Below are positions 1 to 64,000 of a stretch of 64,000 nt of DNA, piece by piece. The DNA comes from Thermococcus barophilus MP. Its GTDB lineage: Archaea > Methanobacteriota_B > Thermococci > Thermococcales > Thermococcaceae. A model generated the notes under the pieces. It saw nothing but the letters and a program-made list of their open reading frames with translations, searched no databases and had not been told where the DNA came from. The translations under genes and the position numbers were made by a program. How positions within the stretch are numbered: the first letter of the stretch is position 1; each line of letters opens with the position of its first letter. Location of the stretch: assembly GCF_000151105.2 (NCBI RefSeq), contig NC_014804.1:620001-684000 (forward strand), read 5' to 3'.

Positions 1-70
1 TCATCCTTTGAGCAAGCCAAAGCGGGACATGACCCCCGTGAAGTGGAAGCTCAGCAATACCTTTTCTCAT
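1..70 (-). CDS. DUF763 family protein, N-terminal fragment
   Basis: The minus strand reads ATG at 70 and stays open to the window edge, giving MRKGIAELPLHGGHVPLWL and four more residues. The pattern GIA(D/E)LPLHGGHVPxWL is the start of DUF763 proteins, an archaeal and thermophile family of unknown function. A GGTG ribosome binding site ends directly next to the ATG. The gene diverges from trm10. Only 23 codons are visible, so nothing can be said about the rest. Confidence 0.72.
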   Translation of the reverse strand, partial: MRKGIAELPLHGGHVPLWLAQRM

Positions 71-151
71 CACCAATGTATCTGCTTTTGAAGTTATTAA
101 GCTTTGAGAGAAAACCTTAAAAATTCACTGACGATGCTCAAACCGATGCCG

Positions 152-1267
152 ATGAAAAAGCTTAGCGAAATTTTTGCAGAACTGCTCAGAGAGAAAGGAA
201 TAAACAAAATAGGCATGCTTTCGAAAAGATACAGAAAGTCGAGGAATAAGCTCCAGGACATAGCATTGGATGTTCTTGAAGGTAAGGGAGCTATAGTTGA
301 AGTTGATGAACCCACAGCAATAGCTTGGGACTTAAGCGGAAGACGAACAGGGGAAGCAAAATACGCCTATGCCCCATCGTGCATAGCAAAGAAGTTTAAG
401 GTGGTTATTTCTCCCGGAGATTTAAGAGCGAGGCTTCCAAATGATTGCCCCTACTTTATAATCGACCTCATGCACTGGGAAAAGCACACAGAAAAGGAAA
501 AGAATAAGGTTGCCCTTCAGGCTGCTCAAAGCTATGGTGTTTTGAGAGATTACCTCTGGAGCGAGCTTTTAGCGTTAACATGGATCAACGAAGAGTTTAA
601 AGAAAAAGCACATTTTCCTCTTGACAGAGTTACTGCTTATGAAGGTCCGACTGCAGAGTTTTTAAAGGAGAAGGGTATTGATGAAGTTGTTCTCCTCGAT
701 CCGAGAGCTGAGGAGGTTTTAAGCGAAGAAGACTTCAGTGTTGGTGCCTTTATCATTGGGGGAATTGTCGATACCGGTGGAACTAAAAAGGGAACAACTG
801 CGAAGATTGGGGAAGCCCTTGAGAGTGAGGGAATCAAAGTTAGGAGGAGGAAAATTGTCCTTAGAGGAGACATTATTGGAGTTCCAGACAGGATAAATCA
901 CATACTCAAAATCCTCCTTGAGATGCTCGTAGAAGGCAAAAGTATGGAGGAAGCCATTCTTACAGTGCAGTCACCGTTGCATGCAAGGTGGAGACTGAGA
1001 AAGGAACTGCCAAAGCACAAGAGGAGATATCTGATAGACGGCAGGAAGTATCTGGTTGTTGAGAAAGAGCTCTTTGATGAGTATTCGAGATGGCTCAACA
1101 TACGGTGGGAGGACTTCGTGCAGGTTTTAAGAGAACTCAACTTTGTTGCCCTTGAGAGAAAGAGAATACATCATCTCAACAAGATAGCGGTAGCGAGAAT
1201 TATCAATGGAAAGCTTTACAGGGTTATTCTGCTGAAGAGAGCGGCTTTGCTGTGTTATAATTGTTAA
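152..1267 (+). CDS. trm10: tRNA (adenine/guanine(9)-N1)-methyltransferase, Trm10 family
   Basis: This SPOUT-class methyltransferase should methylate N1 of A9 and/or G9 in tRNA with SAM. It closely resembles the dual-specificity enzyme TK0422 of Thermococcus kodakarensis as I recall it, including the C-terminal run ERKRIHHLNK and the end AALLCYNC. The SPOUT core is seen around residues 165-300, with FIIGGIVDTGG near residue 200 and the basic stretch KVRRRKIVLRGD behind it. The N-terminal part (KLSEIFAELLREKG, KRYRKSRNKLQDIA) is the archaeal RNA-binding extension. Length is 371 aa from ATG 152; ATGs at 134 and 146 are in frame, but 152 best matches the family start. No clear ribosome binding site precedes it. 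Confidence 0.9.
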   Translation: MKKLSEIFAELLREKGINKIGMLSKRYRKSRNKLQDIALDVLEGKGAIVEVDEPTAIAWDLSGRRTGEAKYAYAPSCIAKKFKVVISPGDLRARLPNDCPYFIIDLMHWEKHTEKEKNKVALQAAQSYGVLRDYLWSELLALTWINEEFKEKAHFPLDRVTAYEGPTAEFLKEKGIDEVVLLDPRAEEVLSEEDFSVGAFIIGGIVDTGGTKKGTTAKIGEALESEGIKVRRRKIVLRGDIIGVPDRINHILKILLEMLVEGKSMEEAILTVQSPLHARWRLRKELPKHKRRYLIDGRKYLVVEKELFDEYSRWLNIRWEDFVQVLRELNFVALERKRIHHLNKIAVARIINGKLYRVILLKRAALLCYNC

Positions 1268-1279
1268 AATGAAAGAAAA

Positions 1280-3943
1280 TCAAGCAAAGAACAAAATCAC
1301 GGCATCTCCCACAACTGCCGTCTCAACCTCTTCCCCTTCACTGAACACTGCCTTCCTGAGCACTATGTCGTCCTTGCTGAGCTCGACCTTTTGCCCTTCA
1401 ACTTCAAACTCCACCTTTCCGCTCTCTTTGAGCGCCTTTGAAACTTCCTCAGCATTTTGCTTGAGGTATGCAACAATCTTTGGAACGAGCTTTCCATATC
1501 TCGGTCCTACAGTTCTGAAGTTTGGCTTAATCTCGACGATTCTTTCCTCAAGCTCAGGCTCACCTTTTACAATCTCTAACTTCTCAATGTTCATTGTTCC
1601 TGCAATGTCTTTCTCTATTGCTTTGAGCATCTCATAGCTGTCAGTTGCATAAATTGCCACGTGCTTGAGCTTTGCATTCAAAGCCAAGCCGTGTGAGTTC
1701 TTGTATCTTCTCATTGCACCGATGATCTCCCTTGCAAGCTCTCCGAGCTTTTCAGCTTCTTCATCAATTCTTGCCTCATTGTAAGCGGGCCACTCCAAGA
1801 GGTGGATGCTCTTTGCCCCAACTTTGTCCTTGAATACCTCTTGGTAGAGCTCTTCTGTTATATGTGGCACAAATGGTGCGAGCAGTAGGAGGATGTTGTA
1901 GAGCAGCTCATACAATGCCACTCTTGCTTTAAGCTTGCTCTCTTTGTCCTCTCCATAGAGTCTGTGCTTGATCATTTCGAGGTAGTCATCTGCAACCTCG
2001 TGCCAAATGAAAGTCATAAGCTCCCTTGTGAGCAGGTTGAAGCGGTAGATTTCCATCTCGTTTGTTGCGAACTTGATTAGGCGGTGAAGCCTTGAGAGTA
2101 TCCATCTGTCAAGGGGTTCGAGCTTGATGTTCTTGTTTGCGTTGTAGTCCAAATCCTTGATGTGCCTCTCTGCAAAGCGGAAGATGTTCCAGAGCTTTTG
2201 GAGGAAGCGGAAGTTGTAGTCCACAGTTTCCCACTTGAACGGGTGGTCTTCTCCCGGTGGGGCTAATGCTGTCCAGAGTCTTAGGGCATCGGCCCCATAT
2301 TTTGGAATCACTTCTTCTGGCGAGACAACGTTTCCATAGCTCTTGCTCATCTTTCTTCCGTCTGGTCCAGCCACCATTCCGTTGATCAGGATGTCATGCC
2401 ATGGTTTCTGTCCAGTGAGAATGTAAGTTCTGAAGATTGTGTAGAATGCCCATGTTCTTATGATGTCTGTTCCCTGAGGTCTTAGAGCTGTTGGGAAGTT
2501 ATGTTTGAACCACTTCTCATCCTTAGTCCATTTTGTAATAACAAGTGGAGTTATAGATGAATCAATCCAGCAGTCCAGGACGTCCCTGACTCCTTCCAAG
2601 TTAGCCGAGCCGCACTTTGGACACTTCTCTACAGGCGGCTTGTCAAATCTTGGGTCAACTGGTAAGTCCTCTTCTCTTGCCGGGATTATATGTCCACAGT
2701 CCTTACACACCCAGAATGGAATTGGAGTTCCAAACACCCTCTGTCTGCTGATAACCCAGTCCCAGTCCATGCTTTCCGCCCAGTCCTTGAGCCTTAAGAA
2801 CATATCCTCCGGGAACCACCTTATCTGCCTCGCAACTTCCACAAGTTCCTCCGTGAACTCCTTCACCTTGATGAACCACTGCTTCTTGGGTAATAACTCA
2901 ATTGGAGCCATACAGCTGCTTCTCTCTGTGTGTCTCAAAACGCGGTGCCTTATCTTCTCTTTTTTATATAGCAAGCCCATCTCTTCCAAGTCCTTTGCAA
3001 TTGCCTCCCTTGCTTCCTCTGTCTTCATGCCCTTGTATTTACCGGCAACTTCTGTCATCCTTCCATATTCGTCAATTGCAATAATCACCGGCAAGTTGTA
3101 GCGCTTCTGCCACACTATGTCCTGCTCATCACCGTAAGTACAGTTATAGACTGCTCCAGTTCCAAAGCTTGGATCAACATCCTCATCGGCTAAGATTGGA
3201 ACCTCTCTCTCAAAGATTGGGAGCTTTACCTTCTTGCCGACTAAATCTTTATACCTATCATCTTCTGGGTGTACAAATACAGCTACACAGGCTGGCATAA
3301 GCTCTGGTCTTGTTGTTGCTATTGGAATGTAGCCATTCCCATCAGCCAGTGGAAGCTTTATGTAATAGAGGAAGCCGTCCTCCTCCACATAACCTACTTC
3401 CGCTTTTGCCAGGGAAGTCCTACAGTTTGGACACCAGAACACAGGGTGCTCTGCTTGATAAAGCAGACCTTTCTTGTAGAACTCAAGCAGAGATTTCTGC
3501 ACTAAAGCCTTGTATTCGTCATCCATTGTGTGATACTCCAAGTCCCAATCGGCGGAATAGCCAATTCTGATAAACTGGTTTCTCATTGCCTCAATAGCCT
3601 GCCAAGTCCACTCGATACACTTCTGCAGAAACTTCTCTGGCTCGTCCTTGCTTATGCCGAACTCCTTTTCCACTTTAAGCTCAGTTGGAAGCCCATGGTT
3701 ATCAAAGCCCTGTGGGAAAAGAACGTTATAGCCCCTCATTCTCTTATATCTCGCCACGATATCAATCCATGTGTGGCTTAACACGTGACCTAAGTGAAGT
3801 GTTCCGCTTGTGAATGGCGGTGGTGTATCAATTGCATATGGGGGCTTTTTCTCATCGAGCTCATACTTGTAAATCTTTTCATCAAGCCAAAAGCGCTGCC
3901 ACTTGGTTTCAACTTCTTCGGGATTATAATTCTTTGGCAGCAT
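1280..3943 (-). CDS. valS: Valyl-tRNA synthetase
   Basis: This class Ia aminoacyl-tRNA synthetase charges tRNA-Val. It has 887 aa, normal for archaea. The HIGH motif appears as HLGH (residues 50-53) and the KMSKS motif as RKMSKSYGN near residue 530. Between them lie the CP1 editing domain and a zinc-ribbon-like CxxC pair (CKDCGH, CPKCGS). An anticodon-binding domain and a basic C-terminal coil follow. ATG 3943 is chosen because GGAGGT stands eight bases upstream, although the frame is open further up. That ribosome binding site is made by the last codons of the MFS gene, which stops five bases earlier, so the two genes are probably cotranscribed. The gene converges on trm10 with 12 bases between stops. 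Confidence 0.97.
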   Translation of the reverse strand: MLPKNYNPEEVETKWQRFWLDEKIYKYELDEKKPPYAIDTPPPFTSGTLHLGHVLSHTWIDIVARYKRMRGYNVLFPQGFDNHGLPTELKVEKEFGISKDEPEKFLQKCIEWTWQAIEAMRNQFIRIGYSADWDLEYHTMDDEYKALVQKSLLEFYKKGLLYQAEHPVFWCPNCRTSLAKAEVGYVEEDGFLYYIKLPLADGNGYIPIATTRPELMPACVAVFVHPEDDRYKDLVGKKVKLPIFEREVPILADEDVDPSFGTGAVYNCTYGDEQDIVWQKRYNLPVIIAIDEYGRMTEVAGKYKGMKTEEAREAIAKDLEEMGLLYKKEKIRHRVLRHTERSSCMAPIELLPKKQWFIKVKEFTEELVEVARQIRWFPEDMFLRLKDWAESMDWDWVISRQRVFGTPIPFWVCKDCGHIIPAREEDLPVDPRFDKPPVEKCPKCGSANLEGVRDVLDCWIDSSITPLVITKWTKDEKWFKHNFPTALRPQGTDIIRTWAFYTIFRTYILTGQKPWHDILINGMVAGPDGRKMSKSYGNVVSPEEVIPKYGADALRLWTALAPPGEDHPFKWETVDYNFRFLQKLWNIFRFAERHIKDLDYNANKNIKLEPLDRWILSRLHRLIKFATNEMEIYRFNLLTRELMTFIWHEVADDYLEMIKHRLYGEDKESKLKARVALYELLYNILLLLAPFVPHITEELYQEVFKDKVGAKSIHLLEWPAYNEARIDEEAEKLGELAREIIGAMRRYKNSHGLALNAKLKHVAIYATDSYEMLKAIEKDIAGTMNIEKLEIVKGEPELEERIVEIKPNFRTVGPRYGKLVPKIVAYLKQNAEEVSKALKESGKVEFEVEGQKVELSKDDIVLRKAVFSEGEEVETAVVGDAVILFFA

Positions 3944-3947
3944 GTTA

Positions 3948-5084
3948 TCAACCTCCATCAACTTTTTCAGGCATGTTTCCTCTTTCATCAGGGACACTTA
4001 AAAAGGTTAATCCCAGCAGGGGGAGTGCCGCCAGCATCCCAAGAGATCCCGCGATAAAATACGCTTTCCCGAGGCTCAGTTTCTCAGCAAAGGCACCAAC
4101 CATCACATTGCTTATAGCTGTAAATCCGCTTCCGACAGTGCTCATCGCTGAAGTCACTGTTGAGCGGACTTCTTTTGGGATAAAGCTGTTCCTAAGCACT
4201 GCCATTACAGGAAACCTTGCACTGAGGGTTACCTCAAGCGCAAAGAGCAGGGCAATGCTTATAGCCAAGTTTTCAATGATACCAAGCATGGCAATCTCTG
4301 TCCCAAGCAGGACTGTCAACATTGCCGCAGTTTTCGATGTTGGTTCAAGCTTTTGGGCAATCAGACCTCCTGCAGATGTTGAGAGAAGCAGTAAAGCGAA
4401 GAGCACTCCAAGATATTCTCTGGGAAGACCGCGTTGAACCAGCAGAAGCATCCAAAAGGTGAAGAATGCTCTTGCAGTGAAGCTCAGAAAGAAAGAGGAA
4501 GCTAACAGTAAGTGAAGTGCTCTGTTCTTTCTGATTTCCCTCAACCCTCTTCTAAGCAGCTCCATATATTTTGCTTTTCTGTTGCCGCAGTTATCGGGCA
4601 GCAGAAATAGAGCTATTATCGCAGAGGCTATCGAGAGCACCCCCGCGGTTAGCACTGGCAGATTTGGAGCGACCGAGGCAAGGCAACCGCCAATAACTCC
4701 TCCAGCGAATCTCACTGGTCCTGAAATTGCCTTTAACTTTCCAAGAGTTTGCTGCACTGATTTTCTGTCGTTTAACGCATCATAGAGCCATGGAACTAAT
4801 GTTCCACTTACGAGTGCCATGCCAAAACCCGAAAGTGTAGCCCCTACCAGAACTGCCGAAATGGTATGTGTGAGTCCTATGATAAGCAATCCAATACCAA
4901 AGAGGGAGCTTCCAGCGGCATAGGTCTTGACTCTACCGTGCCTGTCGGCAACTCCTCCAGTCGGAAAGTCAGTGATGAGCTGTGCAATCTCAGAAACGCT
5001 CTGGGTTAAACCTATCTCAGAAAAGCCCAGACCAATGCCTTTAAGCCATAGACTCAGATACGGGCCAAGAACTGACGAAGCCAA
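3948..5084 (-). CDS. MFS transporter, start apparently displaced by a frameshift
   Basis: This is a major facilitator superfamily permease with about 11-12 hydrophobic segments and the loop-2/3 signature GGVADRHGRVKTY. The substrate is unknown. The listed frame can begin only at TTG 5084, which has no ribosome binding site and cuts the first helix. The same frame stays open upstream and would encode KRYIATGLVSS joined to LASSVLGPYLSLW, a normal MFS first helix, but it contains no start codon. A start does exist one frame away at ATG 5133, with GGAG upstream, encoding MFPVRK. Removing one base from the AAA run at 5116-5118 fuses them as MFPVRKRYIATGL. The gene is therefore either truly frameshifted or affected by a sequencing error. 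It precedes valS with a four-base gap. Confidence 0.8.
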   Translation of the reverse strand: MASSVLGPYLSLWLKGIGLGFSEIGLTQSVSEIAQLITDFPTGGVADRHGRVKTYAAGSSLFGIGLLIIGLTHTISAVLVGATLSGFGMALVSGTLVPWLYDALNDRKSVQQTLGKLKAISGPVRFAGGVIGGCLASVAPNLPVLTAGVLSIASAIIALFLLPDNCGNRKAKYMELLRRGLREIRKNRALHLLLASSFFLSFTARAFFTFWMLLLVQRGLPREYLGVLFALLLLSTSAGGLIAQKLEPTSKTAAMLTVLLGTEIAMLGIIENLAISIALLFALEVTLSARFPVMAVLRNSFIPKEVRSTVTSAMSTVGSGFTAISNVMVGAFAEKLSLGKAYFIAGSLGMLAALPLLGLTFLSVPDERGNMPEKVDGG

Positions 5085-5209
5085 GGAACTTACTAATCCA
5101 GTTGCTATGTAGCGCTTTCCTAACCGGGAACATTTCGGACCGCTCTCCTGTCTTCCGATGGACGATAGGCACCACCAAAGAATAAAGATGAACTCGGAGT
5201 TTAAAAAGT

Positions 5210-5962
5210 TTACCTAACTCCAACGAGCCAGAATCTGTATGCATTCTTCCCTAAGTTTCTCTTCATGTCTCCATAAATTTTCACTTCACTAAAGTACTTT
5301 TCCGCCAAAAGGCGAATCTCTCTGGGGGTATAGGCATTAAGAACCTCGTGAACGTGGAAAGCTCTAATAGTGCCATTAGGCTTTAAAATTTGAACTAAAT
5401 ATTTCAAATGAAACCTTTGGGTTGCATTTTCAATTTCCTTCCAGCTTGTTGTTATTACTGTTTCATCTCCGTTCTTCTCTTCCCATATAGTCGGAGCTCT
5501 ATCAAACTGTAAAAAACATAGATTAGACCAGTCCGCAACAAATACTCCTCCTGGCTTTAATGCTTTAATTACAGAATTGAATAATTGTTTAATTGCATTT
5601 TCATCGAAGTACATGATGCTTGAAAAGAACATCGTCACTGCATCGAATTCATTTTCAAAGTTTATATCAAGAGCATCGCCGTGGATGAACTCAATATTTA
5701 GCCCAAGCTCCTGGGCTTTTCTCCTTGCAACTCTTAGCATCTCTTCATGCAAATCTAAGCCAACAACCTCGTAGCCTCTCCTTGCCAGCTCAACCGTTGG
5801 AATTCCAGTTCCGCAAGCTAAGTCAAGAACCTTCTTGACTTCTCTTTTTGCATCATTCTTGAAAATTTCCTCAACGAAGTCTATCTCTTCTCCAACCCGC
5901 TTTGCCCTGCGTCGGTAAATCACATCGTAGTATTCAGCTAAAACGGTGTAGAGCTCATGCAT
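5210..5962 (-). CDS. Class I SAM-dependent methyltransferase
   Basis: This is a 250-aa Rossmann-fold methyltransferase. Motif I is VLDLACGTG (residues 45-53). The acidic ribose-binding end of strand 2 is VVGLDLHEEML, and motif IV is AVTMFFSSIMYF. It resembles the P. horikoshii protein PH1305 whose structure is known (1WZN, from memory); its substrate is unknown. The C-terminal half is a small beta-rich domain that may bind the substrate. A GGTG site lies six bases upstream of the ATG. The gene diverges from moaB. Confidence 0.88.
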   Translation of the reverse strand: MHELYTVLAEYYDVIYRRRAKRVGEEIDFVEEIFKNDAKREVKKVLDLACGTGIPTVELARRGYEVVGLDLHEEMLRVARRKAQELGLNIEFIHGDALDINFENEFDAVTMFFSSIMYFDENAIKQLFNSVIKALKPGGVFVADWSNLCFLQFDRAPTIWEEKNGDETVITTSWKEIENATQRFHLKYLVQILKPNGTIRAFHVHEVLNAYTPREIRLLAEKYFSEVKIYGDMKRNLGKNAYRFWLVGVR

Positions 5963-6065
5963 AGAATCACCAAAGAAATGTGAAAAAGGATTCTTATAAA
6001 TTTGAGGTAAACCTTAGGCTAAAAGTTATTAACCTTCCTGCATAATGTTAAACGGTGGTGTAAAA

Positions 6066-6575
6066 ATGTCCCACGAGGAGCACAGGGCAAAAGCTCCCAA
6101 AAAGTTTAAATTTGCAGTTATAACGGTTAGTGACACTGCAAGTGTCGGTAAACGGGAAGACCTAAGCGGCTATTACATAATTGAAGAATTAAAAAAGGTA
6201 GGAAATGAAAACGTTTACTACAAGATTGTTCCTGATGAGAAACTTGCAATCCTCAAAGCGGTGCTTGAGGCTCTTGACAAAGCCGACGTGGTAATAACAA
6301 CAGGGGGAACAGGAGTAACGAGGAGAGATGTCACAATTGAGACGATAAAACCTCTGTTCGACAAGGAGCTTGTGGGCTTTGGCGAAATCTTCAGGTTGAA
6401 AAGCTTTGAAGAAATTGGAACTGCTGCAGTGCTGACAAGGGCAACGGCCGGAATCATAAGGGACAAAGAAAGCAAAGTGGTCTTTTGCTTGCCGGGCAGC
6501 TTGAATGCTGTGAAGATCGGGGTTGAGATAATTAAGAGGGAGGCTTACCACATTCTAAAGCACGCAAGAGAATGA
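6066..6575 (+). CDS. moaB: Molybdenum/tungsten cofactor biosynthesis protein MoaB
   Basis: This MoaB/MogA-family protein should adenylylate molybdopterin with Mg-ATP before metal insertion. In Thermococcales the final cofactor is mostly the tungsten form used by aldehyde:ferredoxin oxidoreductases. It has 169 aa. The nucleotide/pterin-binding motif is ITTGGTGVTRRD (residues 77-88), followed by LPGSLNAV near the C-terminus. ATG 6066 is preferred over 6045 because GGTGGTG stands just upstream. It is followed by moeA 42 bases later on the same strand, which fits consecutive steps of one pathway. Confidence 0.94.
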   Translation: MSHEEHRAKAPKKFKFAVITVSDTASVGKREDLSGYYIIEELKKVGNENVYYKIVPDEKLAILKAVLEALDKADVVITTGGTGVTRRDVTIETIKPLFDKELVGFGEIFRLKSFEEIGTAAVLTRATAGIIRDKESKVVFCLPGSLNAVKIGVEIIKREAYHILKHARE

Positions 6576-6617
6576 TACAATTACACAGTTACATAATTAA
6601 ATAATTCGGTGATTCAA

Positions 6618-7808
6618 ATGCGCGAATTCAAAAAGCTCATGCCGTATAAAGAGGCATTCCAGCTTATGATTAATGACATTAATGAAATCCCAGATGTTGA
6701 AGAAGTAAGCCTGGATGAAGCCCTTGGAAGGATTCTCGCTGAAGATGTGAAAAGCCCGATAGATTCTCCGCCATTTGACCGTTCAGCAGTTGACGGCTAT
6801 GCTGTAAGAGCTGAAGACACTTTCCAAGCGAGAGAATACGCCCCTGTTGAATTGGAGGTCGTAGATGAGATAACTGCAGGGATGGAGAGCAAGACAGAGG
6901 TCACACACGGAAAGGCTGTAAAGCTCATGACAGGGAATAAACTGCCGAAAGGTGCTAATGGTGTCATCATGCAGGAACAAGTAAAAAGGGAAGGGAACAA
7001 AATCTACGTATTGAGACCCGTTGCTCCGGGACAGAACGTTGCCTTCAGAGGTGAGGACATAAAGAAGGGGCAAATTATACTCAGGAAAGGACAAATACTC
7101 AGACCTCAAGATCTATCACTTTTAAAAAGCGTTGGAATAAAGAGGGTGAAGGTTAGGAGAAAGCCAAGAGTCGGAATAATTGTCACGGGAGATGAGCTCA
7201 TCGAAGAGCTCGATGAAAGAGCCCTTGAAAGCGGTAAAATTTTGGAAAGCAATTCAATAATGCTGAAGGGCTTAGTTAAGCAGTACTTCGGAGAGCCAGT
7301 GTTTTACGGGATTTTACCTGACGATGAAAGCATTATCAGAGAAAAACTTGAGAAAGCTAAGAGCGAGTGTGATTTGGTTTTGATCACCGGAGGTAGTGCA
7401 TTTGGAGACAAAGACTTTGCCCATAGATTCGTTAATCTGCTCTTCCATGGAACCACAATAAAGCCGGGGAGACCTGTTGGATATGGAGAGAGGGTTTTTG
7501 TACTGAGCGGCTATCCAGTTGCAGTATTTGCCCAGTTTCACCTCTTCGTTAAATACGCCCTTGCAAAGCTTGTTGGGGCAAACTTCAAGCCAGCTAAAGT
7601 TAAAGCAAGGCTGACAGCAAAGGTTTCATCAACCCTCGGCAGATATGAGTTCGTTAAGGTCTGGTATGAGGATGGAAAGGCAAAGCCAATAAGGAAAAGT
7701 GGAAGTGGGTTGATAAGCTCTTTAGTGGAGAGCAATGGATACATAACGATTCCAGAGGACAGCGAAGGCTACTTAGAAGGAGAAGAGGTTGAAGTCGTGT
7801 TTTATTAG
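6618..7808 (+). CDS. moeA: Molybdopterin molybdenumtransferase MoeA
   Basis: This 396-aa enzyme should insert molybdate or tungstate into adenylylated molybdopterin. It shows the MoeA order: N-terminal domain with [17 protein letters not shown], a beta-barrel segment with [11 protein letters not shown], then the MogA-like domain with IVTGDEL and [12 protein letters not shown]. The usual GLPGNPVS loop appears as the variant [12 protein letters not shown]-terminal beta domain ends [13 protein letters not shown] 6618 is chosen over GTG 6609 because GGTG lies six bases upstream. The gene overlaps the convergent small gene by four bases. Confidence 0.95.
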
Positions 7809-8014
7809 TTTTTGTCCCTCTTTTCTATGTTGCCGAATATCTCTCTGGCATCTTCTGGAAGAAAAGATATATCTCGGAAATTCCTAATCATCTCTAAGAT
7901 TTCCTTCCTTTCTCTCTCCCTTTCCTCAAATGCCTGCACAATTGCATCATCCCTTGCCCAGGGTATTAATTCTTTAATGGGGTCAGACTCCTTGCGGAGA
8001 GGAGTAGTGCCCAT
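7805..8014 (-). CDS. Small hypothetical protein, 69 aa
   Basis: I do not recognise this protein. It is short and highly charged, with a predicted helix rich in E and R in the middle (EERERERKEILEMI), and no membrane segment. It starts at ATG 8014 with GGTG eight bases upstream. A TATA-like TTATTTAA lies about 40 bases upstream on the minus strand (near 8050-8057). The opposite-strand frame here is rich in Ser and Leu, as shadows usually are. The size and charge would suit a small DNA-binding or antitoxin-like protein, but no partner gene is adjacent. Confidence 0.6.
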   Translation of the reverse strand: MGTTPLRKESDPIKELIPWARDDAIVQAFEERERERKEILEMIRNFRDISFLPEDAREIFGNIEKRDKN

Positions 8015-8159
8015 TTCTTTAACACCAAGAAAAATGACTGTGTTTAGTTAAATAAGGTTTTCTCTACATTTTTTTCATGATTTGGAGGTAAATTCACAAA
8101 ATTTGGAAAGAATTCAAATATTGGCTTTGTGCTCGATATATGATTTAAAAGTTTAAACT

Positions 8160-8522
8160 TTAAACATTGAGTTCAGATTGAGAATCTGTTTTATTTTCCA
8201 GGGTTTTTAGGGCTTCTGCAAATCTTTTAATTACATCGTCAGGTGCAAATTTCTTTGGAGTTCTTTTGAGCCTTGGCTCTTTTCCGTTTATATATCCCTC
8301 AAGAACCTTTATTCCTTCCTCCCACGCCTCGGTGAAATTGTTCACAGGGTCAAAAGGCTCATCAACATAGTACCAGCTTTCAGTTTTTCTATCATAGATC
8401 ATTATTACGGGGTAAACTTCATCATCTTTACAGGGGCATTCTGAGTCCACACTAACTTCTATAATGAAATCCCCCACCTCAATGTAGCCTTCTTCTTTCA
8501 GTCTCTCCTTCCACTCTTCCAT
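8160..8522 (-). CDS. Hypothetical protein, 120 aa
   Basis: No family is recognised. The protein is soluble and acidic, with a predicted beta-rich N-terminal half (VGDFIIEVSVDSECPC; YPVIMIYDRKTESWYYV) and a helical, Lys-rich C-terminal part. Two cysteines sit close together in ECPCKDD. GGTG lies six bases before ATG 8522. The flanks carry AT-rich promoter-like sequence (TTTATT) but no further gene. The divergent phosphoesterase gene starts 87 bases away. Confidence 0.7.
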   Translation of the reverse strand: MEEWKERLKEEGYIEVGDFIIEVSVDSECPCKDDEVYPVIMIYDRKTESWYYVDEPFDPVNNFTEAWEEGIKVLEGYINGKEPRLKRTPKKFAPDDVIKRFAEALKTLENKTDSQSELNV

Positions 8523-8608
8523 GCTCTCACCAACTTATGAAAAAGTTTTCATAGATTTAAGGCTAACGCTTAAAGGACTGATTGCTAAATTGGTACGGGG
8601 GTGAAGAG

Positions 8609-9253
8609 ATGAGGATTATAGCAATAACAGACATCCATGGTAATGAAAACAAGGTGAAATGGCTTGTAGAGAAGATAAAGGATGAAAAATTTGATGTTCT
8701 TCTTATAGCCGGAGACATAACGCATTTTAAAGGCAGAAACAGCGCTGAAAAAAGTTTGAAGTACCTTTTGGAACTTAAAAAGCCAGTGTATGCTGTAATG
8801 GGAAACTGTGATGGCAGAGATGTTTTGGATTTGCTTGAGGAACTTGGAATAAATCTCCACGATAAGAGAATTGAAATTAATGGAATTGGAATTGTGGGAT
8901 TTGGTGGTTCAAACATAACTCCCTTCTCAACAATCTGGGAGTTCCATGACGATGAAATCTGGGAGAGCTTAAACAAAAACTACCGTGATGGGGACATTTT
9001 GCTTATGCATGTCCCGCCTTACAAAACAAAAGTTGATAAGACATTTACTGGGCTTCACGTGGGAAGCAAAGCTTTGAGAAAATTCATAGAGGAGAAACAG
9101 CCTCCTTTAGTTATCTGCGGCCACATTCACGAAGCGAGGGGAGTTGATGAAATTGGAAAGACGCTTATAGTAAACCCGGGTCCTCTTTTCAGAGGACATT
9201 ATGCCGTGATTGACATAAATGAAGGAAAGAAGGTGAGCATAACACTATACTAA
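8609..9253 (+). CDS. Calcineurin-like metallophosphoesterase
   Basis: The 214-aa protein has the dimetal phosphoesterase motifs in order: DIHGNE near the N-terminus, GDITH, GNCD, LMHVPP and GHIHE. It belongs to the compact archaeal YfcE/MJ0936-like group, which hydrolyses phosphodiesters; the natural substrate is not known. ATG 8609 is preceded by GGGGTGAAGAG, so it is preferred over TTG 8582. The stop overlaps the convergent aminotransferase gene by nine bases. Confidence 0.9.
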   Translation: MRIIAITDIHGNENKVKWLVEKIKDEKFDVLLIAGDITHFKGRNSAEKSLKYLLELKKPVYAVMGNCDGRDVLDLLEELGINLHDKRIEINGIGIVGFGGSNITPFSTIWEFHDDEIWESLNKNYRDGDILLMHVPPYKTKVDKTFTGLHVGSKALRKFIEEKQPPLVICGHIHEARGVDEIGKTLIVNPGPLFRGHYAVIDINEGKKVSITLY

Positions 9254-10414
9254 CCCCTTCTCCTTCAGCACTTTCTCCATTCTGTCCATAGCTTCCTCAA
9301 GCTTCTCGTAAGCTGTTGCATAGCTGATCCTTATATAGCCCTCTCCAGCCTTTCCAAAAGCACTTCCTGGAACCACTACAACTTTTGCCTCCTTGATCAT
9401 TAGCTCGCTGAACTCTTTGCTCGTCAGTCCGGCGTCTTTTATGCGTGGGAAGATGTAGAAAGCACCTTTGGGCTTGACTGTTGGCAGTCCCATTTCATTT
9501 AAGCGCTTCCAGACCATCTGCCTCCTTCTGTCGTATTCCCTGCGCATCTCCTCAACAGCCCTCCAGCTCCTCTCGTCTCTCAGAGCCTTAGCGGCTGCAT
9601 ACTGAACAAACGTTACGGGACAAGTTGCATTGTACATCTGAAATCTAACCATCTTCTCAATAATCCACTCTGGAGCAGCGACGAAGCCAAGTCTCCAACC
9701 AGTCATTGCAAAAGTCTTTGAAAAGCCGTTTATTGTGATGGTTCTCTCAAACATTCCATCAAGGGAGGCAATGCTGTGGTTCCTAACGCCGTCATAGACA
9801 AAATACTCGTAAACCTCATCGCTCAAAATAATCAAATCATGCTCGACTGCAAAATCTGCAATCTCTTCGAGGTCTTTTTTAGTTAGAACTGACCCAGTTG
9901 GGTTGTTTGGGCTATTGAGTATCAGAGCTCTCGTTTTTGAAGTTACATACCTCTCAAGCTCATCAACATTCAGGCGAAATTCATTTTCTTCGTAAGTCGG
10001 AACTTCCACAGGCTTTCCTCCGGCTAAAATCACAGCGGGAGCATAGCTGACAAACATCGGTGAAGGCACTAAAACTTCATCTCCATCCTTAAGAAATGTT
10101 GCAAAGCCCATCAGTAAGGCTTGATTAGCGCCGACAGTTATCATAATTTGCGTTTTAGGGTCTGCATCAATGCCATTATCCCTCTTCAGCTTTTCAGCGA
10201 CCGCTTCTCTAAGCTCTGAGATCCCAGCATTAGGGCTATAATGCGTTAGCCCCTTGTCCAAAGCTTCTTTTGCATACTCCTTGATATGCTCTGGCGTATC
10301 AAAATCAGGCTCTCCGATTCCCAATGAGATTATTCCCTCAATACCCTGAGCCAAATCAAAAAGCTTTCTAATTTCAGAAGGATTTACACGCTCTAATACA
10401 TCACTTAGCGCCAT
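9245..10414 (-). CDS. Aromatic/alanine-type aminotransferase (class I/II, PLP)
   Basis: This fold-type I aminotransferase transfers amino groups between amino acids and 2-oxoglutarate. The PLP lysine lies in GFSKTFAMTGWRLG; SPNNPTG and DEVYEYF contribute the cofactor-binding Asn, Asp and Tyr. It is 389 aa and strongly resembles the aromatic aminotransferase of P. horikoshii (PH1371). The likely role is peptide and amino acid fermentation, making 2-oxoacids for ferredoxin oxidoreductases. ATG 10414 has GGTG six bases upstream; the longer frame to 10549 has no start signal and overlaps the upstream gene. It follows the carbamoyltransferase gene by 85 bases on the same strand. Confidence 0.94.
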   Translation of the reverse strand: MALSDVLERVNPSEIRKLFDLAQGIEGIISLGIGEPDFDTPEHIKEYAKEALDKGLTHYSPNAGISELREAVAEKLKRDNGIDADPKTQIMITVGANQALLMGFATFLKDGDEVLVPSPMFVSYAPAVILAGGKPVEVPTYEENEFRLNVDELERYVTSKTRALILNSPNNPTGSVLTKKDLEEIADFAVEHDLIILSDEVYEYFVYDGVRNHSIASLDGMFERTITINGFSKTFAMTGWRLGFVAAPEWIIEKMVRFQMYNATCPVTFVQYAAAKALRDERSWRAVEEMRREYDRRRQMVWKRLNEMGLPTVKPKGAFYIFPRIKDAGLTSKEFSELMIKEAKVVVVPGSAFGKAGEGYIRISYATAYEKLEEAMDRMEKVLKEKGLV

Positions 10415-10499
10415 GAGAATCACCAAAATGAACTCAGCTTTGAGATTTATAATTTTGCCGCTGTAAAATATTCGATTTAAGGAAAATAGAGTCGAAAAA

Positions 10500-12098
10500 T
10501 TACAAATAAACAGCAAACTTCTCCAAAACCAGCACGTCAAGCTTTGCATTTCTGAACGTTCTCAGCGCATCCTCAGGTGAGCAAACTATTGGCTCACCAT
10601 GCATATTAAATGAGGTATTCAGCACGGCGCCAACCCCACTCTGCTTCTCAAAGTGCTTAATTATGTTGTAATACGTGTGATTATCCTCTTCCTCAAGGGT
10701 CTGGGGTCTTGTTGTGCCGTCAACATGGACAACTGCTGGCGCTGTTTTTATGAACTCCTCTGTGGCATAGTAGCTCATTGTCATGAACTTGTTTGGATAT
10801 GGGTCAACCAAATAATCCCCAATCCTCTCCTCTAAGATTGTAGGTGCAAATGGCTGGAAGACATCTCTCCTCAAAGCCAAATTGAGCTTTTCTTTAATAC
10901 TTTCATCTCTTGGGTCTGCTAAAATAGAGCGGTTGCCTAAAGCCCTCGGTCCGAACTCCATTTTTCCTTGGAAGAATGCAACAATTTTTCCATCAATTAG
11001 GGAATCAGCTACAAAACCTGAAACAGCCCTGATTTCCTCATACTTGACTCCTTCCTCTCTCAAAAATTCCTCAATTTCATCCTCAGGGTAAGAAGGACCG
11101 AGATAAACGTGTTCCAGCTTAAATGGCTTCCATCTACCATCCAATCTTTCAAGCTGTGATTTAACATAAACCGCAGCTCCAAAGGCTAAACCGCCGTCAT
11201 GCATGGCTGGAAACACCCACAAATCTGGGAAGTGCCTTCTTAAAACCATGTTTGCTTTAACATTCTGTGCAACACCGCCGGCATAAGCCAAGGGTACTCC
11301 ATGCTTTGTAAGCTTAAGCCCAAGTTCATCTACAATTTTTTCCAGATGCTTCTGAGCTGATGCCGCTATCTCAATGGCTTTCTGTTCCAATTTTCCGCTG
11401 AGTTGTCCCTTCTTTAAGTTGGCAGAAACTTCCTTAGCTTTTTCAAATGGAAAACCGAAAAATTCAGCCAGCTTTTTAGTTGCCTCAATTCCAACGACTT
11501 TGAGATGGTTTTCGAAGGTTAAACCATTAAGCTCAATTATCGCGGATAAATCATAGCTCGGCTTTCCATAAGCTGCCAGGCTCATTACCTTGCCCTCATG
11601 CCTCATAGGCTTAAATCCCAAAAGCTCCGTAACTGATGCATAGAAATCCCCAAGGGAATCGAGATAAGTGGACTGGGCAATCTTAATCATCTCACCATCT
11701 CTGCAGATGTAAATTGATGAGCTTGAGCCATCTCCAGCGGCATCTATGCTTAAAGCTAACGCCTCTCTCCAGCCGGAAGTGAGATAAGCTGAGGCTGCGT
11801 GAGCAAGGTGATGCTCAACATAGAGAACTTTTCTCTTGAAATCCCTCCCAAAAATCTTCGCTAAGTTCTTTTCAAGCTCCAAAAGACGGGAGCGCTTTCT
11901 AAAGATGCCGGCAATCACAATGAGTTCAACTTCATCTGGAGTTACATTCCCCATTTCAAGCACTTTAAGAACACTTAATTTTGGAAAGCCGCGGTAATGC
12001 TTAATTCGATTAAGTCTCTCCTCATTAACTGCATAAATTTCTCCATCTTTAATTAAAACAGCTCCAGCATCATGGCCGTCATGAATTCCAAGTATCAT
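10500..12098 (-). CDS. NodU/CmcH-family carbamoyltransferase
   Basis: The 532-aa protein has the two-part architecture of NodU/CmcH/TobZ enzymes. An N-terminal Kae1-like domain (start MILGIHDGHDAGAVL, metal-binding EHHLAHAASAY near residues 95-105) should form carbamoyladenylate. The C-terminal YrdC-like part contains GKMEFGPRALGNRSILADPR and should transfer the carbamoyl group to an acceptor, here unknown. It differs from HypF, which also carries acylphosphatase and zinc-finger domains. GGTGAG precedes the ATG. It lies 33 bases behind proS on the same strand, with no sugar or nucleotide pathway genes nearby. Confidence 0.9.
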   Translation of the reverse strand: MILGIHDGHDAGAVLIKDGEIYAVNEERLNRIKHYRGFPKLSVLKVLEMGNVTPDEVELIVIAGIFRKRSRLLELEKNLAKIFGRDFKRKVLYVEHHLAHAASAYLTSGWREALALSIDAAGDGSSSSIYICRDGEMIKIAQSTYLDSLGDFYASVTELLGFKPMRHEGKVMSLAAYGKPSYDLSAIIELNGLTFENHLKVVGIEATKKLAEFFGFPFEKAKEVSANLKKGQLSGKLEQKAIEIAASAQKHLEKIVDELGLKLTKHGVPLAYAGGVAQNVKANMVLRRHFPDLWVFPAMHDGGLAFGAAVYVKSQLERLDGRWKPFKLEHVYLGPSYPEDEIEEFLREEGVKYEEIRAVSGFVADSLIDGKIVAFFQGKMEFGPRALGNRSILADPRDESIKEKLNLALRRDVFQPFAPTILEERIGDYLVDPYPNKFMTMSYYATEEFIKTAPAVVHVDGTTRPQTLEEEDNHTYYNIIKHFEKQSGVGAVLNTSFNMHGEPIVCSPEDALRTFRNAKLDVLVLEKFAVYL

Positions 12099-12131
12099 GA
12101 TAACTCACCAAGAGAAAAGAAAAAGACGAGT

Positions 12132-13574
12132 TCAATAAGTTCTTGCAAACCTTGCAATGAATTTTGCATCCTTCCCACAGTGAGCGCACTTTTTGCCTTC
12201 AATTTTTGCCTCTTCCTCTGGATATGGAATTCCAAGCATCTTTGCATCAAGGATTTCTTCCATCTCAAGTCCACAGCTTTCTTCCCCACACCACGGGATT
12301 TCAACGACCCCTCTTCTGTCTTCAAAGACTTCTTTTGCCTCTTCAAGTGTGTCAACCCTCTTAATGTGGCTGTCGAGAAACTCTTTAGCTCTTGCATAGA
12401 GGTTATCCATTATTGCATCAAGCGTTTCTCTGACCTTTTCAATGAGCTCAGCTCTCTCAACTGTGAACTTCTCAAGGGTGTCTCTTCTTGCGAGCACAGC
12501 CTTTTGTCCTTCAACATCCCTCGGACCAACTTCAATCCTCAGTGGGACTCCCTTAAGCTCCCAGTCATAGAACTTCCTTCCTGGCCTTATGTCCCTCTCA
12601 TCAACATGAACCCTTATTCCAGCGGTTTTAAGCTCCTCGGCAATCTCTCTTGCATATGCAAAGACATCATAGGGCGAGTCCTTCTTTGGAATTGGAACTA
12701 TAACCACTTGAATTGGTGCGATTGTTGGTGGGAGAACCATTCCTCTATCGTCGCCGTGGACAGCAATGACCGCGGCTAAAAGTCTCTCACTCATTCCATA
12801 GGTTGTCTGGTGGACATATTCATGGGTTCCATCTTCTTTCTCATACATTATGTTGTATGCCTTTGCGAAGTTCTGCTTGTAGTTGTGCATCGTTCCTATC
12901 TGCAGAGTTCTCCCATCGGGCATTACAACCTCCGCACCGAGGGAATAATAAGCTCCCGGGAACTTGTCCCACTCTGGCCTCTTTGAGACTATGTAGGGCA
13001 ATGCAAGCTTCTTAGCCAAGTTGTCAAATATCTCTAAGTCCTCTTTTATCTGCCTCTCGGCATCTTCAAAGCTGTCATGAGCTGTGTGGGCTTCAAAGAA
13101 CCTGCTGATTTCTCTAACTCTAATCAGTGGTCTTGTGTGCTTTGTCTCGTATCTGTAAACATTGACAATCTGGTATATTTTGAATGGTAAATCCGCATGA
13201 GAGCGAATCCAAAGCGCGAACATTGAATACATGGCTGTCTCGCTTGTAGGTCTGAGAATCAATCTCACATCTAAAGGATCGTGACCTGCATGAGTTACCC
13301 AAAATACCTCTCCCTCAAATCCAGCTATGTGTTCGGCTTCCTTTTGGAATTCGGTTTCTGGAATTAACGCTGGGAATAGGACTTCTTGATGTCCAGTCCT
13401 CTCCATCTCCTCATGGATGAACTTTTCAATGTTCCTCATTATCCTAAGGCCATAAGGCAGCCAGATGTTCATTCCCTTTACTGGATACCTTTTATCTTGT
13501 ATTCCAGCTGTTTCAATAAGCTCATTGTACCACTCGCTGAAGTTGTTCTGCCATTTGTTTCGCTCTACCTTCAT
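12132..13574 (-). CDS. proS: Prolyl-tRNA synthetase
   Basis: This class IIa synthetase of the short archaeal/eukaryotic form has 480 aa. Motif 2 is near [27 protein letters not shown] belongs to the proline and ATP site. The anticodon-binding domain follows, then the C-terminal zinc domain with CGEESCG and CAHCG, ending in the conserved C-terminal Tyr (FARTY). It starts the probable proS-carbamoyltransferase-aminotransferase string. The start faces the dehydrogenase gene across 102 bases. Confidence 0.97.
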
Positions 13575-13676
13575 AACACCACCTACCCCTTAAGACTTCA
13601 GAAGAAGTTTTTAATTTTTCGCTTTGAATCAAAAAGATTTATTAGCTCGTTTCGATAAACGTCTAAAGGTGATAGC

Positions 13677-14678
13677 ATGAAACCGAAAGTGGCTGTATTG
13701 TTCAAGATGAAAAGCAAACCACTGGAAGAACTCAAAAAATACTGTGATGCCGATGTTCTGCTTTACCCTAAGAAAGAAGATCTCATGGAAGTAATCCACC
13801 AATACGACGGCATTATAATATCACCCCTTAACAAAATTGATGCTGAAATCATCGAGAAAGCTGAAAGGCTTAAAGTAATAAGCTGTCATTCAGCGGGATA
13901 TGATCACGTTGATATTAACGCAGCGACAAAAAAAGGCATCTATGTCACTAAAGTGAGCGGAGTCTTGAGTGAAGTTGTTGCGGAGTTTGCAATTGGCTTA
14001 ATGATTGCCCTGCTTAGGAAGATAGCCTATTCAGATAAATTTATCAGACAGGGAAAATGGGAATCTCCAAAACTTGTGTGGAGCAGCTTTAAGAATATTG
14101 AAAGTGTTTATGGCAAAAGAGTTGGAATTCTCGGCATGGGAGCAATTGGAAAAGCGATAGCAAGAAGAGCCAAAGCATTAGGGACTGAGATACTGTACTG
14201 GTCGAGGAGCAGAAAAGAAGACATAGAAAAGGAAGTTAATGCAAAATATCTGCCCTTTGAGGAGGTTCTCAAGCAGAGCGACATCGTTGTTCTGGCACTT
14301 CCAGCAACAAAAGAAACGTACCACATAATTAACGAGAGAACACTCAAGCTCATGGAAGGCAAGTATCTTGTGAACATTGGTCGCGGCGTTTTGGTTGACG
14401 AAAAAGCTGTGATTAAAGCTCTTAAAGAAGGAAAGCTGAAGGGTTATGCGACAGATGTCTTTGAGAATGAGCCAGTTCAAGAAAGTGAATTATTTGAGAT
14501 AGAATGGGAAACGGTTTTAACACCCCACTATGCGGGCTTATCAAAAGAGGCAATGCTTGATATGGGCATTCAGGCGGTTAAAAATCTGCTGAAAGTTTTC
14601 AAAGGCGAAATACCGGAAGATTTAGTCAATAGAGATGTATTAAAAATTAGACCAATTGAAAGCATAAAGATGCTGTGA
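13677..14678 (+). CDS. D-isomer-specific 2-hydroxyacid dehydrogenase (glyoxylate/hydroxypyruvate reductase-like)
   Basis: The 333-aa protein has the two-lobed 2-hydroxyacid dehydrogenase fold. The nucleotide loop is GILGMGAIGKAIARR; the catalytic Arg lies in NIGRGVLVD, Glu in DVFENEP and His in TPHYAG. It closely resembles the P. furiosus protein PF0319, described as a glyoxylate/hydroxypyruvate reductase (from memory). GGTG lies six bases before the ATG. A TATA-like GATTTATTAG sits at about 13636-13645. The M42 peptidase gene follows nine bases after the stop, so both are probably one transcript. Confidence 0.92.
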   Translation: MKPKVAVLFKMKSKPLEELKKYCDADVLLYPKKEDLMEVIHQYDGIIISPLNKIDAEIIEKAERLKVISCHSAGYDHVDINAATKKGIYVTKVSGVLSEVVAEFAIGLMIALLRKIAYSDKFIRQGKWESPKLVWSSFKNIESVYGKRVGILGMGAIGKAIARRAKALGTEILYWSRSRKEDIEKEVNAKYLPFEEVLKQSDIVVLALPATKETYHIINERTLKLMEGKYLVNIGRGVLVDEKAVIKALKEGKLKGYATDVFENEPVQESELFEIEWETVLTPHYAGLSKEAMLDMGIQAVKNLLKVFKGEIPEDLVNRDVLKIRPIESIKML

Positions 14679-14687
14679 GGTGATAGT

Positions 14688-15689
14688 ATGGAGCACCTTA
14701 CTAAAGAGCTCAAAGAGATAACCCAAATTCCAGGGATTTCTGGATATGAAGAGAAAGTTAGGGAAAAGCTGATTGAGTGGATTGAGCCTTTTGCGGATTA
14801 TAAGGTCGACAGAATAGGGAATCTAATAGTTGAGCTCGGAGAAGGTAAGGAGAAAGCAGTTTTCATGGCACATATAGATGAGATCGGGCTTTTAATTACG
14901 GGCATAACAAACAACGGGAAGCTTAAGTTCAGAAAAATCGGCGGAATTGATGACAGACTCTTAATTGGAAGGCACGTTGATGTGATAACGGAGAATGGAA
15001 AGCTTGACGGGATTATAGGGGTTACACCAGTTCACCTCAACCTCGAGAGGAAGTTTGACACAATTCCCTGGCATGCATTGGAGATCGATATTGGTGCGGA
15101 ATCAAAGGAGGAGGCTCTATCACTGGGAGTTAAGCCGCTGGATTATGCCGTGTTCAAAAAGCACTTTGCTGTTTTAAACAAACGCTATGTTGCAACTCGC
15201 TCCCTTGATGACCGCTTTGGTGCTGTTGCACTCTTTGAGGCGATCAAAGATTTAGTTGATCATGACCTGAATGGAAAGTTCATCTTCGCCTTCACTGTGC
15301 AGGAGGAGATAGGGCTTAAGGGCGCTAAGTTTTTGGCAGAGCACTACAGCCCGGAGTTTGCCTTTGCCATTGACTCTTTTGCGTGCTGCTCCTTCTTAAC
15401 GGGAGACGTTAAATTAGGCAGCGGTGCTGTGGTTAGGGCTGTGGACAACTCAGCAGTTTACACAAGAAAACTCGCAAAGAGGGTTGTTGGGATAGCCGAG
15501 AAGAACGGGATACCTCTTCAGATAGGTGTCACCGGCGGAGGGACTGATGCATCAGTATTCCAGCACAAAAGCGAAGTTCTTGCTTTAAGCGTGCCCATTA
15601 AATATTTGCACAGCGAAGTAGAGATGCTTCACTTGGATGATTTAGATGCCCTGATAAAGCTGATCGAGGCAATAGTGTTTGAGCTTTAA
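14688..15689 (+). CDS. M42 family (TET) aminopeptidase
   Basis: This is a dinuclear metallo-aminopeptidase of the family that forms 12-subunit tetrahedral TET particles degrading peptides in the cytoplasm. Ligands and catalytic residues are visible: AHIDEIG (His62, Asp64), SLDDRFG, the catalytic Glu pair in QEEIGLKG, AIDSF and the last His in YLHSE. It is 333 aa, slightly shorter than typical TET2. Which terminal residue it prefers cannot be read from the sequence. GAGGTGATAGT precedes the ATG. Confidence 0.92.
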   Translation: MEHLTKELKEITQIPGISGYEEKVREKLIEWIEPFADYKVDRIGNLIVELGEGKEKAVFMAHIDEIGLLITGITNNGKLKFRKIGGIDDRLLIGRHVDVITENGKLDGIIGVTPVHLNLERKFDTIPWHALEIDIGAESKEEALSLGVKPLDYAVFKKHFAVLNKRYVATRSLDDRFGAVALFEAIKDLVDHDLNGKFIFAFTVQEEIGLKGAKFLAEHYSPEFAFAIDSFACCSFLTGDVKLGSGAVVRAVDNSAVYTRKLAKRVVGIAEKNGIPLQIGVTGGGTDASVFQHKSEVLALSVPIKYLHSEVEMLHLDDLDALIKLIEAIVFEL

Positions 15690-15705
15690 ATCAGGGGGTG
15701 GTTAA

Positions 15706-16470
15706 TTGCTCAGATATATCAGCTATTTCGCAGTTGGTGTTGTCATAGGAATATTAGCCGCTCTTTTCGGATTGGGCGGCGGATTTTTGATAGTTCCCAC
15801 ACTCAACCTCTTGGGAGTTGAAATTCACCACGCTGTGGGAACTTCATCAGCGGCTGTTGTGTTTACTTCGCTTAGTTCTGCTTTGGCATATTCCAGGCAG
15901 AAAAGAGTTCATTACAAGGTAGGACTGCTATTGGCAAGCACTGCAATAATCGGAGCATACATTGGGGCTTGGATGACCTCTCTGCTGAATCCAGCACAGC
16001 TTAAAGTGATCTTTGGCGCTACGTTAATACTCGTTGCAATTAGGATTTACCGCAAAAAGACGGCAGAGCCAAGTGAAGTTAAGCTTGAGGACGTTAAAAT
16101 AAACTATAAGCTTGTTCCAGTTGGTGGATTTTTTGCTGGAATAGCCTCCGGATTGTTGGGAGTGGGAGGGGGGATAATAAACGTTCCATTCCTTGTTTGG
16201 CTTGGAATGCCAATTCACTATGCCGTTGCGACTTCAAGCTTTGCAATAGTCTTCACCGCTGCAAGCGGGGCAATTAAGCATTACATGATGGGAAACGTTG
16301 AAGCTCAGTGGCTTGTTCTTTTGGTGCCCGGGCTAATTATTGGAGCGCAGCTTGGAGCAAAAATAGCAAAGAGAACCAAGGCTTCAAACCTGAAAAGAGC
16401 ATTTGCAGTGGTTTTAGCTCTATTGGCATTGAGAATGATCTTAAAAGGGCTGGGAATTGCGGTTCCGTAA
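15706..16470 (+). CDS. TauE/SafE-family permease (first of a tandem pair)
   Basis: The 254-aa integral membrane protein has about eight helices in two pseudo-repeats. Each repeat carries the family signature: ALFGLGGGFLIVPTL near residue 20 and GLLGVGGGIINVPFL near residue 150. Members export sulfite, sulfoacetate or other small anions; the substrate here is unknown. The start is TTG 15706 behind GGGGGTGG, with no ATG in a better position. The neighbouring gene is a close paralogue; both end with the same pattern RMILKGLGxxVP. Confidence 0.9.
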   Translation: MLRYISYFAVGVVIGILAALFGLGGGFLIVPTLNLLGVEIHHAVGTSSAAVVFTSLSSALAYSRQKRVHYKVGLLLASTAIIGAYIGAWMTSLLNPAQLKVIFGATLILVAIRIYRKKTAEPSEVKLEDVKINYKLVPVGGFFAGIASGLLGVGGGIINVPFLVWLGMPIHYAVATSSFAIVFTAASGAIKHYMMGNVEAQWLVLLVPGLIIGAQLGAKIAKRTKASNLKRAFAVVLALLALRMILKGLGIAVP

Positions 16471-16501
16471 TCTTTAAAATTGTTCTTTTTTATTCTTTTT
16501 C

Positions 16502-17257
16502 ATGCTTTGGCACATTTCCATAATATTCATTGGCTTTTTCATAGGCTTGTTCGCCGGGCTGTTTGGAATTGGCGGTGGTTTCCTGATAGTTCCCGTTCTG
16601 ACCCTTTTGGGTTTGCCTATTCATGAAGCTATCGGAACGAGTCTGGCGTGCATCTCCATGAGTGCTCTTGCATCTGCTTATGGGCATTTGAGGCGAAAAA
16701 ACGTTCTCTTTAGAGTTGTTGTAATAAAAGAAGCGTTTTCAATTCCATCTGCATTGCTTGGTGCTTATATAACCGCATTCCTAAATACGAGACAGTTAAG
16801 TGCGATATTTGGCTTTGCTTTGATATATGTCGCATACAAGCTTATTAAAAAGCCTGAAACGCCCTCAGTAAAAAGAAATGTTAAAGTTGATTATAGGAAA
16901 GTTCCAGTGATAGGGGTTGTATCTGGCTTTTCTTCTGGGCTTTTGGGGATAAGTGGTGGAATTTTAAATGTCCCGCTGTTTTACTCTCTGGGGCTTCCTA
17001 TCCATTATGCTATTGGCACATCAAGCGTTGCTTTGTTCTTCACAGCATTAGCTGGGACAGTTGGTCATTATATCCTCGGACAAGTCCACTTTGACAAAGC
17101 TATATTGTTAGCTCCGGGATTAATACTGGGAGGCTTTTCAGGAGCAAGACTTGCCCATGAAATTCATCCAGAGCGTCTCAAAATGGGATTCTCGCTGATA
17201 CTTCTCATAATCGCAATCAGAATGATCTTGAAAGGTTTGGGCTTTGTTGTGCCGTGA
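16502..17257 (+). CDS. TauE/SafE-family permease (second of a tandem pair)
   Basis: The 251-aa paralogue of the preceding permease shares the repeats GLFGIGGGFLIVPVL and GLLGISGGILNVPLF and the end RMILKGLGFVVP. The ATG has no ribosome binding site; instead a TATA-like CTTTAAAAT lies 21-29 bases upstream (16473-16481), which fits a leaderless mRNA. So the two permeases may be transcribed separately despite being adjacent. A tandem duplication is the simplest origin. Confidence 0.9.
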   Translation: MLWHISIIFIGFFIGLFAGLFGIGGGFLIVPVLTLLGLPIHEAIGTSLACISMSALASAYGHLRRKNVLFRVVVIKEAFSIPSALLGAYITAFLNTRQLSAIFGFALIYVAYKLIKKPETPSVKRNVKVDYRKVPVIGVVSGFSSGLLGISGGILNVPLFYSLGLPIHYAIGTSSVALFFTALAGTVGHYILGQVHFDKAILLAPGLILGGFSGARLAHEIHPERLKMGFSLILLIIAIRMILKGLGFVVP

Positions 17258-17303
17258 GATTTAACCTTTTTAAACACTACTTTGTTTTATCTCTCTGTAG
17301 ATT

Positions 17304-17318
17304 ATAACAAAGTGTTAT
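17304..17318. promoter_or_regulatory. Inverted repeat upstream of the ABC permease pair
   Basis: ATAACA-AAG-TGTTAT is a perfect 6-3-6 inverted repeat. It lies about 30 bases upstream of the TATA-like CTTATAAC (17349-17356) that should drive the two permease genes. A second inverted repeat, GTCAGA/TCTGAC (17338-17343 and 17356-17361), brackets that TATA box. These are operator-like positions, but no regulator is identified. Confidence 0.4.
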
Positions 17319-17384
17319 TGTAGTTTTATCATTTTCGTCAGAAAATCTTATAACTCTGACAAAAGAAATTGATGAAGGTGCTCC

Positions 17385-18440
17385 ATGAGGATTGCAAAGA
17401 GAGCATTAGGGAAGATTGTTGCGATATACATTACTGTCATGCTGATTTTGGTTTTAACTGCAGGAGTCACTGCTAATCACCTACTCAAGGAAAGAGCTAA
17501 GGATTTAGCGGCATATGGTATTGGAATGAAAAATCCAGTTCTTTATGAGCAGATAAAAAGAGAAGCAGCAGAAGAGGGTGTTGAACCTTGGGAGTATATT
17601 TATGAACACCTTCTCCTTGAAAAGTATGGTTTATCAAAAAATCCGTTCATCATGGGGATTCAGCTCCTCTTAAATAAAGGAGAGCCTTTAAAGACACAAA
17701 TTGATAAAAGAAAGGAAAGAGAGCTAAGTCTTTCTCGTGCAACCCTTGTAACTCTAACTGTAATGCTGAGCTCTGTGGCATTAATTGTTGCCTTTGGAGT
17801 TATCTTTGGAATGAAGCTTGCAAATCATCCAAGACTGTTGGAGATTATAGAGGGTATAACAAGACTCTTCAATGGTTTGCCCTCTTGGTGGATTGGAGTT
17901 TTGCTGATAGTTATATTTGCTGTTAAGCTGAATGTCCTTCCTACAGGCGGTCTTTTCACACCAAAACCTCTATATGGCGTTGCATATGTTGTGGATTTGG
18001 TAAAGCATCTCATTCTTCCCATAATGACTTTATTTCTGGTATTTATTTGGGAGTTCATGAGCATAGTTGCGAGGGAAACACAGAAGGAGATGTATCAGCC
18101 CTACATACAGACAGAGAGAGCAAAAGGCATTCCAGAAAAGCTCATCTACAGAAAACACATTCTAAGGAACATTGGAATCGTGCTGAGCAGCTTTACAGCC
18201 CAAAAGTTCATGGAGATGTTTACGGATTATCTTGTCATAGATTACCTTTTTGGTTTGATGGGTCTCGGCTTAGTGCTCAAAAACTCCTTTGTAAGGGAGA
18301 TAATACCAAATGTAGGTGTCCAAATCACCTTCAACTTCTACCTCTTCTTTGCAACCACCCTTATAATTGCCACAATATCTTTCGGTGTTTCTCTGTTTCT
18401 TGAATTTCTCAAAGGAGTTATAGATCCAAGGGTGAGTTAA
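17385..18440 (+). CDS. ABC transporter permease, DppB type
   Basis: This 351-aa permease of the peptide/opine/nickel class has an N-terminal helix (about 10-30), an extracytoplasmic stretch of about 90 residues, then five helices. The ATPase-contacting EAA region lies around ERAKGIPEKLIYRKHILRN. It ends FLKGVIDPRVS, the family pattern. The partner permease starts two bases after its stop. No ATPase or substrate-binding protein gene is next to the pair, so the transporter must borrow subunits encoded elsewhere, or the locus is a remnant. Confidence 0.9.
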   Translation: MRIAKRALGKIVAIYITVMLILVLTAGVTANHLLKERAKDLAAYGIGMKNPVLYEQIKREAAEEGVEPWEYIYEHLLLEKYGLSKNPFIMGIQLLLNKGEPLKTQIDKRKERELSLSRATLVTLTVMLSSVALIVAFGVIFGMKLANHPRLLEIIEGITRLFNGLPSWWIGVLLIVIFAVKLNVLPTGGLFTPKPLYGVAYVVDLVKHLILPIMTLFLVFIWEFMSIVARETQKEMYQPYIQTERAKGIPEKLIYRKHILRNIGIVLSSFTAQKFMEMFTDYLVIDYLFGLMGLGLVLKNSFVREIIPNVGVQITFNFYLFFATTLIIATISFGVSLFLEFLKGVIDPRVS

Positions 18441-18442
18441 AA

Positions 18443-19705
18443 ATGAGAAGGAGACAGAAAATTGGTACGGCGATCTTAGCGCTTTTCACAATTTTTGTTA
18501 TTGCAAGTTATTTCTCAGTCCCCAAAGAGGAGCTTGACAACTGGGAAAACGTAGTATACTGGATCAATTACCCCAAAAGGGCAAAGCCTGTTTGGTTAGG
18601 AGGGATTTCAACTGTTAAGCTAACTCCCGAGCTAAACTGGTCATCCCAAGGATACAGCTCCTATGTTTACACCTATGAACATAAATACGATGAGAAGCCC
18701 AACGACATTGCGGTTATCATATCTCATCCAGCTCTTCATGTTATTGACGTAAAGAGACCGGATGGGATTTTAGTTAATGTTTATGATGGGATGCTTTTTC
18801 AGAATATTACCTTGAATACAAACGATAGAACTGCCCTCTCAATTTTTAGAGCATTGAGGGAGAGGTTCAACTTAACTGACGCTGATTTAGGAACAAAAAC
18901 ACCTACAGAGCTGCTTTTTTCTGCTGATTCAAATTTTGACACACTAAAGGGCACTTATACTTTCAGAGTTCTATGCAACTGCTCAGCCCCTCCAGAAGTC
19001 ATCGTTTATGGGACAAGTTATGGACTGCTTGGAACTGACAGCTATGGTAGGGATATATGGGCGGGATTTGTTAAGGGCATGGTTAATACACTCTATTTGG
19101 CACTATTCACAACATTTATGATAATTGCTTTGGGTCTTATGCTCGGCTTAATCTCTGGCTACTTTAGAAACCTGTTCTCTTCCATAGTCACATTTTTCTT
19201 GGAAGTTCTTACAGCCCTTCCAATTTTGTCCATCCTCGTTGTTCTCACGTGGGTCATGTCGAGGCAGGGCATTGGGGCTCGTGTTGAAGTTAATCCTATA
19301 AAGTTCATGCTTTTGGTCTCGATATTGCTGGTAGGTAAGTTTGCCAAGACTATCAGGATAATGACAATCCAAGAAAAGTCAAGAGAGCACGTTACTGCCA
19401 GCATCTCTTTGGGGGCTTCGGGATTTCATGTCATCAGAAGGCACATTTTACCGGTGATTTCAGAGTACAGCGTTAGGTACTTCACATTTTTGATGCCAAG
19501 AATTGTTGCCTTGATTTCAATCTTCGGCTTCTTTGGATTAATACCTGGCGTAAACTGGGGCTCATTCGTTGTTGAGGCTTTACAACAAGGAGCATTATAC
19601 GGGGGGTACTGGTGGTGGGTGCTTTCACCGGGATTTGCCATGGCATTCTTAAGCTTGGGCTTTGCTCTGGTTGTATCTATCGATAAACCCCTAACTCTCT
19701 CTTAG
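18443..19705 (+). CDS. ABC transporter permease, DppC type, with a large extracytoplasmic insert
   Basis: The 420-aa permease has a first helix at about residues 7-25, then roughly 165 residues of soluble, probably extracytoplasmic sequence (with NWS, NIT and NLT sequons). The DppC signature LLGTDSYGRDIWAGF and five more helices follow. The EAA loop is ASISLGASGFHVIRRHILP. Typical DppC proteins are about 300 aa, so the insert is unusual. GGGTGAG at the end of the upstream gene serves as its ribosome binding site. The stop overlaps the convergent membrane-protein gene by 15 bases. Confidence 0.9.
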   Translation: MRRRQKIGTAILALFTIFVIASYFSVPKEELDNWENVVYWINYPKRAKPVWLGGISTVKLTPELNWSSQGYSSYVYTYEHKYDEKPNDIAVIISHPALHVIDVKRPDGILVNVYDGMLFQNITLNTNDRTALSIFRALRERFNLTDADLGTKTPTELLFSADSNFDTLKGTYTFRVLCNCSAPPEVIVYGTSYGLLGTDSYGRDIWAGFVKGMVNTLYLALFTTFMIIALGLMLGLISGYFRNLFSSIVTFFLEVLTALPILSILVVLTWVMSRQGIGARVEVNPIKFMLLVSILLVGKFAKTIRIMTIQEKSREHVTASISLGASGFHVIRRHILPVISEYSVRYFTFLMPRIVALISIFGFFGLIPGVNWGSFVVEALQQGALYGGYWWWVLSPGFAMAFLSLGFALVVSIDKPLTLS

Positions 19706-20176
19706 CTTTGTGTACACTAAAAACACAGCAAGAACTACCAAAAGCTCTGCTATTACCAGAGGCAAATCATACGAATAGTAGAGCCTGTGAATATGTACAA
19801 GACTTGGAATAAAGAGCATAAGAGCCAACAGAGTACTTACTGGGCACAGTATTAAGAAGTCTTTGAATGAGAAGCTGGGATTTATGTCAGCAACCACAAG
19901 CTTGGAAAGGTAGTAAGATAAAGACATCAGTAGCGCAGTAAATATTAAATAGCCCCCAATTACTTTCTTTCCAAGTTTTTCACGATCCCACACGGCATAT
20001 ATGACTATTAAAGGCATAACCCCAATATATGCCTCTAACCATGCAGAGAGGTCTTTTAAAAATCCATAAGGAGCATCAAAGTTAGCAAAAGCTACTGCTC
20101 CCGGCTGGAGGACAGCCAGAGCAAGGAGGTTTATTAAGAGAAATTTGAGTTGCTCCCTCTTCAAGAATGCCACCAT
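19691..20176 (-). CDS. Hypothetical membrane protein, 161 aa
   Basis: The protein has about four to five hydrophobic segments and no motif I recognise. The ATG at 20176 has no ribosome binding site. On the minus strand a TATA-like AAAAATAAATAC (about 20197-20208) stands some 25 bases upstream, which suggests a leaderless transcript. Its end overlaps the ABC permease gene. Confidence 0.65.
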   Translation of the reverse strand: MVAFLKREQLKFLLINLLALAVLQPGAVAFANFDAPYGFLKDLSAWLEAYIGVMPLIVIYAVWDREKLGKKVIGGYLIFTALLMSLSYYLSKLVVADINPSFSFKDFLILCPVSTLLALMLFIPSLVHIHRLYYSYDLPLVIAELLVVLAVFLVYTKLRES

Positions 20177-20292
20177 GTCAAATTTTAGTTTTGCAGTATT
20201 TATTTTTTTCTTGTTGTTTCAAATTCAAAATTTTAGAATTTTCTTGCTCAAAAAAGTTAAATACTAAAAGAGCAAACCAAAATCAGTAAGTG

Positions 20293-20310
20293 GAACGTTT
20301 CGAAACGTTC
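20293..20310. promoter_or_regulatory. 18-bp perfect palindrome upstream of the first secreted-protein cassette
   Basis: GAACGTTTCGAAACGTTC is identical to its reverse complement. It lies 55 bases before the start codon at 20365. A related, imperfect site (AACGTTATGAAACG) occurs at the same place before the paralogous cassette at 22489. Palindrome, spacing and duplication argue for an operator of the regulator encoded in each cassette. That assignment is inference. Confidence 0.65.
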
Positions 20311-20318
20311 TTTTCACC

Positions 20319-20333
20319 GGGTTCCTAAAATAA
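20319..20333 (+). promoter_or_regulatory. Conserved element GGGTTCCTAAAATAA
   Basis: This block recurs as GGGTTCCTAATATAG before the second cassette (22516-22530), 46 and 48 bases before the respective start codons. The AT-rich half could be the TATA box, giving a very short leader; alternatively an upstream TATA-like sequence (TTAAATACTA, about 20258-20267) is used. The sequence alone does not decide. Confidence 0.45.
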
Positions 20334-20364
20334 GCCAAAATCCCATTCATATCTGGTGATGTCC

Positions 20365-21555
20365 ATGAGAATCGCTTGGGCACTGATGGTGTTGCTTCTG
20401 GGGAGTTTAGTGCCATTGAGTGTAGCCCAAGAAGAAGCCAGCAACACAACAGAAATTCAGCAATTAAGCCTTGATAACGCAACAAGGGAGCAGATAATTG
20501 CAGAACAGCTTATCAACCAACTTATGAGATTGGATAAATTCACTGAAAAGAGAATTGAACCCATTAGAGATAAGCTTCCTGAGAACTCAACAATATTGAT
20601 ACATTATGAGAAAGCAAAAGAGTACAAAGAGAAGGCACTTGAAGAGTTTAACAACGGCAGTTATTACAACTCGATACTCGATGCATTAACGGCTATGCAC
20701 CATTACAAGATTGTTTTAAGGGAGCTAAAAGAAGGAAAAGAAAAAGTTGAAGATGCAAGAGAATGGATAAGAGCAGAGATAGAGAGGACAATCAGATACT
20801 TTAAATTCGTTGAAAAAACCATTAGAATGGCTGAAAAAGAGGGAATTGATGTCAGCAACTTGACAGTGCTTTATAATGAAACAAAGCAAGCATATAAGGT
20901 TGTGTTAGAGGATATTAAGGCAAAAGATTTTGGAAAAGCACGAGAAGACCTCCAAGTAGCGAAAGAAAAGAAGATGCAGCTCGACAAAGAACTGAGGAGA
21001 GTTAGAAAAGAGCTGGCTTATGCAAACGCTGACAGGATTGTAAAAGGGTTTTTAACGAGAACGAGCAGAGGTATTGCCTTTGCTGAGAGGGCTATACAAG
21101 AGGCAAAAATTAGAGGAATAGATACTGCCGAAGCGGAGGATAAGCTTGAGGAGATAAAAGCAATTTATGATGAAGTCAAAAGCTTGGCAGAACAAGAAAA
21201 ATGGGAAGATGCTTTAACGGTTATAATCAATAACAAAGCAGAGATTGATGCATTTTTCAGGAGCCTCAATAGAATTCATGAAAAATTCGCTGAAGAGAAA
21301 ATAAAAAGAGACGCTGGAGCATTTCTCCGGGAGATGCAAGATAGGATTAGAAAAGATACCAGAGCATTACAAGAGCTCAAAAGAAGAGGAGTTGATACAA
21401 GAAGGGCTGAAATTGAACTTAGAACCGCTGCACAGGAGTTACAAATAGGATTAAGGCTGCTCAAAGAAAGAAAGCCCGCCCTTGCAAGGGAACATTTTGG
21501 GATTGCACTGAGGCTCCTTTACAGTGTTGAGCAGTTTATCCTCTCTCATTCCTGA
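20365..21555 (+). CDS. Secreted helical-repeat protein, first cassette
   Basis: The 396-aa protein starts with a signal peptide (WALMVLLLGSLVPLSVAQ, likely cleaved near residue 22). The rest is almost wholly helical and charged, with four loosely repeated units of about 70-90 residues. Recurring landmarks are EGIDVSNL, RGIDTAEAE and RGVDTRRAE, each preceding a helix pair. Several N-glycosylation sequons (NTT, NAT, NGS, NLT) lie in the N-terminal half. There is no second membrane segment, so it should be secreted or peripheral. ATG 20365 has GGTG six bases upstream; GTG 20356 and ATG 20359 are alternatives. It is paralogous to the 22564 gene (shared YNETKxAYxVV). Function unknown; the transmembrane regulator gene follows after 23 bases. 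Confidence 0.8.
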   Translation: MRIAWALMVLLLGSLVPLSVAQEEASNTTEIQQLSLDNATREQIIAEQLINQLMRLDKFTEKRIEPIRDKLPENSTILIHYEKAKEYKEKALEEFNNGSYYNSILDALTAMHHYKIVLRELKEGKEKVEDAREWIRAEIERTIRYFKFVEKTIRMAEKEGIDVSNLTVLYNETKQAYKVVLEDIKAKDFGKAREDLQVAKEKKMQLDKELRRVRKELAYANADRIVKGFLTRTSRGIAFAERAIQEAKIRGIDTAEAEDKLEEIKAIYDEVKSLAEQEKWEDALTVIINNKAEIDAFFRSLNRIHEKFAEEKIKRDAGAFLREMQDRIRKDTRALQELKRRGVDTRRAEIELRTAAQELQIGLRLLKERKPALAREHFGIALRLLYSVEQFILSHS

Positions 21556-21578
21556 TTTTTTATTTTGGAGGTGAGTAA

Positions 21579-22409
21579 ATGAAGAAATCCATAACTCTGA
21601 TTAGTCTCGCCTTGCTTATAATTCCACTGGTCAGTGCTGAGTTTACGGTTTCTGAATTGGAACTCACCATTTACAGAGATGGGTATGTTGAAGTCAGTTA
21701 TCAAATCATTCCAAGTGATTATGCTGTTCAAATAAGTGTCCCTCTTTTAGGTGAGAATTACGAAAACCTCATTGTAGAAGATGAAAATGGCAATCCCCTT
21801 AATTTTGAGATTTCTGGGAATAGTGTGGTTATTTATGTTGATGATGCTCAACTTATAAAACTCTCATATTACACTCCTGATTTAACTTCCAAGCATGGAC
21901 TTGTTTGGACTCTAAACGTTTCTTCACCTTATCCGTTTAAGGTTGTGCTTCCCCAAAACGCAATAGTTGTTGATCTTAGCGATATCCCCCTTTCAATAAG
22001 CGCAAATGTAATCTCTATGCCACCCGGAAACCAAAGTATCTCATATACTCTGGGATATGGGGTAGAAAAAGCTTCCCAGAATTGGGTATACTATCTCATC
22101 ACAAGTGTTCTGATTATCAGCGCAGTGTTTATTGGAATAAAGCTGATCTCCAAAAGGTCCTCAAAGAGCATTAAAATTGACCGGGAGGCATTTCTAAAAA
22201 AGATGGAGAAGTTTGATCTAAATGACGAAGAAAAAAGCGCATTGCTGTATATCCTTGAAAAAGGTGGTAGAGCAAGCCAGGCTGAAGTAAGAAACGCCCT
22301 CGGACTTCCAAAAACCACTGCATGGAGGATGTTTAAACGTCTTGAGAAGCAAGGATTAGTAAAAATAATCCGGGGGAGGAAGGAAAACTGGGTGGAGCTT
22401 AAGTTTTAG
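21579..22409 (+). CDS. Membrane-anchored winged-helix regulator, first cassette
   Basis: The 276-aa protein has a signal-like N-terminal helix (residues 3-20), then about 145 residues of beta-rich domain that should face outside (YRDGYVEVSYQIIPSDYAV; YYTPDLTSKHGLVWTLNVS). One transmembrane helix (about 168-188) is followed by a cytoplasmic winged helix with QAEVRNALGLPKTTAWRMF and RLEKQGLVKI. This is a one-component transmembrane transcription regulator: an outside sensor joined to an inside DNA-binding domain, like halobacterial proteins with a C-terminal DUF7343-type HTH. It probably controls the gene in front of it. GGAGGTGAG precedes the ATG. Confidence 0.82.
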   Translation: MKKSITLISLALLIIPLVSAEFTVSELELTIYRDGYVEVSYQIIPSDYAVQISVPLLGENYENLIVEDENGNPLNFEISGNSVVIYVDDAQLIKLSYYTPDLTSKHGLVWTLNVSSPYPFKVVLPQNAIVVDLSDIPLSISANVISMPPGNQSISYTLGYGVEKASQNWVYYLITSVLIISAVFIGIKLISKRSSKSIKIDREAFLKKMEKFDLNDEEKSALLYILEKGGRASQAEVRNALGLPKTTAWRMFKRLEKQGLVKIIRGRKENWVELKF

Positions 22410-22488
22410 AAGCGGATAAATATAAGTAAACCCTCAGCCTTACATTTTCTCTCTGCAAATGCTTTTTTATAAAAGAGAAACTCGGAGA

Positions 22489-22502
22489 AACGTTATGAAA
22501 CG
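22489..22502. promoter_or_regulatory. Palindrome-related site before the second cassette
   Basis: AACGTTATGAAACG matches the core AACGTTTCGAAACG of the perfect palindrome at 20293-20310, differing only at the two central positions. The right half-site is degraded (AAACGAGC instead of AAACGTTC). It lies just downstream of a TATA-like TTTATAAAAG (22467-22476), where a repressor would block transcription, and upstream of the shared GGGTTCCTAA block. Confidence 0.5.
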
Positions 22503-22515
22503 AGCAAAGTCCAGC

Positions 22516-22530
22516 GGGTTCCTAATATAG
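22516..22530 (+). promoter_or_regulatory. Conserved element GGGTTCCTAATATAG
   Basis: The first ten bases are identical to the block at 20319-20328. It stands 48 bases before the start codon at 22564. Its conservation in an otherwise diverged, AT-rich leader implies a function shared by the two cassettes. Confidence 0.45.
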
Positions 22531-22563
22531 AGAGAACACATACTTACTATCAGGTGAGAACCC

Positions 22564-23874
22564 ATGAAGATGAGTATGAAAACACTGCTGGTGCTCTTCA
22601 TAGGGGCACTGATACCTCTAAGCACTGCATGGGCGGCAACCAACACAACCGCAGTGAGCAACGTTTTAGTGGTCAACGCCACGAACGTGACCAACACCAC
22701 TCCTGTTAACATGACCAACGTCACCAATACAACTACAAAGAACACGAGCGCTGTTCAGGCGTACAATCTGCTCCTGATACTGGACAAGGTCGCCAACTAC
22801 ACTGCAGGCCTGATGGCCGAGCTCAATGCGAGCAACGTCACGATCTCTAACTACACCCTTGATCTCTACTCCCAGGCTGAAACAGCCCGTGCCCAGGCGT
22901 GGGAGCTTTACAACACCGGCAACTACAGCGAGAGCATAAACGCCTCCATGAATGCCCTCTACCTCTACAAAGAGGCCATAGAGGAGCTCACCGACTACTA
23001 CGAGGAGCACAAGGAGAAGAAAATGGAGGAACAGTACGAGTACTATGAACTCATAATGGACGCTAAGGAGGAGCTCCAGAGAGCCAGAGAGTACTTCCCC
23101 TACGTGGAGAAAGTTATCGCGGAGGCCAAAGCAGAGGGCCTCAACGTCACCTACGTCATGGAGCTTTACAACGAGACTAAAGCGGCTTATATGGTCGTCG
23201 CCCAGGATCTTGCCAGCGGCAACGTCACAGCCCTCAAGGCGGACCTTGAGTATGCGGAAGAGCTAATGGACAAGCTTGAGGATGCCGTTGAGGAGCTCCA
23301 GGAGCAGATAGTCAGCGCAAAGGCCGATGAGATAAGCCAGGCCTTCATGGAGAAGCTCCAAGAGCAGATGAAGCTCATGAATGAACTGCTTGCCATGCTC
23401 CAGAACTCCACGATAAACGCCACGTACCTGCAGGAGAACCTCATGGAGCTCCAGACGATGTACGAGCAGTTCAACGCCCTCGTTGAGAGCGGCCAGTATG
23501 AGGAAGCCCTTGACATGCTCCACGACATCAACGAGGAGCTGAAGGAGATAATCGAAGATACCAAAGAGATAGAGAGGGAGTATAAGGAGGAAATAGAAGA
23601 GAAAGGAGAGCACAAGGATGAAAAGGACAGCGAAGATGAATACGAAGATGATCACAAGAAGACGGACGAGCACAAGGACGAATACACCAGTGATGAGAGT
23701 GAAGATGACCAGAATGGGAACTATGAAGAACAAAGCGACAATGATGATGGCAACACTGGAAACTACGAAGAGCAGGAGTCTCATGATGAGGATAACGGCC
23801 AGCATGAGGACTCTGAGGATAACAACGGAGACGGGGAACACAACGGTGAAGACGAGTCGGAGGATGAGGAGTGA
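22564..23874 (+). CDS. Secreted helical protein with an acidic tail, second cassette
   Basis: The 436-aa paralogue of the 20365 product has a signal peptide (LLVLFIGALIPLSTAWA), then an Asn/Thr-rich stretch dense in N-glycosylation sequons (NTT, NAT, NVT, NMT, NTS, NYT). Helical repeats follow (EGLNVTYVMELYNETKAAY; AQDLASGN). About 85 C-terminal residues are of low complexity: almost only D, E, N, G, H, K, S, Q and Y, ending ESEDEE. The tail is absent from the first copy and might bind metal ions or basic surfaces. Codon use is far richer in GC than in neighbouring genes (about 57% in bases 23281-23340, against 32% in 20701-20760). GGTGAG precedes the ATG. Function unknown. Confidence 0.8.
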   Translation: MKMSMKTLLVLFIGALIPLSTAWAATNTTAVSNVLVVNATNVTNTTPVNMTNVTNTTTKNTSAVQAYNLLLILDKVANYTAGLMAELNASNVTISNYTLDLYSQAETARAQAWELYNTGNYSESINASMNALYLYKEAIEELTDYYEEHKEKKMEEQYEYYELIMDAKEELQRAREYFPYVEKVIAEAKAEGLNVTYVMELYNETKAAYMVVAQDLASGNVTALKADLEYAEELMDKLEDAVEELQEQIVSAKADEISQAFMEKLQEQMKLMNELLAMLQNSTINATYLQENLMELQTMYEQFNALVESGQYEEALDMLHDINEELKEIIEDTKEIEREYKEEIEEKGEHKDEKDSEDEYEDDHKKTDEHKDEYTSDESEDDQNGNYEEQSDNDDGNTGNYEEQESHDEDNGQHEDSEDNNGDGEHNGEDESEDEE

Positions 23875-23950
23875 ACATCTTTTTAAGTATCTTTTTCTTG
23901 GTTTTAAGAATATTTTTAAGGGGAATTTCTTAACTTCTGGAGGTGCTGAG

Positions 23951-24892
23951 ATGAGGAGCAAAGCAGCAATAGTGCTGGCAATTGCACTCATGATTCTGCC
24001 TTTCATAAGCGGGCAGTACTCCGTCGAGTCTCTAAGCCTTACAGTCTATTCCGACGGGTACGTTAAGGTATCTGAGGTCATTATCCCAGAAAACTACACG
24101 GTCAGCTTTTCCATATCACTTCTCGCCACCAACGTTGAAGGGCTGACCGTTATCGATGAGAATGGGAATCCTCTACCGTACAAAATAAACGGTTCCATTC
24201 TTACCGTATACTTCGAAAACGCCATCCCAATTAAAATAACTTATTATACTCCCGATCTTACATCAAAGAAAGGAGCAATATGGAGTGTCCATTTCAGTTC
24301 AACCATCCCCGTTAAAATCACGTTTCCAGATAACGCTGTTATAGTTGACCTTACAGATATACCTCTCGAGATAAATGGGAACTCAATTCTCATGCCCCCT
24401 GGAAATCAGACGGTTTCTTATGTCCTTGAATACAGACCAGTAGGAACTGAGGCTCCAGCTGCCCCAACATTGGGAACAACCACTAAATCCTTCAACTCAA
24501 CGGTACCATCAAGCCCAGGCTCTTCATCTCAGAGTTCAAGCACTTCCAGCGAAGGCTCCATGAACTGGACGATGGTTGGTATATTGACCCTCCTTGCCCT
24601 TGCCGCCGGCGGGGGCTTTGTCTACATGAGGCGTGGAGGAGGAGAAAAAGCCATCGGCATCAGCAGGGAGGACTTTGAGAGACGCCTCAAAGAGTACGAA
24701 CTGACAAAGGACGAGGAGAAGGCCCTGCTCTACCTGTTTGACAGGGGCGGGAAGGCTAAGCAGGCCGAAGTCAGAGAGATGCTTGGGATTCCTAAGACGA
24801 CCGCCTGGAGGATGTTCCAGCGCCTTGAGAAGCAGGGGCTGGTGAGGGTTTACAAGAAGAAGAGAGAGAATTGGGTGGAGCTAAGGCTTTAA
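23951..24892 (+). CDS. Membrane-anchored winged-helix regulator, second cassette
   Basis: The 313-aa paralogue of the 21579 product has the same layout. It has an N-terminal signal-like helix, an external beta domain (YSDGYVKVSEVIIPENY; YYTPDLTSKKGAIW), a Ser/Thr-rich linker of about 45 residues not found in the first copy, one transmembrane helix (TMVGILTLLALAAGGGFVY), and a cytoplasmic winged helix (QAEVREMLGIPKTTAWRMF). ATG 23951 is set by GGAGGTG; the frame is open far upstream, but that part shadows the acidic tail of the previous gene. The sensor half is AT-rich (35% GC in 24181-24240) and the HTH half GC-rich (60% in 24781-24840), which suggests recombination between cassettes of different origin. 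It overlaps metG by four bases. Confidence 0.82.
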   Translation: MRSKAAIVLAIALMILPFISGQYSVESLSLTVYSDGYVKVSEVIIPENYTVSFSISLLATNVEGLTVIDENGNPLPYKINGSILTVYFENAIPIKITYYTPDLTSKKGAIWSVHFSSTIPVKITFPDNAVIVDLTDIPLEINGNSILMPPGNQTVSYVLEYRPVGTEAPAAPTLGTTTKSFNSTVPSSPGSSSQSSSTSSEGSMNWTMVGILTLLALAAGGGFVYMRRGGGEKAIGISREDFERRLKEYELTKDEEKALLYLFDRGGKAKQAEVREMLGIPKTTAWRMFQRLEKQGLVRVYKKKRENWVELRL

Positions 24893-27084
24893 CGAACTCT
24901 TGCTCCCAATTTTACTTCTTTATCTGGCATGAGCAGAGCCACGTTCTCACCGTCGTCAGCCGCTAAGAGCATTCCCTGGCTTTCTACACCACGGAGTTTC
25001 TTCGGCTCAAGATTTGCAATGACAACAACATATCTATTGAGCAACTCCTCTTTGCTGTAGTACTTCTTAAGCCCAGCAACAAGCTGTCTAACCTCTTCGC
25101 CAAGATCAACTTTAAGGACATAGAGCTTGTCCGCGTTTGGATGGTCTTTGACCTCAACAACCTTCCCAATCCTTAACTCAAGCTTAGCAAAATCATCGAA
25201 CTTTACATATTCCATCTTTCCGCCTCCCATTCTTTCTTTCTTCTCAAATTTTTTTCCATAAATGCTCTTAAGTATTGCCATTGCCTCTTCCTTTCTCTTC
25301 TCTCCAAAGTTCTCAAGGGTTACCCTTACAACATCCTCCATCTTGTAGTATTTTTCAAGGAGAAGCTTTGCACTCTCCGGATTTCCCCTGGCGATGTGCT
25401 TGACTATAAAGAGTATGATGTCCTCGTCAGTGACCTTCCTGAAGAGTATCTCAGCTTTTCTGACCTTATGTCCAGCTGGAATCTCTGTGAACTCCCAGCG
25501 CTTGAGCTCCTCAAGATTTAAGAGGTGCCATATTTTTTCGCCTGCATCTGGGAGGAAGGGTTCAATTATAATTCCCAGGGCTTTGACGATCTGGAGCGAA
25601 ACATTAACTGTCGTTGCTGTTCTCAGCTTATCAGTCTTTGCGGTCTTCCAGGGTTGCTGGTAATCGAAGTAGCGGTTTCCGAAGGTAGCAAGCGCCATTG
25701 CTCTTTTCAGTGCGTCTTTGAAGCGGTATTTTGCTATTAGCTCTCCAACTTCCTCAAAGGCTTTCTCAATTTCCTCAAACGCTTGTCTATCCAATTCATC
25801 AAGTTCTCCCCTCTCAGGGACCTTTCCATCGAAATATCTGTTAACGAAGGTTAGAGCCCTATGGACAAAGTTTCCAAGGATGTTGACCAGCTCCTCGTTT
25901 ATCTTGGCCTTGAAGTCCTTGAAATTAAAATCGGAATCCCTTGTTTCGGGCATTATTGCTGTTAGATAATAGCGGAGATAGTCAGCCGGGAATTCATCCA
26001 AGAATTCGTGAACCCAAATAGCCCAGTTTCTGCTGGTTGAGAACTTCTTGCCTTCTAAGTTGAGATATTCATTGGCCGGAATATCATAGGGCAATAGCCA
26101 CTTAAATTCTCCATTTTTATCTTCAAACTTCCCGTAACTCATTAAGAAAGCTGGCCAGAAAATTGCGTGGAAGGGTATGTTATCTTTCCCGATGAAGTGG
26201 ATTATTCTTGTCTCTTCCCCATCATAGTTTGCCAGCCAGTACTTTTTCCACTCTTCTTCCTTACCTATGCGCTTGAAGTACTCAATCGTTATTGATATGT
26301 ATCCTATTGGTGCCTCAAACCAAACGTAGAGGACTTTGCCGCTCATCTCTTTGTCCTCAAGCGGTACTGGAATTCCCCAGTTGAGGTCTCTTGTTATAGC
26401 CCTCTCTTCAAGTCCCTCTTTTATCCATCCAAGAACGGTGTTTCTAACATTGGGCTTCCAGTGTTCATTGCTCTCAATCCACTTTCTAAGCTTTTCTTGG
26501 AAGTCCTGCATTTTAATATAATAGTGGGCAGAATCTTTAAAGGTTATGGGATTTCCGCATATATTGCACCTTGGGTTTATCAAAATTTCAGGGGTTAGAG
26601 GTCTACCGCAAACTTCACACTGATCCCCTCTCTGCTCCTCAGCTCCACAGTAGGGACAAGTTCCGATTACATATCTATCCGGAAGAAACATCTTATCGTG
26701 CTCACAGTAAGCCTGCTTTGTTACCTTCTTTACAAGGTGTCCGTTCTTAAGGGCTCTTAAGAAGAAATCCTGGCTGACCTTGTAGTGAACTGGCAGCTCT
26801 GTTCTTCCGAAATAATCAAAGCTTATCTTAGCTCTTTCAAAAGTGGTCTTTATATGTTCATAGTAGTAGTCAACAATTTCCCTCGGGCTCTTGCCTTCTT
26901 TCAATGCCCTGAATGTTATCGGTGTTCCATGCTCATCAGTCCCACATATGTAAATAACATCTTCTCCTTTCAATCTGAGATATCGGACAAAAATATCAGC
27001 CGGCAGATATGCTCCAGCCAAATGTCCTGCATGGATGGGGCCATTAGCGTAAGGCAGGGCTGATGTTACCATATACCTTGTCAT
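24889..27084 (-). CDS. metG: Methionyl-tRNA synthetase with C-terminal tRNA-binding domain
   Basis: This class Ia synthetase has 731 aa. The HIGH motif is HAGH (PYANGPIHAGHLAGAY) and the KMSKS loop appears as KFSTSRN. The zinc knuckle carries four CxxC pairs (CPYC, CEVC, CNIC and the preceding Cys). After the anticodon domain, the C-terminal 110 residues form an OB-fold tRNA-binding domain (FAKLELRIGKVVEVKDHPNA), fused here but separate in some archaea. ATG 27084 has GAGGTG seven bases upstream and is preferred over GTG 27093. Confidence 0.97.
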   Translation of the reverse strand: MTRYMVTSALPYANGPIHAGHLAGAYLPADIFVRYLRLKGEDVIYICGTDEHGTPITFRALKEGKSPREIVDYYYEHIKTTFERAKISFDYFGRTELPVHYKVSQDFFLRALKNGHLVKKVTKQAYCEHDKMFLPDRYVIGTCPYCGAEEQRGDQCEVCGRPLTPEILINPRCNICGNPITFKDSAHYYIKMQDFQEKLRKWIESNEHWKPNVRNTVLGWIKEGLEERAITRDLNWGIPVPLEDKEMSGKVLYVWFEAPIGYISITIEYFKRIGKEEEWKKYWLANYDGEETRIIHFIGKDNIPFHAIFWPAFLMSYGKFEDKNGEFKWLLPYDIPANEYLNLEGKKFSTSRNWAIWVHEFLDEFPADYLRYYLTAIMPETRDSDFNFKDFKAKINEELVNILGNFVHRALTFVNRYFDGKVPERGELDELDRQAFEEIEKAFEEVGELIAKYRFKDALKRAMALATFGNRYFDYQQPWKTAKTDKLRTATTVNVSLQIVKALGIIIEPFLPDAGEKIWHLLNLEELKRWEFTEIPAGHKVRKAEILFRKVTDEDIILFIVKHIARGNPESAKLLLEKYYKMEDVVRVTLENFGEKRKEEAMAILKSIYGKKFEKKERMGGGKMEYVKFDDFAKLELRIGKVVEVKDHPNADKLYVLKVDLGEEVRQLVAGLKKYYSKEELLNRYVVVIANLEPKKLRGVESQGMLLAADDGENVALLMPDKEVKLGARVR

Positions 27085-27252
27085 CGTTATCACCTCGAAA
27101 AACTAATGTTATTGGCTTTATAAGTGCTGTGAAATTTAAACATTACGGTGGGTTATTTTCGGTAAATGGAAATATGCTTAGTTGTGCATAAACAGGTGTT
27201 GTCTCTACCGAACATTATTTAACATGAAAGCAGAAGGTTTCTTGGTGGTTTA

Positions 27253-27600
27253 ATGAAAGCCCGAATAAGAGAAAGATTCAAATTTGATGCAGCTCATGCT
27301 GTTGTTATTAATGGAGAGCCAGAGGAGATTCACGGTCACACCTTTAGACTTGAAGTAGTTGTAGAGGGGGAGCTCAGGGAGGGGTATATAATTGACTTCT
27401 TGGAGCTCAGAAAGATTGTTGAAAGTGTCATAGCTAATTTGAGGCATAAAAACCTTAATAAATTTTTTGAGAATCCCACCACTGAAAACATAGCACTGTG
27501 GATTGCCCAGAAGGTTGAAGAAAAGCTACCTCCAACCATTAAGCTCCAGAAAATCGTCCTTTGGGAAGGAGATGAAAACGGAGTTGAATTTGAATTTTAA
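27253..27600 (+). CDS. 6-pyruvoyl-tetrahydropterin synthase-family enzyme without the catalytic Cys
   Basis: This 115-aa T-fold protein is of the PTPS/QueD family. Zinc ligands are visible in FDAAHA and IHGHTF, and NPTTENIALWIA is the substrate-binding block. The Cys normally four residues before HGH is missing; the local sequence is EPEEIHGH, with Glu residues in its place. Cys-less PTPS proteins act in pterin (folate-type) synthesis rather than archaeosine synthesis; the P. furiosus PF1278 type is such a case from memory. The start has GGTGG seven bases upstream. It diverges from metG and overlaps the convergent MFS gene by four bases. Confidence 0.85.
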   Translation: MKARIRERFKFDAAHAVVINGEPEEIHGHTFRLEVVVEGELREGYIIDFLELRKIVESVIANLRHKNLNKFFENPTTENIALWIAQKVEEKLPPTIKLQKIVLWEGDENGVEFEF

Positions 27601-28814
27601 CCGTTCACCAGTGCATCTCTAAACCTAATATAATAAGTAAGCACTACCAAAAACATTAGGCACCAGATTCCAAAGGCAACCTCCCATGCCGGATAGATGT
27701 CAAGCAGGGGTCCGATGACCATTAAACCCAAGGGAGTCGAGATATTCACCAACATTCCAAGAGCAGAAAATACTCTCCCCCTGAGCTCACTTGGCACCGC
27801 CCTCTGGATTTTTGCTTGCAGAGGAATGTTGATTATTGCACTGCTGAAGCCCCAGAGAAGATTTATTACAAGCAGAGATATGAAGATAACTCTTATGGAG
27901 AGCTCTGTAAGAGGCGAAATTAGAAGGACAAAGGCAAACATCACAGCACCGTTGAAAAAGAGGGATCTAAAGAAAAATCTCCCTGCTCTTCTTCCAAGCC
28001 TTGCTGCAACTAAGATATTGCCCAAAAGCATGCCGACCATGAGTGTTGACTGCAGAACTCCAAATTGCTGACTTGACAGCTTTAATACTACCCTATAAAC
28101 ATACGGCTCAAGCACAGACCCAAATGGCTGACCCAATGCATTCATAAACAGGGCGAAGCTTATCAAAATCATGAGATATCGGCTCGATCTTAGAAATGAA
28201 AGCCCCTCCCTGATATCTGCTATGATTTCATCGAGACTCTCTATCTCCCTCGTCTTCCATTCATACCGTATGAAGATTTCAAAGAGACCTGAACCAAAAA
28301 AGCTGAGAGCATTTATCGTAAATGCAAGCTTTATGCCACCAATTGCATATATCAACCCACCAAGGGCGGGTCCAATGAGGCGGGCAATGATTGTGAAAGA
28401 GCTCACTACAGAATTCGCCTTCTCAAGTTTGTCAGATTCAACCAGATCAGGAAACATGGCACTTGTGGAGGCTCCAAAAAATGTGCTCATTATTGCAAGA
28501 ACAATCTGCAGGATAAGGAGCTGATATATCCCAAGGAGGTTGAGAAAAACAACTCCAAAAAGGAGGACTCCCCTAAGCAAATCAAAACCAACCATCAGGG
28601 CTTTTCTGTTGTATCTATCTCCTACAACACCTGCAAAGGGCATGAATATCAGGGAAGGTATGATATCAGCCATAACAAAAATGCTCATCATACTTCCGCT
28701 TTTGGTTTTGTCGAGAATATACAGGGGGAGGGCAACTTCGTGAACTGCCCATCCTATCTGAGACACAAATCTTCCAACTGCGAAGAGCCAGAAGTTTTTC
28801 CCCAACCCTGTCAT
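27597..28814 (-). CDS. MFS transporter (EntS-like)
   Basis: The 405-aa permease has about 12 hydrophobic segments. The loop 2/3 signature is GVVGDRYNRKALM and the second-half equivalent is ARLGRRAGR. PSELRGRVFSALGM is typical of the MFS_3/EntS group of exporters. The substrate is unknown. GGGGGA stands about seven bases before ATG 28814. Confidence 0.88.
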   Translation of the reverse strand: MTGLGKNFWLFAVGRFVSQIGWAVHEVALPLYILDKTKSGSMMSIFVMADIIPSLIFMPFAGVVGDRYNRKALMVGFDLLRGVLLFGVVFLNLLGIYQLLILQIVLAIMSTFFGASTSAMFPDLVESDKLEKANSVVSSFTIIARLIGPALGGLIYAIGGIKLAFTINALSFFGSGLFEIFIRYEWKTREIESLDEIIADIREGLSFLRSSRYLMILISFALFMNALGQPFGSVLEPYVYRVVLKLSSQQFGVLQSTLMVGMLLGNILVAARLGRRAGRFFFRSLFFNGAVMFAFVLLISPLTELSIRVIFISLLVINLLWGFSSAIINIPLQAKIQRAVPSELRGRVFSALGMLVNISTPLGLMVIGPLLDIYPAWEVAFGIWCLMFLVVLTYYIRFRDALVNG

Positions 28815-28971
28815 TTATAGTCCCCCATGCATTCTGTAACTTTTATCATCACAGTTTTGTGTAGTATGCCCTTTTGTGGTATGTTTTTTAATACTTATGA
28901 TTAGTATATAAAAATTTATCGGAAGCTTGAATCAAAAAGATTTTTAACGGGTGGTCAGGCTGGATTAATTC

Positions 28972-29832
28972 ATGAAAGTCCCAGAAATGCTAATCCTAAT
29001 TGCCTTCGGCCATCTAATTGGGAGGAAGTTCAATCTCGCTAAAGTTGGGAGGTTTGCGAGTAAATACCTGCTCGCATTCTTGATATTCGGGAACATAGCG
29101 AGCAAGTCTCTTGACTATCTCCTCAGCATAAAGATCGTGTTCATATATGCTGTCCTTGTGATCGTTATATGCCTGCTTTCATCTTATCTTTATGGATATG
29201 CTTTTATCAAAGATCACAAGTGGAGAGGGGCGCTTATCGTTCTCTCTGTGTATCCGAATTTATCAGCTCTGGGCTTCCCCATAGTAAGCCTTTTTGTAAA
29301 TGACATAACACCGGCTGTGATTTATGCCTCGATAACATCAATGACCGTTGTGCCGATTGTAACATTTGTGGCGTCCCATTTCTCAGACCATGCTTCCACC
29401 CTAAAAGAGAGCCTGAGAACTTCCCTGTTTTTTCCTCCATCAATAGCAACAGTGCTGGGAGTTACTGCAGTTGTGCTCAACATTAAGATACCCTGTTTGA
29501 ATGTCATAAAAAGAATTGGCTGGCTCACAATTCCCCTTCTCCTAATTTATTTCGGCTCAAGAATAACGCTGAAGAGGTTCACCTTGAAAAGTTTTGCTGA
29601 AGTTTTGGTCTTTCGATCCTTAATACCAGCAGTTTTTGTTGTGACGACACTTTACGGTTATAGTGAGGAGGTATTCTACTCCGTTTTAGTTGAATCAGTA
29701 ATGCCCCCAGCTATATCTGCAAATGCGATTCTTGCATACTACAACCTAAAAGCAGAAGATGCCATAAGTGCAACCTTTGCCCATACCATCCTGACTTTGG
29801 CAGTATTTATTGTGTTGGGTATTTTAAGATAA
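28972..29832 (+). CDS. AEC-family (auxin efflux carrier-type) transporter
   Basis: The 286-aa membrane protein has about ten short helices; ALGFPIVSLF in the first half and the C-terminal VESVMPPAISANAIL are typical of the auxin efflux carrier superfamily. Prokaryotic members carry malonate, malate or other organic acids; the substrate here is unknown. A TATA-like TATATAAAAATTT lies at 28905-28917. A 17-base block TTGAATCAAAAAGATTT (28927-28943) is identical to one before the dehydrogenase gene at 13624-13640. GGGTGG stands rather far (about 20 bases) upstream. Confidence 0.85.
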   Translation: MKVPEMLILIAFGHLIGRKFNLAKVGRFASKYLLAFLIFGNIASKSLDYLLSIKIVFIYAVLVIVICLLSSYLYGYAFIKDHKWRGALIVLSVYPNLSALGFPIVSLFVNDITPAVIYASITSMTVVPIVTFVASHFSDHASTLKESLRTSLFFPPSIATVLGVTAVVLNIKIPCLNVIKRIGWLTIPLLLIYFGSRITLKRFTLKSFAEVLVFRSLIPAVFVVTTLYGYSEEVFYSVLVESVMPPAISANAILAYYNLKAEDAISATFAHTILTLAVFIVLGILR

Positions 29833-29849
29833 AAAATAACAAAGAAGAA

Positions 29850-31175
29850 TTACTTCCCAGCAATCCTGACATTTTCAAAGGCAATCCACGGAGTTATTGC
29901 TGTTCCGTGGAACGGAATTACTTTCTGCTCTTTGCTGATTTCGTAAATCTGATTGATCAGCTCGTAAACATTGCCACTCATCATGAAGACCGTTGAGCCT
30001 TTAATCTCACCGTTCTCAATTAGAAACGCCGGATTAGCGACGACGGCAAAGTTTCCATTGTCCGGGTTGCTTGAGTGTGCTCCTTGGAAGCCATCAATGA
30101 GGTAGCCGTGGTCAATCTCAGCTATCAAGTCGCTTAGGTTCTCTTTTCCTTTCTCAATGACAATGCTGTGGAACCCTATGCCAATTCCGCCCGTTGAGAG
30201 GTTCCTTGTTCCGTTTCCAGTGCTTTCTGTCCCATAAACCTTAGCCCAGTAGTTGTTCCATACGAAGCCTTTGAAGACACCGTTTTCAATGAGCATGTTC
30301 TTTCTCGTTGGAACTCCTTCATCGTCAGCTATAACGGGTTTTAAGCTGAGTTCATGGAATGGATCATCGTAGATAGTCAAAAGCTCGCTTGCAATTTTTT
30401 GTTCAACTTTATTAAGCAGGGGTGTTGTTTCTTTAACTGCTCTCTCACCGCTGAACGCTGGGAAGAGGGCATAGCTTAAAAGAGAAGCCACTGCCCACGG
30501 CCCAACTATAACCTTTGCCTCCTCGGTCTTGCTTTTCTCAACGTTGTAGGCCCACTTGACTTTTTGGGCAACATCTTCAACCACTTTCTCAACCTCAAGG
30601 TTCAAGCCAAGTTTGGCATCAAATTCAAATATGCCCGGGGTTACATTGCCATTTTTCCTCCCAATGAGCTCGAGGTAGAAATAAGCCCCTCCTCCTTCCT
30701 GGAAGACATCTATACCATGAGAATTCACTATTAAGCTCTCGCTCCACTCTGCCCCTCCTCCGCCTCCAGCAACCACAAAATCTTTGTCCTTCTCCAGAGC
30801 AAGCTTGATGGCTTTGGTTGCTAAGTCCACAAAGTAGTCTGGAGAAACCTCCTTGACTTCTTTGCTTATCTTCTTTGGCTCTCTGTATTTACCTGGCTCT
30901 GGAAGTGAAACCCACTTCTCGTCTGGAGCGTTTAGCTTAGCCATCTTGTATGCTTCCTCAATCGCCTTCTTGATTTCCTCTTTATCCTTGCTGTCAACTA
31001 TGCTTATTCCTATGCGCTTGTCTTTTATGCCCCTTATCACAGTAATTGTTCTCTGTCTCACGGAGGAAGTTGAAACCTCATTGAGTTCAATGTTAACTCC
31101 AACGTCTCTGTTTCTGTAAACAGCAATCTCAAGCTCATCAAAAAACCTTTCACCAAAGCGGATGAGCTCTTCCAT
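29850..31175 (-). CDS. tldE: TldE/PmbA-type subunit of the TldD/TldE protease
   Basis: The 441-aa protein is the non-catalytic partner of TldD: the fold is shared (GIGIGFHSIVIEKG; GYLIDGFQGAHSSNPDNGNF) but the HExxxH metal motif is absent. TldD/TldE heterodimers trim unfolded peptides, for example modified peptide precursors and antitoxins. ATG 31175 is preferred over GTG 31184 because GGGTGA, formed by the end of tldD, stands upstream. The gap to the tldD stop is five bases, so the two are coupled. Confidence 0.92.
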   Translation of the reverse strand: MEELIRFGERFFDELEIAVYRNRDVGVNIELNEVSTSSVRQRTITVIRGIKDKRIGISIVDSKDKEEIKKAIEEAYKMAKLNAPDEKWVSLPEPGKYREPKKISKEVKEVSPDYFVDLATKAIKLALEKDKDFVVAGGGGGAEWSESLIVNSHGIDVFQEGGGAYFYLELIGRKNGNVTPGIFEFDAKLGLNLEVEKVVEDVAQKVKWAYNVEKSKTEEAKVIVGPWAVASLLSYALFPAFSGERAVKETTPLLNKVEQKIASELLTIYDDPFHELSLKPVIADDEGVPTRKNMLIENGVFKGFVWNNYWAKVYGTESTGNGTRNLSTGGIGIGFHSIVIEKGKENLSDLIAEIDHGYLIDGFQGAHSSNPDNGNFAVVANPAFLIENGEIKGSTVFMMSGNVYELINQIYEISKEQKVIPFHGTAITPWIAFENVRIAGK

Positions 31176-31180
31176 TTCAA

Positions 31181-32551
31181 TCACCCAATGATTATTCCTC
31201 CATCAAATCTCATATGGGGCCCTCCAGAACTAACAAATGCCGTCTGCCCCTTTCCACAGAAGCCCGTCTCAATTCCGAAGTCCTTTCCAACAGCTGTAAT
31301 CTTCTTCAGAGCTTCAATTGCAATTCCGCTGATGGAAGTATCTCTTATCGGCTTAGTAATTTCACCGTTCTCAATCATATACCCCTCTTGCACACCAACT
31401 TGGAATGCTGAATTGAGCTGAGCCTGACCTCCTCTGAAGTCAACAACATAATAGCCGAACTTAATGTCCTCAATCATCTCCTCAAAGCTCCAGTCGCCGG
31501 GCTCAAACACTGTGTTGCGCATTCTGATGATTGGGGGGAAAGTGTAGTCTTGAGCTCTTGCATGCCCATTTGGCTCAATTCCCCACTTGTGGGCATATTC
31601 CCTGTTAACCATGAGTTCCTTCAGAATTCCGTTCTCAATGATGTGAATATCTCTAACGGGAACACCCTCATCATCATATTTGTCGTTTCCAAAGCCGCCA
31701 TCGACGATTCTCTCGCTCATTGTAACGAACTCAGGTGCAATCTGCTTGCCCATGAGGTCTTTAAACGGCGAGTTAATTGTAAGATCAGCCTCAGCTAAAT
31801 GTCCCAATGCCTCGTGGGCAATGATTCCAACTATAATTGGTCCGGCAACAATTGGGAACTCTCCTCTCTTCGGTGCAACACCGTTGAGTTGAGCGTGGAG
31901 CTTCTTCAAAACTCTCTGAGCAACAACTTCATTGGTTTCCCTTGTCTCAAATATCTCCCAGCCATAATCCACTTGCCCTATTGAGTCCCTGCTTGCGGCT
32001 AACTTATCCCCTTCCTTTCCAGTTGCCCAGATGTACTGGACGAGATAGTTGACGTCCCACCTTATGTTTGCCCCTTCGTTTGTGAGGAGGATTTTTTCAC
32101 CACTGGCATCTTCATAGCGAATCATTGTGGACTTGACGGCTTTATCCTCCTTAAGGAGTTTTTCAAGCTCTCTGAGATGCCCAATTTTGTCATCGATGTT
32201 AACCTCAACGGGTTTAATCTTCATCTTGCTCTTTACAACATCTTCAACGGGCTTTATCTCAGCAAGCTGAATCTTTTCCCTCTTTGCTTTTGCTCCAGCT
32301 TTTGCTAATTTATATGCTTCTTCAATTGCCTTTTCCAAGTTCTCTAAGCGGTTGGTTGAAGAAAACCCCCAAGCCCCATCCGCAAGAACTCTTATTGCAA
32401 CTCCTCTTTGAACTTTGTTTGTGAATGTTACAAAAGTTCCGTCTTTAAGCTCAAGATTAGTCTTTTTGAGGTTCTCATAGCGCAGCTCTATGTATTCTGC
32501 TTTTAAATTGTTCATAGCCCATTCAAGGGCTTTTTCGAGAACATCTTGCAT
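31181..32551 (-). CDS. tldD: TldD metalloprotease subunit
   Basis: The 456-aa protein carries the metal-binding HEALGH motif (HExxxH) and, towards the C-terminus, GFCGKGQTAFVSSGGPHMRF with the third metal ligand. It forms a heterodimer with the product of the next gene. ATG 32551 is set by GAGGTGG; the GTG at 32560 is inside that site. It is divergent from the cupin gene. Confidence 0.94.
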   Translation of the reverse strand: MQDVLEKALEWAMNNLKAEYIELRYENLKKTNLELKDGTFVTFTNKVQRGVAIRVLADGAWGFSSTNRLENLEKAIEEAYKLAKAGAKAKREKIQLAEIKPVEDVVKSKMKIKPVEVNIDDKIGHLRELEKLLKEDKAVKSTMIRYEDASGEKILLTNEGANIRWDVNYLVQYIWATGKEGDKLAASRDSIGQVDYGWEIFETRETNEVVAQRVLKKLHAQLNGVAPKRGEFPIVAGPIIVGIIAHEALGHLAEADLTINSPFKDLMGKQIAPEFVTMSERIVDGGFGNDKYDDEGVPVRDIHIIENGILKELMVNREYAHKWGIEPNGHARAQDYTFPPIIRMRNTVFEPGDWSFEEMIEDIKFGYYVVDFRGGQAQLNSAFQVGVQEGYMIENGEITKPIRDTSISGIAIEALKKITAVGKDFGIETGFCGKGQTAFVSSGGPHMRFDGGIIIG

Positions 32552-32693
32552 ATTGACCACCTCAAATTCATCTCTGGGCTAATTTACATTACCACCATAT
32601 AAAAGGATTTTGCGCAGATTTGAACACTTAAATATGCATCTGAAGGAAGTCTTTTTAGGAGGGTAAAATTAGATTACACTGGAGGTGAAGGAA

Positions 32694-33035
32694 ATGAAAG
32701 CCGAAATTAAGGAGTTCATTGACAGGGGAACTTATAGGAAAGCCCCATTGTTTGAAGGTGAGCTTCCTGAAGGGAGTTACGCTCAAATAGTTGAAATTAA
32801 ACCCAAGCAGACGGTTCCAAAACACTATCATGAAAAACAATATGAACTATTTTACATAATTAGCGGACAAGCAAAGCTCGGCATTGAAGAAAGAGAATAT
32901 GATGCAAAACCAGGGGACATATTTTTAGTTAAGCCCAAGACTGTTCATTGGGTTGTCAATAAAAAGGAAGAGCCATTCAGGCTTTTTGTGATTAAGCTGA
33001 ACTACTTTGGAGATGATAGCGTTTGGCTTGAGTGA
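32694..33035 (+). CDS. Small cupin-domain protein
   Basis: The 113-aa protein is a single double-stranded beta-helix. The metal ligands are in cupin motif 1, KHYHEKQYELFYIISG, and motif 2, PGDIFLVKPKTVHWVVN. Such small cupins act as sugar isomerases, dioxygenases or binding proteins; the role here is not predictable. ATG 32694 has GGAGGTG six bases upstream; the frame-internal GTG 32685 belongs to that site. Confidence 0.85.
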   Translation: MKAEIKEFIDRGTYRKAPLFEGELPEGSYAQIVEIKPKQTVPKHYHEKQYELFYIISGQAKLGIEEREYDAKPGDIFLVKPKTVHWVVNKKEEPFRLFVIKLNYFGDDSVWLE

Positions 33036-33115
33036 TTTGCCCTTACGCTTTTGTAATTTTTCTGCTTATGATACTACGCATTCTTTCTGTAGCTTCTTTT
33101 GGGAAGATTATCCTA

Positions 33116-33790
33116 TTAATGCCTTTGTTCATTTACCAACTTTTTGACCAAGTCCACAAGCTCGTCAAGAGTCCTAATGTGATAATCAGCGTCTTCCACA
33201 AAGTTATCAAACCTCAAAACCTGAACTGCTTTAATTCCAGCTCTATGTGCAGCTTTCACATCCAGCTCGCTGTCTCCAATGACGAGAGCTTTATCGGGAG
33301 GAACATTCAAAACTTTTAGTGATTTCAGAATTAGATGTGGATTCGGCTTTACGCCATCAAGATATGAATAATCCTTACCAAAAACTGCGTCAAAGTATTT
33401 TCTTAAGTTGAAAAGCTCTAAAACAAACTCTGTGCAGTCTTGAGAGGCATTGCTTACAGCAGCGAGTTTTAGTCCCATTGTTCTTAATTCCGAGAGAGCT
33501 TGAGGAACGTCTGGAAAGATTTTAACCTTGCCTTCTTTCGCTAACACCTTCCGGTATCTGAGGTTCACATTATCAACGAGCTTCCAAAATTCTACATGGT
33601 CAATGCCAAACCTTTCGACGTAACTCCGAGGAAGAATTCCTTTAACCATCTTCCTATAAGTCTCAAAATCTATATTTATACCATGCTGCTGGAACGCAGG
33701 CTCAAGATATTTGCTGAACCACTCCTTTGCATCATAGTTCTCGTAATAAACAAGAGTCTCGTCAACATCAAAAATTAACGCCTTAATCAA
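33116..33790 (-). CDS. HAD-superfamily hydrolase
   Basis: The 224-aa phosphatase-like protein has motif I FDVDETL, motif II AVSNAS, motif III Lys in GVKPNPHLI and motif IV VIGDSELDVKAA. The cap is helical (class C1). The substrate is unknown. The start is TTG 33790 (TTG-ATT-AAG), directly behind GAGGTGTGCAAA; the longer frame to 33823 runs through a C/D box sRNA. The first base of that ribosome binding site is part of the sRNA D box, so processing of the sRNA would remove or destroy the leader of this mRNA. A second HAD protein of this kind is encoded at 43409. Confidence 0.88.
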   Translation of the reverse strand: MIKALIFDVDETLVYYENYDAKEWFSKYLEPAFQQHGINIDFETYRKMVKGILPRSYVERFGIDHVEFWKLVDNVNLRYRKVLAKEGKVKIFPDVPQALSELRTMGLKLAAVSNASQDCTEFVLELFNLRKYFDAVFGKDYSYLDGVKPNPHLILKSLKVLNVPPDKALVIGDSELDVKAAHRAGIKAVQVLRFDNFVEDADYHIRTLDELVDLVKKLVNEQRH

Positions 33791-33796
33791 TTTGCA

Positions 33797-33853
33797 CACC
33801 TCAGACAAGACCGATATCATCACTGTTCAGCCGGTTGATCCGTCATCATTGGT
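33797..33853 (-). ncRNA. C/D box sRNA guiding 2'-O-methylation
   Basis: On the minus strand all four boxes occur with ideal spacing: C box ATGATGA (33849-33843), 12-nt guide, D' CTGA (33830-33827), 3-nt spacer, C' GTGATGA (33823-33817), 12-nt guide, D CTGA (33804-33801). The flanks can form a short ACC/GGT terminal stem. A TATA-like CTTTTTATT (33876-33868) stands about 25 bases before the predicted 5' end. The D' guide CGGATCAACCGG is complementary over 11 bases to CCGGUUGAUCC, the conserved 5' end of archaeal 16S rRNA. The N+5 rule places methylation on the first U of that UU. The D guide (TATCGGTCTTGT) has no target I can name. Exact ends are estimated. Confidence 0.88.
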
Positions 33854-33867
33854 TTAGAAATATTTGG

Positions 33868-33876
33868 AATAAAAAG
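33868..33876 (-). promoter_or_regulatory. TATA box of the C/D sRNA
   Basis: CTTTTTATT on the minus strand lies about 22-25 bases upstream of the expected sRNA 5' end (around 33852) and just after the serK stop at 33888. It implies that the sRNA has its own promoter, also serving the downstream HAD gene. Confidence 0.45.
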
Positions 33877-33887
33877 TTAAAAAGCTT

Positions 33888-34619
33888 TCAGAAGAGATCC
33901 TCCAGCTTGACATCAATCTTATCTGGTATAAATGGCAATACATGCCTTGTTGTCTTTGGTGAGAAAACCTCCCCTCTTTTTACAAGTTCCATGACCTCCT
34001 CTTTGCTTGGTGCTTTTCTGATAAAGACATAGTCAATTTCTCCTTTGTCCATGTCCTCTTTTGCATCCTCTTTAAGGCCATAGTAAATGAGCTCAATCTC
34101 TCCTTCAACGCTCATCTCATCAAGGACTTTACTCACAATCTTCTGCTCTTTCAGTCCTCCTAGAATCTTGAATGCCTTATCTTTGCCAACAAGAGCAAAG
34201 GCAATTTCTCCTTTCTCTGCCAATTCTTCAGCATCTTCACACTCTTCAACTGTAAGTCCTTCTTTTTTAAGTCTTTCAAGAACTTTTCCCAAGTCGCCTT
34301 TGAACGCTGGGTACCAAGTGTAAACTTTCACATCATCGCTGAAGTAGTCCAAAATCACCGATGGAGCTTTTTTAGCCCCAAGTTTCATAAGACCAGCCCA
34401 TCTGTGGTGTCCATCGACAATTAGGTACATATCTTCGCCGGGAACTTTAGCTAAGAGCATCGGCTTCCAAAAAACTCCCGAACCTGTAACACTTTCGATA
34501 AACGCTTCAAGTTCCTTTTGGACGAGTTGCTCGTGAGGCTTCATTTTTTCCAGCTCAATGAAAACATACTCAACTTTTTTTACTGGAATATCGTACTTTG
34601 GAACCTTTTCAACTCCCAT
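33888..34619 (-). CDS. serK: ADP-dependent L-serine kinase SerK (ParB/sulfiredoxin-like)
   Basis: The 243-aa protein has the ParB/Srx fold: MKPHEQLVQKELEAF (with Glu30), then the nucleotide-binding loop VDGHHRWAGL (residues 68-77). It matches the T. kodakarensis SerK (TK0378), which phosphorylates free serine with ADP to give O-phosphoserine for cysteine synthesis. ATG 34619 is fixed by GGGAGGT; the frame is open upstream without a start signal. An 18-bp palindrome lies 29-46 bases before the ATG, between TATA box and start, which suggests repression. Confidence 0.93.
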   Translation of the reverse strand: MGVEKVPKYDIPVKKVEYVFIELEKMKPHEQLVQKELEAFIESVTGSGVFWKPMLLAKVPGEDMYLIVDGHHRWAGLMKLGAKKAPSVILDYFSDDVKVYTWYPAFKGDLGKVLERLKKEGLTVEECEDAEELAEKGEIAFALVGKDKAFKILGGLKEQKIVSKVLDEMSVEGEIELIYYGLKEDAKEDMDKGEIDYVFIRKAPSKEEVMELVKRGEVFSPKTTRHVLPFIPDKIDVKLEDLF

Positions 34620-34647
34620 AAATATACCTCCCAAAAGCTTTACACTA

Positions 34648-34665
34648 TTGTGAAACATTTCACAA
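34648..34665. promoter_or_regulatory. Palindromic operator candidate of serK
   Basis: TTGTGAAA-CA-TTTCACAA is an inverted repeat with perfect 8-base arms. On the minus strand it directly follows a TATA-like CTTTTTATTTTG (34673-34662, partly overlapping) and covers the expected transcription start. That is the usual place for an archaeal repressor. It does not match the SurR consensus GTTn3AAC. The cognate regulator is unknown. Confidence 0.6.
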
Positions 34666-34827
34666 AATAAAAAGCTTTTCCTACAAATCCCAATACAAGC
34701 TTGTAGTGGTTGTGGATTTATTGGGAGATGACTTTTTAAATTGCTTCTTTTTTGCTTTCTGTATGCATGAAGCACAATCTGGAGAAGGATAGCAAATTTT
34801 GGTCAAATCTTCGCCAGAAAAGTTTGC

Positions 34828-34905
34828 TGGTGGGCCCGCGGGGATTCGAACCCCGGACCTCCACCTTGTCAGGGTGGCGTCATAACCAGTCTAGACCACG
34901 GGCCC
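34828..34905 (-). tRNA. tRNA-Val (GAC)
   Basis: The 78-base gene folds as a full cloverleaf: acceptor GGGCCCG/CGGGCCC, anticodon stem CCACC/GGTGG with loop CTGACAA (anticodon GAC, Val), and T arm GGTTCGAATCC. The CCA end is encoded (34830-34828). It follows tRNA-Ala after nine bases and probably shares its promoter. No intron is seen. Confidence 0.96.
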
Positions 34906-34914
34906 GCCCAAGTT

Positions 34915-34992
<78 letters not shown>

Positions 34993-35021
34993 ACCTGCCA
35001 AATTATAGACATTGGAGTTAG

Positions 35022-35030
35022 TTTATAAAG
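35022..35030 (-). promoter_or_regulatory. TATA box of the tRNA-Ala/tRNA-Val operon
   Basis: CTTTATAAA on the minus strand stands 30-38 bases before the first base of tRNA-Ala, which leaves a leader of about nine bases after a start 25 bases downstream. It lies between the tRNAs and the end of the phosphoglycolate phosphatase gene. Confidence 0.6.
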
Positions 35031-35038
35031 TTTTCGCC

Positions 35039-35740
35039 TTAAAGATACCCGAACCTTTTTAAAACATGCAGTATTCCTTCGGCTCCTCCTTCTCCGTAGG
35101 GCTTTGTGGTTATATAATCTGCTTTTCTCTTTAGACTTTCTGGGGCTTGAGCAACTGCTACCCGATAACCAACGACTTCAAAAGCGTCCAAATCATTTTC
35201 CCCATCCCCAATGTGGGCGACTTCTTTTGGCTTTATACCTAAGATTTTACATGCCCTCTTTATGCCGTTACCTTTATTGACCCAAGGTTGCTTTACATGG
35301 ATTGCATATCCTGAATCAACAGCAACCAAATTCAATCCAAGCTCTTTTATGAGCTCTCTAACAACTCCAACAGAGATAGTTCTCCTTAGAACAAGACCAG
35401 CCCTTCTTTCACCATATCTCATCGTGTGGCTCATTTCCGCTTCAGGATAGCGTTTCTTCAGCTCACTCCAGAGTATCATGCACTCTCCCATGTCCCCAAG
35501 ATATATACGATTATTTCCATTATGATCCGCAACAACTCCACCATCTTCAGCTATTATTGGTCCCGTAGTTCCAATCAAAATACTCGCTCCCATTGCAAAG
35601 CCTGCAGTATTTCCTGTTACAAGCATCACTTTGACTCCTAAGCTTTCAGCCAACCTAATAGCCCTGAGAGCTTCTTCGTGAAGCCTTCTGTCCTTATAAG
35701 TTATTGTTCCATCAATATCCACCGAAATGACTTTAATCAT
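35039..35740 (-). CDS. Phosphoglycolate phosphatase, archaeal HAD type
   Basis: The 233-aa HAD phosphatase has motif I VDIDGTIT, motif II VTGNT, a class C2 cap, Lys in [12 protein letters not shown] and motif [14 protein letters not shown]. It matches the archaeal TA0175/PH1421 family annotated as phosphoglycolate phosphatase; a broader sugar-phosphate range is possible. ATG 35740 is behind GAGGTGG, which directly follows the truD stop (ten bases), so it is cotranscribed with truD. Confidence 0.9.
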
Positions 35741-35750
35741 ATAAACCACC

Positions 35751-37019
35751 TCAATGATCCTTCATAATCTCCCTCAAGACGCTTGTAGCATAAACTCCTT
35801 TAGGAAGGAAGAACTTAAAGACCATAGCATTCTCTTCGGGAAGAGCTTTATATTTAAACTCCAAAGGCTTTATTAAAAGCTCTCTTCTTCCACCAGGCTC
35901 AGCCAAGATTTTTAAACTTTTCATTTTGAACTCTTTTAGGTTTATCCCTTCATCTTCAAGTATCTCCCTCTCTATTTTTCCCATTTCCCCATCCGCTAAA
36001 CGGGAAGCAAAGCCGAATATTGGACCTGTAACCATTGCCTCCCCCTTTTTGATTTTTTCATTTACCAGCCTTAGCGTTCCTCTTGTGACTTTGAAAGTCT
36101 TGCTCCTCAAAGGAATTCCGTGCTTAATTTGACAGACAATATCACCAACTAAAGCCTCATTTAGGGGTAACCCCTCCTCAATTCTTCTGGAAAGGACTTT
36201 ATTGAAAAGATATGACTGATATGAATGTATGAAAATTCTGAGGATCGGTCTCGGCAAAACTGCAAACGCTTTTTTCCAGCTCTTGGTCTCTTTATACCGA
36301 TAGAGCATCGCTCTTTCGTATCTCAAGAATTTAGGAAATTCCTCCAATGCTTTTTCGATGTTCTTGGTCTCTAAAAAATTTTTTCTCGCTTCATCACCCT
36401 CCATTTCACCGGTGTATTCACCTAAAAATTTAATTGCAGCATCTTCAAACTGCCCTTTCAATAGAAGCTTCCCGATTTCGTGATTCACAACTCTCTTCTC
36501 GCCAAAGCGCTGATATCCAAAATAATTTGGGAATCCCCCTTTAGATTTAAGCTCAGCTATTATCTCCTTTGTTCTTTCAAAAGCTTCCTCAATTGGTAAA
36601 TTTGGCTCTCTAATTACAATTTCAAACTTGTTTCCGATCAACATGCCAAGCTTTAAAGCTTTGCCATAACCCACAAACTCAAGCTTTATATCTTGGATTT
36701 TTAGAGAGTCAAGCTTTTCCTTTAGTGACGTATCACAAATGCTTATGTATTGAACAGTAAGTGCATGTCTATCTTTTGTCCCAGCAAATCCAATCTCTTT
36801 ATAATGGATCCCGATTCTTTTTGCAATCTCTTTCACAGCTGCCATTGTTTCCCAATTTTTCTTCTTGAGCTTGTAAATTAAGCAATGACCTTCACTAATT
36901 AGCCTTTTTGGGACTATTTCAACAACTATGAAATCTTCGGGTCTTTGCTTGATTTTTCCTCCGATACCCGGAGTTTCACTTAAATGCTTAAACTGCCTGA
37001 AAAACTCTTTGTAGTCCAT
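35751..37019 (-). CDS. truD: tRNA pseudouridine(13) synthase TruD
   Basis: The 422-aa enzyme should convert U13 of tRNAs to pseudouridine. The catalytic Asp83 lies in [17 protein letters not shown] follows in the TRUD insertion region, and the C-terminal part closes the PUS fold. GAGGGG precedes the ATG. The upstream gene, pth2, stops nine bases before, so pth2-truD-phosphatase form one operon. Confidence 0.95.
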
Positions 37020-37028
37020 CCATACCCC

Positions 37029-37385
37029 TCATAACAGCTTTAAATGTCCTGTAACTTTATCGACGAGATCCTCAGGTGCGGGCCCAATTGCCAGACATGT
37101 TATTGTTCCAGGAGGAATTTCAGTCAATCCGGCATCTTTGATAAGGGCAGTCGGTATTCCAAGTTTCTCTGCTTCTGCTTTTAACTCAAAGAGCTCCTTT
37201 TCATTCTGCACTTTTACAACTACTTTTTTCTGTCCTTCGTGAAACCATGCTTTGAACCATTCTGGTTTCTCCTTATATGCTTGAAATGCTGCTGTAACTG
37301 CACCGTGGGCAACTTGAACTGCCAACTTTCCCTTGCTGAGCTTTAAATCCTGCCTAATGACCATAACCTGCTTGTACTTGAACAT
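37029..37385 (-). CDS. pth2: Peptidyl-tRNA hydrolase, Pth2 type
   Basis: The 118-aa protein is the archaeal/eukaryotic peptidyl-tRNA hydrolase that recycles peptidyl-tRNA released from ribosomes. The start [20 protein letters not shown] and the conserved VAHGAVTA and [14 protein letters not shown] are diagnostic. It is the first gene of the pth2-truD-phosphatase operon. Confidence 0.95.
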
Positions 37386-37437
37386 GCTTCATCCCTAAAA
37401 TAAGGGGAGAAAAGAATATATAAAGATTAAGAAAAAG

Positions 37438-39486
37438 TTAAGGAGATTCCTCCTTCTTAAATTCTGGGGTTTTTACTTCTTGCTCCTCTTCTTCCTTCTT
37501 GGGGAGCCCCCCAGGTCTTTTCTTTCTCCTCTCCAGTTTACTCCTGACAATCTCATACTTGTTCCTGTAGTTCACCGTTGCAGCCCCAAGAGCAACGACC
37601 AATACCAGCAGAATAACTATTAAAGGAGTCTTATAGTCCGGTTTCTTTGGAAGATAACTTACTGTAATATTCTCAATGGCCTGTGCAAGTGGTGTTGGAT
37701 CTTTTAACGTGTCCAGTGTTTTCTTTATATAATCAGGTAATTCCTCCGGCTTTGGATATACTTTTTGGACTTTCTCCTCAACAATGACTTTTGGTGGAAT
37801 TGAATTGATAATTAATAGGTTGCCAAAATACTCCTCGTGCCAGTTGCCAAGTGGGTCTTGATATTTGAGCTTTGCACCTATGATTGAAACTGCCTGCTTG
37901 AGAACAACATATTGCCCCTCGACTATCTTCTCCTCGCCAGCTTTTATATCTCCGAGCTTAATTGTCGTTTCACCATCAATGCTGTCTGGTAGTATGAGTT
38001 CAAGGGTTGCGTTCTTTATGAACTCAAATTCAGGATTTCCTTTTCCGGCTGATACTTTGAATCTAAGCTTGATGCTCTTTTCTTGTGTTGTGATGTAATT
38101 GCTCCAAGTTCCATTGAAAGCTTCTGCAGAGAGGGAAATCTCCGGAATTGAATACACCACTATCCCTTTTACCTCGTTTGAGCTTATAACCTTCTTTTGT
38201 CCGGCTTCATTGTAATACTCCACTTTTACTTTTCCAAGGTCATATCTGCCAACTTGAGTTGGTTTCAGTGTATATACCAGAACCGGCATTTTTGTGAAGG
38301 CATCAAGAGTTTTCAGCGACCAAGTGCCGATTCCACTCTTCAGCTCAAAGTTGTTTGGCAGTGGTGCCATTACTTTGACATCGAAGGCTTTTCCTCTTCC
38401 CTGATTCTCCACGTTCACGAATACTATTAGCTCTTCACTGTTGAGCAGCATTTCTTTAGCATTTGTGCTTAAGTCTACTTTTATTTTTGCTTCCCGAACT
38501 ATTGGGGGAACCTCTGCACCGCTTGGAGCATAGACTTTAATGTAGGTGCGGTTATATGTAAGATCAACACTGTTCGGAGGGATCTCGACTCTAATTGGAG
38601 CTTTTTTGCTTGTATAGCTACCTCCCTCTTTTACGCTAAAAGTCTCTAATGGTTTGTTATTCTTATCAAAAAGGCTTAAACTTGAGTAGTATCCTATTGA
38701 GTTAAGTCTGAGCTTATATATTGTTGAATTATAGTTTATCGTGAGGATTTCTCCGACATATAGGATATCGTCGTATACAAGCTCTGTTGGTTCAACTTTT
38801 GTTTCAGTTGGAGTTTCTTTCGCAGTTGCTTTCTTTATTTCCAGCTTTGTCGCGGCATACTTTGGAACATAAATATCCACAGTGGCGTAGCTATTTTTTA
38901 CTGAGCTCTTTAGGAACACAAAGACATATGGGTAATAAGAGACTTCATCAGTCAGTTTATATGCAACTCCAAAGCCATCGTTTTCATTGACTGTTTTAGT
39001 CAGTGTGGTATATGGCAGATAAACAGTGAACTTCGCACTTGTATCGTAGGCATCAACGAGCTTTATTTTTATGCTTGGAAATCCAGCCGGAAGAGTGTAG
39101 GAGTCTCCTTCGTCTAATCTCACATCGGAGGCTATTTTAATCAGAGGAGAGTCAATTGCTATCAGAATTGTTTTTCTGTCTGCTTGGGTCCATTTTAATG
39201 TGATTCTCAGGAGCGGATTAGTGGAACTTGGGTAGTAATAGCTGTCCCCCAAACCAAGCACTGCCGTTGCTTTTTTGACACCGTTCTCATAAATGTCCAA
39301 GGCAGCTTTTGTCCAGTACGGATCAACATCAGTGAATTTAATCTCATAGATTCCAAAAACAACGGAATCTTTTAGTCCAAGTTCAATCAGGCTTAACCCC
39401 GCGTATTCTGGAACAGAGACAGATTTTACAGCTGGGGCTGTTGACAAAAATAACAATCCAATTAACATTAAAGCCATCCTTCTCAT
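37438..39486 (-). CDS. Membrane-anchored extracellular protein with beta-sandwich repeats
   Basis: The 682-aa protein has a signal peptide (MALMLIGLLFLSTAPAVKS) and about 600 residues of beta-rich sequence. There is a possible CARDB/DUF11-like Ig domain around residues 340-440 (VFVNVENQGRGKAFDVKV). A membrane helix near residues 627-645 (PLIVILLVLVVALGAATV) and a short basic then Glu-rich cytoplasmic tail follow. It is thus a type I surface protein. N-terminal parts repeat the idea of short domains headed by LKDSVVFGIYEIKF and LRLNSIGYYSSLSLF. ATG 39486 follows GGAGGAG. Function unknown; a role in the cell envelope is likely. Confidence 0.8.
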   Translation of the reverse strand: MRRMALMLIGLLFLSTAPAVKSVSVPEYAGLSLIELGLKDSVVFGIYEIKFTDVDPYWTKAALDIYENGVKKATAVLGLGDSYYYPSSTNPLLRITLKWTQADRKTILIAIDSPLIKIASDVRLDEGDSYTLPAGFPSIKIKLVDAYDTSAKFTVYLPYTTLTKTVNENDGFGVAYKLTDEVSYYPYVFVFLKSSVKNSYATVDIYVPKYAATKLEIKKATAKETPTETKVEPTELVYDDILYVGEILTINYNSTIYKLRLNSIGYYSSLSLFDKNNKPLETFSVKEGGSYTSKKAPIRVEIPPNSVDLTYNRTYIKVYAPSGAEVPPIVREAKIKVDLSTNAKEMLLNSEELIVFVNVENQGRGKAFDVKVMAPLPNNFELKSGIGTWSLKTLDAFTKMPVLVYTLKPTQVGRYDLGKVKVEYYNEAGQKKVISSNEVKGIVVYSIPEISLSAEAFNGTWSNYITTQEKSIKLRFKVSAGKGNPEFEFIKNATLELILPDSIDGETTIKLGDIKAGEEKIVEGQYVVLKQAVSIIGAKLKYQDPLGNWHEEYFGNLLIINSIPPKVIVEEKVQKVYPKPEELPDYIKKTLDTLKDPTPLAQAIENITVSYLPKKPDYKTPLIVILLVLVVALGAATVNYRNKYEIVRSKLERRKKRPGGLPKKEEEEQEVKTPEFKKEESP

Positions 39487-39548
39487 ATTCTTCTCCTCCA
39501 AGGTTTTATCAGCCTAAATGGAAAAAAGGATAAAGGAGTATAAAGCTG

Positions 39549-40865
39549 TTATGGTGTCAGTCTTTTTCTATCTCTTGGGAATAATATAACCTCCCTGATA
39601 TTGCCCAAGTTGAGCATCTGCTTAATTAATCTCTCAGCACCTAAGCCAAAGCCTCCGTGTGGTGGCATTCCATATCTGAAGGCTTTTAAATAGAACTCAA
39701 AGCTTTCAACGTTTAATCCTTTTTCTGCTATCTGTTGTTTAAGAATTTCATATCTGTGCTCTCTCTGACCTCCCGAGGTTATCTCTACGCCTCTGTACTC
39801 TAAGTCAAAAGCCCTTGAAATCTTTGGGTTATCATCATACTTCATAATATAGAACGGCTTAGCTTCACTTGGGTACTGGTAAATGAAGTACAAATCCTCA
39901 TCATAGTTCTCCTTAATATACTGACCAAGGAGCTTTTCTCCTTCAGTATCTATGTCTTCACCCCAGGGAATATTTTTGCCCAAATCTTTAAGGATCTCCA
40001 AAGCTTCTGTGTAAGTTATTCTCCTAAATGGCAACTTTGGCTCTTCGAGTTCAAAGTTGAGGATCTTGAGTTCTTTCTCATTGTGCTCTCTCACATAGTT
40101 GATTGTATATGCCACAAGGCGTTCTAACACCTGCATAACTTCATCTTCATCTTCAATAAAAGCGATCTCGGCATCAATGCTCCATGCTTCATTCAGATGC
40201 CTTGTGGTGTTATGTTCTTCTGCCCTGAATATTGGGGCAATTTCAAAAACTCTATCCAAACCAGACGCCATCATTATCTGCTTGTAAAGCTGTGGAGATT
40301 GCGCCAAGAAAGCATCCTTCTCAAAGTACTTCATTGGAAACAGTTCAGTTCCCCCTTCTGTGGCAGTGGCTATGATCTTTGGAGTATGAATTTCTATGAA
40401 GCCCTCATTATAGAAGAACTCTCTTACGGCTTTAAAGACATTTGACCGAATTTTAAAGATTGCCATGACTTCTGGCTTTCTTAGGTCAATAAATCTATTA
40501 TCTAATCTTGTGTCAAGTTCAGCCTTAACTTTTCCTGTCGGATCCAATGGGAGAGGTGTTTCAGCTTTTGAAAGTACTTCAAGCTTTTCTGGTATTATTT
40601 CAAATCCTAATTTGGCTTTGGGCGTGAAGTTTACCATACCTTCGACAGCTACAACATCCTCGCTATTTAATTTTGGTATTAATTTGAATATCTCTTCGCT
40701 GACTTTCTTCTTGGGGGCTGTTACCTGAACAATTCCTTCCCTGTCTCTAATCCAAAGGAACTTAATTCCGCCAAGATCCTTGATCTCATAAACCCAGCCA
40801 GCAACTTTAACTCTTTGTCCGTTAAGTTCTTCAGTTATTTGACTTGAATAGTGGGTTCTATACAT
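39549..40865 (-). CDS. aspS: Aspartyl-tRNA synthetase
   Basis: This class IIb synthetase has 438 aa, the same length as the structurally known T. kodakarensis enzyme. The N-terminal OB fold binds the anticodon ([15 protein letters not shown]). Motif 2 is [15 protein letters not shown] and motif 3 [12 protein letters not shown] 40865 follows GGAGGTT. The gene lies 24 bases downstream of the KH-domain gene and may be cotranscribed with it. Confidence 0.97.
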
Positions 40866-40889
40866 TTTCAAACCTCCAAAAGAATGAAA

Positions 40890-41402
40890 TCAAATAAAAG
40901 CAATTTTGGAGTCTTTTCCAGTGATTTGAGTTAGAATATTCTCCAGAACCTCTGGTTTCTCTGGGAGTTTGTTTTTATCCCTCTGAAGAACTAAGACCTT
41001 GTAGTACTGTCCGCCGTTTGGTTTATAGACAATGTTAACTCCAAATATACTTGCTGGATAGAACAAATCCGTTGCAAGCTTCTTAACATCATCTGTCCCC
41101 TTGATCTCTCTCCCCTCAATTACTCTGATCCTCTTACCAAGCTCCCTCATCAGGAGTTTGATATTCTTCCCACCTTTGCCAATTGTAAGCGGAACATCTC
41201 CTTCGCCAACCATAATCACAATTAAGTCCCCAGCCTCAACAGCCCTTTTGAACTCTATGTCAGCATCTCCCAGGAGTTTGTAAAGCAGTCTTGCAATTTT
41301 AACGTCAAGTTCAGAAATAACACCCTCTTGCAGCTTTTTTTCATCTGCTGGACATAGAATGTCGTCAGTTTTTAAACAAACCTCACAGATTGGTGCTTTC
41401 AT
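40890..41402 (-). CDS. KH-domain, NusA-like protein with N-terminal Cys motif
   Basis: The 170-aa protein starts with a small zinc-ribbon-like segment (ICEVCLKTDDILC) and has a KH RNA-binding motif, IGKGGKNIKLLMRELGKRI, near residues 82-100. It resembles archaeal NusA-related KH proteins. RNA binding is well supported, but the role (transcription or ribosome-related) is not settled. ATG 41402 has GGAGGTG six bases upstream. TATA-like GGTTTTTAAATAA lies about 70 bases upstream. Confidence 0.82.
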   Translation of the reverse strand: MKAPICEVCLKTDDILCPADEKKLQEGVISELDVKIARLLYKLLGDADIEFKRAVEAGDLIVIMVGEGDVPLTIGKGGKNIKLLMRELGKRIRVIEGREIKGTDDVKKLATDLFYPASIFGVNIVYKPNGGQYYKVLVLQRDKNKLPEKPEVLENILTQITGKDSKIAFI

Positions 41403-41550
41403 TTGCTCACCTCCTATTAATATTAAAAATGAACATAACAAGCTAACACTTTTTTGTGAGAGTTATTTAAAAACCTTATCATTCAAAAATTCGGGCTGTT
41501 TCATAGGTGGTGACAAATGGAATTCTTGGATTCTTTTGTTTTGCGTAATT

Positions 41551-41558
41551 TTTAAATA
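41551..41558 (+). promoter_or_regulatory. TATA box of the structured RNA
   Basis: TTTAAATA lies 24-31 bases before base 41582, exactly where the sequence changes from AT-rich to GC-rich. This is the spacing of an archaeal promoter for a stable RNA. Confidence 0.55.
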
Positions 41559-41581
41559 GTTTTTGGATAATTGTTTTTATT

Positions 41582-41767
41582 GGTGTGGCAGTCTCCGGTA
41601 TGTGGGGTTTTAAGCCCGAATGGAGACTGGAAAACGGAAGATGTGGGGAGTCCCCGTTCCCCCCGAAAGCCACCCGATGAGCAGAGGGTGGAAGGTTATC
41701 CGCTACGACACTCCCAAAAGTAGCGGATAACCAGAACGGTGATTCTCCCAGTATATGAGTATACTGG
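41582..41767 (+). ncRNA. Unassigned structured, GC-rich RNA locus
   Basis: About 186 bases can fold into a series of hairpins. CAGTCTCC/GGAGACTG (41589-41596 with 41622-41629); a GGGGA/TCCCC element near 41645-41655; CCACCC/GGGTGG (41670-41675 with 41686-41691); a perfect 13-bp stem GGTTATCCGCTAC/GTAGCGGATAACC (41694-41706 with 41720-41732); and CCAGTATA/TATACTGG (41748-41755 with 41760-41767). In AT-rich hyperthermophiles such GC islands are usually stable RNAs. The forward frame reads ENGRCGESPFPPKATR and stops at 41680, so a relic of the 3' end of an IS605-type tnpB gene with its guide-RNA scaffold is an alternative. It is not tRNA, rRNA, SRP RNA or RNase P RNA by any motif I can see. Strand is inferred from the promoter. 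Confidence 0.6.
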
Positions 41768-41783
41768 ATGGATACAATATGTC

Positions 41784-42398
41784 CTAAAGCTCGCCTTCAA
41801 TTTCTTTCCTTATTCTATCTATGAACTCCTCTACATATTTATGTCTCTCAAGTGCCATTTCTTTAGCGGTTTTTGTATACATCAAATCTTTAAGCTTCAG
41901 AATTTTCTCCTCAAAGTGCTTGAGGGAATACTCTATGCTCCTTCCGTGCTCTCCGGAGTACATGAAAACTCTTGCAATTCCTATCGCTCCTATTGCATCA
42001 AGCTTATCCGCATCACTGAGAATTTTTGCTTCAAGAGTTTGAGGTTCTGGTGGTTTTGAAAAGCGATGTGCCTCAATTGCATGGGCAACCTGGTCAGTCT
42101 TTTCATATCCCAGACCTTTAAGAAAACGTCTTGCAATCTTTGCCCCCTCTTTAGCATGGTCTTCAATCTTTCCTTTGCTTTCAAGAGGTCTTGCAATATC
42201 ATGTAAAAGCGCAGCCAAAGCCAAAACCTCTAAATCTGCACCCTCTTTTTTTCCGATGTGCATGCAAAGTGCAAGGACTCTTTCAGTGTGTGAAAACCCG
42301 TGTGTGCCCTCTCTTTCAAAAAAGTTTTTGGCAAATTCCTCTGCCTTTTTGATTATAGTCAAGCTTTTCTCATCTTTTATGAAGTCTTCGATTCTCAT
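41784..42398 (-). CDS. HD-domain phosphohydrolase
   Basis: The 204-aa protein has the HD metal-binding pattern: H in HGFSHTERVL, the HD pair in AALLHDIARP, a further His in HAIEAHRF and the Asp in LSDADKLDAIGAIG. This is the YpgQ/YedJ-like group, which hydrolyses nucleotides or phosphodiesters. ATG 42398 has GGTGG seven bases upstream. It is the last gene of the operon that starts with HPS-PHI; the gap to the preceding gene is 22 bases. Confidence 0.9.
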   Translation of the reverse strand: MRIEDFIKDEKSLTIIKKAEEFAKNFFEREGTHGFSHTERVLALCMHIGKKEGADLEVLALAALLHDIARPLESKGKIEDHAKEGAKIARRFLKGLGYEKTDQVAHAIEAHRFSKPPEPQTLEAKILSDADKLDAIGAIGIARVFMYSGEHGRSIEYSLKHFEEKILKLKDLMYTKTAKEMALERHKYVEEFIDRIRKEIEGEL

Positions 42399-42420
42399 TC
42401 CAACCACCTTACCTTTCTGA

Positions 42421-43230
42421 CTAAAGCTGGTAATTCACTGTTTCCTTTAAAAGCTCAACGATCTTTTCATGGATGTCAACACTTATCCCATCAACGCTCA
42501 TAGCAGGTTTCTTGATTATTCCATCAATAAGCCCGGCAGAAACTATAACCTGCAAGTTCTTTCGTTCATCCCAACCTTCCAAAAGGTTTTCTCCAACCTC
42601 AAGCGAAACCTGAGCTACCAGTCCGTAAGCTCCCCAATTGGAAACTGCAGAAACTATGAGCTCATCGGTATCAACTATGGATGCGATTTTCCCTCCAAGA
42701 GGGATGTATTTTTCAATGAGATGCCTAATTTTCCCCATTCCTATTTCGTTACCACCATCGCCAATTCCTATGGTTGGTATCCCTAATTTTTTGGCTTCTA
42801 AGAATATTTCGTCAAAAGGGGTAGTGGTTTTTACTTCAAACCCACTCATAGAGTAATACTTTCCATCTTTTGCTCTTCCAACAGTTTCAACGCTTATCAG
42901 AAGGGAATACTCCGATACATCTGGCTGCTCCACAAAAGTGATGTCAAAAGGTTTTAGAGCCTTTTTCACCTGCTCATGTGCCCAGATCTCGGCTTTTCCA
43001 CCTATTTTTTCAACAGTTTTGTAAAGTGCCAAAGCTCCCAATGGTCCATCATTTTCACAGATGTTCATGGGAGGGATGGGAAAGCTTGAGACAACTAAGA
43101 CTTTTTCCGAATTATCTATGAGCAATTTTGCAGCATTTTTTAAGAAATTGAAATTTCTGAGACGGTATTCCAGGTAAACCTTCAGAATTCCTCTGCCATA
43201 GATATCAGTATTTATGATGTGAGCTATCAT
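42421..43230 (-). CDS. DUF4392 (glutamate cyclase-like) protein
   Basis: The 269-aa protein contains the DUF4392 hallmarks SSFPIPP, ENDGPLGALAL and GIGDGGNEIGMGK. The family is related to D-glutamate cyclase domains of animals and bacteria; the archaeal substrate is unknown. Two ATGs compete: 43236 overlaps the stop of the 59-aa gene as ATGA, while 43230 has GAGG at better spacing and is chosen here. Both imply translational coupling. Confidence 0.82.
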   Translation of the reverse strand: MIAHIINTDIYGRGILKVYLEYRLRNFNFLKNAAKLLIDNSEKVLVVSSFPIPPMNICENDGPLGALALYKTVEKIGGKAEIWAHEQVKKALKPFDITFVEQPDVSEYSLLISVETVGRAKDGKYYSMSGFEVKTTTPFDEIFLEAKKLGIPTIGIGDGGNEIGMGKIRHLIEKYIPLGGKIASIVDTDELIVSAVSNWGAYGLVAQVSLEVGENLLEGWDERKNLQVIVSAGLIDGIIKKPAMSVDGISVDIHEKIVELLKETVNYQL

Positions 43231-43232
43231 TT

Positions 43233-43412
43233 TCATTCCTCTATCTCATATACTACAACCTTAACTCTCTTACCCTTAAGGACCTCTTTCAGTTCCCACC
43301 AAAGTTTTGTTGGGGATTCCTGAGTGTGGATCAGCATATCACCATTTTCAAGTTTAACTATCTTTTCCTTATACTCAACAAAAATTCCCTCCTTGCTAAA
43401 TATCTCTTTCAT
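43233..43412 (-). CDS. Small conserved-looking protein, 59 aa
   Basis: This short gene is not matched to any family I know. It reads MKEIFSKEGIFVEYKEKIVK and continues to end VVVYEIEE, a plausible beta-rich fold (EGIFVEYKEKIVKLENGDML; KRVKVVVYEI). Support comes from context. Its ATG overlaps the TGA of the HAD gene as ATGA, its TGA overlaps the first ATG of the DUF4392 gene in the same way, and GGGGGG sits upstream. Two ATGA couplings in a row make it a real member of the operon. Confidence 0.8.
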   Translation of the reverse strand: MKEIFSKEGIFVEYKEKIVKLENGDMLIHTQESPTKLWWELKEVLKGKRVKVVVYEIEE

Positions 43413-44053
43413 TTTAAACCCCCCAAGATTTTTCTCAACTCATGAAGGGTTCTAATTTCGTAATCAGCGAAGTTGTACCCTTTTTCATTATTCCTGTTGA
43501 TCCAAACAGCGATCATTCCAACATTTTTTGCACCGTATACATCCTGCTGCAAGCTGTCACCAATCATTATTGCCTCTTTTGGCTCAACTTTAAGCTTTTC
43601 CAATGCGTATATAAATATCTTTGGATCTGGCTTTATTGTGTTTACATCCTCTCTGGTGACAATTACGTCAAAATAATTGTCGAGTTTCGCTATTCTGAGT
43701 TTTAGTTTTTGATAGGTTGGTCCGCTTGTAACGACTCCAAGTTTGTACCCCTCTGACTTTAACCACTCCAAAGTTGGCTTCACATCAGGAAACACATGGA
43801 TCTTATGAGGATACGCAATTAGAAGTTCCTCATACCTTAGGTCTAAGTTGAAAAGCCTGAAAAAGAAGTTCCAGTCGTGCCATTCGTAAGTATTCCTCCG
43901 ACTCAGTATCTCCTCAAGAAACTTAGCCCTTGCCTCCTCCTTTCTAATCTGAAGTCTCCTTGAAATCTCTTCATATACCTGAGGAAGAAAAAGCATCATT
44001 AATGGTTTTTCTGTTAAAAGTGTCTCATCTACATCAAACAGAATTGCCTCCAT
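43409..44053 (-). CDS. HAD-superfamily hydrolase
   Basis: The 214-aa protein has motif I FDVDETLL, motif II VVTSGP, motif III Lys in TIKPDPKIF and motif IV MIGDSLQQDVYGAK. It belongs to the same group as the 33116 product (HAD-IA, helical cap), with unknown substrate. GAGGTGG precedes the ATG. Its start lies 20 bases inside the end of the FtsZ-like gene, and its stop overlaps the next start. Confidence 0.9.
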   Translation of the reverse strand: MEAILFDVDETLLTEKPLMMLFLPQVYEEISRRLQIRKEEARAKFLEEILSRRNTYEWHDWNFFFRLFNLDLRYEELLIAYPHKIHVFPDVKPTLEWLKSEGYKLGVVTSGPTYQKLKLRIAKLDNYFDVIVTREDVNTIKPDPKIFIYALEKLKVEPKEAIMIGDSLQQDVYGAKNVGMIAVWINRNNEKGYNFADYEIRTLHELRKILGGLK

Positions 44054-44816
44054 TTGACCACCTCTTGATTAAAAGTGCTAAAATCTCGATTTCATTATCA
44101 AGCTCCTTGTTCATTCTAACTCCCCATATTATGTCCTTTTCCCTCAGAAGATGCTGAAACTTTTCCAAAATCTCGTGGGCATTCTTTAGAGGTACGTTCT
44201 TACCTACCATTATGCTGATTAACCCCCTGTCCCATATTCCCCAGTTCCATTCAAAGTTAACATCCCTTAGGATTCGCAGTATGCCAATGTTGCCTCCTTT
44301 AATCATGTTAAACAAGTCAGCGTAGTCAATGTTAACGAGCATTTGATTTTCAAGATAATAGTAAAGCTTTGAGAACATGAGTCCAATTTGTTTGCTTGCC
44401 GCATTAAATGCATCTTCTAAGGGTATTGCTGTGTATGTGCTTAAAAACTCCGAAAGTGAATCGTAAAACACGGTCTCAAAACTATAAGCCCATTCTGGTC
44501 TTTCCTCATGCACGAGTTCTTTATAGGGGGAGAGCACATAAGCTAAACGAATCACATCCTTCGTAAGAGCATCGTTGATGAGCCTAACAATTTCGATGTT
44601 AATTGGCTTGTCCTCAAAAATAATCCAGATTATCGTATCATCACTTAGGCTTCCAAAAAAGCTTTTAATTTGCTTTACAAAAGAATGTCTCTTTTTATCA
44701 AAGAGATAATAGGAGGAATCAAGGGGCACTTTGACAGCATTGGGTATGTCAATATTTCTCACAATCCTTATTCCACTGTTTCCAATTCCAACAAAAATAT
44801 GGGTGAAGGAAATCAT
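44034..44816 (-). CDS. Degenerate FtsZ/tubulin-superfamily protein lacking the GTP-binding signature
   Basis: The 260-aa protein aligns by eye with archaeal FtsZ along most of its length. The T1-like loop is IFVGIGNSGIRIVRNI (residues 6-21). PLEDAFNAASKQIGLM equals the FtsZ helix after the T6 region. LVNIDYADLFNMIKGG equals the FtsZ block with the T7 synergy loop NxDxxD, retained. The C-terminal domain is RGLISIMVGKNVPLKNAHE and IIWGVRMNKELDNEIEI. The tubulin signature GGGTGTG is replaced by IIFEDKPINIE, so GTP binding in the normal way is unlikely. It is shorter than FtsZ (about 370-410 aa), with no N-terminal extension or C-terminal peptide. ATG 44816 starts nine bases after the HPS-PHI stop. 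Role unknown; it may modulate a true FtsZ. Confidence 0.8.
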   Translation of the reverse strand: MISFTHIFVGIGNSGIRIVRNIDIPNAVKVPLDSSYYLFDKKRHSFVKQIKSFFGSLSDDTIIWIIFEDKPINIEIVRLINDALTKDVIRLAYVLSPYKELVHEERPEWAYSFETVFYDSLSEFLSTYTAIPLEDAFNAASKQIGLMFSKLYYYLENQMLVNIDYADLFNMIKGGNIGILRILRDVNFEWNWGIWDRGLISIMVGKNVPLKNAHEILEKFQHLLREKDIIWGVRMNKELDNEIEILALLIKRWSNGGNSV

Positions 44817-44824
44817 GGTGACCC

Positions 44825-46045
44825 CTATTCTAAGGTCGCATGCTTTCTCTTCATATCCTTTTCGGTCTTCTGGAATGTTGCCATTAAGAGTGCAATTATC
44901 CCATCCAGAAAGACCATTGTGGAATCCTCGAAAAGCGTTCCCATGGGAGCTATCCATTTGTACTGAGTCAGCATCTGTCTCGCTATGTAATCAGTCGGGA
45001 CATCAGTTTTTGCTCTTCCTGGAATTTCAACCACGACATCAGCTAACTTCCCAAGTGTTGAGTTCTTGTATGAGGTTATGGCAACGACTTTCCCTCCCTG
45101 CTTCTTTGCGATTTCAGCTGCATCAACTATTGTCCTCGTTTCTCCACTCCCGCTGATGGCTATCAGCAAATCGCCTTCTTCAAATGCTGGGGTTATTGTT
45201 TCTCCGACCACATAAACATTGAAATCAAGATGCATTAGCCTCATAGCAAAAGCTTTACCCACGAGACCACTCCTTCCTGCCCCATAAATAAAAATCTTGT
45301 TAGCTCCAATCATTGCATCAACCATTCCTCTAACCTCTTCAAGCCTGAGTGCATCAGCAACGTGATCAATGTGTTCAGTTATATCATGCATAGCTTTTCT
45401 TATTGTCTGCATGTATTCATCCCAAAAGAGATCAATTATCCTCCTTGTAACCTCTTCTGGATTCTCCGACTTGGTTATTGCCCCACCCACGATAATTATA
45501 GTGGCACCAAGTTCAATGACTTTAGGAATAGTCTCTAAGTTCAATCCTCCTGCAACTGCAACTGGGATTTTGACTGCTTTAACAACTTTCTCCAAATCTT
45601 CAAGCGGACTCTTTCCTTGTGCTTGCTCATCTATCCCTGTATGAACAAGAATATAATGGACTCCCATCTTTTCAAGTTCTTTGGCTCTTTTGACCTTATC
45701 TTTAACTCCAATTAGGTCAACCATTACCTTTATCCCATATTTTCTCGCTACCATAAGGGCATCTCTTATTGTTTTATTGTCAGCAACTCCTAAAATAGAG
45801 ACGACATCTGCTCCATGCCTCGCTGCCATTTCAACCTCTAATGCTCCGGTATCCATAGTTTTTAGATCAGCTACTATTTTTCTATCAGGAAAACGCCTTT
45901 TCATCAGTTCAACTGCCCTCATTCCCTCTTTTTTAATAAGTGGAGTTCCAACCTCGAGCCAATGGGCACCGCCGCGAGCAGCTTTTTCTGCTATAGAAAT
46001 AGCCTGTTCAATATCAGTCAAATCCAAAGCAACTTGCAGAATCAT
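44825..46045 (-). CDS. Bifunctional 3-hexulose-6-phosphate synthase / 6-phospho-3-hexuloisomerase
   Basis: The 406-aa fusion has an N-terminal HPS domain (residues 1 to about 210; TIM barrel with VALDLTDIEQAI and VADLKTMDTG). A C-terminal PHI domain (SIS fold; IYGAGRSGLVGKAFAMRL and AISGSGETRT) follows. In archaea lacking the oxidative pentose phosphate pathway it runs backwards, making ribulose 5-phosphate and formaldehyde from fructose 6-phosphate for nucleotide synthesis. ATG 46045 is set by GGAGGAG; 406 aa equals the T. kodakarensis enzyme. It heads an operon of six genes down to the HD protein. Confidence 0.95.
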   Translation of the reverse strand: MILQVALDLTDIEQAISIAEKAARGGAHWLEVGTPLIKKEGMRAVELMKRRFPDRKIVADLKTMDTGALEVEMAARHGADVVSILGVADNKTIRDALMVARKYGIKVMVDLIGVKDKVKRAKELEKMGVHYILVHTGIDEQAQGKSPLEDLEKVVKAVKIPVAVAGGLNLETIPKVIELGATIIIVGGAITKSENPEEVTRRIIDLFWDEYMQTIRKAMHDITEHIDHVADALRLEEVRGMVDAMIGANKIFIYGAGRSGLVGKAFAMRLMHLDFNVYVVGETITPAFEEGDLLIAISGSGETRTIVDAAEIAKKQGGKVVAITSYKNSTLGKLADVVVEIPGRAKTDVPTDYIARQMLTQYKWIAPMGTLFEDSTMVFLDGIIALLMATFQKTEKDMKRKHATLE

Positions 46046-46248
46046 CTTGAACTCCTCCGAATATTTTCTTAGAGCTTCCACCTTAACATCAATTGCACAC
46101 TTTTTAACTTTAACTCTCAAAATTTTTGACAAGAATTTGCAAACATAATTAAATAATTATTTGATTACTTAATTGTGTGTCAAGTGAAAACAGACAACAG
46201 TGGACTAAGTTTAAAAAGAGTTCACTGAATTAAATCTTGGGAATTACG

Positions 46249-46977
46249 ATGGTTACATTTATTCCGTTTGGAGAAAAACCAAATAGAGAGGGCGTCATGT
46301 ATGTTCTCAACTTTCTTCAAAAAAACAAGCTTATTGAGGATTACATGGTTGTTGAATCAAATACCATTGAACTGCTTTCTGAGAGATTACCCGTGGATGA
46401 GGCATACATAATTGGTGATCATCTTGCAACATATGGAATACTTCAAAAGCTAAAGCCAAAGGCAGTTATAAGCATAGATGCCCACACTGACCTAATGCAT
46501 GACTATCTTGATCATGGATCCTGGCTTGCTTATGCTCTCTCAGAAAGAATAATTGAAAAAGCCTCAATCATTGGGCCCGTCCTGATGATACCAACCACAG
46601 AAGGGACCGAACTATGGACAAGACGGGTTAAGATATTCCCTGCCCTGCCCAGAAGCAGGAAAACAAGAGGTAAATGGAAAGCTTACAAGAGCTTGAAGAA
46701 TCATCCGATAGATGAGATAATAAAAGATACTAAAAAGTACCTTGGAGAAGAAATATATCTCACCATTGATTTGGATGTTCTCCTACCCGACTACAAAATT
46801 GCCCGATTTCAGCATGGTGAACTTACATTGGAGGAACTTCTCAACATCCTTGAAGAAATTAAGAGGAACTTCAACATCGTGGCATTTGATATAGCGGAGA
46901 TTTCAGATAAGATAAAACGTTCCCGTTTAGGAAAAAAAGCCTTAGCTGATGTATTTCAATTGCTAAGCGGTGAGTAA
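46249..46977 (+). CDS. Arginase/agmatinase-fold (ureohydrolase) protein
   Basis: The 242-aa protein has the manganese ligands of ureohydrolases: IGDHLA (variant of GGDHS; Asp57, His58), SIDAHTDL (Asp77, His79, Asp81) and TIDLDVLLPD (Asp174, Asp176), with DIAEIS near the end. It is shorter than arginases and agmatinases (about 290-310 aa), so the substrate may differ. The start at ATG 46249 has only GGGA upstream; a TATA-like TTTAAAAAG (46210-46218) gives a short leader. The SSSCA1-family gene follows two bases after the stop. Confidence 0.82.
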   Translation: MVTFIPFGEKPNREGVMYVLNFLQKNKLIEDYMVVESNTIELLSERLPVDEAYIIGDHLATYGILQKLKPKAVISIDAHTDLMHDYLDHGSWLAYALSERIIEKASIIGPVLMIPTTEGTELWTRRVKIFPALPRSRKTRGKWKAYKSLKNHPIDEIIKDTKKYLGEEIYLTIDLDVLLPDYKIARFQHGELTLEELLNILEEIKRNFNIVAFDIAEISDKIKRSRLGKKALADVFQLLSGE

Positions 46978-46979
46978 CA

Positions 46980-47300
46980 ATGGCACTAAGCGATGAAGAG
47001 ATAAGAAAAATAATAACCCCTCTCCTACTTTCAGGGGCAAAGATGCTCGACAAGCATTGCCCCAAGTGTGGCTCTCCCCTCTTTGAATTAAATGGAAGGG
47101 TCTTTTGTCCTGTGTGTGAACATCGAAAAAAACAAAGAAAAGCGGAGCTAAAGGGTATTGAGGAGATACTAATGGAGAAACTAAAGGTATTGGCAAACAA
47201 TTTACCTGATGATATTGAGAAACTCGAAAAGCACTTAAGGGTCATGGAAAAGATAATTGAAATCCTGGAGAGATACAAAAAACTGGAGGGAGAAGAATGA
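46980..47300 (+). CDS. SSSCA1/UPF0148-family zinc ribbon protein
   Basis: The 106-aa protein has the signature of the Sjogren syndrome/scleroderma autoantigen 1 family: LLLSGAKMLDKHCPKCGSPLF and VFCPVCEH form a zinc ribbon (four Cys), followed by a helical, coiled-coil C-terminal part. Function in archaea unknown. It lies in the middle of a tight operon; its stop overlaps the next start as ATGA. Confidence 0.88.
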   Translation: MALSDEEIRKIITPLLLSGAKMLDKHCPKCGSPLFELNGRVFCPVCEHRKKQRKAELKGIEEILMEKLKVLANNLPDDIEKLEKHLRVMEKIIEILERYKKLEGEE

Positions 47301-47509
47301 AACATTTAAAGGTTTTAAACATTCTTAAAGGAAAAGAACTAACAGCTGAAGAAATTTCAAGAGAAGTTAGGATTTCTCATCCTGAAGTCAGAAGAATATT
47401 GCTTAGATTAGCAGAACAGGGAAAAGTGGAAAGCCTTCAGAAAGAGGGCAAAATACTCTGGAGGCTCAAGCAAAGAACCCGCGAAGAAGAGGAATTCAAA
47501 TATGTATAA
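47297..47509 (+). CDS. Small winged-helix DNA-binding protein, 70 aa
   Basis: The protein is a single helix-turn-helix wing: LTAEEISREVRISHPEVRRILLRLAEQGKVESLQ, continuing into a Glu/Arg-rich tail. It could regulate this operon or act with the zinc ribbon protein in front of it, with which it is coupled by an ATGA overlap. Family assignment beyond wHTH is not possible by eye. Confidence 0.8.
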   Translation: MKHLKVLNILKGKELTAEEISREVRISHPEVRRILLRLAEQGKVESLQKEGKILWRLKQRTREEEEFKYV

Positions 47510-47521
47510 AAGAAAAAGGAG

Positions 47522-48316
47522 CTAAACTTTTGTTGCCTTCTCCCAGTATTCATTGAACTTTCCTTTAAAGAGGCTAACAACTCTAAAGTCTTTAATCCAG
47601 ACTTGGGTCTCATAGTTGAAGTACCTGGCAGCCATGTCTTCAAGTGCAAAGAACACTTCCTCATCACAGATCAGCATTGGCAGTTCAAGAGTGTCAATAA
47701 CCTTAAGTTCAAACTTTCCATTTTTGTAGTAGTCCATGAGCTTTGATGCCTGCAGTCTTGGGAGTATCTGCTTGGTAACAACAATTTTAACGGTAATACC
47801 TTTTTCGATAGCTTTAATGATGTCATCCTCAAGGTTTATTGCAACGTATCCATCGTCTGCAAGAAGTATCTCCTTCTGGACGCCCTCAAGCATTTCTTTT
47901 GTCTTGAGTGTTGAGTTTCTGATTCCTCTAACAACCCACACTCTCTCTACACCGTACTTTGGAATCTCTGTCTCTATCAATGGCGTCATGAGTTCAAGTA
48001 GCTCCTCCTTGGCCTTCCTCTTTGCCTCAAGCTCTTCTTTAACTCTCTCCTGCCACTCCTCAATGAATTTCTCAAGTATGTTTTTCGGGTGAACCGGTCT
48101 GTACTTGTTGACTTTGCCAGGTTGGCTGATGGCAAAGCCCTTCTTCTCCAAGCTCCTCAACACATCGTAAGTTCTTGGTGCTGGGACTTCAGAAACGCTG
48201 GCCAACTCCGCTGGAGTAAGAACTCCAAACGCGACCAAGGCAACATATGCCCTTGCTTCGTATAAGTTCAATTCAAAATGTTCTTGTAAAAGTTCTACCA
48301 TTCTGTCTTTTGCCAT
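47522..48316 (-). CDS. trmBL2: TrmB-family chromatin protein TrmBL2
   Basis: The 264-aa protein has an N-terminal winged helix (LNLYEARAYVALVAFG; APRTYDVLRSLEKKGF) and a TrmB-type C-terminal domain without an evident sugar-binding role. Length and sequence match TrmBL2 (TK0471) of T. kodakarensis, an abundant protein that coats DNA in stiff filaments and represses genes. In that species it also lies beside reverse gyrase, as here. ATG 48316 is chosen because GGTGG stands five bases upstream and gives the known length. Confidence 0.94.
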   Translation of the reverse strand: MAKDRMVELLQEHFELNLYEARAYVALVAFGVLTPAELASVSEVPAPRTYDVLRSLEKKGFAISQPGKVNKYRPVHPKNILEKFIEEWQERVKEELEAKRKAKEELLELMTPLIETEIPKYGVERVWVVRGIRNSTLKTKEMLEGVQKEILLADDGYVAINLEDDIIKAIEKGITVKIVVTKQILPRLQASKLMDYYKNGKFELKVIDTLELPMLICDEEVFFALEDMAARYFNYETQVWIKDFRVVSLFKGKFNEYWEKATKV

Positions 48317-48500
48317 TTTTACCACCATCATGGTTCTGTTAAAATATATGTGAGCCAAAGGTATATAACTTTTTTCCAACTCAATTAGTTTTACATCTTA
48401 TTTAAACTTCTGATTTTAACATAACTTCATCTGATTTTATCAATGTTGCATGCATATACAAAACCTTTACTCAGTTATAATTTTAAATCTTTTGGTTCAG

Positions 48501-48529
48501 GCAACAATATTGATCAAATGCAACAATAT
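48501..48529. repeat. Direct repeat upstream of trmBL2
   Basis: GCAACAATAT occurs at 48501-48510 and again at 48520-48529, that is with a period of 19 bases, close to two helical turns. It lies in the 250-base AT-rich gap between the end of rgy and the start of trmBL2, about 185-213 bases before the trmBL2 start. It may be a binding site on one face of the helix for a regulator. TGTTGCA also occurs in the same gap at 48443-48449. Confidence 0.4.
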
Positions 48530-48568
48530 ATTACTAAACAAAGTAGATAACAAGAAGAAGAACAGACA

Positions 48569-51500
48569 TCACTTTAAGATGTACTGTTTAATTTCCTCAT
48601 ACATATTGCTGAGAACTTCCTGATAATCTGCTTTGTTTTCCTCTACCAAGTCCATAAGCTCTTCAAGCTGCCTCGTCCTTTCTTCACTTACAAGCTCTTT
48701 GTATTTACTTATGAGATAGTGATAGACTTTAGTTCCAAGTTCCGTTGGGACTAACTTCTTCCTTCCCTTTGTCTCAATGACATAGTGTCTGTCCAAAAGG
48801 GTCTTAACAATCTTTGCATAGGTGGATGGTCTTCCAATCTTACGCTCTTTCATAAGGGCAATCAGATCACCCTGAGTGTAAAGGGAAACTTTTGGTGCTC
48901 TCCATTTCTTAACTTCAATGACTTTGAGCTTCTGTCCTTTTTCAAGCCTTGGTAACTGTTTTAATGGGGGTGCCCTTAATTTAGTCCAGCCATCAAAGAT
49001 TATTTCAACGTATCCTTCAATCTCAGTCTTGGCAATTCTTGCATCGATCACAGCTTTTTCATAGAGAACTTTCGCAGCTTTCATCTGCGATGCCATGAAC
49101 CGCTTAAATATCATGTCATAAAGCCTGAAATGATCTCTTGTAAGTCCCCTTGCAAGGGTAATGATACCATCTCTCAGCAGTTGCATTAATCTTCCGGTGT
49201 CAATTGGTCTTGTGGGTCTTATACACTCGTGTGCTCCCTCTTCACCCCATTTTCTTGGAGCGAAGTATTCTTCTCCAATTTCTTCGCTAATGTATTCCTT
49301 TGCAACTTCAATACCCGTGTTGCTGACATGAGTTGAATCAGTTCTGTGATAAGTAATAAGACCAAGCTCGAAAAGATCCTGTGCCAATTGCATTGTATGA
49401 GGAGCGGAAAATCCTAAGAACCTTGAAGCATCTTGAAGCATTGTATCTGTGGTATATGGTGGGAATGGGTTTATCTCCTTCTCCTCAATCTGTACATCCT
49501 CAACGATTATCTCGTTGACTTCGTCTTTAACGCCTTCAAGGGTTACGCTTAAGCCGTTCTCCAAAGTCAGCGCCATGAAATCTGTCTCGCTCTCTACAAA
49601 TTCCTTGTATCTCTGTATCACCCATCCAAGAACTGGCGTCTGAACTCTACCAGCCGATAAGTTTCTGCTCTCAAAAACTTCCCACAGCTTTTGGCTGAGC
49701 TCGAATCCAATCCATCTGTCCTCTATTCTCCTCACTAATTGGGCATTGACCCTAAACTCATTAACGTCTCTCGCTTCATTCAATGCTTTCAATATGGCAG
49801 GTCTTGTAACTTCGTGGAACTCAATACGCTTGATATTTGGGGTGTAAGGACTCAGGACATTCCTGATATCCCATGCAATCTTTTCTCCCTCTACATCTGG
49901 GTCAGTCCCTATGAGAATTTCATCAACTTCCTGAGCTATCTCACGCATTGCAATTACATTTTCCAGAGCATCCCTAACATTCCTTGAGCCACATCTTGGA
50001 CAGACTCCTCTCTCCTCCCAGTCAACGAACTGATGACCGCAGTCTCTACAGCGTTTTATTGTGTCATAGACTGGTATGAAGTAGAGCTTCCCATCTCTCT
50101 CCTCTATGAGAACGCCGTGATAACCTTCCGTTGTAACGAGGTCGAACATGTGCCCGCCGCTTGCCAGAATCGTGAGCATTCTGTCGCCTATGCTGACTTC
50201 ATATGCCACCAAGTCGCCAATCCTTCTCTTGCTTGGCTGTCCAAAGAAATTAGCAATTGTTCTGGCTTTATTCGGAGATTCAACTATCATGAGGGCAGAC
50301 TTAACTAAATCCTTGGTCTTTTCACTTATCTTTCCAGCAAGAATTAGTCTGACTTTCTCCCTATCAGAGTCAATCTCTCTCAAAAGCTCCTCAAGATTAA
50401 GCTCTTCAAACGGCTTCATTTCGAACTCAGCAAAGCGCCATCTCATCTGCCTCTTCAAGCCGTTGAAGACCTTTTCGTTGTCCACTATTATTACGCTCAG
50501 GCCCTTTGTAATTCCACCAGCAAAGAGACGTGAGGTTCTTCCGCTTGCCTGGATGTAAGTTCTAACATCTGGGATCTCAATGTACCATTTTCCCTCCTCT
50601 TCTTTGAGGCTGACGAATGGATCTTCTTCTATGCGTTTGAGCACTTCTTCTTTCTTTAGAACTCTCCTCAAGAACTCAACGCTCTGTTTGAACACTTCAA
50701 GGACATGGCTGTGGAATCCTTCCAACGGCAGACCTTCAGCCAATGCCTCTTCAATTTTCATCAATTCAAACTGTGGAATGTTTCTAATCAAACGCCTCAA
50801 GCGAGCATAAAGCCTTTCGCCTTCTCTTCTATCTTCCTCATCGAGGAATTCCATGACTTCACTCATCAATCCTAAGACCCTGTAAATTGTGGGTTGCTCT
50901 AAGTCAAGGCTGAACCTGAATTTCGGCACGCCTGTAAAGATTGCGTATCTGATCAAGTGTGGCAGATCTAATCCCCTAACTATTGTTCCATAATAGGTTG
51001 CAACACCAACCAAATAGTCAATTTCTTCGTTTTCAAACTTCTCCAGGCCTTTCTTGTTTCTTGCAGAGACAAGCTCAACCTTGAAGCCTTTTTCTTGAAG
51101 ATACTGTGTAAGCTTCTCAGCATAACTAATTCCTTGATCAATTGGGACAAATATTAATCCTCCCTTACCAAGTTTTGTCAAAAGTTCTTCAACATGTTCC
51201 TCAATTGACTTCTCTGGGAAGAGATAGCTGTCAACAACGTTTCTCAACGCTGACCTTCCGCTTCCTACTTCGAAGTCTAAAAGCTCACGGTAGAGCTTTA
51301 TCCTATCTCCCCTTGCGCTTCCAGTTGCTGAAGCTACAATTAATACTCCAATTTTATTCTCCCGCTTGAACTTTCTTATTTCTCTCTCAAGCTTGTTAAT
51401 CTGCTTGTTGAGTTCCTTCAACTGTTCTTGCTTGTCTGGGCTGTTGCCATTAAGGAATTTTGCCATCTGCTTCTTCAGCCTTATAATTTCCCATGCCTTC

Positions 51501-52219
51501 TGGATTATCTCTTCTGTAAAGCCGAGCAGAATAAGGGAGCGGTCAATGTTCTTTGAGGCTTTCAGAAATGCATCAACATCATCAACGAAGATAAAGTCAA
51601 ATCTCTTATCCTTGAGCATCTCATCAAAGTTTCTCGCAAGCCACTGGGCTGAAGTTATGAGAATATCAAAATCCCCGCTCATGATTTTTTCAGTCATCTC
51701 CTCTTTTTCCTTCTTCTTCATGCCACCGTGGTAATAAGCGAGGTTGATCTCAATTCCAGCCCTTTCTGCAAATGTTTTCACTCTCTTAATTGTCTGCACC
51801 ACAAGCGGTGTTGTTGGTAAGACTATGTAACTCTTCTTTTTCTTTTTGGCATAATACAATGCCATGAATGATCCAAAAACACTTTTACCCATGCCTGTTG
51901 GAGCTATGATGGAAAAGCTCTTGTTTTTAATTAGCCTCTTTACCCAGGTTTTTTGGGCACTCCAGAAGTTGAAACCCGTGGCTTTCTCAAAGAGATCTTC
52001 AATTTCCCTCAGCTTCTTCTCAAGCTTGTAGATATTCTCCCAGTGCTTCAGTGTTCTACGCAGCTTGAGAGCTTCTCTAATGCCCGTTATCAAATCAAAG
52101 TAAATTTCAGCCTGAATTTCCCTATCGAGACAAACATCACATGGATGCTTCTTGTACAAGCGTTCATCACTAATCCTATCCTCACAGTTTGGACACATTT
52201 CCCTATAAATCGCTTTCAT
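48569..52219 (-). CDS. rgy: Reverse gyrase
   Basis: The 1216-aa enzyme introduces positive supercoils using ATP; it marks hyperthermophiles. An N-terminal zinc finger (CPNCEDR, CDVC) comes first. A superfamily 2 helicase-like part follows with Walker A APTGMGKS (residues 106-113) and DDVDAF in place of DEAD, then the latch. The topoisomerase IA part holds a second zinc finger ([16 protein letters not shown] near residue 720) and the catalytic Tyr in ITYHRTDST (near residue 955). No intein interrupts it, unlike in some Pyrococcus species. ATG 52219 is set by GAGGGTGAG. Confidence 0.98.
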
Positions 52220-52296
52220 TTTCTCACCCTCTAATGTTCTATTTAGGTAATGCAAAGTTTATAAGGGTTTTTTAGATTCCCATTGTGGGTGGGACA

Positions 52297-52671
52297 ATGA
52301 TAATCGAGAGAATTAAGCTTAAGGCTGAGCTCACAGAAGAGCAGTATGAGAGAGCAATAAAGCTTGTAGAAAAGCTAAAATCAACGTTTGCAAACGTTCT
52401 CGTGAAAAAATTCAAAACACAAGAAAAGATAAGCTTTATTGATGTGGATTTAGGTGTAAGGTTGAATTTTGATGTGATAATTGGAAATCGTGGTAAGCCC
52501 TTTATAGCTGTAGAAATGGGAGGAAATAAGTCAAAATATGCCTTTCAGATAATGAAATTTTTCCTTGACGAGCTCGGTGTTGAGTATTCCTTCGATTTTG
52601 ACGGAAAAGAAGTTTATGACACGTTGAAGAGGAGAATTAAGGCAAAGAGCCTGCTGGATTATTTGACATAA
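52297..52671 (+). CDS. Hypothetical protein, 124 aa
   Basis: No family is recognised. The protein looks like a compact alpha/beta domain: a charged N-terminal helix (LTEEQYERAIKLVEKL), beta strands in the middle (LGVRLNFDVIIGNRGKPFIAVEM) and a C-terminal helix. ATG 52297 has GGTGGG five bases upstream. It is divergent from reverse gyrase with 77 bases between starts and overlaps the SWIM gene by 35 bases at its end. Confidence 0.7.
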   Translation: MIIERIKLKAELTEEQYERAIKLVEKLKSTFANVLVKKFKTQEKISFIDVDLGVRLNFDVIIGNRGKPFIAVEMGGNKSKYAFQIMKFFLDELGVEYSFDFDGKEVYDTLKRRIKAKSLLDYLT

Positions 52672-53191
52672 ATTTTTTCAATTCTTCAAGCTCTCTCTCA
52701 AGCTCCTCGATGAGCTCATAATCATAAAAGACTTTCTTAAATTCCCCAAACTGTATGAGCAAGGACTCATAAAATTCCTCTGAAAACTCCCTCTTTAGCA
52801 GAGCAAGAGCTTTCCTGAATAACCTCGCAGCTTCGCTTCCACTCTCATCGTGATTCACATAATAGATCAGCTCCTTTAAGACAATGGACTTTCCAATCTC
52901 TGGATTTTCAAAAATGATCTCATCTACAACAGCCTGTGGCGAGAGTTCCACTAAATGGCTTGAAGTCTCAAAATATCTCCCATTTTCAAAAGCTTCCAGC
53001 ACAGCAAATACATGCTTGCAGTCTTTCCCAATAGGACAAGTGCATCTGTTTTTTCCACTTTTTATGTCGACCTCAACGTAATACGGATAAGTCCCAAGAA
53101 TCTTCCCATAGAGTTTGTTCTTATACTTCAGCACCCACAGAACCTTGCCCTTTTTGAAATACTGCTCTCCCTTCTTTTTTGCATTGTTCAT
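52637..53191 (-). CDS. SWIM zinc-finger protein
   Basis: The 184-aa protein has a SWIM-type zinc finger, CTCPIGKDCKH, around residues 50-60, preceded by the usual beta strands (YPYYVEVDIKSGKNRC). A helical C-terminal domain with a predicted coiled coil (ELEREL) follows. SWIM fingers bind DNA or proteins and occur with SNF2 helicases and recombination factors; here none is adjacent. The start at ATG 53191 has GGTTAA only. Its last 35 bases overlap the convergent gene. Confidence 0.82.
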   Translation of the reverse strand: MNNAKKKGEQYFKKGKVLWVLKYKNKLYGKILGTYPYYVEVDIKSGKNRCTCPIGKDCKHVFAVLEAFENGRYFETSSHLVELSPQAVVDEIIFENPEIGKSIVLKELIYYVNHDESGSEAARLFRKALALLKREFSEEFYESLLIQFGEFKKVFYDYELIEELERELEELKKFMSNNPAGSLP

Positions 53192-53304
53192 GTTAACCAC
53201 TAAAGTTAGTAACAACGAGGACTTTTAAAGATTTCGTTCTGCGGTACTATTAAAGGGCGAAACCTATAAATTCAGGGGAGATGACTAAATGTTGAGGTGA
53301 TGGC

Positions 53305-53538
53305 ATGGATGTTTTTGAGCTTGCGCGGAGGTATCACCAAGAGCTTGGGATAAAAGAGCCGAGCTTTGCAACTTTGGCTGCGGAAATTTTTGGAGAGCTT
53401 GGCCTCAAAATATACGAGCACTTAAAGGGCGAAGGTTACACTCTCAAAAGCACACGCTTTATTGACTACGATAAGAGCCTTGTATTGGAAGTTGTAAAAG
53501 AGGAAAAAGCCTTCGAGATTCTTCTCAGAAAGGCTTAA
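53305..53538 (+). CDS. Small hypothetical protein, 77 aa
   Basis: I do not recognise this protein. It has two helices at the N-terminus (VFELARRYHQELG; FATLAAEIFGELGLKIYEHL) and two or three strands at the end. ATG 53305 has GAGGTG six bases upstream, which supports translation. It overlaps the convergent DUF4139 gene by four bases. Confidence 0.7.
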   Translation: MDVFELARRYHQELGIKEPSFATLAAEIFGELGLKIYEHLKGEGYTLKSTRFIDYDKSLVLEVVKEEKAFEILLRKA

Positions 53539-54842
53539 ACTTTGTAGTCAAATACTATTTCCTTCTTTTCTCCTGGCTTTACGGTTATCTTAAACTCCAC
53601 ATAGTGTGCTGTATCATCTATTGGCTCTACTGTAGAGCTCAATATTTTGCCGCTCCACTTGTAATGCCTGACAACAACTTCTTTCGTCCTGTTTCCAAAA
53701 TTCTCAATTGTAATCCTCACTTTGTAGTATGTTGAATCGCTTTCTCTTCTCTGCTCAAGGATTTCTGTTTTACCTTTCAGATCAACATCCCTTCCGAGCT
53801 TGAGCCTCAATGTATCACCTTTAGCGGTATGGTCAATTTTCTGCTCGCCAATTAAAACTGTTGTATCGTTCATTTCTTTGTAAATCTCTACAATGCCAGC
53901 GGGAAGCACTTTTTCAGCCTTAAATGATATAATCTCATAAATCTCATTACTTCCACCGTAGGGATAGCTCTCGTATAGATACTCTCTTTCAAAGGATGTC
54001 TCTTGGGTAATGTAAGGTATCATCTTCTTTTCAAAGGAGTTTACACTAAGCATTCCAAGGTTGTAAAGGTAGAATGCTTCAATTTTTTGAGGTTGCTCTG
54101 GAATTCCAGCAGCTGCCTTTTCTGCCGTCGCATAGACCTTTTCCATAACAACTTGCGGAGGAGCATAGAAGTTCACTTCTCCCGAAACAAGCATAACTTT
54201 AAAGTCTTCAAATGTCTTGTTTGTAGGGTTGTCAATCACTATGTATCCAAAGAGCAAAGCTTTGTTGGTTAGGTAGAGCTTATACCTTGAGCTCCAGCCA
54301 ATCGACTGAACTCTGTAAATCAGCTTGAACTTATACTTTCCATCTTCTTCAGCTTGTATAATGGCATAAGTTTGAGTTTTGGCTTTGCTTCCCAATTCAG
54401 TGATCTTCATATATGCAACTTCCTCGGGCTCAATCAGATAGTAAGAATCCCCCTGAACTGCTATCTTGCCGTCTTTGTAGCCTAAAAACTTTCCCGTTAT
54501 TGTTTCACCGCCCTTCAGCTTTATTGTGACAGTTTTTCCAATGTTTGCTTCAAACACTCCTTTGGTTGGGTATGCTTGCGAATTAATTCCCAAGACCATA
54601 ACTTTATCGCTCAAAGGCTTTAAAGTAATTTCTTCGATATTCAAACCTTCAATCTCCGCAAGAGGTACTTCGTTGAATCCCTTTTTGAGATCCAAGGTAA
54701 TTGTTTTCTCGACAACTCCAATGCGTGCAGAGTCGTAGAGAACCAGAGTCCCACTTTCATCTGCAGCCCTTGTTTGATGAAGTACTATCATTGCCAAGAG
54801 CAAAAAAGCCACAAAAATTCCACCTAAAATTTTCTTTTTCAT
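53535..54842 (-). CDS. Secreted DUF4139-type protein
   Basis: The 435-aa protein has a signal peptide (ILGGIFVAFLLLAMIVLH), then an N-terminal domain with an Sm-like beta strand set (TVTIKLKGGETITGKFLGYKDG). A long beta-rich DUF4139-like region follows (RVQSIGWSSRYKLYL; VRITIENFGNRTKEVVVRHYK; VKPGEKKEIVFDYKV). Family members are surface proteins of unknown function. GGTG lies eight bases upstream of the ATG. Confidence 0.85.
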   Translation of the reverse strand: MKKKILGGIFVAFLLLAMIVLHQTRAADESGTLVLYDSARIGVVEKTITLDLKKGFNEVPLAEIEGLNIEEITLKPLSDKVMVLGINSQAYPTKGVFEANIGKTVTIKLKGGETITGKFLGYKDGKIAVQGDSYYLIEPEEVAYMKITELGSKAKTQTYAIIQAEEDGKYKFKLIYRVQSIGWSSRYKLYLTNKALLFGYIVIDNPTNKTFEDFKVMLVSGEVNFYAPPQVVMEKVYATAEKAAAGIPEQPQKIEAFYLYNLGMLSVNSFEKKMIPYITQETSFEREYLYESYPYGGSNEIYEIISFKAEKVLPAGIVEIYKEMNDTTVLIGEQKIDHTAKGDTLRLKLGRDVDLKGKTEILEQRRESDSTYYKVRITIENFGNRTKEVVVRHYKWSGKILSSTVEPIDDTAHYVEFKITVKPGEKKEIVFDYKV

Positions 54843-54892
54843 TATTTTTCACCAAGAATAGTTGGCTTTTATACTATTTATAGAGACCGACA

Positions 54893-54912
54893 GCTTCAAG
54901 CCGAGTTGAAGC
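54893..54912. promoter_or_regulatory. Inverted repeat between the DUF4139 gene and acdB
   Basis: GCTTCAA-GCCGAG-TTGAAGC has perfect 7-base arms with a 6-base loop. It lies between two divergent starts, 51 bases from the DUF4139 start and 72 bases from acdB, upstream of the TATA-like ACTTTTAACATT (54929-54940) of acdB. It could be an operator for either gene. It is not a terminator, as no gene ends here. Confidence 0.4.
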
Positions 54913-54983
54913 AAATGATGGAAAGACTTTTAACATTGTAAACATAGTTGAAACTGCAGTCATGATAATTAGAGGTGGTAAAG

Positions 54984-55682
54984 ATGGATAGGGTTTCAAA
55001 AGCAAGGGAAATTATCGAAAAAGCCAAGGCTGAGGGCAGACCTCTTGTAGAACCAGAGGCTAAGGAGATTCTCAAGCTCTACGGCATTCCAACCCCAGAT
55101 TTCAAGGTTGCAAGAAATGAGGAGGAAGCCGTTAAGTTTGCAAGGGAGATTGGTTATCCAGTTGTCATGAAGATTGTCTCACCACAGATCATCCACAAGA
55201 GCGATGCCGGCGGTGTTAAGATTAACATCAAAAACGATGATGAAGCAAGAGAAGCCTTCAGAACAATCATGGAAAATGCAAAGAGATACAAGCCAGATGC
55301 AGATCTTTGGGGTGTTATAATCTATAAGATGCTTCCACTCGGAAAGGAAGTTATCGTTGGTATGATTAGAGACCCACAGTTTGGTCCAGCTGTCATGTTT
55401 GGTCTTGGTGGTATCTTCGTTGAGATTCTTAAGGATGTCAGCTTTAGAGTTGCTCCAATAACAAAGGAAGAAGCACTTGAAATGATTAAAGAAATCAAGG
55501 CTTACCCAATTCTTGCCGGTGCAAGAGGAGAAAAACCAGTAAACATTGAGGCTTTGGCAGACATAATTGTTAAAGTTGGTGAATTGGCCCTCGAGCTTCC
55601 AGAAGTCAAAGAGCTTGACATCAACCCAATCTTTGCTTATGAGGATGAGGCAGTTGCAGTTGACGCAAGAATGCTACTTTGA
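54984..55682 (+). CDS. acdB: ADP-forming acetyl-CoA synthetase, beta subunit
   Basis: The 232-aa ATP-grasp subunit takes part in the last step of fermentation: acetyl-CoA + ADP + phosphate to acetate + ATP + CoA. His71 in IIHKSDAGG is the second phosphorylated histidine. KMLPLGKEVIVGMIRDPQFG and ELDINPIFAY are ATP-grasp landmarks. The length matches P. furiosus ACD I/II beta subunits. The alpha subunit gene is not in the window, as is usual in Thermococcales. GAGGTGG precedes ATG 54984. The strict codon preferences (CCA, AAG, GGT) suggest high expression. Confidence 0.95.
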   Translation: MDRVSKAREIIEKAKAEGRPLVEPEAKEILKLYGIPTPDFKVARNEEEAVKFAREIGYPVVMKIVSPQIIHKSDAGGVKINIKNDDEAREAFRTIMENAKRYKPDADLWGVIIYKMLPLGKEVIVGMIRDPQFGPAVMFGLGGIFVEILKDVSFRVAPITKEEALEMIKEIKAYPILAGARGEKPVNIEALADIIVKVGELALELPEVKELDINPIFAYEDEAVAVDARMLL

Positions 55683-55722
55683 TTTCGTTCTTTTCTTCCA
55701 TTTGCTATGAAAATAAAAAGAA

Positions 55723-57150
55723 TTAAGCGATCGTGAAAATCTTTATTGTATTTGTCCCCACTGTCTTTTCTATTGGCTTCCCCGATGTTAAAAGCACAGT
55801 ATCGTTGGTCTTCACAATTCCAAGATCCTTTATGAGCTGAATAAGCTCCTGTTCATTTGTGGTATCCTCAACGCAGAAGGGGTAAACACCGTAGGAGAAC
55901 ATCAGGCTATTACAGACCTGTTCATCTTCAGCAAAAGCCAATATCCACTGTTTTGGCTTGAATCTCGAAATCAAGCGGGCAGTTTGTCCTGTTCTTGTGG
56001 GTGTTAGAATGTACTTTATATCAACCGTGTTTAATGCTTCAATTATGCTTCTCGTTATGGCATCTTTTATTGTACCTCTTTTCGGTATTTTTTCCTTCCA
56101 TTCAAGCATTCTTGTATGTCCTGAAGACTCCCTATATGCTTCAGTGGTCTTTGCAATTCTTGCCATCATCCTCACGGCTTCAACGGGATACTTACCTATT
56201 GCCGTCTCCTCGGAGAGCATGACAGCATCAGTTCCATCCAATATAGCATTTGCAACATCTGTAACCTCGGCCCTTGTTGGGATTTTGTCGGCAGTCATTG
56301 ATACGAGCATTTGAGTTGCTGTTATGACGGGTTTTCCAACAAGATTTGCCTTGTTTATAAGTTTTTTCTGGATTATAGGAAGCTTTTCTATTGGCATCTC
56401 AACTCCTAAGTCGCCACGTGCTATCATTATTCCATCTGCAGCATTGAGTATCTCGTCAAAGTTTCTAACGGCATCTGGTCTCTCAATCTTTGCTATTGTG
56501 AAAATCTGTTTTCCTCTCTTTTCGGCAAATCTCTTGACCTTCATAACGTCATATGCCGAACCAACAAAGGAAATCCCTACGGCATCAACACCATGCTCAA
56601 GGGCAAACTCCAAAATTTCTAAATCCCTCTCGGTAATTGCCTCGAGTGGAAGATTGATCTTTGGAATATTGATACCTTTTCTTGAGAAGAGTGTGCCTCC
56701 AACTATTACCCTGCAGATAACATCATTTCCCTGAACATCCTCCACTTTTAGTGTAATGTATCCATCACTTAGGTATATTACATCCCCCTTAGAAACCAGT
56801 TTTGGGAATGCCTCACATTCCACTGGAATTGTTGTTTCGTCTCCTTCTATCCCCCTATTTGTCAGCACCACAGTTTGCCCTCTGTGCAGAACAACAGCAT
56901 CGCCCTTAAGCTTGCCCACCCTAATTTTTAAGCCTGGCAAATCCCCAAGAATTGCTACACGGGTATTTAGTCTCTCGGACACTTCTCTTATCGTTTCAAT
57001 TGTTTCTGCATGTTGCTCAAAGTTTCCATGCGCAAAGTTGATTCTCGCAACGTTCATCCCAGCCTTTATCAGCCTTTCAATCATGTTCTTTGAGTTAGAG
57101 GCGGGCCCTATTGTAGCAATTATCTTTGTTTTATGGGAAGGAAGCCTCAT
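55723..57150 (-). CDS. pyk: Pyruvate kinase
   Basis: The 475-aa glycolytic enzyme converts phosphoenolpyruvate and ADP to pyruvate and ATP. The start TKIIATIGPAS, the catalytic Lys in FTIAKIERPDAV, the metal site MIARGDLGVEMP and ATQMLVSM are all present. A C-terminal regulatory domain follows. GAGGTG stands eight bases before the ATG; a TATA-like ATATATTTTAAAAG overlaps the leader. No TrmBL1-type TATCAC-N5-GTGATA site is visible upstream. Confidence 0.97.
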   Translation of the reverse strand: MRLPSHKTKIIATIGPASNSKNMIERLIKAGMNVARINFAHGNFEQHAETIETIREVSERLNTRVAILGDLPGLKIRVGKLKGDAVVLHRGQTVVLTNRGIEGDETTIPVECEAFPKLVSKGDVIYLSDGYITLKVEDVQGNDVICRVIVGGTLFSRKGINIPKINLPLEAITERDLEILEFALEHGVDAVGISFVGSAYDVMKVKRFAEKRGKQIFTIAKIERPDAVRNFDEILNAADGIMIARGDLGVEMPIEKLPIIQKKLINKANLVGKPVITATQMLVSMTADKIPTRAEVTDVANAILDGTDAVMLSEETAIGKYPVEAVRMMARIAKTTEAYRESSGHTRMLEWKEKIPKRGTIKDAITRSIIEALNTVDIKYILTPTRTGQTARLISRFKPKQWILAFAEDEQVCNSLMFSYGVYPFCVEDTTNEQELIQLIKDLGIVKTNDTVLLTSGKPIEKTVGTNTIKIFTIA

Positions 57151-57201
57151 CTTTAAGCACCTCTTTTAAAATATATCAGATAAGCGGTTTTATAACAGTT
57201 G

Positions 57202-57669
57202 CTAAACTAAAAAGCGAAATCCAAGACTCGGGATTAATGTTATCATCATGCTCAACAAACCGCCAAGAATCAGGGCGGGAATTGTTTTCCTATTTTCCAT
57301 TCCAAAGATGTAAGCGGCTAAACTCCCAGTCCAGATCCCGGTGCCAGGCAAAGGCACAGCAACAAATATTATCAACCCATAAAATCCCCACTTTTCTACA
57401 TACGGGTGAGCTTTCTTCCTAACCCGCTGCACATATTTTAAATACACCTCTGCCACTTTCCCCAGAAACGTTTTTTCAAGATTGACCATTACAACATCAA
57501 TAAGAGGTAGAAACAGGGGCAAGGTTAAAGAAAGGAGCAAAACGCCCAAAGAAGCCGTCAAAAGAGTTTCCCATAACGGGTATCCTCTTGCAATTCCATA
57601 CACTATTGCGTATCTTCCCTCAAAAGTTGGTAATAGTGAAAGTAAGAAGATATATACGAATTCATTCAA
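57202..57669 (-). CDS. Sm_multidrug_ex-family membrane protein (COG2426)
   Basis: The 155-aa protein has about four hydrophobic segments and the family landmarks LLPTFEGRYAIVYGIA and FVAVPLPGTGIWTGSLAAYIFGM. Despite its Pfam name (putative small multi-drug export), the function is not established; it is distantly DedA-like. GGAGGTG stands ten bases before ATG 57669. It shares its upstream region with the divergent glycolipid operon. Confidence 0.85.
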   Translation of the reverse strand: MNEFVYIFLLSLLPTFEGRYAIVYGIARGYPLWETLLTASLGVLLLSLTLPLFLPLIDVVMVNLEKTFLGKVAEVYLKYVQRVRKKAHPYVEKWGFYGLIIFVAVPLPGTGIWTGSLAAYIFGMENRKTIPALILGGLLSMMITLIPSLGFRFLV

Positions 57670-57801
57670 CTTTGAACACCTCCAAACGCTCTACACAAAA
57701 TGGAGACAGGTAAATAAAAACTTTATCTTCCAGATAACTTAGAAAAGTGAACCAATTGACTTTTAATTGTGGTACCTGATGAAGGAGTATGGGAAGGGAA
57801 G

Positions 57802-58674
57802 ATGATCGACATAACTCCATACATTAAGACACTTACCTCACTAAACAAAAGGGGATTCGAATTGATAGGCATTGCAGTTGCTTTGTACTACTTAAGCGCC
57901 CTTATCTATGCCCTTCGCTGGAAAGTTGTCCTAAATGCAATTGGAAAGAACATTCCCATAATCGAACTCCTACGAATAACCCTTTCCTCAATTTTTGTCA
58001 ACAACGTGACCCCAATGAGCAGAGGTGGAGGGGAGATACTTAGGATAACTTGGGTTGCAAAAAAATATAAGATACCTGTTGCTATTTCAACAGTCAGTAT
58101 AGTGTACGAGCGAATTTTGGAGATATTTCCGATAATTTTCTTAGCTGTTATGGGAATATCCTATTTTGCCCACCATGCCATTTTAATCATACTATCCCTA
58201 TTTCTTGTTGCAGTTATTGTCTGGCTCAACTGGGAAAAGATTGTAATCCTATCATTTAAACTGCTCAAAATCAAATTAAGTCATGAGGAGCTTGTTAACT
58301 TGTTGTCTCTCAGAAAAAGAGCATCGCTAACTATGATGGGGGTTGGATTGAGCTTTTTAGTGTGGTTCTTAGACATCATGAGACTCAAGGTTATAGCACT
58401 TGCTTTTAGCTGGAATCCAAGTATAAAGTTTCTGGCAATAATCTCACTTGCAAACTTGATATTTGGCCTTATGGCATTTACCCCCGGGGGAATCGGCATA
58501 GTGGAAGGCGGACTAATAGGAACCCTTGTTTATTTTGGAATTCCCTCAACATTGGCAATCTCAATAACACTAATTGAACGCTTCATATCCTATGTAATGA
58601 GCTCAGCAGTAGGATTTGCAACATTAGTGGTGTCTGGAGGTGCTGAAATATGGAAAGCCTTAAAATCGCATTAG
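57802..58674 (+). CDS. UPF0104/LPG-synthetase-like membrane protein
   Basis: The 290-aa membrane protein has the flippase/synthase-TM landmarks NNVTPMSRGGGEILR and FTPGGIGIVEGGLIG, and about seven helices. Family members move or modify lipids and glycolipids. It lacks the usual first helix of about 40 residues, so it is either a short form or truncated at the 5' end. ATG 57802 has GGGAAGGG upstream; GTG 57769 in the same frame adds 11 polar residues only. It heads the three-gene operon with a GT4 glycosyltransferase and a NodB deacetylase. Confidence 0.82.
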   Translation: MIDITPYIKTLTSLNKRGFELIGIAVALYYLSALIYALRWKVVLNAIGKNIPIIELLRITLSSIFVNNVTPMSRGGGEILRITWVAKKYKIPVAISTVSIVYERILEIFPIIFLAVMGISYFAHHAILIILSLFLVAVIVWLNWEKIVILSFKLLKIKLSHEELVNLLSLRKRASLTMMGVGLSFLVWFLDIMRLKVIALAFSWNPSIKFLAIISLANLIFGLMAFTPGGIGIVEGGLIGTLVYFGIPSTLAISITLIERFISYVMSSAVGFATLVVSGGAEIWKALKSH

Positions 58675-59879
58675 CCTCTGATTGGTTCTTCCCAAGTACC
58701 GGAGGTATAGAACATCATATCCACGATCTCGCCAAAAACTTGGTTGAGCAGGGACATGATGTTCATATAATAACGCGTCTGGGAGAGTATCCAGATAATA
58801 CTTTACCTTATACAGTCCACCGGTTTAAGGGGAGAATCACAGTTGACAGTTTCCATGTGAGTATAGGAGTTGATCTATTAAAACGGGTGAATGAACTCTA
58901 CAAAAAAGAACATTTCGACATTACCCATGGACACAGCATCTACTCTCCAATAGCTGTTGGAGTCTCGAACCTCTCCAGCGGTATCAGAGGTGTTCCGAGT
59001 ATCATTACAAATCACTCCTTTTTGGGAAATTCAATACTAAATCCAACATATATTCTCTTGCTTCAGACATCTCTCAGAAAAATTGATGGGTTCATAGCAG
59101 TTAGCAATGCTGTTAAGAAGGACTTGGAAAACATATTACGAGGAAGTTTAAGGAACAGACCGATATACGTTGTTCCAAATGGGATAGACACAAATTTCTG
59201 GAGACCTGTGGAAGATAAAGAGGAGTGGAAGAGTAAGATGGGATTAGATGGAGGAATAGTAATAACAACAACCTCACGACTTACAAAAAGAAAGAGGGTG
59301 AATGTAATACCCAAACTGGCAAAAGAAATTATAGAAAAATACAGGATAGAGGATATAAAGTTCGTTATAATAGGTGATGGTCCGGAGAAAAGGAGAATTA
59401 AAGAGCTCATTAAAGCTTATCATATCCAAGATAAGGTTTTGATGGTTGGAAAACAACCCCGGGAAAAGGTCAGGGAGTATCTCTGGGCAAGTGATATCTA
59501 CCTATCCCCAGCAATTTATGAAGCATTTGGGATAGCAGCTCTTGAAGCACTTTCTTGTGGAGTCCCTGTAGTTGCAAACAACCATGGAGGAATAAGTGAG
59601 ATAGTGAGACACGGTGTTACAGGGTTAATATCGGAGGATGACATGGAACTGCTTGAAAACGTTCTGTATCTGCTGAACAATATAGAGTTGGTTGAAAAGA
59701 TGGGCAAAAATGCAAGAAAGATTGTAAAAGAGGAATTTACATGGGAAAAGATAGCAAAAGAAATAGTCGAGATATACAAGAAGACGATAGAAACATTCGA
59801 AGAGAGACCATTCATTCTGTACGCACTTCATCAGATGCTGAAGGGAGGAATAAAGAATGCTGGTGTCTTTAACCTTTGA
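58650..59879 (+). CDS. Glycosyltransferase family 4 (PIG-A-like)
   Basis: The 409-aa GT-B enzyme has an N-terminal acceptor domain starting DWFFPSTGGIEHHIHDLAKNL. The C-terminal NDP-sugar domain carries the E-x7-E motif in EAFGIAALEALSCGVPVV. The overall pattern resembles PIG-A, the GlcNAc transferase of GPI synthesis, and archaeal homologues acting on lipid carriers. GGAGGTG lies five bases before the ATG, inside the end of the preceding gene (25-base overlap). Confidence 0.9.
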   Translation: MESLKIALASDWFFPSTGGIEHHIHDLAKNLVEQGHDVHIITRLGEYPDNTLPYTVHRFKGRITVDSFHVSIGVDLLKRVNELYKKEHFDITHGHSIYSPIAVGVSNLSSGIRGVPSIITNHSFLGNSILNPTYILLLQTSLRKIDGFIAVSNAVKKDLENILRGSLRNRPIYVVPNGIDTNFWRPVEDKEEWKSKMGLDGGIVITTTSRLTKRKRVNVIPKLAKEIIEKYRIEDIKFVIIGDGPEKRRIKELIKAYHIQDKVLMVGKQPREKVREYLWASDIYLSPAIYEAFGIAALEALSCGVPVVANNHGGISEIVRHGVTGLISEDDMELLENVLYLLNNIELVEKMGKNARKIVKEEFTWEKIAKEIVEIYKKTIETFEERPFILYALHQMLKGGIKNAGVFNL

Positions 59880-60570
59880 TGTCGAGCAGGATTGTCCACC
59901 ATACTTAAACACTACCCGAGGCATGGAAGAAGGTTTGCCAAAGATTCTTGATCTTCTTAACGAAAAAAATGTCAGAGCAACATTCTTCTTCACTGCCGAG
60001 ATGGCAAGAAAATATCCAAATCTTGCAAAAAGGATCATTGATGAAGGACATGAACTTGCTTGTCATGGCTTTAACCACGAGCGGTTTGATAAACTGGAAA
60101 AGGATAGAGCAGATTTTATTCTTGAGAAGGCATTAAATATCTTGAGAGAATTTGGAGACGTTGTGTCCTTTAGAGCACCAAATCTCCAATTTCCCGACTA
60201 TCTTTTTCCAGCTTTAAGTAAGAATGGAATACTCTTGGATTCTTCAAAGGCAAGATACAAAGGGTATAAAGGCGGAGTTAAAGTGGTTGATGGTGTTTTA
60301 GAGGTTCCAGTCTCAATTACATCTTCCATATTAAGACTACCTTGGTCAGTACAGAAGGCTATCCATAAAAAGCTAAGGGAACCCAGAATTTACTTCGCTC
60401 ATCCTTGGGAATTTGTTTCAATGAAAAAGGAACGGATAAGACTTGATTGCAAGTTCAACACGGGAGATAAGGCTTTAATGTTTTTAGAGAGGTTAATTGA
60501 TTATTACAAGACTCAAAACGCTAAATTTGTAATGATGCAGGAGTATTTGAATGTCTATCGGGAAATATAA
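59857..60570 (+). CDS. NodB-type polysaccharide deacetylase
   Basis: The 237-aa protein has the carbohydrate esterase 4 motifs: TFDVEQD (Asp8), HGFNHERF with metal ligands His70 and His74, FRAPNLQFPDY, and a His in YFAHPWEF. It should remove acetyl groups from N-acetylated sugars. With the GT4 enzyme before it (23-base overlap), it suggests addition of GlcNAc to a lipid followed by deacetylation, as in GPI anchors. It has no signal peptide, so it would act on the cytoplasmic face. Confidence 0.88.
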   Translation: MLVSLTFDVEQDCPPYLNTTRGMEEGLPKILDLLNEKNVRATFFFTAEMARKYPNLAKRIIDEGHELACHGFNHERFDKLEKDRADFILEKALNILREFGDVVSFRAPNLQFPDYLFPALSKNGILLDSSKARYKGYKGGVKVVDGVLEVPVSITSSILRLPWSVQKAIHKKLREPRIYFAHPWEFVSMKKERIRLDCKFNTGDKALMFLERLIDYYKTQNAKFVMMQEYLNVYREI

Positions 60571-60641
60571 ATTTGCCAACAGAACTCGTTTAGGGGAAAG
60601 GTTATAAAGTTAGGCTGTCCTAATTCTAATCAGGTGGTTTT

Positions 60642-61085
60642 ATGGAGTATCTTGAGATTCCCCTTCTGGATGAAAATGGGCAGGAAGTAAAGCTGAGGGA
60701 TTTTCTTGGCAGGTGGGTAGTCCTCTACGTGTATCCAAGGGACAACACCCCTGGCTGTACTATAGAGGCTAAAGAGTTCACAGAGCTTTTACCTGAATTT
60801 GAGAAGCTTGGAGTTCTTGTCATTGGAGTCAGCAAAGATTCCGTTGAGTCTCACAGAAGATTTAAAGAGAAACACAATCTTAAGGTTAAACTCCTCAGCG
60901 ACCCAGAAGCTAAGTTGATAAGGAGTTTGGGGGCTTGGGGCAGAAAGATGAGGGGAGAGGGAGTATTGAGGAGCACCTTTATAATAAACCCCGAGGGAGA
61001 AATTGTGTGGGAAAAGAAGAGGGTTAAAGCTAAGGGACACGCTGTTAAGGTTCTTGAAGTTGTTAAAGAACTGGTGAAAAAATGA
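60642..61085 (+). CDS. bcp: Peroxiredoxin, Bcp/PrxQ family, single-Cys form
   Basis: The 147-aa thioredoxin-fold enzyme reduces peroxides. The peroxidatic Cys39 lies in DNTPGCTIEAKEF. The resolving Cys found five residues later in many PrxQ proteins is replaced by Lys and no other Cys occurs, so it acts as a 1-Cys enzyme needing an outside thiol. GGTGG precedes the ATG. A TATA-like GGTTATAAAG (60599-60608) and a small inverted repeat TTAGG-CTGT-CCTAA (60610-60623) lie upstream. Confidence 0.93.
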   Translation: MEYLEIPLLDENGQEVKLRDFLGRWVVLYVYPRDNTPGCTIEAKEFTELLPEFEKLGVLVIGVSKDSVESHRRFKEKHNLKVKLLSDPEAKLIRSLGAWGRKMRGEGVLRSTFIINPEGEIVWEKKRVKAKGHAVKVLEVVKELVKK

Positions 61086-61276
61086 GAATAATAACTCCCA
61101 TTCCACCAGAAGAGCTTAAGATGATCCTAAAGAAATCAAACGCTGCAGTTAGATTGGAGATTAAAGAAGCCAAACCTTTTCATGGAATGCCCAGGTATGA
61201 GGTGATTATTAGCGGAGATAAAGAGGAAGTAGAGAAGTTTATGGAAAAGCTTAGGTTAGCGAGAGCTGGGGGTTAG
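61082..61276 (+). CDS. Small hypothetical protein, 64 aa
   Basis: I do not recognise this protein. It looks like a small alpha/beta domain (PEELKMILKKSNAAVRLEIKE; PRYEVIISGDKEEVEKFMEK). Its ATG overlaps the peroxiredoxin stop as ATGA, so it is translated with it and may act in the same response. The stop overlaps the convergent 46-aa gene by three or four bases. Confidence 0.75.
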   Translation: MRIITPIPPEELKMILKKSNAAVRLEIKEAKPFHGMPRYEVIISGDKEEVEKFMEKLRLARAGG

Positions 61277-61413
61277 CTTTCCTTTTTCAGGCTTCTTTTC
61301 TCCAAGTGTTTCTCCAACAAAGTTCTCAGAATAAATAGTGCTAAAAATAGTGCTACAATTAAAGCAACTTTTCCAAGAGAGACTCCGTCAGGAGCAGATA
61401 TGAGATTGTGCAC
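61273..61413 (-). CDS. Small membrane protein, 46 aa
   Basis: This frame starts with GTG 61413 behind a strong GAGGTGATACC and reads MHNLISAPDGVSLGKVALIV, then a hydrophobic stretch (ALFLALFIL) and a basic tail (KHLEKRSLKKES). It is thus one transmembrane helix with a cytoplasmic charged end. It lies 23 bases after the stop of the radical SAM gene and is probably cotranscribed. Function unknown. Confidence 0.65.
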   Translation of the reverse strand: MHNLISAPDGVSLGKVALIVALFLALFILRTLLEKHLEKRSLKKES

Positions 61414-61436
61414 GGTATCACCTCACCATATGTCTT

Positions 61437-62492
61437 TCATCCTATCATTGCGTTTTTCAACTCAAACTCTGCAGCAAGCTCAGCAGCCCTCTGCATCTCT
61501 TCATAGTTCAGCCTTCTGGCAATTTCCGGGTATCTATCCGCTCTGTACTCTGGTCTGTACTGAAACATTACATTTACCCTAACTTCTTTTCCGAGATTCT
61601 CCGATATCCACTTTAAGATAGGCTTAGTGCAACATTCCAGATGGTTCGGCATTACCAAGTGCCTTATCAAGAATTCTGCTTTATAGTGCTTCTTAGCCAG
61701 GAGAAAGTTCCTTGTCACGACTTCCCAATAGCGAGGAGCCTTTGAGTATTTAATGGCATCTTCGTTGTTGCCCCACTTAAAATCGGCTAAGTATACATCG
61801 ACTATCCCATCCAAGAGTCTCATTGCAATCTCACTCATGTACATGTTTGAGTTCCAAACCACCGGAATTGGAACCTTAACGTATCTGAGGGTCTCAAGGA
61901 TAAAAGGTAAATTTGGTGTTGGCTCACCCCCAACAAAATTAACATTTTTGGCTCCCTCTGCATATGCAACGGCAATTTTAGTCGCCATATCCTCTGGAGA
62001 ATATCTTAATCCAACCCTGTACTGACTTATATCCCAGTTCTGGCAGAATACACATCTAAAATTGCACCCAGAAAAGAATATGGTGTACGATGGAATTAAT
62101 TCAGGCTCCTCTCCAATGTGCAAAAAGTCGCTTGCAATTAATGTATCTTTAACTCGGCAGTAGCCAATACTCTCCTTTCTGTTTACATGGCACTTAATCT
62201 CACAGAGCTCACATTTCTCAAGGATTCTGTCTGCTATTAAAGCTTTGAGATCAAGCAAACTTTTCTCAGGGCTCTCGCTTAGATCGTTTTCTCTCAGTTT
62301 TTCCATACCTTCTTCATGGATATTCCATAGTTCTTCAAGTGGGTCATCTTTTGAAAAATCAACCTTCACCTGCTTGACATAGAAAAAGTTAGGCTTCTCT
62401 TTGCCAGAGAGCACCTCAAAATAATGGGGCATTGCCCTCTTTGCTTTCTCAATTTCCCCGATATCTACTCTGCGGAACCACATATCCATCAT
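61437..62492 (-). CDS. Radical SAM protein, PflA-activase-like (COG1313)
   Basis: The 351-aa protein has the radical SAM cluster motif CNFRCVFC (CxxxCxxC) around residues 139-146, followed by the SAM-binding NFVGGEPTPN. A second Cys group, CELCEIKCHVNRKESIGYC (about residues 93-111), precedes it and may hold another cluster. It resembles pyruvate-formate-lyase activase-like proteins; the substrate is unknown. No ribosome binding site precedes ATG 62492. A TATA-like ATTTTTATA stands about 20-28 bases upstream (62512-62520), which fits a leaderless mRNA. ATGs at 62489 and 62483 are also in frame. Confidence 0.88.
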   Translation of the reverse strand: MMDMWFRRVDIGEIEKAKRAMPHYFEVLSGKEKPNFFYVKQVKVDFSKDDPLEELWNIHEEGMEKLRENDLSESPEKSLLDLKALIADRILEKCELCEIKCHVNRKESIGYCRVKDTLIASDFLHIGEEPELIPSYTIFFSGCNFRCVFCQNWDISQYRVGLRYSPEDMATKIAVAYAEGAKNVNFVGGEPTPNLPFILETLRYVKVPIPVVWNSNMYMSEIAMRLLDGIVDVYLADFKWGNNEDAIKYSKAPRYWEVVTRNFLLAKKHYKAEFLIRHLVMPNHLECCTKPILKWISENLGKEVRVNVMFQYRPEYRADRYPEIARRLNYEEMQRAAELAAEFELKNAMIG

Positions 62493-62523
62493 TAAAAAAT
62501 AAGCAAAAACCTATAAAAATATT

Positions 62524-62724
62524 TCAAACTTCCTCAAGCTTCTTCTTAACATCTTCAGTGTATCTCTTTGTTTCCTCTAATACATTCCTAAGGTTGCTGA
62601 GTTCAAGTTTGAGCTCACTCAGAGTTTTATTCATCTGATAGAAAGCAAAAACGACAATGACAATGAGGATTAAACCTAAAATTATTGAAATCCATCCACT
62701 TGGTGTTCCACCATATGCGGGCAT
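62524..62724 (-). CDS. Small membrane protein with coiled coil, 66 aa
   Basis: It has one transmembrane helix (WISIILGLILIVIVVFAFY, about residues 11-29) followed by a 35-residue coiled coil (LSELKLELSNLRNVLEET). GGAGGAG, formed by the last codons of the regulator gene, precedes the ATG; the gap between genes is three bases. It is therefore coupled to the ArsR-like regulator. Function unknown. Confidence 0.8.
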   Translation of the reverse strand: MPAYGGTPSGWISIILGLILIVIVVFAFYQMNKTLSELKLELSNLRNVLEETKRYTEDVKKKLEEV

Positions 62725-62727
62725 CCT

Positions 62728-63024
62728 TCACTCCTCCTTCAGATTTTTTATAATGTCATTATCTATTACGAACCTAAAAGGTTTTGCCCTGTAGTATTTT
62801 TTAGCTCTTGGATCACCGGGTTCAAGCCGGAGCTCACTTTCAACGAGATTCGCTTTTTCAAGTTTTTTCAAATGGAGATACAAGAGTTGTCTTGAAATGT
62901 TAAGCTCTTTTGCAAGCTCATAAACATACCACTCCTTTTCACAGAGCATCTTGAGTATTTTGACTCTTATCGGAACACTTAATGCCTCCGCAACCACTGT
63001 CAGTTCTTGTATGCTTCCAACCAT
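62728..63024 (-). CDS. ArsR-like winged-helix regulator
   Basis: The 98-aa protein is a winged helix of the ArsR class: VVAEALSVPIRVKILKMLCE, YELAKELNISRQLLYLHLKKL and a wing with AKKYYRAKPF. Cys occurs only once (LCEKEW), so a classical metal site is not evident. ATG 63024 has GGTG five bases upstream. An inverted repeat with 7-base arms brackets its TATA box, which suggests autoregulation. Confidence 0.85.
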   Translation of the reverse strand: MVGSIQELTVVAEALSVPIRVKILKMLCEKEWYVYELAKELNISRQLLYLHLKKLEKANLVESELRLEPGDPRAKKYYRAKPFRFVIDNDIIKNLKEE

Positions 63025-63061
63025 TTTCACCACGTAATCTAAATTATTGCATAAGCCAGAA

Positions 63062-63090
63062 TTCCCTTACGTACTATTATAAAAAGGGAA
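63062..63090. promoter_or_regulatory. Inverted repeat around the promoter of the ArsR-like gene
   Basis: TTCCCTT (63062-63068) and AAGGGAA (63084-63090) are perfect inverted arms, 15 bases apart. They enclose the TATA-like TTTATAATAG of the minus-strand promoter for the regulator. A dimeric repressor bound here would block TBP. Autoregulation by the downstream regulator is the obvious guess. Confidence 0.5.
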
Positions 63091-63108
63091 AATAAAAACT
63101 TTTCGAAA

Positions 63109-63258
63109 TCATTTTTTGGCGATTAGGTAGATCAGTACACCAATTAGTATGAACGGCAGCAGTAGGAAGGCTAACCTAAACAGCAGGAGGAATACTCCAA
63201 AGATTCCAAACCACCACCCCATTCTACCAAACATTGGGCCCCCAAATCCTCTGGGCAT
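63109..63258 (-). CDS. Small membrane protein, 49 aa
   Basis: It starts MPRGFGGPMFGRMGWWFG and continues into two hydrophobic segments (IFGVFLLLFRLAFLLL and FILIGVLIYLIA) ending KK. ATG 63258 is set by GGGTG eight bases upstream; the ATG at 63264 is too close to that site. The Gly/Met/Arg-rich N-terminus resembles the RGFRGGRW end of the nearby DUF2202 protein. Function unknown. Confidence 0.75.
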   Translation of the reverse strand: MPRGFGGPMFGRMGWWFGIFGVFLLLFRLAFLLLPFILIGVLIYLIAKK

Positions 63259-63268
63259 TTTCATCACC

Positions 63269-63574
63269 CTACTCTGGTAGATACAACCAACCAACAATTT
63301 TATCATTATAATCAAGTGTAACCTTAATCCCAAAGGCAGTCTGATATGCACTTCCAATGCTCAGCTCTTCAATTGAGTAATCACCGACAATTTTTCCGAC
63401 ATAGTGACCATAATTATCACTGAGCTTTTGAACAATGCCTCTTGATGTCTGAAATTTCTCAACCTTTGTACTTCTCAAGACATTTAATGCATCTTCCTCA
63501 ACTTCTTCAACGGGAATTTCTTCAATTGGAAATTCCCCGTATTCAACGAAGTGAAACATTTTAACAGCTTCCAT
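63269..63574 (-). CDS. Hypothetical protein, 101 aa
   Basis: No family is recognised. The protein is soluble and acidic, with a repeated-Glu stretch (FPIEEIPVEEVEEDALNVL) and a beta-rich C-terminal half that looks like a PRC-barrel-type strand set (SDNYGHYVGKIVGDYSIEEL; TLDYNDKIVGWLYLPE). ATG 63574 has GGAGGGTG upstream. It lies between the DUF2202 gene and the 49-aa gene, 56 and 10 bases away, in one likely operon. Confidence 0.75.
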   Translation of the reverse strand: MEAVKMFHFVEYGEFPIEEIPVEEVEEDALNVLRSTKVEKFQTSRGIVQKLSDNYGHYVGKIVGDYSIEELSIGSAYQTAFGIKVTLDYNDKIVGWLYLPE

Positions 63575-63630
63575 ATTTTCACCCTCCACAATGCTTAACC
63601 ACAAAATGGAAATATGGAAAAAGAAAGAGT

Positions 63631-64000
63631 TCACCATCTTCCTCCTCTAAATCCTCTCATACTTCTACCTTTATCATCCATTCCAGTGTTCATAGGGCTC
63701 GAGATTATCTCATTGTACTCATCCTCGCTGATTACTTGGGGTTCATATGTTATACCATAGTTCTGAAGCACGCTTGTGAATGCTCTCAAATGATTTTCTG
63801 AACCCGCCATGAGGTTTTCATATACCTGGATTATGTCGGCATTGTCAGTCTTTGCAATCCACTCCTCCAGATCCTTGATATCTGTCTCCTCAATAAGTGC
63901 CCCAACTTTGAGTGCATCTTCAACGCTTTGGCTTCCCATTGCTATAAGCTGGTCATATAAAGCCTGAAGCTCTGGGTTTGTGAATACTCCAACTTCATCA
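63631..64000 (-). CDS. DUF2202 (ferritin-like) protein, cut by the window edge
   Basis: The frame has no stop from 63631 to the end of the window. It reads GVFTNPELQALYDQLIAMGS, then ALKVGALIEETDIKDLEEW and YENLMAGSENHLRAF, all typical of DUF2202, a ferritin-like helical domain with Glu/His residues that may bind iron. The ATG at 63939 is internal, not the start. The C-terminal tail (MRGFRGGRW) is Gly/Arg-rich. The true start lies outside the window. Confidence 0.85.
   Translation of the reverse strand, partial: DEVGVFTNPELQALYDQLIAMGSQSVEDALKVGALIEETDIKDLEEWIAKTDNADIIQVYENLMAGSENHLRAFTSVLQNYGITYEPQVISEDEYNEIISSPMNTGMDDKGRSMRGFRGGRW

Follow-up and report, generated by a model that had tools for sequence, protein, structure and literature searches.

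Two gene pairs for a secreted helical protein and a membrane-bound winged-helix regulator in Thermococcus barophilus: candidate envelope-sensing operons

The genome of Thermococcus barophilus MP contains two successive gene pairs, each consisting of a gene for a secreted protein and a gene for a membrane protein with a predicted DNA-binding domain, which raises the question whether such a pair is a signalling unit and how the exported protein takes part in it. Both pairs lie in the window, by which we mean the whole stretch of 64,000 nucleotides that was analysed. The initial annotation described them as duplicated, self-contained one-component signalling systems. In the reading that we prefer, and to which we assign a probability of about 0.6, each cassette would be a self-regulated operon that senses the envelope, and thus an archaeal analogue of the bacterial co-component systems.

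Genes, proteins and origin of the two cassettes

All four genes are located on the plus strand, and their starts (20365, 21579, 22564 and 23951) were upheld. Cassette 1 begins with an operator-promoter block (20292–20332), followed by the gene for SP1 (20365–21555), a secreted helical-repeat protein of 396 aa with a signal peptide; the name SP is used here for the signal-peptide helical-repeat protein encoded by the first gene of each cassette. The second gene (21579–22409) encodes regulator 1 (276 aa), composed of a signal peptide, an external beta domain, one transmembrane (TM) helix and a cytoplasmic winged helix. In cassette 2, the block (22487–22529) is followed by the genes for SP2 (22564–23874; 436 aa), a secreted helical protein with a Thr/Asn-rich N-terminal stretch and an acidic C-terminal tail, and regulator 2 (23951–24892; 313 aa), which is built like regulator 1 except that a longer, Ser/Thr-rich linker leads to the TM helix. 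Next comes the gene for methionyl-tRNA synthetase, in convergent orientation. As had been proposed from the sequence, there is homology both between SP1 and SP2 (27% identity over 316 aa, E=1e-26) and between regulator 1 and regulator 2 (43% identity over 310 aa, E=1e-93).

The topology that had been guessed for the regulators agrees with the AF2 model of regulator 1 (mean pLDDT 87), obtained with alignments of relatives, which contains a signal helix (residues 2–13), a beta domain (22–158), a TM helix (165–191) and a winged helix (202–274). The winged helix scores above the curated Pfam cut-offs for TrmB and DUF7343 and also matches HTH_24. With a DNA-binding domain and a predicted TM region in one chain, the regulators are candidate transmembrane transcription regulators (TTRs). 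Outside the winged helix, the proteins of both cassettes gave no match that exceeded the curated cut-offs of Pfam or NCBIfam. The beta domain is conserved (consensus YYTPDLTSKEG and MPPGNQSISY) and is similar, at low TM-score, to the beta domains found in M1 aminopeptidases and in an oligosaccharyltransferase chain (Ost1-type); this ectodomain led us to reject an assignment to the CRISPR regulators Csa3/CasR (PADLOC), which combine a CARF domain with a winged helix. A defence system was rejected as well, the PADLOC matches covering mainly the TM/winged-helix region. SP1 was predicted to be all-helical past the signal peptide (mean pLDDT 87), with approximately four three-helix modules as judged by eye. 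Its fold gave no significant structural match in the PDB, searches of Pfam, NCBIfam and the PDB gave no meaningful relative, and SP sequence matches are coiled or designed helical proteins.

The view that the pairing arose by duplication had to be abandoned, since the two copies represent divergent lineages that co-occur in several genera. The GC3 of SP2 is 70.4%, as compared to 42 ± 6% for 48 genes of the window. Cassette 2 is 88.5% identical at the DNA level to a locus in another genus (G032), over 22486–24890 only, whereas cassette 1 shares 80–82% DNA identity with its orthologues in three genomes of the same genus (G002, G004 and G005). In the latter genomes cassette 2 is absent, and metG is found directly after regulator 1. 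To judge from these sequence comparisons, cassette 2 is therefore most likely a horizontally acquired xenologue that was transferred as one unit, including its operator; a local duplication was rejected on the GC3 value and the identity with the other genus.

Conserved pairing and a shared promoter element

The conservation of the pairing, which the initial annotation had suggested as a check, was borne out by a survey of 81 genomes with 79 SP homologues, 71 of which are directly followed by a same-strand gene for a beta-domain membrane protein. Twelve of the 71 partners are only 188–197 aa long and have a signal peptide, a beta domain and a TM segment, without a winged helix; the operator is nevertheless kept at the promoters of these cassettes (L105, L108, L113, L119, L126, L130, L131, L134, L138, L146, L156 and L159). 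A contig end accounts for one of the eight SPs without a partner, leaving seven lone SPs. A further 25 regulators remained. In 14 of them, among which are the ones from other families of the class, the gene immediately upstream encodes a diverged SP; a profile made without the distant SPs recovered these sequences, together with the G062 SP, at E values from 1e-28 to 1e-6. Nine others form a DUF134-linked subfamily, one (L186) is truncated where its contig ends, and one (G072) is distant. In held-out genomes, 37 of 40 regulators are preceded by an SP, two are at contig ends and one has no SP, i.e. 37 of the 38 testable cases show the pairing. The beta domain is present in 98 of 115 genomes surveyed for the phylum, a scan with a single protein as query gave seven MAG loci, and the module is near-universal in Thermococcales.

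Some individual loci deserve mention. The DUF134-linked regulators (L171, L173, L174, L176, L178, L180, L182, L184 and L185) adjoin or overlap a DUF134 gene, lack an SP, and mostly carry a PRTTxWRIL helix. The distant regulator homologue of G072 (L194) is from outside the class, and has a secreted helical protein downstream, not detectable as an SP homologue (E about 2), and GAAACGCGCATTCC upstream. Two SP genes (L145 in G034 and L160 in G043) have one in-frame stop, TAA and TAG, respectively, at about the same place. A conserved U-tract terminator between the SP and regulator genes was considered and rejected: T5 or longer occurs in 43 of 60 such gaps, but also in 6 of 13 gaps of the window, with the gap of cassette 1 counted among these 13.

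The related palindrome that had been noticed upstream of each pair is part of a larger element. In cassette 1, tandem GRAACG half-sites with the perfect 18-bp palindrome GAACGTTTCGAAACGTTC (20293–20310) are followed by CACCGGGTTCC and the TATA-like CTAAAATA; an imperfect relative (22487–22502) is found in cassette 2, where the block reads GAAACGTTATGAAACG...GGGTTCCTAATATA. In the 2.06-Mb genome, GRAACGTTNYGAAACG has exact matches at two sites only, one before each cassette, and it was not found in shuffled windows. The block consensus, GRAACG-n4-GRAACGnnCnTTYC followed by TCCTAAAATA, is common to several genera and is also found in further families of the class. Upstream of SPs it takes the form GGAACG-n4-GAAACGTTCnTTTCACCGGGTTCCTAAAATA, and in families f2 and f4 of the class GRAACG-n2/3-CGTTYC or close variants adjoin TCCCTTAA or TTCCTTAA. 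The end of the TATA-like box mostly lies 30–36 nt, typically 32 nt, before the SP start codon. With a promoter profile built from 24 elements, cassette 1 was the only strong match in this genome (E=1.2e-13), and strong matches in relatives were mainly cassette promoters, in dozens of genomes. The operator-promoter signature was found in 81 of 92 SP promoters as compared to 46 of 826 control windows. An own element at E <= 1e-3 was present in 22 of 40 held-out loci, and most of the other held-out cassettes that were printed have variant forms by eye.

The six bases preceding the TATA-like box are mostly NGTTCC or NGTCCC, and the A pair of the BRE consensus is present in 0 of 69 cases. In the light of what is known of archaeal promoters, activation of the promoter is favoured over repression on two grounds, because the operator abuts the box on its upstream side and because the BRE is weak, its A pair never being present.

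In relatives, the element also precedes a family of proteins of about 110 aa with a GYLFKN motif, a DUF257 gene and a few others. The GYLFKN family has no Pfam match (L226:1555-1923, L228, L230, L231, L234, L236, L240 and L121/L257); one of its genes directly precedes a cassette in G019, and no homologue was found in this genome. A remnant of the element was observed at a GYLFKN-gene locus (L243) in G028, a genome without a detected regulator or SP, and no such ORF was found there. Since the element is also present upstream of lone SPs, of the pairs that lack a winged helix and of a small number of unrelated genes, regulation in trans appears likely from its distribution. Thus, topology, conserved pairing and an operator-like element support the one-component system as initially described, but not its being self-contained. 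SPs with neither a regulator nor the upstream element, which were taken to speak against such a system, were looked for. All seven lone SPs carry the element or a recognisable variant, the weakest being the G032 copy L143, and the one-component signalling idea was therefore not refuted.

A possible mechanism and its alternatives

According to the preferred reading, the regulator would be inserted in the membrane with the beta domain outside and the winged helix inside, and the secreted SP would be the cognate partner of the beta domain. The regulator would change its state according to the whereabouts of SP, which may be bound or else occupied in another place on the surface. The winged helices would bind the tandem GRAACG operator, which adjoins the TATA box of this operon, and would most likely activate transcription, so that SP output would feed back on its own synthesis. 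We infer the SP–beta-domain contact, DNA binding by the winged helix, activation over repression, and the sensed signal.

The strongest hints of an interaction between SP and the beta domain come from two observations. One is that the pair is kept without a winged helix: the twelve operator-bearing pairs of this type suggest that the relation between SP and the beta domain is the core of the system. The other is that distances among SPs match those among ectodomains (rho 0.79) better than after within-genome re-pairing (mean 0.57 ± 0.06, maximum 0.71 of 300), although co-divergence of neighbours can result from linked transfer alone, an effect that this comparison excludes only partly. Three observations count against an envelope-sensing operon. 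In the divergent subfamily, the nine regulators have a DUF134 gene and not an SP as their partner, and the palindrome was not found in this type; the metG-linked subfamily (seven genomes) has SP and likewise no palindrome that could be found; and seven SPs have no adjacent regulator at all.

The most serious competitor is a plain transmembrane one-component regulator, of which the beta domain senses lipid, sugar, temperature or strain, with SP as a mere surface or structural output that never touches the sensor. TTRs are a known class, common in archaea and with a high share among the signalling genes of Thermococci according to the part of the account consulted (PMC10269533), and the occurrence of the element at SPs without a neighbouring regulator, and at a few non-SP genes, is as for plain targets. 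On the other hand, a pure output has no need for a beta-domain partner that is unable to bind DNA, as kept by twelve SPs, nor is the matched co-divergence of SP and ectodomain expected of it, and we consider this explanation possible but rather unlikely. It is a good deal less probable that SP itself is the signal sensed by the beta domain and drives its own promoter, a protein autoinduction reporting density or surface coverage, in which exchanged cassette types would represent different specificities.

The cassettes without a winged helix, and an SP with helical repeats and with extensions that are charged or rich in Thr, could also fit a structural complex of SP and the beta-domain protein under the S-layer, to which the winged helix was added later for reporting assembly. 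This is slightly more doubtful still: as a rule cassettes have both a winged helix and the operator, in other families of the class as well, and the forms lacking a winged helix therefore look derived. It is highly improbable that the palindrome is the site of a different, cytoplasmic regulator, with the membrane protein acting at other places, even though SPs without an adjacent regulator keep the element, since all 54 tabulated genomes with SP genes except the incomplete MAG G041 have at least one full-length regulator, and recognition helices are altered in the classes without the palindrome (PKTTVWRMV and PRTTxWRIL vs PKTTAWRMF).

With sensor, partner and operator named, in a group with genetically tractable members, this Thermococcales module opens the question to direct tests. 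Natural experiments on specificity are at hand in the pairs that lack a winged helix and in the cassettes that have been exchanged horizontally.

Relation to known systems

In the CpxP-CpxA system, an exported helical protein is controlled by the sensor that it is thought to modulate, but that system uses a two-component kinase and not a DNA-binding membrane protein. In the literature that we found, there was no relevant work on COG2512, DUF7343 or the COG title, and no description of the SP-regulator module. The TTR class shares the single TM helix and the HTH with the regulators described here; the family, its secreted partner and the operator are not described in the portion of that account that was available (PMC10269533).

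The archaeal case that we found to be studied biochemically is that of ArnR/ArnR1 of Sulfolobus acidocaldarius, a membrane-bound one-component regulator acting at surface-structure promoters (PMC6396743). The predicted architecture of our regulators is similar in that respect. However, in the sections consulted, ArnR/ArnR1 is described with an N-terminal HTH, HAMP-like and sensor parts and two C-terminal TM helices, and no secreted partner gene is described (PMC6396743), whereas AF2 placed a winged helix at the C terminus of regulator 1 behind one TM helix; membership of the ArnR family was rejected on this basis.

Bacterial co-component signal transduction systems are represented by ToxR/ToxS, VtrA/VtrC and TcpP/TcpH (PMC9214523, PMC11323476). 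No homology of either protein to proteins of these systems was detected. The cassettes differ from them in that the winged helix is found at the C terminus, preceded by a signal peptide and an external domain, that the partner gene comes first, and that the partner is soluble and, by AF2, all-helical instead of a lipocalin-like barrel. What they have in common is a two-gene operon in which a membrane transcription factor is paired with an exported protein, the co-evolution of the two proteins as far as the SP/ectodomain correlation indicates it, and, as predicted here, DNA binding from the membrane. By this analogy, co-component systems are the closest functional parallel to the SP-regulator cassettes of Thermococcales.

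Follow-up and report, generated by a model that had tools for sequence, protein, structure and literature searches.

The GC-rich, multi-hairpin stretch investigated here in Thermococcus barophilus MP lies within an insertion that, judging from its homologues, is almost certainly a solo, IS607-derived copy of an RNA family already published from P. abyssi. The explanation that accounts best for the data, and which is probably correct, is that the insertion is a non-autonomous miniature IS607 element whose sole product is a stand-alone omega (guide) RNA. Positions are those of the window, namely the whole 64,000-nt stretch of DNA that was analysed, unless a genome coordinate is given, and the genome from which the window comes is denoted G000.

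The locus shows a sharp change in composition, since the G+C content is 22% at 41520-41579 and 50-62% at 41580-41759, and the GC-rich part, which begins about 25 nt downstream of the TTTAAATA box at 41551-41558, stops near 41765. The sequence-only reading of this DNA had described a switch from AT-rich to GC-rich sequence about 25 bases past a TATA-type box and a set of perfect hairpins including one 13-bp stem, and both descriptions were confirmed, with stems of 8, 5, 6 and 13 bp being located (Table 1). The strand folds with -83.4 kcal/mol, compared with -58.5 ± 4.2 kcal/mol for dinucleotide shuffles (z = -5.9), and none of the 200 shuffles was as stable as the native fold. The island sits between two putative genes, for an HD-domain-like and a KH-domain-like protein, both on the minus strand. 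In the Rfam search of the window, no match to the feature passed the gathering thresholds, nor did E<=10 bring up a convincing one; elsewhere in the window, an ordinary C/D-box RNA, sR14, was recorded on the minus strand at 33799-33853 (52.8 bits).

Table 1. Features of the inserted element and its neighbourhood, in window coordinates.
Feature	Position	Strand	Remark
KH-domain-like protein gene (putative)	from about 41402 down	-	own reading of translation
Whole inserted element, miniature IS607 derivative, GG(G) left end to GG right end	41493-41739	+	247 bp
IS607 left end (GGGCTGTTTCATAGGTGGTGACAA...)	41493-41545	+	aligns with full-length IS607 left ends upstream of tnpA
TATA box of RNA promoter (TTTTTAAATAG)	41549-41559	+	same position in most copies
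Predicted transcription start	41580	+	homologous to mapped 5' end of P. abyssi sRk52 (1104056; PMC3124441)
Helix 1 (P0 of sRk48/52), CAGTCTCC/GGAGACTG, conserved loop GGTATGTGGGG..TAAGCCCGAAT, 3-bp inner helix	41589-41629	+	8 bp, arms 41589-41596/41622-41629; 97% of cells paired in 21 solos
tnpB 3'-end remnant, frame KRKMWGVPVPPESHPMSRGWKVIRYDTPKSSG*, no gene of its own	41632-41730	+	matches TnpB C-terminus ...LKMWGVPVPPES...GKVIRYD...KSSG*
Helix 3 (P1 of sRk48/52), GGGGA/TCCCC	41645-41662	+	5 bp, arms 41645-41649/41658-41662; almost invariant
Helix 4 (P2), CCACCC/GGGTGG, loop GATGAGCAGA = candidate kink-loop	41670-41691	+	6 bp, arms 41670-41675/41686-41691; compensatory changes in 3 of 6 pairs
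Helix 5 (P3), stem GGTTATCCGCTAC/GTAGCGGATAACC	41694-41732	+	13 bp, arms 41694-41706/41720-41732; compensatory changes in 9 of 13 pairs
Right end of element, AGAACGG	41733-41739	+	conserved to GG in nearly all copies, then divergence
Would-be guide, host DNA directly 3' of element (TGATTCTCCCAGTATATGAG)	41740-41759	+	guide use is a proposal
Hairpin CCAGTATA-TGAG-TATACTGG, host flank outside element	41748-41767	.	found at related species' empty site
HD-domain-like protein gene (putative)	41784-42407	-	own reading of translation

The boundaries of the insertion were obtained from congeners in which the same locus is empty. In two of them (G006, loci L028/L122; G003, locus L123), the flanks are kept and the island is absent, and the element therefore corresponds to 41493-41739. 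The empty-site sequence of this locus is TTCGGGRTGATTCTCCCAGTATATG; at the junction, the G006 site reads ...AAAAATTCGGGG followed by TGATTCTCCCAGTATATGGGTATACTGG, the G003 site reads TTCGGGA followed by TGATTC, and the occupied site in the window reads ...TTC-GGGCTGTTTC...ACCAGAACGG-TGATTCTCC. Because the target and the junction consist of a run of G and A, the ends are known to about ±3 bp. All copies open with GG(G/A)CTGTTTC and close with ACCAGAACGG, and their flanks are unrelated. A GG-containing target, GG at both ends and the absence of a target duplication were all found (copies GG(R)CTG...AACGG; empty sites TTCGGGR followed by TGATTC), and the insertion therefore fits IS607, since (G)GG targets, GG ends and the lack of a target duplication are known features of IS607 transposons (PMC6188088). 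The hairpin CCAGTATA-TGAG-TATACTGG, which had been counted as the last one of the feature, must be assigned to host DNA because it is present at the empty site of the related species.

A second copy in the same genome (L030, about G000:C1:1935433-1935693, minus strand) has a near-empty counterpart in congener G003, which is without the element and shows a difference of a few bases in a purine run at the junction. Both own-genome insertions (window 41739-41740 and L030) differ from the congener empty sites by 2-3 junction bases in the G/A run, owing either to slippage or to a feature of the insertion reaction, and an exact GG-core reconstruction from the empty sites, which fitted only to ±2-3 nt, was rejected. 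Being absent from two congeners, the insertion at 41493-41739 is considered young.

The homologue search in 61 relatives revealed many dispersed copies of one family, which were of two types, full-length and solo. Full-length elements start with GG(R)CTGTTTC, usually followed by an ORF of 200-220 aa and then by a TnpB ORF of about 394 aa, which stops 9 bp short of the end of ...ACCAGAACGG and whose last codons coincide with the RNA sequence. In these relatives, the small ORF was identified by NF033518 as the IS607 transposase (233.8 bits, cut-off 110), and the TnpB ORF was recognised as RNA-guided TnpB (NF040570, guided_TnpB, 187.1 bits, cut-off 100). Solos, including the window element, are about 230-270 bp long and have the same two ends and almost none of the body; they consist of about 50 bp of left end, the TATA box, helix 1 and then the last tnpB codons through the right end, and about 84 nt of the TnpB-coding sequence that separates helix 1 from helix 3 are left out. 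In the window element, the left end, the TATA box, five RNA helices and the right end are kept, tnpA and almost all of tnpB are gone, and both ends are common to it and to elements encoding IS607 TnpA.

Concerning the parent transposon, the IS605 type suggested by the sequence-only reading was rejected, as the full-length relatives encode the TnpA of the IS607 family (serine TnpA, GG ends) and no Y1 transposase was found in the own genome. The frame ending ENGRCGESPFPPKATR had been taken to recall a tnpB 3' end; the relation to the tnpB 3' end is real, but this frame, although open, is the wrong one, and the diagnostic frame is KRKMWGVPVPPESHPMSRGWKVIRYDTPKSSG*, which is open down to its stop codon and lost upstream. 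In the same way, the suggestion of a solitary omega-RNA-like relic without its nuclease was correct as to the relation with the tnpB 3' end and the absence of the nuclease, but the element is no one-off, since it belongs to a dispersed and recently mobile family.

Some variants were observed among the relatives. The elements L041 (LE 1490), L059, L062, L046 and L069 have the same ends and TnpB, with a short MPKATFVISEETLEEFKKLAKKRYGDKRGVLSVAIEEAIKDWIKK-like ORF replacing the IS607 transposase; the ribbon-helix-helix similarity of this ORF is weak, below Pfam cut-offs, and these elements are possibly TnpA-less TnpB elements with a regulator. Three solos of G062 (L107, L108 and L109) have another left end, a variant promoter region and the helix 1 region ATGTCCCC, and perhaps arose independently or through recombination of the mini-element.

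Two copies of the family in genome G012 (L008 and L036; G012:C1, 985798 and 1104050) coincide with the P. abyssi RNAs sRk48 (5' end 985805) and sRk52 (5' end 1104056). Each can be aligned to the full length of the window copy, and the homology includes stems P0-P3. We infer that G012 is P. abyssi GE5 from both coordinates and from the adjacent tRNA genes, which stand beside the 1104050 copy as in a table of PMC3124441. By this homology, the window RNA is a new copy of a published, unexplained RNA family that is absent from Rfam; the earlier remark that it matched no nameable RNA class was accurate for Rfam but overlooked the publication of sRk48/sRk52 in 2011. Phok et al. (2011; PMC3124441) reported ten copies from four other species besides the six of P. 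abyssi, and described RNAs that are transcribed and processed, with covarying stems P0 and P3. According to the same report, primary sRk52 is 177/180 nt long and begins 22 nt past a BRE/TATA box, a processed form of 130 nt is without helix 1, and sRk52 is bound by L7Ae in vitro, the P2 kink-loop being the proposed site; a resemblance to partial IS607 OrfB 3' ends was recorded there, and the function was left open. Since the corresponding position is homologous to the sRk52 5' end, the window RNA is predicted to start near 41580.

The promoter attributed to the structured RNA by the sequence-only reading was recovered as a TATA-type box, and most of 45 listed copies showed a TATA match. At the place of the solo TATA box TTTTTAAATA, tnpA-bearing elements have another sequence, the TATA-like TTTAAAT of these elements being closer to their left end.

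The alignment of 21 solo copies (A1) showed pairing in 96.7% of cells, in agreement with RNAalifold. Two-sided changes were counted in 14 pairs and 64 cells, compared with 8.4 and 19.1 (±4) in shuffles, in an alignment of related copies in which the variation of helices 4 and 5 is partly shared with tnpB-bearing elements and thus inherited from such ancestors; the covariation signal was lost when partners were slid by one column. Helix 1 behaves differently between the two types: full-length elements commonly have CTGTGCCC/GGGCACAG, which codes for the zinc-finger region of TnpB, whereas CAGTCYYC/GGRGACTG is the common form in solos, with the loop GGTATGTGGGG..TAAGCCCGAAT common to both. Pairing is about 96% within each group and 73% when solo and full-length strands are mixed. 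As helix 1 was kept even though both of its strands changed, it would be difficult to account for without a working RNA.

These data bear on the possibility that the hairpins act only as DNA, for example as transposase recognition structures, with an irrelevant transcript. The location of helix 5 at the right end of the element would agree with such a role, which is nevertheless quite improbable, because helix 1 is internal, because the IS607 TnpA is a serine recombinase and the ends of its elements carry short directly repeated motifs and not hairpins (PMC6188088), and because the TATA promoter yields RNA in P. abyssi (PMC3124441). The H/ACA-like idea of the earlier reading, or any other rRNA-modification guide RNA, could draw on the kink-loop-like GATGAGCAGA in helix 4, but direct reading of the 15 nt that follow helices 1, 4 and 5 on the 3' side found no ACA, the Rfam search at E<=10 gave no convincing match, and the RNA is mobile and not conserved in position, so that this identity is scarcely credible.

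Clear solos were present in about 31 of the 94 genomes of the family according to our reading of the match list, and cognate TnpB was present in 45 of the 94. The latter was found in 22 of 31 solo-bearing genomes and in 23 of the 63 others (Fisher p = 0.002, uncorrected for kinship). In G113, three solos at unrelated sites are identical over 264 bp, and another trio comprises two identical copies and a third with 98.5% identity; such identical copies at different sites may be taken as indirect support for transposition by TnpA in trans. In the own genome, a search with the cognate TnpB gave no match of this type at E<=1e-30, and no cognate TnpA was found; based on this, the window copy is probably dormant at present, although possibly still transcribed. 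A full tnpB sharing the sequence is carried by relatives. The own genome contains four PF01385 loci of another TnpB type (L031-L034; G000:C1:1706999, 1792450, 759648 and 492091), among which L034 has an internal deletion and L032 a broken frame.

The lack of cognate TnpB and TnpA in the own genome and the youth of the insertion would agree with a passive, MITE-like relic, in which the RNA has no current role and structure and promoter persist only through recent insertion. Structural decay also did not differ significantly between TnpB-containing and TnpB-less genomes (p = 0.39), and the faster decay without TnpB that was seen by eye in L052, L053 and L063 was discarded accordingly. We consider this explanation possible yet doubtful: solos as a whole have preserved the promoter and the re-paired helix 1, and therefore RNA expression mattered for the spread of the family; in addition, the P. 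abyssi copies are transcribed and processed (PMC3124441).

P. abyssi, in which no TnpB closer than about 39% identity was found, also raises the explanation of a domesticated host ncRNA, which in TnpB-less species would have taken another partner, such as L7Ae, and a role as a regulator. The in vitro binding of sRk52 to L7Ae and its processing to the form without helix 1 (PMC3124441) point in this direction; however, L7Ae binds many kink-turn RNAs, and the copies stand at non-orthologous sites and are missing from close relatives, unlike a fixed host gene. Domestication thus appears unlikely.

The reading of the element as the source of a stand-alone omega RNA is consistent with the conserved RNA secondary structure and with the homology between its scaffold and the 3' end of a tnpB from the matching family, although the cognate TnpB is not found in the same genome in the case of G000. 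In the mechanism that we propose, an IS607 TnpA would act in trans on the ends of the mini-element, and TnpB from another copy would take the solo RNA as its omega RNA scaffold. Host DNA just past the right end (41740-41759) would serve as the guide and the G-rich left flank as the target motif; known IS607 TnpBs use the G-rich target motifs AGGAG or GAGGG (PMC11061315). TnpB loaded with the solo RNA would then cut insertion-free alleles beside the G-rich motif, by which the copy would persist, a form of retention modelled on the proposal for autonomous TnpB elements. The first 18 nt of the would-be guide have a perfect match in the two congeners whose locus is unoccupied, and this match is automatic, as any insertion gives one.

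Several facts were counted against this mechanism, among them the lack of a significant difference in structural decay and the partly inherited covariation. P. abyssi makes the RNA though, like the own genome, it is without a cognate TnpB, and the published lengths of sRk52 leave no full guide there: our arithmetic from the published 5' end and lengths (PMC3124441) places the 3' end only 1-4 nt beyond the element, and therefore little guide is retained in the TnpB-less P. abyssi. We give about even chances to the proposal that the solo RNA can guide TnpB supplied in trans. A broader and slightly more tentative suggestion is that the Thermococcales harbour a thriving family of nuclease-less guide-RNA parasites, in which mini IS607 elements would have acquired a promoter and a newly paired helix 1 and would depend on the TnpA and TnpB of others, using the nuclease either to secure their own retention or to drive into unoccupied sites.

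Should solo RNAs be accepted by TnpB in trans, every copy would offer a guide, already reprogrammed by nature, for an IS607 TnpB from a hyperthermophile, and the target of each copy would be readable from its empty site. The family also raises the testable question of whether a transposon can persist by encoding only the guide RNA for the nuclease of another.

Among known systems, the non-autonomous relatives of IS200/IS605 (PATEs and MITEs) lack a transposase and keep their ends, and stand-alone omega RNAs have been reported for IscB systems. The window element resembles these as a transposase-less element with its ends kept and, in the IscB case, as a guide RNA, but it differs in belonging to IS607 with a serine transposase, in being archaeal, in its replaced helix 1 and in the promoter placed before the RNA. 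The omega RNA/reRNA of IS607 TnpB, e.g., that of ISFba1 (PMC11061315), is similar in that the RNA overlaps or follows the tnpB 3' end, with the guide at the right end and a G-rich motif at the left end; in contrast, the window element has its own promoter, no tnpB in cis, the stretch of about 84 nt of TnpB-coding sequence missing and no RAGATH-18 match in the Rfam search. The HgcC RNAs of T. kodakarensis and P. furiosus, which are in Rfam, are likewise thermococcal ncRNAs from TnpB-type genes, being sense transcripts from TnpB-type "transposase" genes, in T. kodakarensis TK0298, TK0495 and TK0850 (PMC4247193). The Rfam search detected no HgcC match in the window, and the idea that the TnpBs of the own genome (L031-L034) have HgcC as their RNA was rejected for want of a match at the gathering threshold; the family may represent the omega RNA of another TnpB type. 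The closest counterparts are sRk48 and sRk52, which share with the window copy a homologous sequence, the four main stem-loops P0-P3, a TATA promoter, repetitive loci and the relation to the IS607 OrfB 3' end, and differ from it in species and locus (PMC3124441). Their loci are not described as IS607 insertions or omega RNAs in the main text of that report, and these RNAs, which have had no assigned role since 2011 and have no Rfam family, now gain a likely identity.
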